Part shown: positions 1 through 18,404 of the stretch, piece by piece
How positions within the stretch are numbered: the stretch's first letter is position 1
Layout: the number at the start of each line of letters is the position of its first letter
NCBI GenBank assembly: GCA_001785175.1
Contig: MFSY01000112.1
Location: 1-18,404 of the forward strand
DNA length: 18,404 nt
Reading direction: 5' to 3'
DNA from: Candidatus Muproteobacteria bacterium RIFCSPHIGHO2_01_FULL_65_16
GTDB lineage: Bacteria > Pseudomonadota > Gammaproteobacteria > Acidiferrobacterales > Sulfurifustaceae
Notes under the pieces: model-generated
Told to the model about the DNA's origin: nothing
What the model saw: only the letters and a program-made list of their open reading frames with translations
The model's database searches: none
Made by a program: the position numbers and the translations under genes

Positions 1-47
1 AGGCAATTTTTAGAGGTTCCTTAAATGTGTTATGACGTTGTCCTCCC

Positions 48-1127
48 CTATCCCTTCAGCGCCGGGTAATCGGTATACCCCTTCGGGCCCGGTGTGTAGA
101 ACGTAGCCATGTCCGGGGCGTTCAGCGCCGCGCCGGTTTTCCACCGCGCCGCCAGGTCCGGGTTGGCGAGGATCGGCCGCCCGACGCCAATCAGATCGCA
201 CTTGCCCGCGGCCAGGTCGCTCTCGGCGCGTGCGGCATCGTAGCCGCCGGAGAGAATCAGCGTGCGCGTGAACGTCTTGCGGAAGGTCGCCTTCATTGAA
301 GCGGGCACCGGCGGCGCACCCATCGGCGAGTGATCCACGAGGTGGATATAGACCAGCCCGCGGGCGTTGAGCTGTTGCGCCAGATAGGTGTAATCCGCTG
401 CCATCGCCTGGTACTGCGGCATGTCGTTGAACACCCCAAACGGCGAGAGCCGTATGCCGACCCGGTCCTTGCCGATCGCGCCGATCACCGCATCGGCCAC
501 CTCAAGCATAAAGCGCGCGCGGTTCTCGATCGAACCGCCGTAACGATCCGTGCGCTGATTCGAGTTCGGGCGGATGAACTGCTCCAGCAGGTACCCGTTC
601 GCGCTGTGCAGCTCGACACCGTCAAATCCCGCCGTCACGGCGTTTTTCGCGGCCTGGACAAATTCGGCGATGGCGGCCTTGGTGTCCGCCTCGGTCATCG
701 CCTGCGGCACGGGGTGCGGCTTCAGGCCCGCGGCATCCGTGTACATCTCGCCGGCGGCCGCCACCGCCGACGGCGCCAGCAGGCGCGCCCCCGCGGGCAG
801 ATTGAGCGGATGGGCGATGCGCCCGCAGTGCATGAGCTGCACGAACATCATCGCTCCCTTCGCGTGCACCGCGTCGGTAATAGGCTTCCACCCCGCCACC
901 TGCGCCGGGGAGAATATCCCCGGAATCCGCGGGTAACCCAACCCGTTCGGGGACGGCGACGTGCCTTCGGTGATGATGAGTCCGACGGAGGCCCGCTGGG
1001 CGTAGTACTGCGCCATGAGCGCGTTGGGAGTGTTGTCGGTGGCGCGGTTGCGCGTCATCGGACACATGGCCAGGCGATTCTGCAATTTCAGCGGCCCCAG
1101 AACAGTTTCAGTAAACAGGAGTGTCAT
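48..1127 (-). CDS. Old yellow enzyme family alkene reductase (NemA-like)
   Basis: Predicted FMN-dependent, NAD(P)H-using ene-reductase of 359 aa, a normal length for the bacterial NemA/xenobiotic reductase branch. The protein is one TIM barrel. It has PMTR at 23-26, where T25 fits the flavin-tuning Thr of the family, and HSANGYL at 174-180, which supplies the substrate-binding His174/Asn177 pair and the proton-donor candidate Tyr179. The family block NQRTDRYGGS follows at 190-199. The ATG at 1127 is preceded by GAGGA (1134-1138) with a 6-nt spacer, which supports this start. No signal peptide or membrane segment is visible, so it should be cytosolic. It stands alone beside decayed DNA. The physiological substrate cannot be read from the sequence; electrophilic alkenes, nitro-compounds or quinones are typical for the family. 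Confidence 0.93.
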   Translation of the reverse strand: MTLLFTETVLGPLKLQNRLAMCPMTRNRATDNTPNALMAQYYAQRASVGLIITEGTSPSPNGLGYPRIPGIFSPAQVAGWKPITDAVHAKGAMMFVQLMHCGRIAHPLNLPAGARLLAPSAVAAAGEMYTDAAGLKPHPVPQAMTEADTKAAIAEFVQAAKNAVTAGFDGVELHSANGYLLEQFIRPNSNQRTDRYGGSIENRARFMLEVADAVIGAIGKDRVGIRLSPFGVFNDMPQYQAMAADYTYLAQQLNARGLVYIHLVDHSPMGAPPVPASMKATFRKTFTRTLILSGGYDAARAESDLAAGKCDLIGVGRPILANPDLAARWKTGAALNAPDMATFYTPGPKGYTDYPALKG

Positions 1128-1364
1128 AGCTAATCCTCGATAATGGAAGTGCGGGCGTGGCGGAGTTGGTTAGCCCGGTTTAGAAAAAACGCAGGTTGAT
1201 TAATTTTAAATCACTCCGACCCCTATCCAGCGCGCTCCACGGGCGCTCTTCGATGGCTTTGATGTGTTCGTTGATGTGTTCGAGTTGGGGTATGCGTCAG
1301 CGTCCAATCATAAAGCTACGGGCTCGCACCCGTTGGTCGTTCCGAATTCATATTACCCTTTCTC
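1128..1364. other. Non-coding stretch of gene remnants
   Basis: Between the reductase start and the Fic-like fragment I see no intact gene, tRNA or clear promoter beyond the reductase ribosome-binding site. The GC content is lower and more uneven than in neighbouring genes. The stretch contains one short protein-like reading frame, listed separately, and a sequence resembling a tRNA 5' half at 1151-1173 that cannot be folded into a tRNA. I infer it is part of a decayed insertion next to tRNA-Leu. Confidence 0.5.
1180..1296 (-). pseudogene. Unidentified C-terminal gene remnant
   Basis: After an in-frame TGA at 1297-1299, a minus-strand frame runs about 38 codons to TAA at 1180-1182. The peptide begins near IPQLEHINEHIKAIEERPW and looks like an amphipathic helix rather than random translation. 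There is no start codon with a ribosome-binding site. I do not recognise the family. It lies in the same orientation as the Fic-like and AbiEii-like fragments, so it may be the tail of another gene of the same decayed island. It could also be chance. Confidence 0.25.
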
Positions 1365-1565
1365 TTACCCTCTTTTTGAGGTATTACCCCTTTTCCGCCA
1401 CAGCGCACCGGGGCCGCGGCCGATGCACTCGATTTTCTTCGCTTTTTTCAGCTCCCGGAGCACGCGCCGCACCATGTCCCGGCTGACGCCGGGGCAGGCG
1501 CGCTCCAGCTGGGAGAGCGTGAACTCGCCGGAATCAGTCTTGGCGCCCCGCGGGCTCTGGCGCAT
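1365..1565 (-). pseudogene. Fic-type C-terminal winged-helix fragment
   Basis: A 66-codon frame whose product contains LSQLERACPGVSRDMVRRVL followed by a GRGPGALWRKRGN tail. This is a winged helix of the sort found at the C-terminus of some Fic-family (AMP-transferase) proteins. The Fic catalytic motif HPFxxGNGR is absent, so only the tail of a gene remains. The frame is the same as that of the upstream AbiEii-like fragment and is separated from it by a single TAG at 1581-1583 plus five codons. This suggests a deletion that joined two genes. No ribosome-binding site precedes the ATG. The Fic assignment rests on remembered family similarity; an unrelated winged-helix regulator tail is possible. 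Confidence 0.5.
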
Positions 1566-1580
1566 GGATATTCTTATTCG

Positions 1581-1811
1581 CTAATCCGTTATCTCAATCC
1601 GGCCGCCAGGGCCCGCCCGCAGGCGCAGCAGCAAAGCGCCCTTCAGCACGAAACGGTTGTGGACCGTCGAACGACTCAGGCGATACAGGAAGCGCTCAAG
1701 GAAATAATTGTTGAGCGTGATCTGAAAATCCTCGCCCTTATGCCGCGCGAGGTTCAGCAGTCGTTGCCGCACCGATTCGGCGAGCCGGGCTCGGCGGCGT
1801 CTGGAAATGTG
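1581..1811 (-). pseudogene. Truncated AbiEii-like nucleotidyltransferase toxin (N-terminal part)
   Basis: About 75 codons recognisable as the N-terminus of AbiEii/AbiGii-type nucleotidyltransferase toxins: SVRQRLLNLARHKGEDF, then LERFLYRLSRS, then RFVLKGALLLRL. The usual downstream catalytic Asp motif (DIDL-like) is lost: the frame ends at TAG 1581-1583 just where that region should begin. The expected first codon is ATT at 1806-1808, directly before SRRRR, so the original ATG may have mutated. It begins only about 15 bp past the tRNA-Leu CCA end. No cognate AbiEi antitoxin is present. I infer an inactive remnant of an element that had inserted beside the tRNA gene. Confidence 0.65.
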
Positions 1812-1876
1812 TCTGTGGAAAACTTGGTGCCCGGGGCCGGACTCGAACCGGCACGGTGTCGCCACCAAGGGATTTT

Positions 1877-2588
1877 CATACCAGCCACAGCTTTCGCTGC
1901 TGCGTTCTGACTTAAAACGCATTTGTGGTCTGGACTTTACCTTTACCATAGCCTAAATTGCAGGCCGTAGGTAGGAGCCGTCAAGTCTCTACACTTTCCT
2001 TGGCGCTGGAGTCCTTAAGGGGCGCAACATGAGACTACGGAAGTATTCTGATAAACAGCTCCGGGAGGCGGTGAAAAATGCCGCTTCCATGAGACAGGTT
2101 TTACAGATACTTAACGTTGCTCCTTACGGTGGCAATTACGATGTGCTGAGAAAAGCAATCCGGCATTTTAATCTCGACACGTCGCATTTTGTTGGTCAGG
2201 CATGGAACAAGGGCAAGATACTTCCTCCGAAACAGCCGATCGAGAAATATCTTAGCAACTCCCTGCCCCTTCAGTCTCATAAGCTCAGAACCAGACTTTT
2301 ACGAGAGGGCATCCTTGAGCCTCGCTGCGCCAGTTGCCAGAATACGCGATGGCTTAATCAGCCCATCCCTCTAGAGCTTGACCACATCAACGGGAACAAC
2401 AAGGACAACAGGCTGAAAAACCTGCGTCTTATGTGCCCTAATTGCCACGCACAGACTCCAACATACCGCTCTAAAAAGCGGTCCAAGACTTAGCTCGGGG
2501 TTGCCACCGCCGTGATATGCGCTGAGGTTTCCCCGAATTTGACTCCATTCACGCCAGGGGTTTCCCGCCTGGGTGCTCAAAATTGTTT
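1877..2588 (-). ncRNA. Group I self-splicing intron in tRNA-Leu(UAA)
   Basis: A 712-nt intron, resembling the cyanobacterial tRNA-Leu group I introns. Core elements that pair by eye: P1, exon CUU with intron GAG, giving U-G at the splice site; P3, GGAGUC (2541-2546) with GGCUCC (1974-1979); P4, UUCGGGG (2531-2537) with CCCCGAG (2494-2500); P7, GACUU (1983-1987) with AAGUC (1933-1937); P8, UACC/GGUA with GCCU/AGGC inside; P9, UGCGUU with AACGCA, followed by a CAGC-GAAA-GCUG hairpin. The terminal guanosine is at 1877. The element P is at 2522-2542, Q at 2489-2505, R at 1978-1994 and S at 1932-1943. The P6 extension pairs CUUGG with CCAAG and UUGGAGUC with GACUCCAG, and holds the endonuclease ORF in its distal loop. 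Confidence 0.93.
2029..2493 (+). CDS. Intron-encoded HNH endonuclease, antisense to its host intron
   Basis: A 154-aa protein. Residues 1-55 form a small helical domain with a basic start (MRLRKYSDKQLREAV) and the block APYGGNYD, probably DNA-binding. A short WNKGK linker lies at 59-63. Residues 95-145 form a zinc-type HNH nuclease: C100-x2-C103, LELDHINGNNKDN at 115-127 with the catalytic D118-H119 and Asn, then C136-x2-C139-H140. AAGGGG (2017-2022) sits 6 nt before the ATG, so a ribosome-binding site exists on this strand. GC content is visibly lower than in neighbouring genes, as expected for a mobile gene. It lies on the strand opposite the tRNA and intron, in the loop of the P6 extension. 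Its TAG (2491-2493) directly abuts the P4 3' strand. Homing activity at intronless leuZ is inferred, not shown. Confidence 0.88.
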   Translation: MRLRKYSDKQLREAVKNAASMRQVLQILNVAPYGGNYDVLRKAIRHFNLDTSHFVGQAWNKGKILPPKQPIEKYLSNSLPLQSHKLRTRLLREGILEPRCASCQNTRWLNQPIPLELDHINGNNKDNRLKNLRLMCPNCHAQTPTYRSKKRSKT

Positions 2589-2640
2589 AAGTCCCTTGCG
2601 TCTACCAGTTTCGCCACCCGGGCATCGGGAAGGCTTGGCG

Positions 2641-2671
2641 ATTATATAGGCGAATCCGAAGTTTTGAGCAA
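2641..2671 (-). promoter_or_regulatory. Candidate promoter for tRNA-Leu
   Basis: On the minus strand a consensus TATAAT (2641-2646) ends 17 nt before the mature tRNA-Leu 5' end. A weaker TTGCTC (2666-2671) lies 19 bp upstream of it. The element could let tRNA-Leu be transcribed independently of tRNA-Gly, which matters because a terminator-like hairpin and an inserted repeat lie between them. The -35 match and spacing are poor. Confidence 0.45.
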
Positions 2672-2673
2672 AG

Positions 2674-2844
2674 TTAGCAGTTTGTTGAAAAACTCGTTTT
2701 TCAACAAACTGCGGTGCGGCACAGGGACGTGCCGCCATTTATCAAACACGTTAAGTGTTTGATAAATGAAGCAAAGCAAAAACCACGCTTTTTGCTTTGC
2801 GTGTTGAAAAAGACCACGGAAGGACTTTTTCAACAAACTGTTAG
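2674..2844. repeat. MITE-like element: 15-bp terminal inverted repeats, TTAG duplication, five stem-loops
   Basis: The element proper is 2678-2840 (163 bp). Its ends are perfect inverted copies: CAGTTTGTTGAAAAA (2678-2692) and TTTTTCAACAAACTG (2826-2840). TTAG flanks both sides (2674-2677 and 2841-2844), consistent with a target-site duplication. Inside are consecutive perfect hairpins: 15 bp at 2678-2711 with loop CTCG; 7 bp at 2716-2735; 13 bp at 2737-2767 with loop GTTAA; 12 bp at 2771-2800; and 11 bp at 2802-2835. There is no ORF. I read it as a small non-autonomous mobile element or REP-like cluster inserted between tRNA-Cys and tRNA-Leu. Its transposase source is unknown. Confidence 0.7.
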
Positions 2845-2854
2845 TGAAGGGAAA

Positions 2855-2928
2855 TGGAGGCTGGGGTCGGAATCGAACCGGCGTACACGGCTTTGCAGGC
2901 CGCTGCATGACCACTCTGCCACCCAGCC
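2855..2928 (-). tRNA. cysT: tRNA-Cys(GCA)
   Basis: 74 nt including the encoded CCA (2855-2857). The acceptor stem pairs GGCTGGG with CCCAGCC. The anticodon arm is CGGC-CTGCAAA-GCCG with anticodon GCA, and the T arm carries GGTTCGATTCC. The discriminator is U73, the known identity base of bacterial tRNA-Cys. It is the middle gene of the Gly-Cys-Leu block. No promoter is visible in the 25 bp between the terminator-like hairpin and its 5' end, so it probably depends on readthrough from tRNA-Gly. Confidence 0.97.
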
Positions 2929-2944
2929 GTGATCGGGGGGAACA

Positions 2945-2977
2945 AAAAAACAAAAAAGGGGAGGTCAGCGCCTCCCC
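2945..2977 (-). terminator. Intrinsic terminator-like hairpin between tRNA-Gly and tRNA-Cys
   Basis: On the minus strand GGGGAGG (2971-2977) and CCTCCCC (2958-2964) form a perfect 7-bp GC-rich stem with loop CGCTGA. It is followed by TTTTTTG and a second T run. This is the standard Rho-independent layout, 10 nt past the tRNA-Gly CCA. It lies upstream of two further tRNA genes on the same strand, so it must be leaky, act in processing, or be bypassed. Confidence 0.75.
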
Positions 2978-2987
2978 TTCGGGTATC

Positions 2988-3063
2988 TGGAGCGGGAAAG
3001 GAGGCTCGAACTCCCGACCTTAACCTTGGCAAGGTTACGCTCTACCAACTGAGCTATTCCCGC
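2988..3063 (-). tRNA. glyW: tRNA-Gly(GCC)
   Basis: 76 nt including the encoded CCA (2988-2990). The acceptor stem pairs GCGGGAA with TTCCCGC, the D arm is GCTCAGTTGGTAGAGC, the anticodon arm is AACCT-TGCCAAG-GTT with anticodon GCC, and the T arm is GGGAGTTCGAGCCTCC. U73 is present, as is usual for bacterial tRNA-Gly. It is the first tRNA of the operon and lies just downstream of pgsA, as in E. coli. It has its own strong promoter at 3077-3104. Confidence 0.97.
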
Positions 3064-3076
3064 GGTGGGATGCAAC

Positions 3077-3104
3077 ATTGTATGCACCGCCGGGGGGCTG
3101 TCAA
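3077..3104 (-). promoter_or_regulatory. Near-consensus sigma-70 promoter for the tRNA operon
   Basis: On the minus strand a perfect TTGACA (3099-3104) and TACAAT (3077-3082) are separated by 16 bp. The expected start point is near 3070, a few bases before the tRNA-Gly 5' end at 3063. The promoter lies in the 65-bp gap after the pgsA stop codon, so the tRNAs can be expressed apart from uvrC-pgsA. Confidence 0.75.
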
Positions 3105-3128
3105 GCCTGACGGCCGCGCGCGGCGGAG

Positions 3129-3725
3129 TTACGGACGCGTTCCGGCGCCGGGGTTGACCAGGTTCGGCCAGGCGATCTTGAGATAGGCCACCATGGACCA
3201 CAGGGTCAGGCCGGCGGCGATGTAAAGCAGGACCTCGCCGGTCTTGAACGTGGGCAGGCCCCACAGCGGCTCGCGCCAGATCAGAAACGGGATCGCCACC
3301 ATCTGAGAACCGGTCTTGACCTTGCCGACGACCGAGACCGCGACGTGCTCGCGCCGCCCGAGCCCCGCCATCCACTCGCGCAGCGCGGACACGGCGATCT
3401 CGCGCCCGAGTATGACCAGGACCACGAGCGCGAACAGGCGCATGTCGAGCACGCGCGCCAGCACCTGCGGATCGGAGAGCAGCATCACCAGCGCCGCCGC
3501 CACCATGAGCTTGTCCGCCACCGGGTCGAGGAACGCGCCGAAGGGCGAGAACTGCTGCAGGCGCCGGGCGAGATAGCCGTCGAGCCAGTCGGTGATGCCG
3601 GCGAGCACGAAGAGAGCCGTGGCCAGCTTCAGCGCCCACGGCTCGGCCAGGGCGTAGATCACCACGAACAGCGGGATCAGCGCGATCCGCAGCAGGGTGA
3701 GCGCGTTCGGCGCGTTCAGCGGCAT
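3129..3725 (-). CDS. pgsA: CDP-diacylglycerol-glycerol-3-phosphate 3-phosphatidyltransferase
   Basis: 198-aa inner-membrane enzyme that makes phosphatidylglycerophosphate from CDP-diacylglycerol and glycerol-3-phosphate, the committed step to phosphatidylglycerol and cardiolipin. The CDP-alcohol phosphotransferase signature is complete: D46-x2-D49-G50-x2-A53-R54 followed by G63-x3-D67-x3-D71. Hydrophobic segments at about 10-27, 33-45, 74-84, 92-110 and near 150-180 fit the multi-span family topology. The N-terminus (MPLNAPNALTLLRIALIP) is typical, and so is the length. The start lies 3 nt after the uvrC stop codon, so the two are very likely co-transcribed, an arrangement shared with E. coli. 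Confidence 0.96.
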   Translation of the reverse strand: MPLNAPNALTLLRIALIPLFVVIYALAEPWALKLATALFVLAGITDWLDGYLARRLQQFSPFGAFLDPVADKLMVAAALVMLLSDPQVLARVLDMRLFALVVLVILGREIAVSALREWMAGLGRREHVAVSVVGKVKTGSQMVAIPFLIWREPLWGLPTFKTGEVLLYIAAGLTLWSMVAYLKIAWPNLVNPGAGTRP

Positions 3726-3728
3726 GAT

Positions 3729-5600
3729 TCAGCGGTCCGGTTCATGAAGGTTGTCGTATATGCGCTGCGCCAGCGCCGGGCTGATGCCGGGCACGCGGCA
3801 TAGATCCTCGACGCCGGCGCGCGCCACCTCGCGCAGCCCGCCGAGGTTTTTCAGCAGCGCCTGGCGGCGGCGGTCGCCGACGCCGGGAATGTCTTGCAGC
3901 GGCGACGCGAGGCGCGCCCGCGCGCGCCGCCGGCGGTGGCCGGCGATGGCGAAGCGATGCGCCTCGTCCCGGATCTGCTGGATGAGGTGCAGCGCGGCCG
4001 AGTCCGACGGCAGTATAATGGCGCGCCCGGACCCGGACAAGAAAAGCCGTTCGTTCCCCGGCTTGCGCTCATGGCCCTTGGCCACGCCCACCGGGCGCAC
4101 GCCTTCGATCTGCAGTTCTTCCATCACGGACGCGGCCGCCGCCACCTGGCCCTTGCCGCCGTCTATCAGCAGCAGATCCGGCAGCCGCCCGGCGCCTTCT
4201 TTGACCCGGCGGTAACGGCGCGCCAGCGCCTGGGACAGGGCCGCGTAGTCGTCCCCCGGCGTCACGCCCTCGATGTTGAAGCGCCGGTAATCGGATTTGA
4301 CCGGGCCGTTGACGTCGAATACCACGCAGGCGGCGACGGCGGCCTCGCCGCGCGTGTGGCTGACGTCGAAGCATTCGATGCGCTCCGGAACCGCGTCGAG
4401 CGCGAGCGCCGCGCGCACGGCCTCGAAACGCTGCTCGAGGTTGGCCTTGCCGGCCAGGTGACGGCGCAGGGCGTCGCGGGCGTTGATCTCGGCCATTCTG
4501 ACCCAGCGCCGCGGCGCGCCGCGCGTGGCGCCGATGATGGCTATCTTTTTGCCCGCCTGGCGCGAGAAGGCGGCCTCGAGCAGGGCCTTGTCCGCGACCG
4601 GGCGGTTGAGATAGATGCGCCCGGGGATGGTCTTGCCCAGGTAATACTGCGGCAGAAACGCCGCCGCGACCTCCTCCGGCCGGGAGGCGGCGCCGGCCTT
4701 GAGAAAAAAGGCCTTGCTCCCCAGGTTCATGCCGGCGCGGATGAAGCCGACCACGACGCAGGCGGTATCGTGCGCCGTCACCGCGGCCAGCACGTCCACG
4801 TCCCCGCCCCCGCCGGCGACGTACTGGCGCTGCTGGATGTGCTTCAGCGCGGCGATGCGGTCGCGGTATGCGGCGGCGGCCTCGTAGTCCCGACGCGCCG
4901 AGGCCTGCTCCATTTTTTCGACCAGATCGCCGATCACCGCCTGGCTGCGGCCTTCGAGAAACATGAGCACGTGCCGCACATCCAGGGCGTAGCGCTCACG
5001 CTCGATCAGCCCGACGCACGGCGCGGTGCAGCGCTTGATCTGGTATTGCAGGCACGGGCGCGAGCGGTTCTGAAAGAAGCTGTTCTCGCACTGGCGCAGC
5101 TGAAACACCTTTTGCAGCAGGTTCAGGCTCTCGCGCACCGCCACGGCGGAAGGATACGGGCCGAAGTAGCGCCCCTTTTCGCGCTTCGCCCCGCGATGGA
5201 ACGTCAGGCGCGGGAACGCATCGTCGGATACGAAGATATAGGGGTAGCTCTTGTCGTCGCGCAGCAGCACGTTGTAGCGCGGCTGCAGCGTCTTGATGAG
5301 GTTGTTCTCAAGCAGCAGCGCCTCGTTTTCGGTGTGCGTGACCGTTATATCCACCGCCGCCACCTGCCGCGCCAGGGATTGCACGCGCGGCGCGAGCCCC
5401 CGGGCGCGAAAGTAGCTCCGCACCCGCTGGCGCAGGTTATTGGCCTTGCCCACGTACAGCACGCCTCCGCCCGCGTCCAGCATGCGGTAGACGCCCGGCA
5501 ACGTGGGCAGCGACTTCACCAGAGTTTTTGCGTCCATTGTTTCAGCGCGCAGGCTCGCCCCGTCCAGTTTCAGGGCCGCGACCGAATCTACCGCATTCAA
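3729..5600 (-). CDS. uvrC: Excinuclease ABC subunit C
   Basis: 623 aa from the first ATG. It makes the dual incisions in nucleotide excision repair together with UvrA and UvrB. The GIY-YIG nuclease (3' cut) spans about 33-110 with GVY at 36-38, LYVGKA at 48-53, R58 and E98. A four-Cys cluster C171/C183/C191/C195 has exactly the spacing of the E. coli UvrC Fe-S site. The UVR helices that bind UvrB lie near 222-256. The RNase H-like 5'-incision domain carries D412 (FDVSH), D480 (LIDGGKGQ) and H548. Tandem helix-hairpin-helix motifs end the protein. Met22 (at 5537, MDAKTLVKSLP) matches the usual family start better than Met1; neither has a strong ribosome-binding site. pgsA follows after 3 nt. 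Confidence 0.97.
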   Translation of the reverse strand: MNAVDSVAALKLDGASLRAETMDAKTLVKSLPTLPGVYRMLDAGGGVLYVGKANNLRQRVRSYFRARGLAPRVQSLARQVAAVDITVTHTENEALLLENNLIKTLQPRYNVLLRDDKSYPYIFVSDDAFPRLTFHRGAKREKGRYFGPYPSAVAVRESLNLLQKVFQLRQCENSFFQNRSRPCLQYQIKRCTAPCVGLIERERYALDVRHVLMFLEGRSQAVIGDLVEKMEQASARRDYEAAAAYRDRIAALKHIQQRQYVAGGGGDVDVLAAVTAHDTACVVVGFIRAGMNLGSKAFFLKAGAASRPEEVAAAFLPQYYLGKTIPGRIYLNRPVADKALLEAAFSRQAGKKIAIIGATRGAPRRWVRMAEINARDALRRHLAGKANLEQRFEAVRAALALDAVPERIECFDVSHTRGEAAVAACVVFDVNGPVKSDYRRFNIEGVTPGDDYAALSQALARRYRRVKEGAGRLPDLLLIDGGKGQVAAAASVMEELQIEGVRPVGVAKGHERKPGNERLFLSGSGRAIILPSDSAALHLIQQIRDEAHRFAIAGHRRRRARARLASPLQDIPGVGDRRRQALLKNLGGLREVARAGVEDLCRVPGISPALAQRIYDNLHEPDR

Positions 5601-5699
5601 ACCCGGCGCGGGCCTGCCGGTTTGACGGCGGCGCTGGAACCGAGTTTAACCGTGGCTAGAAACCTGATCAGGAAAACTTCACAACCTATTGAAAATTCG

Positions 5700-5730
5700 A
5701 TTATAACTTGGAACCGCCGGCGCGCGACAA
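5700..5730 (-). promoter_or_regulatory. Candidate promoter for uvrC-pgsA
   Basis: On the minus strand a consensus TATAAT (5700-5705) is preceded by TTGTCG (5725-5730) with a 19-bp spacer, longer than optimal. It lies 95-130 bp upstream of the first uvrC ATG in a locally AT-rich patch. I saw no LexA-type CTG-N10-CAG box beside it. Confidence 0.4.
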
Positions 5731-5769
5731 TCGGGGCGGAAATTTAGAAGACCCCGCAAGCAAAAACTC

Positions 5770-5885
5770 CGTCATGCCGGCGAAAGCTGGCATCCAGAAT
5801 CGGCCTATCGGCCGATGTCTTTTTCAAACCCTGGATTCCGGCTCCCGGCTTTAAGCATGCCGGGACAGGTCTCGCCAGAATGACG
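5770..5885. repeat. Dispersed palindromic repeat with CGTCAT/ATGACG ends
   Basis: The 116-bp unit begins CGTCATGCCGGCGA (5770-5783) and ends with an inverted partner at 5872-5885 matching 12 of 14 positions. Inner parts (GCATCCAG and CTGGATTCCGG) also face each other. The pattern of a CGTCATxCCGGC start, a CCAG/CTGG centre and an ATGACG end is common as an intergenic repeat in many proteobacteria. No ORF is carried. It is probably a non-autonomous mobile repeat. Confidence 0.6.
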
Positions 5886-5950
5886 AATCGGAACTTAATT
5901 CGAGGTTCCCTATGACTACGGAAGACTACCGAGGGGTGGGGAAAGCCGCT

Positions 5951-6829
5951 TCAGGTGATGCGCACCATGTTCGCGCCGTAGAAGATCTCCGCCATTTCGT
6001 GTTTCAGCCGCTGGCTGACGATCTTGGTTTCCGGCGGGTTCAGATCGGTCTCGCGCACGCCGAACAGGTAGTTGTCGAGCTTGAAGTCCTTGAGCAGCAT
6101 CTTGGTGTGGAAGATGTTTTCCTGGTAGACGTTCACGTCTATCGCCTGGTAGCGCGCGAGCGTGCTCTTGTCCACGAAGTTCTGGATCGAGTTGATCTTG
6201 TGGTCAATGTAGTGCTTCGTGCCCTTGACGTCGCGGGTGAAGCCGCGCACGCGGTAATCAATTATGACGATATCGGAATCGAAGCTGTGGATGAGGTAGT
6301 TCAGGGCGCGCAGCGGCGAGATCTTGCCGCAGGTGGATACGTCTATGTCGGCGCGGAAGGTGCTGGTGCCGCTGTCCGGATGCGACTCCGGATAGGTATG
6401 GACCGTGATGTGGCTCTTGTCCAGGTGCGCCACCACGGATTCCTTGTACGGCTTCTCCAGACTCAGGCCGGCCTGGGCGGCGCGGGTCTGGCGATTGTGC
6501 GCCGCGTCCGGCAGCGGGCCGGGCGCCTCGGGGTTGAGCGGCTCCTCCTGGAGCGGCAGCTCGGAAACCAGCATCGTCACGCTCGCCCCCTGGGGGTCGT
6601 AATCCTGGTGTGCGATGTTGAGGACGCTGGCGCCGATGATCTGCGCCACCTCCGTCAGGATGGCGGTCAGGCGCTCGGCATTGTAGGCCTCGTCAATGTA
6701 GGCGATGTATTCCTTCTGTGCCTGCTCGCTCTGGGCGTAGCAAATATCGTAGATGTTGAAGCTCAGCGTCTTGGTGAGATTGTTGAAACTCTCGAGCCTC
6801 AGCTTTTTAAGCGGTTTTAATAGATCCAA
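5951..6829 (-). CDS. speD: S-adenosylmethionine decarboxylase proenzyme, E. coli type
   Basis: 292 aa. It decarboxylates S-adenosylmethionine to supply the aminopropyl group for spermidine. It belongs to the pyruvoyl enzymes that cleave themselves: the site is Lys138|Ser139 in LDKSHI (136-141), and Ser139 becomes the pyruvoyl group. VHTYPESHP (143-151), FRADI, VSTCG and [15 protein letters not shown] match the long proteobacterial SpeD class. Compared with my recollection of E. coli SpeD (264 aa), it carries about 22 extra residues just before the cleavage site (around 108-129), between PGPLP and [10 protein letters not shown]. The start is TTG at 6829. An ATG at 6839 is in another frame. speE is not in the window. 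Confidence 0.95.
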
Positions 6830-6917
6830 TTTCTTTCATGCCCCCGGCTGTGAACGTCCCCTTGAGCCTTATTATCGGACATCCTGCGCGCGAATCAATA
6901 TTTTTTTCAGGATTTTT

Positions 6918-7937
6918 TCAGGCGAGCTGACGCAACGCGCGCGCGGCCTCGCGATGGTCGGCGCCCGCGATCAGCTCGCGGCGCGTCGTGGCGGCGCGGC
7001 CGTGCATGCGCACCAGGCGCAGATGCGACACCGGGTCGTCATGCGCGCCCAGTCCTTCCAGCAACCGCTCGGCGCCGGCGGTGTCGTTGCAGATCAGCGC
7101 CATGTCGCAGCCGGCCGCGAGCGCCGCCCGCCCCCGCGCCACCACGTCGCCCGCGCCCTTGGCGCCCTCCATGGCGAGATCGTCGCTGAATATCACGCCC
7201 TGGAAACCGAGCCGCCCGCGCAGCACCTCCTTGAGCCAGAAGCGCGAAAAACCCGCCGGCTGTGCGTCCACCCTGGGGTACAGCACGTGCGCCGGCATGA
7301 CGCCGGCCAGGCCGTAATGGATCATGCGCTCGAACGGCAGGACGTCCTCGGCGTAGATGTCCTCGTAGCGGCGATCGTCCACGGGCAGGGCCGTGTGGGA
7401 ATCGGCGGCGCAGCCGCCGTGACCGGGGAAGTGTTTGCCGACCGCGGCCATGCCGGCGTGCGCCATGCCGGTCATGCAGGCGTGCGCCAGATCGGCCACG
7501 ACCTCGGGATCGAAGTGGAACGCGCGGTCGCCGATGACCTGGCTCAGGCCGCGATCCAGATCGAGCACCGGGGCGAAGCTGAAATCCACGCCCACGGCGC
7601 GCAGCTCCGCCGCCATCAGCCAGCCCGCGGTCTGCGCCAGACGCCTGGCGCGCCCGGGATTCTCATCGTGGATCGCGCCCAGGCGGCGCGCCGCCGGCAG
7701 CGCGGTGAAGCCGTCGTGGAAGCGCTGCACCCGCCCGCCCTCGTGGTCCACGGCCACGAGCAGTTGCGGCTCGCGCAGGCCGTGGATGTCGCGCACCAGC
7801 GCCTCGACCTGCTCGGGGGTGGAGTAGTTGCGCGCGAACAGGATGACGCCGCCGACCAGCGGATGCCGCAGGCGCTCGCGCTCCGCGGGGTCGAGCCCCG
7901 GCCCCGCCACGTCCAGCATCACCGGCCCGAGAGACAT
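6918..7937 (-). CDS. nagZ: Beta-N-acetylhexosaminidase NagZ (GH3)
   Basis: 339 aa, no signal peptide, cytosolic. It removes GlcNAc from GlcNAc-anhydroMurNAc peptides during peptidoglycan recycling. GH3 features are KHFPGHG at 168-174, the mobile Asp-Ser-His loop D179-S180-H181 that provides the acid/base His, and SDDLAMEGA from 251 with the nucleophile Asp. [13 protein letters not shown] (62-74) is the substrate-side family motif. A longer frame extends upstream to 8144, but the first 69 residues are an Arg-rich shadow of the preceding gene. The ATG at 7937 starts 5 nt after the upstream stop, with AAAGGG ahead of it. It is the last gene of the rlmD-ykuD-nagZ unit; an 88-bp gap separates it from speD. 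Confidence 0.95.
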
Positions 7938-7942
7938 GGCGC

Positions 7943-8437
7943 TCAGCCCTTTATCAGGACCCGGGCGCCCGCGGGCACGAGGTCGAAGAGCTTGATGATG
8001 TCCTGATTGCGCATCTTCACGCAGCCGCGCGAGCCGGGCGCGCCCATGGGGTCGTCGTCCGGGCAACCGTGGATGTAGATGTAGCGGCGCATGGTGTCCA
8101 CGTTCCCGAGTCGGTTCTTGCCCGGCTCGAGCCCGGAGAGCCACAGGATGCGCGTCAGGATCCAGTCGCGCCCCGGAAAGGCGGCGCGCAGTTGCGGCGA
8201 GTAGATCTCGCCCGTCGGGCGGCGGGAGACGAACACGGCGTTCACCGGCTGCCCCGCGCCGATCTTGGCGCGGATGTAGTGCGCCCCGCGCGGGGTGCGC
8301 TCGCTCCCCTGCTCCTCCCCCACGCCGTTGCGCGCGGTCGAGGCCGACGTTTTCATGACCGGCTTGCGGCCCTGGAGCAGCGTCAGCGTCTGGGACGGGA
8401 CGTCAACCTCGATGGAGTAATCCGCCGCCATGCTCAC
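7943..8437 (-). CDS. YkuD-domain protein lacking a signal peptide (L,D-transpeptidase or L,D-carboxypeptidase)
   Basis: 164 aa (GTG start at 8437; ATG two codons later at 8431). The YkuD active site is complete: H123-G124 in YIYIHG and S136-R137-G138-C139 with catalytic Cys139. The N-terminus [21 protein letters not shown] enters the domain at once. There is no signal peptide, lipobox or membrane anchor, so the protein should stay in the cytosol, where cross-linking of the wall is impossible. Its start overlaps the rlmD stop (GTGA) and nagZ follows after 5 nt. Signal-less YkuD proteins such as ElsL/LdtK of Acinetobacter act as cytosolic L,D-carboxypeptidases in murein recycling; I infer the same role here from domain, location and the nagZ neighbour. 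Confidence 0.9.
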
Positions 8438-9780
8438 TCCCGGACGAACATGGCCATGGATTCGACATGGCTCGTGTGCGGGAACATATCCATCACACCG
8501 GCCGCGGCCAGGCGGTAGCCGCGCGCATGCACCAGGTATTCGCTGTCGCGCGCGAGCGTGACCGGATAGCAGGAGATATAAACGATCCTTTCGGGTCCCG
8601 GGGACGGCAGCAGCTTTATGGCCTCAATGGCGCCGCTGCGCGGCGGATCGAGCAGGAGTTTATCGAAGCGCAGATCGCCCCAGGGAGGGGCTGCGGAGAC
8701 GGCGTCGTACAGATTCGCCGCGCGGAATTCGGCGTTGGCGACGCCGTTCGCGGCGGCGTTGCGGCGCGCGCCCTCGACCAGGCCCGGCTCGGCCTCGATC
8801 CCGAGCACGCCCTGGACGCGGCGCGCGAGCGGCAGCGTGAAGTTGCCCAGGCCGCAGAAAAGGTCGAGCGCGGTGTCCCGCGGCCCCGGGTCGAGCAAGG
8901 CGATCGCCTGGGCGACTGCCTGCCGGTTGACCTGGTCGTTTATCTGGATGAAATCCGTCGGGCGGAAGTATATTTTTATGTCGTGTTCGGGCAGCCGGTA
9001 GAAAAGCGCCGGCGCCTCATCCGGCCACAGCGCGCGGACGGATTCCGGGCCGCCGCCCTGGAGATGGATCTGCACCGTGTGGCGCGCGCCGAAGGCGCGC
9101 AGCAACTCCAGGTCACGGTCCGCCAATGGGACCAGATGCCGGAATACCAGGGCCGCGGCGTCGGCTCCGACCGCCACCTCGATCTGCGGGATGCGGTCCG
9201 GGCAGGACAGCGCCGCGACCAGCGCGCGGAGCTGCGGCAGCAGGCCGGAGATACGCGGCTCGAGCACGGGACACGCGTCCAGATTGGCGATGAAGCTGCG
9301 CCGGCGCGCGCGGAATCCCACGAGCACCCCGCCGTTCTTGGGCACAAACCGCGCGCCCAGGCGCGCGCGGCGGCGGTAACCCCAGGCCGGGCCGGTGACG
9401 GGGGCGAGCCAGGATTCCGGCTGCACCTTGCCGATGCCCCGTAACTGCTCCGCCAGCGCCTGTTGTTTGGCGCGGATCTGCGCCTCCGGCCGCAGGTGTT
9501 GCAGGCTGCACCCGCCGCAGGCGCCGAAGTGCGGGCATGGGGGCGGTACGCGATCGGGGCCCGGGCTCAGAATCTCGAGCGCCGCGCCGTTGTCGTATCG
9601 GCGGCGCCGATTGAGGTAACGAAACCGCACCTCCTCGCCCGGCAGCGCGCCCTCGATGAACACGGCCTTGCCGCCGACGTGGGCCACGCCGCGGCCGTCA
9701 TGACTCAGTGATTCCACCGTGGTCGCGGCGGCGTCGGGTGTCGGCGCCGCCGCCATTTTGTTGGGGTTCATTTTATTCAC
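8434..9780 (-). CDS. rlmD: 23S rRNA (uracil-1939-C5)-methyltransferase RlmD (RumA)
   Basis: 448 aa from GTG at 9780. The ATG at 9771 (445 aa) is the better start, because GGGGTG lies 6 nt ahead of it. The enzyme uses S-adenosylmethionine to methylate C5 of a conserved 23S uridine. A TRAM RNA-binding domain covers about 20-75. The Fe-S ligands C82, C88, C91 and C170 fit the E. coli RumA pattern. The methyltransferase fold has LDLFCGLGNFT (305-315) and LDPPRSGA (377-384), and the catalytic Cys404 is in YISCYP. Its stop overlaps the start of the YkuD gene, which implies translational coupling. Confidence 0.95.
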   Translation of the reverse strand: MNKMNPNKMAAAPTPDAAATTVESLSHDGRGVAHVGGKAVFIEGALPGEEVRFRYLNRRRRYDNGAALEILSPGPDRVPPPCPHFGACGGCSLQHLRPEAQIRAKQQALAEQLRGIGKVQPESWLAPVTGPAWGYRRRARLGARFVPKNGGVLVGFRARRRSFIANLDACPVLEPRISGLLPQLRALVAALSCPDRIPQIEVAVGADAAALVFRHLVPLADRDLELLRAFGARHTVQIHLQGGGPESVRALWPDEAPALFYRLPEHDIKIYFRPTDFIQINDQVNRQAVAQAIALLDPGPRDTALDLFCGLGNFTLPLARRVQGVLGIEAEPGLVEGARRNAAANGVANAEFRAANLYDAVSAAPPWGDLRFDKLLLDPPRSGAIEAIKLLPSPGPERIVYISCYPVTLARDSEYLVHARGYRLAAAGVMDMFPHTSHVESMAMFVRE

Positions 9781-9817
9781 CCCAACCTACATGAGAAGCA
9801 ATTTTTCGAGGTTTCCC

Positions 9818-9870
9818 AAAGTGAAAAATGAAAGAGACTCCGCACTTTTCACTTTTCACTTTACACTTTT
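9818..9870. repeat. Short CACTTTT repeats with an inverted partner
   Basis: Upstream of rlmD, CACTTTT is repeated at close spacing on the right side (9843-9870). The left copy GTGAAAAATGA (from 9821) is an imperfect inverted match, so the region can fold into an A/T-rich hairpin. It is a low-complexity intergenic repeat. A weak terminator for the exonuclease gene on the minus strand is possible, but there is no GC-rich stem. Confidence 0.4.
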
Positions 9871-9876
9871 CTCTCA

Positions 9877-10656
9877 TCACCGCCCTTCCCTCCAGGCGTC
9901 GAGGAAGGCGTTGAGGTGCGGCCGGTTCGCGGCCTTGAGCGTGTCGCGCACGCGCTGAGTCTCGCGCTTCCAGCCGGCATCGTCCAGGTTGCCGCGCATG
10001 AGCTCGAAGCGCAGGTAGATGAGATAGGTGTTGAGCGCGTCCGTTTCGCAGTAGTCGCGGATCTCCTCAATCCTGCCGTCCTGGAACTGGTCCCATACAT
10101 CCGCGCCGCTGCGCCCCATCTTGCCGGGCAGCCCGAGCAGCAGCGCGACCTCGTCGAGCGGCGCGGTGGCGCGCGGCTGGTAGGCCGAGAGCACGTCCAT
10201 CAAATCCGTGTGGCGTTCGTGGTAGCGGCTGAGGTAGTTGTTCCAGCGAAAGCCCTGGTCCTCCGCGCCGGTCTCCCAGTAGCGCGGCGCGCTCACGCCG
10301 TGCCGGAGCGCGCGGTAGTGCAGCACCGGCATATCGAAGCCGCCGCCGTTCCAGGACACGAGCGTCGGCGTGTATTTCTCGATGCCGTCGTAGAAGCGGC
10401 GGATCAGCTCGGCCTCGCTGGAATCCGGCTCGCCGAGCGACCACACGCGCAGATTCTCCCCCTGCCGCAGCACGGCGGAGATGGCGGCGACGCGATGCAG
10501 GTGATGGCGCAGGAACTCGGAGTCACCCGTCTGCTCGCGGCGCTTGGCGAACATCGCCCGCGCCACGTCCTTGTCGTCGAGGCCCTCGAGGCCATAGAGC
10601 CGGCGGCCGGTTTCGGTGTCGGGGATGGTTTCGATGTCGAACGCGAGTATGTTCAT
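9877..10656 (-). CDS. Predicted PolB-type 3'-5' exonuclease
   Basis: 259 aa from ATG 10656 (MNILAFDIETIPD). A frame opening 11 codons earlier exists but adds only repeat-derived residues. It belongs to the DEDDy exonucleases related to the proofreading domain of PolB-family polymerases. ExoI carries D7 and E9 in FDIETIPD, ExoII is SWNGGGFDMP with the second Asp, and ExoIII is YCETDALNTY with its Tyr and Asp. No polymerase domain is attached. The family length is about 250 aa, so it is complete. The biological role of this family is poorly known; a part in DNA repair or RNA trimming is inference. It is transcribed on the same strand as rlmD, but 100 bp separate them. Confidence 0.88.
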   Translation of the reverse strand: MNILAFDIETIPDTETGRRLYGLEGLDDKDVARAMFAKRREQTGDSEFLRHHLHRVAAISAVLRQGENLRVWSLGEPDSSEAELIRRFYDGIEKYTPTLVSWNGGGFDMPVLHYRALRHGVSAPRYWETGAEDQGFRWNNYLSRYHERHTDLMDVLSAYQPRATAPLDEVALLLGLPGKMGRSGADVWDQFQDGRIEEIRDYCETDALNTYLIYLRFELMRGNLDDAGWKRETQRVRDTLKAANRPHLNAFLDAWREGR

Positions 10657-10668
10657 ATGAATTTCTGA

Positions 10669-10744
10669 CGCAAAGGCGCTAAGGCGCAAAGAAAAGATTC
10701 TTAAAAAATAATCTAAAAATCATAGAAACCTTCGCGTCTTTGCG
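10669..10744. repeat. Imperfect inverted repeat, CGCAAAG type
   Basis: CGCAAAGGCGCTAAGG (10669-10684) faces CCTTCGCGTCTTTGCG (10729-10744); the arms pair at 14 of 16 positions around an AT-rich 44-nt centre. This is a frequent intergenic repeat type in bacteria. It fills the whole gap between cysM and the exonuclease gene and may have replaced the original leader of the latter. Confidence 0.5.
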
Positions 10745-10758
10745 TTGGGTTGTTAACA

Positions 10759-11643
10759 TCAGTCGGGGAACACGCCGGTCGAAAGATACCGATCGCCGCG
10801 GTCGCAGATGACGGTGACGATCACGGCGTGCTCGACCTCCTGTGACACGCGCAGCGTCGCCGCCACCGCGCCGCCGGAGGAGATGCCGGCGAAGATTCCC
10901 TCCGCGCGCGCGAGCCGGCGGGTCATGTCTTCCGCCTCCTGCTGCGAGACCTCCATGACGCGGTCCACGCGCCTGGGGTCGTAGATCTTGGGCAGGTATT
11001 CCTTGGACCAGGCGCGGATGCCGGGGATGCAGGCGCCCTCCGCCGGTTGTACACCGATGATCTGGATCGAGGGATTCTTCTCCCTCAGAAAACGCGACAC
11101 GCCCATGATGGTGCCGGTGGTGCCCATGGCGCTCACAAAATGGGTGACCTTTCCTTCGGTGTCGCGCCAGATCTCGGGGCCGGTGCCCTCGTAGTGCGAG
11201 CGCGGGTTGTCGGGGTTGGCGAACTGGTCCAGCAGCCGGCCCCGGCCCTGTTCCTGCATCCGCTGCGCCAGGTCGCGCGCCCCTTCCATGCCGGCGTCCT
11301 TCGGCACCAGCACGATCTCGGCGCCGAAGGCCTTCATGGTCGCGCGCCGCTCGGCGCTCATGTGCTCGGGCATGACGAGAATCAGGCGGTAGCCCTTGAT
11401 CGCGGCGGCCATGGCGAGCGCGATGCCGGTGTTGCCGCTGGTGGCCTCGACCAGGGTGGCGCCCGGCTTGATCTCGCCGCGCTCCTCGGCGCGCCGGATC
11501 ATCGAAAGCGCCGCCCGATCCTTGACCGAGCCGGCGGGGTTGTTGCCTTCGAGCTTGGCGAGGATGATGTTGCCGGTCTTCCCGGGAAGGCGCTGGAGCC
11601 GCACGAGCGGCGTATTGCCGACAAAGTCTTCCAGCGTCTTCAT
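10759..11643 (-). CDS. cysM: Cysteine synthase B (O-acetylserine sulfhydrylase)
   Basis: 294 aa. A PLP enzyme forming cysteine from O-acetylserine and sulfide, or from thiosulfate via S-sulfocysteine in the CysM isoform. NPAGSVKDRAA places the PLP-binding Lys at 41, TSGNTG at 68-73 binds the substrate carboxylate, and GTTGT near 174 holds the PLP phosphate. The length, the ACIPGIRAW segment and the CDRGDRYLSTG end fit CysM better than the longer CysK. The start is ATG 11643. recJ ends 51 bp upstream on the same strand, so co-transcription is possible. Confidence 0.94.
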   Translation of the reverse strand: MKTLEDFVGNTPLVRLQRLPGKTGNIILAKLEGNNPAGSVKDRAALSMIRRAEERGEIKPGATLVEATSGNTGIALAMAAAIKGYRLILVMPEHMSAERRATMKAFGAEIVLVPKDAGMEGARDLAQRMQEQGRGRLLDQFANPDNPRSHYEGTGPEIWRDTEGKVTHFVSAMGTTGTIMGVSRFLREKNPSIQIIGVQPAEGACIPGIRAWSKEYLPKIYDPRRVDRVMEVSQQEAEDMTRRLARAEGIFAGISSGGAVAATLRVSQEVEHAVIVTVICDRGDRYLSTGVFPD

Positions 11644-11694
11644 TGGGAAATGGTACCTTGTTCGCCGCCGGCGGTCACCGTGTCGGTAACGGGT

Positions 11695-13446
11695 TCACGC
11701 GACCGGCTCCAGATGTTCAATCACGAGTTGCAACGAGCGCCGGCCCTGATACTCGTTGACATCCAGCCGGTAGGCGGCGCGCACCCGCGGCCATTCCTGG
11801 CGCAGGCCGCGCTCGGCGCCGTTGAAGGCGATGGCGTCGAGCGCGCGCTCATGGCCGTGCGGACGCAGAGTGAGCTTCAGGTGCTTGTCACCCACGATCC
11901 TGCGCCCACCCACGTCGAACGTGCCCTCGAACACGGGCTCGGGAAATCCCGCGCCCCAGGGGCCGGCGGAGCGCAGCAGCTCCGCGAGCGTCAGCGTGAA
12001 ATCGCGCAGCTCGAGCTCGCCATCGCTCCACACCACACCGTGCAGGTCCTCTTCCGCCAGATGGCGGCTGATCTCCGCGTCGAAGGCGGCGCTGAATGCG
12101 TCGAGGTGGCGCCGCTCCAGGGTCAGGCCGGCGGCCATGGCGTGGCCGCCGAATTTGTGCAGCATCCCGGGGTGACGGGCGGCGACGGCGTCCAGCGCGT
12201 CGCGGATGTGCAGGCCGGGCACGGAGCGGGCGGAGCCCTTGAGCTCGCGCTCGTTGGCCGGGGCGAAGGCGATCACCGGACGGTGCGCGCGCTCGCGGAC
12301 GCGGGCCGCGACCAGGCCGATGACGCCCTGGTGCCACGACTCGTCGAACAGGCACAGGCCGCGCGGCAGCGTCGCGTCCAGGCGCAGGGCCGCGAGCGCG
12401 GCGCGCGCCTGATCCTGCATTTCCGCCTCGATCGCGCGCCGCTCGCGATTCAGCCGATCGAGCCGTTGCGCCATGTCCGTCGCCGCCGCCGGGTCGTCGG
12501 TGAGCAGGCACTCGACCCCGAGCGTCATGTCCTCGAGCCTGCCGGCGGCGTTCAGGCGCGGGGCGATGCAGTAGCCGAGATCGGTCGCGGTCAGCGCTCC
12601 GGGCCTGCGCCCCGCCGCTTCCGCCAGGGCACGGATCCCTTCCACGCACTGGCCGTGGTTGATGCGCGCGAGGCCCTGGGCCACGAGGATGCGGTTGTTG
12701 TGATCGAGCGGCACGACGTCGGCCACGGTGCCGAGCGCGACCAGGTCGAGCAGGCGCGCGAGATTGGGCTCGGCGATCCCCCGTTCGGCGAACCAGCCGG
12801 CGGCGCGCAGGTGCGCGCGCAACGCGAGCATCACGTAAAACGCCACCCCGACGCCCGCGAGGTGTTTGCTCGGAAACTCGTCGCCCGACTGATTGGGGTT
12901 GACGATCGCGTCGGCCTCCGGCAGCTCCGGGCCCGGCAGGTGATGGTCCGTGATGAGCACGCGCATGCCGCACGCGCGCGCCGCGCGCACGCCCGCGACG
13001 CTCGCGATGCCGTTGTCCACCGTTACCAGCAGATCCGGCTCCTGGCGCGCGGCGAGCGCGACGATCTCGGGCGTGAGGCCGTAGCCGTACTCGAAGCGGT
13101 TGGGCACGAGATAACGCACGTCGCGCGCGCCCATCTGCGTGAGCGCGCGCACGGCGAGCGCGCAGCCGGTCGCCCCGTCGGCGTCGAAGTCGGCCACGAC
13201 CATGATCCGCCGGCCCGCGCGCAGCGCCTCCGCGAGCAGGGACACGGCGCGATCCATCTGTTTCAGCCGCTCCGGGGGGATCAGATTCTCGAGTGAGTTG
13301 TCGAGCTCGACCGCCGACGCCAGGTTGCGCGCCCGGTAGATGCGCGCGAGCACGGGATGCAGCTCCGCCGGCAGCGCGCCCGCGGCCGAACCCGGCTGGC
13401 GGCGGCGCAGCACGATCTTTCCCGGTGGCGCGGGGCTCGCGGACAT
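11695..13446 (-). CDS. recJ: Single-stranded-DNA-specific exonuclease RecJ
   Basis: 583 aa, close to the E. coli length of 577. It degrades single-stranded DNA 5' to 3' in RecFOR recombination, mismatch repair and base-excision repair. DHH phosphoesterase motifs are ADFDADG at 85-91, VDNGI at 143-147 and the name-giving TDHHLP at 166-171; a further metal-site region follows near LVALGTVADVVPL. The DHHA1 motif GGHAMAAG is present in the C-terminal half, followed by an OB-like end. The ATG at 13446 comes immediately after the TGA of the upstream gene, which suggests translational coupling. Confidence 0.96.
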   Translation of the reverse strand: MSASPAPPGKIVLRRRQPGSAAGALPAELHPVLARIYRARNLASAVELDNSLENLIPPERLKQMDRAVSLLAEALRAGRRIMVVADFDADGATGCALAVRALTQMGARDVRYLVPNRFEYGYGLTPEIVALAARQEPDLLVTVDNGIASVAGVRAARACGMRVLITDHHLPGPELPEADAIVNPNQSGDEFPSKHLAGVGVAFYVMLALRAHLRAAGWFAERGIAEPNLARLLDLVALGTVADVVPLDHNNRILVAQGLARINHGQCVEGIRALAEAAGRRPGALTATDLGYCIAPRLNAAGRLEDMTLGVECLLTDDPAAATDMAQRLDRLNRERRAIEAEMQDQARAALAALRLDATLPRGLCLFDESWHQGVIGLVAARVRERAHRPVIAFAPANERELKGSARSVPGLHIRDALDAVAARHPGMLHKFGGHAMAAGLTLERRHLDAFSAAFDAEISRHLAEEDLHGVVWSDGELELRDFTLTLAELLRSAGPWGAGFPEPVFEGTFDVGGRRIVGDKHLKLTLRPHGHERALDAIAFNGAERGLRQEWPRVRAAYRLDVNEYQGRRSLQLVIEHLEPVA

Positions 13447-14619
13447 TCAGCGGAAGGTTTCCAGCGACCGGCTGCGGCGCCACCAGCGGCGGGCGCCCAC
13501 GGGGGTTATGGTGAGTCTCCGGCCGGTATCGGTATGAATCGTCACGCGCTCCAGTTGTCCCCCCTTCAGCGCCTCAAGCATCGGCGCCATCCAGTCACGC
13601 TCCAATTTTCGCATGAATTCGAGCCACTCCCCGGCCTCGCCGTACGCCACGGCGCCGCGGCTCTCCTCCAGCACCACCAGATGCGCGCCCGGTCGCGCGG
13701 CCTGACGCGCCCACTCCGGGAAACCGGCGGGGACGCCGGCGCTCGTGGTCTCGGACAGGCGCGCCAGGGCGAGGCTGACCGGCTCCTGGCTCCACACCTG
13801 GGCCCAGCTCACCGGCCGGATCCGCGGCAGCCGTCCGCTGCCCCAGAACCAGAGGCTGTTGACCGGCGGTTTGCCGCGCCGCTCACGTTCGGTGTTGACG
13901 CCGGCCGTGTGCAACATGATCTGGATTTCGTTGAGTATGGTATGCCAGGTCTTGCCGTCCTTGCCATGCGGGAGATACGGGTGTATGTCCTTCCCGATCA
14001 CATCCGGCAAGGGCGTGGTGCCGATCCGCGAGGCGCGCGGCGGCTTGAGATACCAGCGCGACGGCCGCGGCGCCTTGAGCAGCCAGCCGTCGGCGGCGTA
14101 GACCTCCATGATCTCGGCCGCCAGGCCGTCCGCCTCCGCCTGGGCGATCTGCAGCAGCTTGTTGTCGAAGAGGATCAGGCGGTCGTGCTCCGGGCGCAGA
14201 TGCACGGGGTCGGCCCGCAGCCACCAGCCCTTATCAATGACGCCGAGGTCGAGAACGCGCGTCACCGCCGCCACCGGCAGATCCTCGTCCGTCCCCATAT
14301 CCACCCCGAACAGGGCGAACAGCACGGCCTCCAGGCCGCTGGGGCTGATGTCGCCCGGATGATCCGAGCGCGCCAGCATGGTTTCCAGCGCCGGCAGCCG
14401 GACGCCCTCGGTCAGGGCGGCGCTCGTGGCGGGCGCCGGTCCGAAAAGGCCGGCGATCACCAGATCAAGGGATTGTTTTGAGTCGTTGTTTGCCAATGCC
14501 AATGGGAGGTATCGGTGGATTGAAGTTGGCGCATGGTACTCGATTGATGACGTGCTTACGCATGAGCGCGAGCCAGCGGCGGATTGATGCTTTATGTCCC
14601 CAAGGCCCCGATAACGCAC
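13447..14619 (-). CDS. Putative phosphoglycerate mutase-like protein (AP superfamily, COG4255-like)
   Basis: Up to 390 aa. The body SLDLVIAGLFGP, then DKGWWLRADPVHLRPEHD, then NSLWFWGSGRLP resembles the conserved proteobacterial proteins annotated as predicted cofactor-independent phosphoglycerate mutases, often found beside recJ. I cannot see the full metal-binding set of true iPGM, so enzymatic activity is uncertain. The start is unclear: ATG 14619 gives a 50-residue lead that does not look coding, while TTG at 14502 or 14496 would begin just before the conserved part. No convincing ribosome-binding site marks either. The stop (TGA 13447-13449) is directly followed by the recJ ATG. Confidence 0.65.
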   Translation of the reverse strand: MRYRGLGDIKHQSAAGSRSCVSTSSIEYHAPTSIHRYLPLALANNDSKQSLDLVIAGLFGPAPATSAALTEGVRLPALETMLARSDHPGDISPSGLEAVLFALFGVDMGTDEDLPVAAVTRVLDLGVIDKGWWLRADPVHLRPEHDRLILFDNKLLQIAQAEADGLAAEIMEVYAADGWLLKAPRPSRWYLKPPRASRIGTTPLPDVIGKDIHPYLPHGKDGKTWHTILNEIQIMLHTAGVNTERERRGKPPVNSLWFWGSGRLPRIRPVSWAQVWSQEPVSLALARLSETTSAGVPAGFPEWARQAARPGAHLVVLEESRGAVAYGEAGEWLEFMRKLERDWMAPMLEALKGGQLERVTIHTDTGRRLTITPVGARRWWRRSRSLETFR

Positions 14620-14747
14620 CAGGCCGCGTCGCTTTCAACATTATTTAGGTTAACCCATTGAATATTAGATTTAATTTATTTTGCCGCGCCTCCTTTCCGG
14701 CGCTGGGCATGCATTATATTTAAAGAATTAACCTGGGAACCCCCGAC

Positions 14748-16778
14748 TTGAGTCGCATCGTCCACCTCAATCAGCCTTCCGCTGCGCGCGCCGGCGCCGA
14801 CAAAGCAGCCGAAGGCGCCGCCAAGGCCTCGGTTGCGCCGCCGGACCCCGCAAACGCCGGCCGGCGGACGCACGAATTCGCGCGCCGCGTGGCCGAATTC
14901 AAGCGCTGGCGCGACGAGCTGGCCAAGGCGATCGGCGATTACCGGACGTGGATGGAGCAACAGGGTCTGGCGGACGGCGCCGAGGACCTGCGGATATACG
15001 AGCTGATCGAGGGACTGAAATCGGACAAGCTCACCATCGCCCTGGTGGCGGAGGTGGCGCGCGGCAAGACCGAACTTCTGAACGCCATCTTCTTCGCCGA
15101 TCACGGGGAGCGGCTGCTGCCGTCGGCGGCGGGGCGCACGACCATGTGCCCGACGGAGTTGCGCTACGACGAAAAGGAAGGGCCCTGCGTCAAGCTGCTG
15201 CCGATCGAGACGCGCAAGACCGCGCTCACCATAGCGGAGTACAAACGCACCCCGATCCACTGGACGACCATCCACATCCTGAAACCAAAATCGGTCGAGG
15301 AGGTGCGCGAGGCGTGCCTCGAAACCACCCGGACCAAAAAGGTGGACGTGCGCGAGGCCGAGGAGCTCGGGCTTTACGACCGCAAACGCCGGGACGGTCC
15401 GGCGCCGGCCGACGGCATGATCGAGATTCCGGTCTGGCGCCACGCCATCATCAACTACCCGCATCCCCTGCTCAAGCAGGGCCTGGTGGTGCTGGATACG
15501 CCGGGGCTGAACTCGCTCGGCGTGGAGCCGGAGCTTACCCTGAGCATGCTGCCGGAGGCGCACGGCGTGCTGTTCGTGCTGGCGGCCGACGCCGGCGTCA
15601 CCAAGACCGACATGGAGGTCTGGACCAGGCACGTGCAGGCGGCGAAGCGCGGCGGCCGGTTCGTGGCGCTGAACAAGATTGACGTGATGTGGGACGAGCT
15701 GCAGGACGACGCCGCCGTCGCCCGGAACATCGCGCGCCAGGTGGACGAGACCGCCATGACGCTGCACGTCGAAAAATCCAACATCTTCCCGGTATCGGCG
15801 ACGAAGGGGCTGGTCGGCAAGGTGAAGGGAGACGCGGCGCTGCTCGCAAGGAGCGGCCTGCCGGCGCTGGAGGCGAGCCTGGCGGGCGATGTCATCCCGG
15901 CCCGGCATGCGATCATCCGCGACCGGATCGTGTACGACATCAGCGGCCGGATCGAGAGCAGCCGCGCGCTGCTGGAGTCAAAACTGACGGAGCTCGAGCG
16001 TCAGGCGGAAGGCCTGCGCAAGCTCGGCGGAAAAAATCAGGACGCCATCCACAAGATGGTCGCGCACGTGCGCCAGGATCGGCAAAAATACGACAAGGAA
16101 CTGGAGGGGTTTCAGATGACGCGCGCCGCCCTGACGGAACAGGCCAATATCCTGTTCGGCCACATGAGCCTGAAAAGCTTCGACGAGCTGATCGCCGCGG
16201 CGCGCCGGGACATGCAGGAGAGCTGGACCACGCACGGCCTCAAGGCCGGCATGGTGACGTTCTTCGGCGGCGCCGCCGCGCGCATGGACAAGGTCGCAAA
16301 GCAGGCGGAACAGATCCGGCTGGTGGTGGAGCGCATCTACCACCGGCTGCACGACGAATACGGCCTGGCGGAGATCAGGCCGACGGCGCTGTCCCTGGCG
16401 CCTTTTTTCGTCGAGTTCAAGCGGCTCGAGGAACGGGCGAACGGCTTCCGCGACAGCCCCGCGACGGTGATGACGGAACAGCATTTCGTCATCAAGAAAT
16501 TCTTCGTCACCCTCGCGAGCCGGACGCGGCAGCTATTCAGCGAGTGCAACGAGGCGACAAAAAACTGGTTCCGGGCGATCGTGATGCCGGTGTTCGCCCA
16601 GATTCAGCAGCACAAGGCCGCCATTGACCGCAACCTGGAGACGCTCAAGACGATCCACGCGGGCATGGACGATCTCGGCGAGCGCATCGCCAAGCTGGAG
16701 GAGGCCAGGAGGGATCTGCGGGCGCAGCTTGACGTAACCGAGCGCCTGTTGGAGCAGATACACCGGCCGTTATCCTGA
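14748..16778 (+). CDS. Dynamin-family GTPase with atypical P-loop
   Basis: 676 aa from TTG 14748, with GGGA 9 nt ahead; no in-frame ATG lies upstream before a stop. The N-terminal 40 residues are Ala/Pro-rich. The GTPase domain has the G1 loop AEVARGKT at 101-108, where Ala replaces the first Gly of GxxxxGK(S/T), G2 threonines at 131-132, G3 DTPG at 250-253 and G4 NKID at 309-312. The rest (about 390-676) is helical with coiled-coil character, such as SRALLESKLTELERQAEG and the final KLEEARRDLRAQLDV. A short stretch KAGMVTFFGGAAARM may touch membrane. Bacterial dynamin-like proteins remodel or protect membranes, but the role here is unknown. It overlaps cheB tail to tail by 9 bp. Confidence 0.85.
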   Translation: MSRIVHLNQPSAARAGADKAAEGAAKASVAPPDPANAGRRTHEFARRVAEFKRWRDELAKAIGDYRTWMEQQGLADGAEDLRIYELIEGLKSDKLTIALVAEVARGKTELLNAIFFADHGERLLPSAAGRTTMCPTELRYDEKEGPCVKLLPIETRKTALTIAEYKRTPIHWTTIHILKPKSVEEVREACLETTRTKKVDVREAEELGLYDRKRRDGPAPADGMIEIPVWRHAIINYPHPLLKQGLVVLDTPGLNSLGVEPELTLSMLPEAHGVLFVLAADAGVTKTDMEVWTRHVQAAKRGGRFVALNKIDVMWDELQDDAAVARNIARQVDETAMTLHVEKSNIFPVSATKGLVGKVKGDAALLARSGLPALEASLAGDVIPARHAIIRDRIVYDISGRIESSRALLESKLTELERQAEGLRKLGGKNQDAIHKMVAHVRQDRQKYDKELEGFQMTRAALTEQANILFGHMSLKSFDELIAAARRDMQESWTTHGLKAGMVTFFGGAAARMDKVAKQAEQIRLVVERIYHRLHDEYGLAEIRPTALSLAPFFVEFKRLEERANGFRDSPATVMTEQHFVIKKFFVTLASRTRQLFSECNEATKNWFRAIVMPVFAQIQQHKAAIDRNLETLKTIHAGMDDLGERIAKLEEARRDLRAQLDVTERLLEQIHRPLS

Positions 16779-17879
16779 CACCGGCGTCTGCGCCGCGTCC
16801 GTCCCGGAGGACGGCTCGTGTTGCGCGGGAATTCCCACCCAGCGCACGATGTTGCCGGCGATCCGTTCCAGCCGCGCCACTTCGCGCGCGCCGCCGAGGC
16901 GGATCGCCTGCTCCGGCATGCCGAAGATGACGCTGGTGGCTTCGTCCTGGGCGATGGTGTGCGCCCCGGCCTCCTTCATGGCGCGCAGGCCGCGTGCGCC
17001 GTCGCCGCCCATGCCGGTGAGGATGATCCCCAGGGCGTTGCGCCCGGCGCAGCGGGCGGCGGATTCGAACAGCACGTCCACCGACGGCCGGTGCATGTTG
17101 ACCGGCGCGCCGTCGTAGACCCGGACCGCGTAACCGTCGGAATCTTTCACCAGCTCCATCTGCCGCCCCCCGGGGGCGATCAGGGCCACGCCCCAACCGA
17201 GCCGCTCCCCGTCGCGCGCCTCGCGCACCTCCAGGGCGCATTGCTGGTCGAGATGGCCGGCAAAGAGCGCGGTGAATTTCGGCGGCATGTGCTGCACGAT
17301 GGCGATGCCCGGGCATTGTTCCGGGAGCATCGTGAGGATCTCCGTGATCGCCTGGGTCCCGCCGGTGGAGGCGCCCATCACGACCACCTGCTCGCGCAGC
17401 ATGTGCGTCCCGGCGAGCGCCGCGGGCGTCGCCGCCGGCGGCGCGGCGATCGGCGGGAGGGAGCGCACGTGCGCCCGCGCCGCCGCCCGCACCTTGCCGC
17501 AGATCTCATCCACCAGCGCCTGCATCCCCTCGCGCAGCCCCGACTGCGGCTTGGTGACGAAGTCCACGGCCCCGAGCGCCAGGGCGCGCAGCGTCGCGTC
17601 CGCCCCCTTCTCCGTGAGCGAGGAGACCATCACGACCGGCATCGGGCGCAGCCGCATCAGATTCTGGAGGAAGGTGATGCCGTCCATGCCGGGCATCTCC
17701 ACGTCCAGCGTCAGCACGTCGGGCTTGAGCGCCTTGATCTTCTCGCGCGCGATCAGCGGATTGACGGCGGCGCCGACCACCTCGATGGCCGGATCCTCCG
17801 CGAGGATGGCGGACAGCAACTGGCGCATGAGCGCCGAGTCGTCCACCACCAGCACCTTGATTTTCCCGTGTCCGGTCAT
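16770..17879 (-). CDS. cheB: Chemotaxis response regulator protein-glutamate methylesterase CheB
   Basis: 369 aa from ATG 17879 (MTGHGKIKVLVVDDSALMRQ); a longer frame upstream is a shadow of cheD. It demethylates and deamidates chemoreceptor glutamates for adaptation. The receiver domain (7-125) has D13, D14, phosphorylation site D59 in LDVEMPGMDG, and K110. A Pro/Ala-rich linker lies at about 133-157. The methylesterase domain has the catalytic triad S171 (GASTGGT), H197 (VQHMPPKFT) and D293 (LTGMGGDG). It follows cheD after a 29-nt gap, a common che order. The final codons overlap the end of the dynamin-like gene. Confidence 0.97.
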   Translation of the reverse strand: MTGHGKIKVLVVDDSALMRQLLSAILAEDPAIEVVGAAVNPLIAREKIKALKPDVLTLDVEMPGMDGITFLQNLMRLRPMPVVMVSSLTEKGADATLRALALGAVDFVTKPQSGLREGMQALVDEICGKVRAAARAHVRSLPPIAAPPAATPAALAGTHMLREQVVVMGASTGGTQAITEILTMLPEQCPGIAIVQHMPPKFTALFAGHLDQQCALEVREARDGERLGWGVALIAPGGRQMELVKDSDGYAVRVYDGAPVNMHRPSVDVLFESAARCAGRNALGIILTGMGGDGARGLRAMKEAGAHTIAQDEATSVIFGMPEQAIRLGGAREVARLERIAGNIVRWVGIPAQHEPSSGTDAAQTPVSG

Positions 17880-17908
17880 GTCATCCGCGCCGGCGGCGCA
17901 CGGCCGCG

Positions 17909-18404
17909 TCAGAACAACGTGATGTCGCCCTCGAGCTTCTGCTTCTTCAGGCTGATCAGGTACACCATTTCCTCCTGCGCCGTCAGCTCCGCCTCGCTCT
18001 GGCCGAGGCGCTTGAGGAACGCCTTGCCGCTGTGCGGGTGGAACAGCACGCGCCGCGCGCGATAGCCGCCCAGGTCCTCGCTCACCACCGGTATCTGCTC
18101 CGTGTTCATGAAGCGGCGCACGAACTCGATGTTGCGCTGCGGCACTCCGTCCAGGGATTCGCGGATCCTCAGGACGTGCCCGCCGCCGAAGACCTTGGCC
18201 TGGAACCGCCGGCGCTGGCCGCCGAGCTTCATGACCTCGCTGATCAGGAGCTCCATGGCGTGGACGCCGTAGCGCGCGGTCGTCGGATAATTGGGGTCCA
18301 CGCCCTCGGGGAGCATGAAATGGTTCATGCCGCCGACGCCGGCGTCGGGGTCGTAGATGCAGGCGGCGATGCACGACCCGAGGACGGTGTCCAGGACCAT
18401 CGGC
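17909..18404 (-). CDS. cheD: Chemoreceptor glutamine deamidase CheD (5' end outside window)
   Basis: The visible 164 codons begin inside the gene, within the strand leading to TVLGSCIAACIYD, so the true N-terminus lies beyond the window edge; the in-window ATG at 18400 is internal. CheD deamidates glutamines on chemoreceptors. The catalytic Cys is in LGSC, followed by the His in GGMNHFMLPEG and the conserved block KVFGGGHVLR. The C-terminal VLFHPHSGKAFLKRL is typical. It is directly upstream of cheB and very likely in the same operon. Confidence 0.94.
   Translation of the reverse strand, partial: PMVLDTVLGSCIAACIYDPDAGVGGMNHFMLPEGVDPNYPTTARYGVHAMELLISEVMKLGGQRRRFQAKVFGGGHVLRIRESLDGVPQRNIEFVRRFMNTEQIPVVSEDLGGYRARRVLFHPHSGKAFLKRLGQSEAELTAQEEMVYLISLKKQKLEGDITLF

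Follow-up and report, generated by a model that had tools for sequence, protein, structure and literature searches.

A group I intron in a bacterial tRNA-Leu(UAA) gene and its antisense HNH gene: a likely composite mobile element with phage relatives

The window analysed here, an 18,404-nt contig (MFSY01000112.1) of Candidatus Muproteobacteria bacterium RIFCSPHIGHO2_01_FULL_65_16, carries a tRNA-Leu(UAA) gene interrupted by a 712-nt group I intron, and within this intron an intact HNH gene lies on the opposite strand. The two probably make up a composite mobile element, consisting of a tRNA-Leu(UAA) group I intron and a captured antisense HNH homing endonuclease gene. In our best reading, which is drawn from sequence comparison, the gene would derive from a phage homing endonuclease directed at the tRNA(UAA) anticodon and captured by an intron of the same site, and the family would provide a natural series for 'collaborative homing'.

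The interrupted tRNA-Leu gene and the HNH gene inside it

The features of the locus, with the basis of each, are as follows.

1825-1876, minus strand: tRNA-Leu(UAA) 3′ exon (AAAATCCC...ACCA); sequence, ARAGORN
1877-2588, minus strand: 712-nt group I intron (IC3-like), its last base the G at 1877; sequence, ARAGORN, RF00028, alignment
1933-1937, minus strand: P7 3′ strand (AAGUC); 26-intron alignment
1974-1979, minus strand: P3 3′ strand (GGCUCC); 26-intron alignment
1983-1987, minus strand: P7 5′ strand (GACUU); 26-intron alignment
1997-2003, minus strand: P6 3′ strand; sequence, alignment
2017-2022, plus strand: Shine-Dalgarno-like AAGGGG for the HNH gene, inside the P6 extension; sequence
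2029-2493, plus strand: antisense HNH endonuclease gene, 154 aa; ORF, PHROG profile, alignment
2483-2489, minus strand: P6 5′ strand, the other strand coding for the HNH C-terminus; sequence, alignment
2491-2493, plus strand: HNH stop TAG, reverse complement of the intron-core CUA (GAGCUAAG); sequence
2541-2546, minus strand: P3 5′ strand (GGAGUC); 26-intron alignment
2589-2623, minus strand: tRNA-Leu(UAA) 5′ exon, ending ...CUU (U34); ARAGORN with introns allowed
2855-2928, minus strand: tRNA-Cys(GCA), upstream member of the Gly-Cys-Leu cluster; tRNA scan
2988-3063, minus strand: tRNA-Gly(GCC), Gly-Cys-Leu cluster; tRNA scan

ARAGORN with introns allowed placed tRNA-Leu(taa) at c1825-2623 with a 712-nt intron after position 35. 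In the sequence the 5′ exon ends ...ACTT, the intron runs from 2588 to 1877 with a final G, and the 3′ exon is AAAATCCC. The intron splits the gene between U34 and A35 on the minus strand; both the U preceding the 5′ splice site (2589) and the G as last intron base (1877) are present. The initial annotation had put a 712-nt intron after U34 at 1877-2588, and these coordinates proved exact. Default ARAGORN and Rfam at gathering both missed the intron. The tRNA-Leu gene is the third in a Gly-Cys-Leu tRNA cluster, upstream of which lie two genes that we take to be pgsA and uvrC (names assigned from the translations). The stretch from tRNA-Leu to tRNA-Cys (window 2642-2855) is repeat-rich: by eye, a TTTTTCAACAAACTG-like motif recurs in it several times, in both direct and inverted orientation.

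The assignment to group I, likewise proposed at the outset, stood on pairing but not on the score of the Rfam model. RF00028 gave 19.6 bits against a cut-off of 50 (E 0.02, anchored on the 5′ half) and did not reach gathering, because a 465-bp opposite-strand ORF fills and interrupts P6; the cut-off was passed by 5 of the 14 intron-bearing relative loci given (L011, L014, L043, L045 and L047). A sequence alignment was made of 26 tRNA-Leu introns, 16 of them ORF-bearing (with the ORF cut out) and 10 ORF-less. In the 16 ORF-bearing introns, paired cells amounted to 96/96 for P3, 95/96 for P4 and 80/80 for P7, with looser helices at P2 (77/96) and P6 (59/80). Compensatory changes occur over all 26 introns, for example from GGAGUC/GGCUCC to GGUGUC/GGCACC.

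Other group I introns were noticed along the way. The window's own genome has a second match (L100, G000:C110:1623-1867, minus strand, 67.8 bits), of which the tRNA call (Gln, CUG) is doubtful and the neighbouring stretches read N. A CAU-anticodon tRNA holds a group I intron of 650-657 nt in two other genomes (L096:606-1339 in G013 and L097 c1117-1843 in G016; RF00028 45-47 bits). The L096 intron has an ORF on its sense strand, the product of which presumably resembles a PD-(D/E)XK enzyme.

The P6 loop of the window intron holds a complete gene on the opposite strand (2029-2493, 154 aa, intact), and the ribosome-binding site ascribed to it is also borne out: the ORF starts with ATG and has an SD-like AAGGGG at -12. 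The closest family of the protein is PHROG 10822 (phrog_10822, E 1.3e-50), and Pfam HNH_3 matched just under its cut-off (23.2 vs 24.8 bits). Residues C100, C103, D118, H119, C136, C139 and H140 are invariant, and N131 nearly so, in an alignment (A1) of 20 rows, 18 of them distinct; two of these rows, L071 and L072, repeat the proteins of L037 and L039, and neither they nor L003, which is the same contig as L032, were counted twice. We take these conserved residues to be the catalytic and zinc residues. In the predicted fold the N-terminal domain is helical, with helices at 8-17, 21-27 and 34-46, and the HNH domain, which contains two CxxC pairs, is C-terminal; structure and solved-structure searches with the protein returned weak matches only. 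Of ten pairs compared, five had a measurable dS and gave omega values of 0.06-0.14, the other five being saturated; where measurable, these ratios indicate that the gene is under purifying selection. Being antisense, it would have to be transcribed independently. A promoter scan for the antisense gene found none; its one hit lay on the minus strand at 1570-1597, and shuffles give 0.9.

The gene ends in the ribozyme core. Its TAG stop is the reverse complement of the core CUA (GAGCUAAG) in all 14 open bacterial antisense copies examined, a count that includes L032 despite its lack of an ATG, and L036, in which the automatic test matched the motif at an earlier place while the coincidence is plain from the sequence itself. 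The last HNH codons overlap the P6 5′ strand in the antisense copies, and 11-33 nt separate the start from the conserved segment on the far side of P6. All 19 introns that hold an antisense HNH gene (15 open, 4 broken) have CUA in the core. Phage introns with the HNH gene beside them (16 of 18 examined) have CCA or CGA, never CUA (0/16), and the one intron with a sense HNH gene (L178) has CCA. Among bacterial introns, CUA is present in 10 of 11 with no HNH found nearby and in 2 of 4 with the gene beside. Since ORF-less bacterial introns also have CUA, the base could predate the gene; in these introns it may be what is left of a lost gene, or it may have come first. Stop-codon sharing was rejected for the viral antisense copy L109, which has CUA but in which the HNH frame continues past the core.

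Relatives of the HNH gene in bacteria and phages

A scan of 84,980 species genomes yielded 22 HNH relatives, 17 of them close (60-90% identity); a plasmid search gave no match. All 17 close genomic relatives are located at tRNA-Leu(UAA) introns, 13 inside and antisense and 4 beside. The antisense layout, once regarded as the most unusual system in the window, is not unique to it: it is also present in these 13 relatives, most of which have Gammaproteobacteria in the title of their record, and in L109, a viral contig. Two of the 13 inside copies have broken frames (L041 and L046). The four genes beside the intron (L043, L045, L047 and L048) lie just 3′ of a tRNA-Leu with a 227-241-nt intron, on the opposite strand. 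L052, one of the five less close relatives, is a broken copy inside an intron, and L053 has a broken frame 5 nt from an intronless tRNA-Leu(UAA); L049-L051 are distant HNH relatives, and L074 is also a broken copy. One element (L034) was found in a record titled Klebsiella pneumoniae; this is a metagenome bin, so the label may be wrong.

The element is patchily distributed. Within the class sample, HNH matches were obtained in 11 of 369 genomes: an intact gene inside the intron in five (the window's own, G149, G181, G234 and G319), a broken one inside the intron in G296, and four further matches that are weak and have no tRNA in the locus. The eleventh, G299 (L075 1367-1599), keeps a fossil of the element, a C-terminal HNH fragment that lies antisense about 50 nt 3′ of an intronless tRNA-Leu(UAA). 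The element is present in 2 of 57 genomes of the order and in 1 of 398 in the phylum sample, namely the window's own. Among 96 genomes searched, with only the returned loci counted, a tRNA-Leu intron occurs in at least 13 (own included), two of which also have the HNH gene; introns are commoner than the gene, and the earlier view that tRNA-Leu introns are rare does not apply to this neighbourhood. One of these loci (L010) has a possible, weak trace of the HNH C-terminus. In G005 (L013 1501-1832) an intronless tRNA-Leu has a different anticodon stem, and about 130 nt past it lie a headless intron 3′ half and its 3′ exon, an arrangement that resembles a replaced allele.

Viral relatives, viral status being the collection's label, were read for the best 80 of 219 loci. 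A tRNA gene lay within 100 nt in 76 of these 80; 53 HNH genes stood beside an intronless tRNA(UAA), 20 were at loci with an intron and 7 were elsewhere, so that the neighbour was a UAA tRNA or its intron in 73. At the 20 intron-bearing loci the gene was beside the intron in 18 (two at a contig end), inside and antisense in one (L109) and inside and sense in one (L178). The loci are partly redundant, and thinning left 56, of which 49 have the gene beside, 2 inside and 5 in other arrangements. The anticodon loop reads CTTAAAA in 51 of the 53 intronless neighbours, across 24 kinds of stem and with 30 of 53 bodies short; the TAA follows from the way the loci were chosen, and the informative positions are 32, 33, 37 and 38. 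The short-bodied UAA tRNAs beside HNH genes (73-77 nt; L107, L116, L121, L123 and others) are unlike the long-armed leucine tRNAs.

ARAGORN calls viral intron-bearing loci Tyr(ata) or Ser(aga) with 187-200-nt introns. We read them as tRNA-Leu(UAA) with a group I intron, because 9 of the 12 loci submitted to RF00028 score 56-69 bits and the loci also match a profile made from known introns, with E values as low as 6.7e-52; eight of the phage introns themselves went into that profile. Named phages hold more distant relatives, for which regions were fetched from 13 of the 194 records that matched. A tRNA lay within 250 nt in 11 of the 13, one had none and one had it at 1,106 nt, and the neighbours also include Glu, Gly, Gln, Arg and Leu-UAG tRNAs. 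Against random positions, 10 of the 12 regions that have a tRNA had it nearer than 96% of the random positions; the same control on the first set of small viral loci found most not nearer to a tRNA than random.

Mobility, trees and descent

Seven pairs of phage loci were compared, four profiled and three measured, the pairs having been picked after seeing the tree. L105 and L107, which have different tRNA genes, share a 538-bp cassette from the tRNA 3′ end through the HNH gene; it is 97.4% identical, whereas identity is 72.9% on its upstream side and 71.1% on its downstream side. L164 and L145 represent an occupied/empty pair that differs by a 196-nt intron with homology on both its sides; identity is 92.4% on the HNH side vs 69-73% in the flanks (72.5% on the 5′ exon side). 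The corresponding values for L175/L177 are 91.6% vs 70%, and the tract in L152/L145 is less clear than in the other pairs. Such transfer tracts indicate mobility at the putative target in the phage relatives.

The homing role proposed for the HNH gene is supported by this comparative evidence. The group I intron would splice itself out of tRNA-Leu(UAA), having captured the HNH gene antisense in its P6 loop; the close phage kin are mostly free-standing genes beside tRNAs with a CTTAAAA loop. The enzyme would cut intronless tRNA(UAA) genes at or near this loop, where the intron also has its insertion site (CTT^AAAA), and repair from an intron-bearing copy would install intron and gene together. 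The intron would shield the host's own tRNA gene from cutting and recutting. An antisense promoter would serve the gene, and the ribozyme core provides its stop codon. The intron, the antisense gene with its shared stop, the link to tRNA(UAA), the transfer tracts of the phages and the purifying selection are read from the sequences; splicing, cutting, expression and homing are the steps that we infer.

HNH trees were built without L041 and L046 (broken frames), and 24 near-identical rows were thinned before the 74-row tree. The bacterial HNHs form one clade in it (99/96), nested among phage HNHs, with L109 and L178 outside. The intron tree also contains a bacterial clade (98/98), with L109 and L178 outside and together (89/80); elsewhere it is weak, the bootstrap not having settled and row L168 being shortened. 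The antisense insertions of L109 and of the bacteria stand apart in both trees, but may still share one common origin. On the HNH tree, 14 changes were required for the state 'beside the intron', and 192 of 500 label shuffles were as low; with no fewer changes than under shuffled labels, intron and HNH gene appear to come apart often.

The four bacterial copies beside the intron are nested among the inside copies, and a single clade of them was rejected (AU p 0.0035), which favours at least two exits from the intron. In a remnant test past the HNH start, as high a match arose in 0 of 500 shuffles for L048, 34 for L043, 103 for L047 and 464 for L045, only L048 being significant. The sequence preceding the L048 gene matches its own intron's P6 and beyond; L043 has a shorter piece. 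In the interval between tRNA and HNH gene none of the four was significant (108 of 500 for L043, 283 for L047, 382 for L045 and 385 for L048). An nhmmer search for intron remnants hit L043 only, in two pieces (E 0.002 and 0.021), with none in L048, L045, L047 or L075 and no 5′ half anywhere. Exit from the intron therefore rests on the trees and two partial remnants; the gene is probably outside the intron again in these bacteria.

The window and G013, a genome of the same family and another genus, were compared gene by gene, leaving aside the first gene of the window, which had no hit, and a cheB-like gene (39% over 100 codons). The dS of the HNH gene was 0.71, inside the range of the 11 flanking genes (0.60-1.04), so this copy seems to have been inherited and retained, not inserted recently; recent homing was not seen between the window and G013. 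Its dN of 0.049 was the lowest of the 12 genes (the rest 0.084-0.394). The G013 copy (L032) has lost its ATG start and has a GTG 12 nt upstream.

Retention under vertical descent is unexpected for a purely selfish fixed gene, and within-population homing or a host benefit could account for it. That the cell keeps the HNH for its own benefit, for example to cut the intronless tRNA(UAA) of incoming phages while the intron protects the host gene, or to aid splicing, seems to us rather unlikely. The lowest dN of the 12 genes at an ordinary dS would suit such a function, as would the putative target adjoining related HNHs on viral contigs; the patchy presence (intact in 5/369 of the class, 2/57 of the order) and the broken copies L041, L046, L052 and L074 fit a selfish cycle better. 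These same broken copies, the missing ATG of L032 and the equal dS in window and G013, which argues for vertical descent, are also what inactive, vertically inherited remnants would leave. Yet low omega in every pair where it could be measured, intact HNH-motif residues and the pairing of P3, P4 and P7 make a decaying passenger very improbable.

It is likewise unlikely that intron and gene are chance neighbours, the HNH targeting another part of tRNA clusters and having entered the intron by accident. The other tRNAs adjoined by the more distant relatives point that way; against it, 73 of the best 80 viral loci are at a UAA tRNA or its intron, and stems and bodies vary while the loop is nearly constant. 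We retain the composite mobile element, against which count the vertical descent of window and G013, the lost or broken frames, the promoter scan that found none, the 7 of 80 viral loci elsewhere, the other kinds of tRNA beside more distant phage relatives, the partial redundancy of the viral loci and the CUA of ORF-less bacterial introns.

Known systems and the meaning of the element

The cyanobacterial tRNA-Leu(UAA) and Azoarcus tRNA-Ile genes contain ORF-less IC3 introns, which share the anticodon-loop insertion and the core layout with the window intron and have no endonuclease gene. Another bacterial parallel is the tRNA-fMet intron of Synechocystis, the endonuclease of which we take to be I-Ssp6803I. 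According to the part of the source used here, this too is a group I intron that interrupts a bacterial tRNA gene and carries the gene of an endonuclease, but the enzyme is of the PD-(D/E)XK type and encoded in P1, unlike the antisense HNH gene in P6 of the window (PMC3073962). Interrupted tRNA-Leu genes are described in Thiomargarita and a Beggiatoa, and the part of that paper used here does not mention an endonuclease (PMC4853749). A review of bacterial introns covers tRNA introns (PMC3984707); the terms 'antisense', 'opposite strand' and 'HNH' are absent from its main text, which writes H-N-H.

Antisense homing genes are already known in eukaryotic rDNA introns. In excerpts of the relevant papers, the His-Cys genes of I-DirII and I-DsqI in nuclear rDNA introns lie opposite the ribozyme strand, as here, and P6 is among the listed sites of nuclear homing genes; unlike here, the setting is eukaryotic rDNA, the enzyme family is another and expression is by pol II (PMC9548176, PMC3679873, PMC3073962). 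Searches of the open-licence literature, which does not cover subscription papers, found no bacterial antisense or tRNA-Leu homing gene. T4 SegB, a homing endonuclease of the GIY-YIG type from the tRNA region, resembles the phage HNHs as a free-standing homing gene in a phage tRNA cluster, but as far as the excerpt goes it belongs to another enzyme family and has an intergenic target and no intron (PMC2988022). The closest model in the portions of the literature used is collaborative homing in phages, in which a free-standing endonuclease and an ORF-less intron share one target and are later joined (PMC3984707, PMC2988022). Unlike in those cases, the target here would be a tRNA anticodon, and the free, beside and captured arrangements occur within one family, in phages and bacteria.

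Read most simply, the trees would have at least three captures of a phage anticodon-loop HNH by a tRNA(UAA) intron (antisense in P6 in bacteria, antisense in P6 in a phage, and sense before P3-P4 in a phage) and at least two bacterial exits; the bacterial form would be a guarded weapon, the intron hiding the host tRNA-Leu and the HNH cutting the intronless tRNA(UAA) of incoming phages. We give this account as a whole an outside chance; if true, it would explain the strong purifying selection despite vertical descent. The long-standing question of how self-splicing introns come to be joined with free homing endonuclease genes has so far drawn on a handful of phage cases. One family here presents the states next to each other: free beside an intronless tRNA, free beside an intron, inside it in either orientation, decayed inside and probably out again, and in the bacterial antisense form a base of the ribozyme core doubles as part of a protein's stop codon. 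The states share one short putative target, so the model could be tested with small synthetic DNAs.
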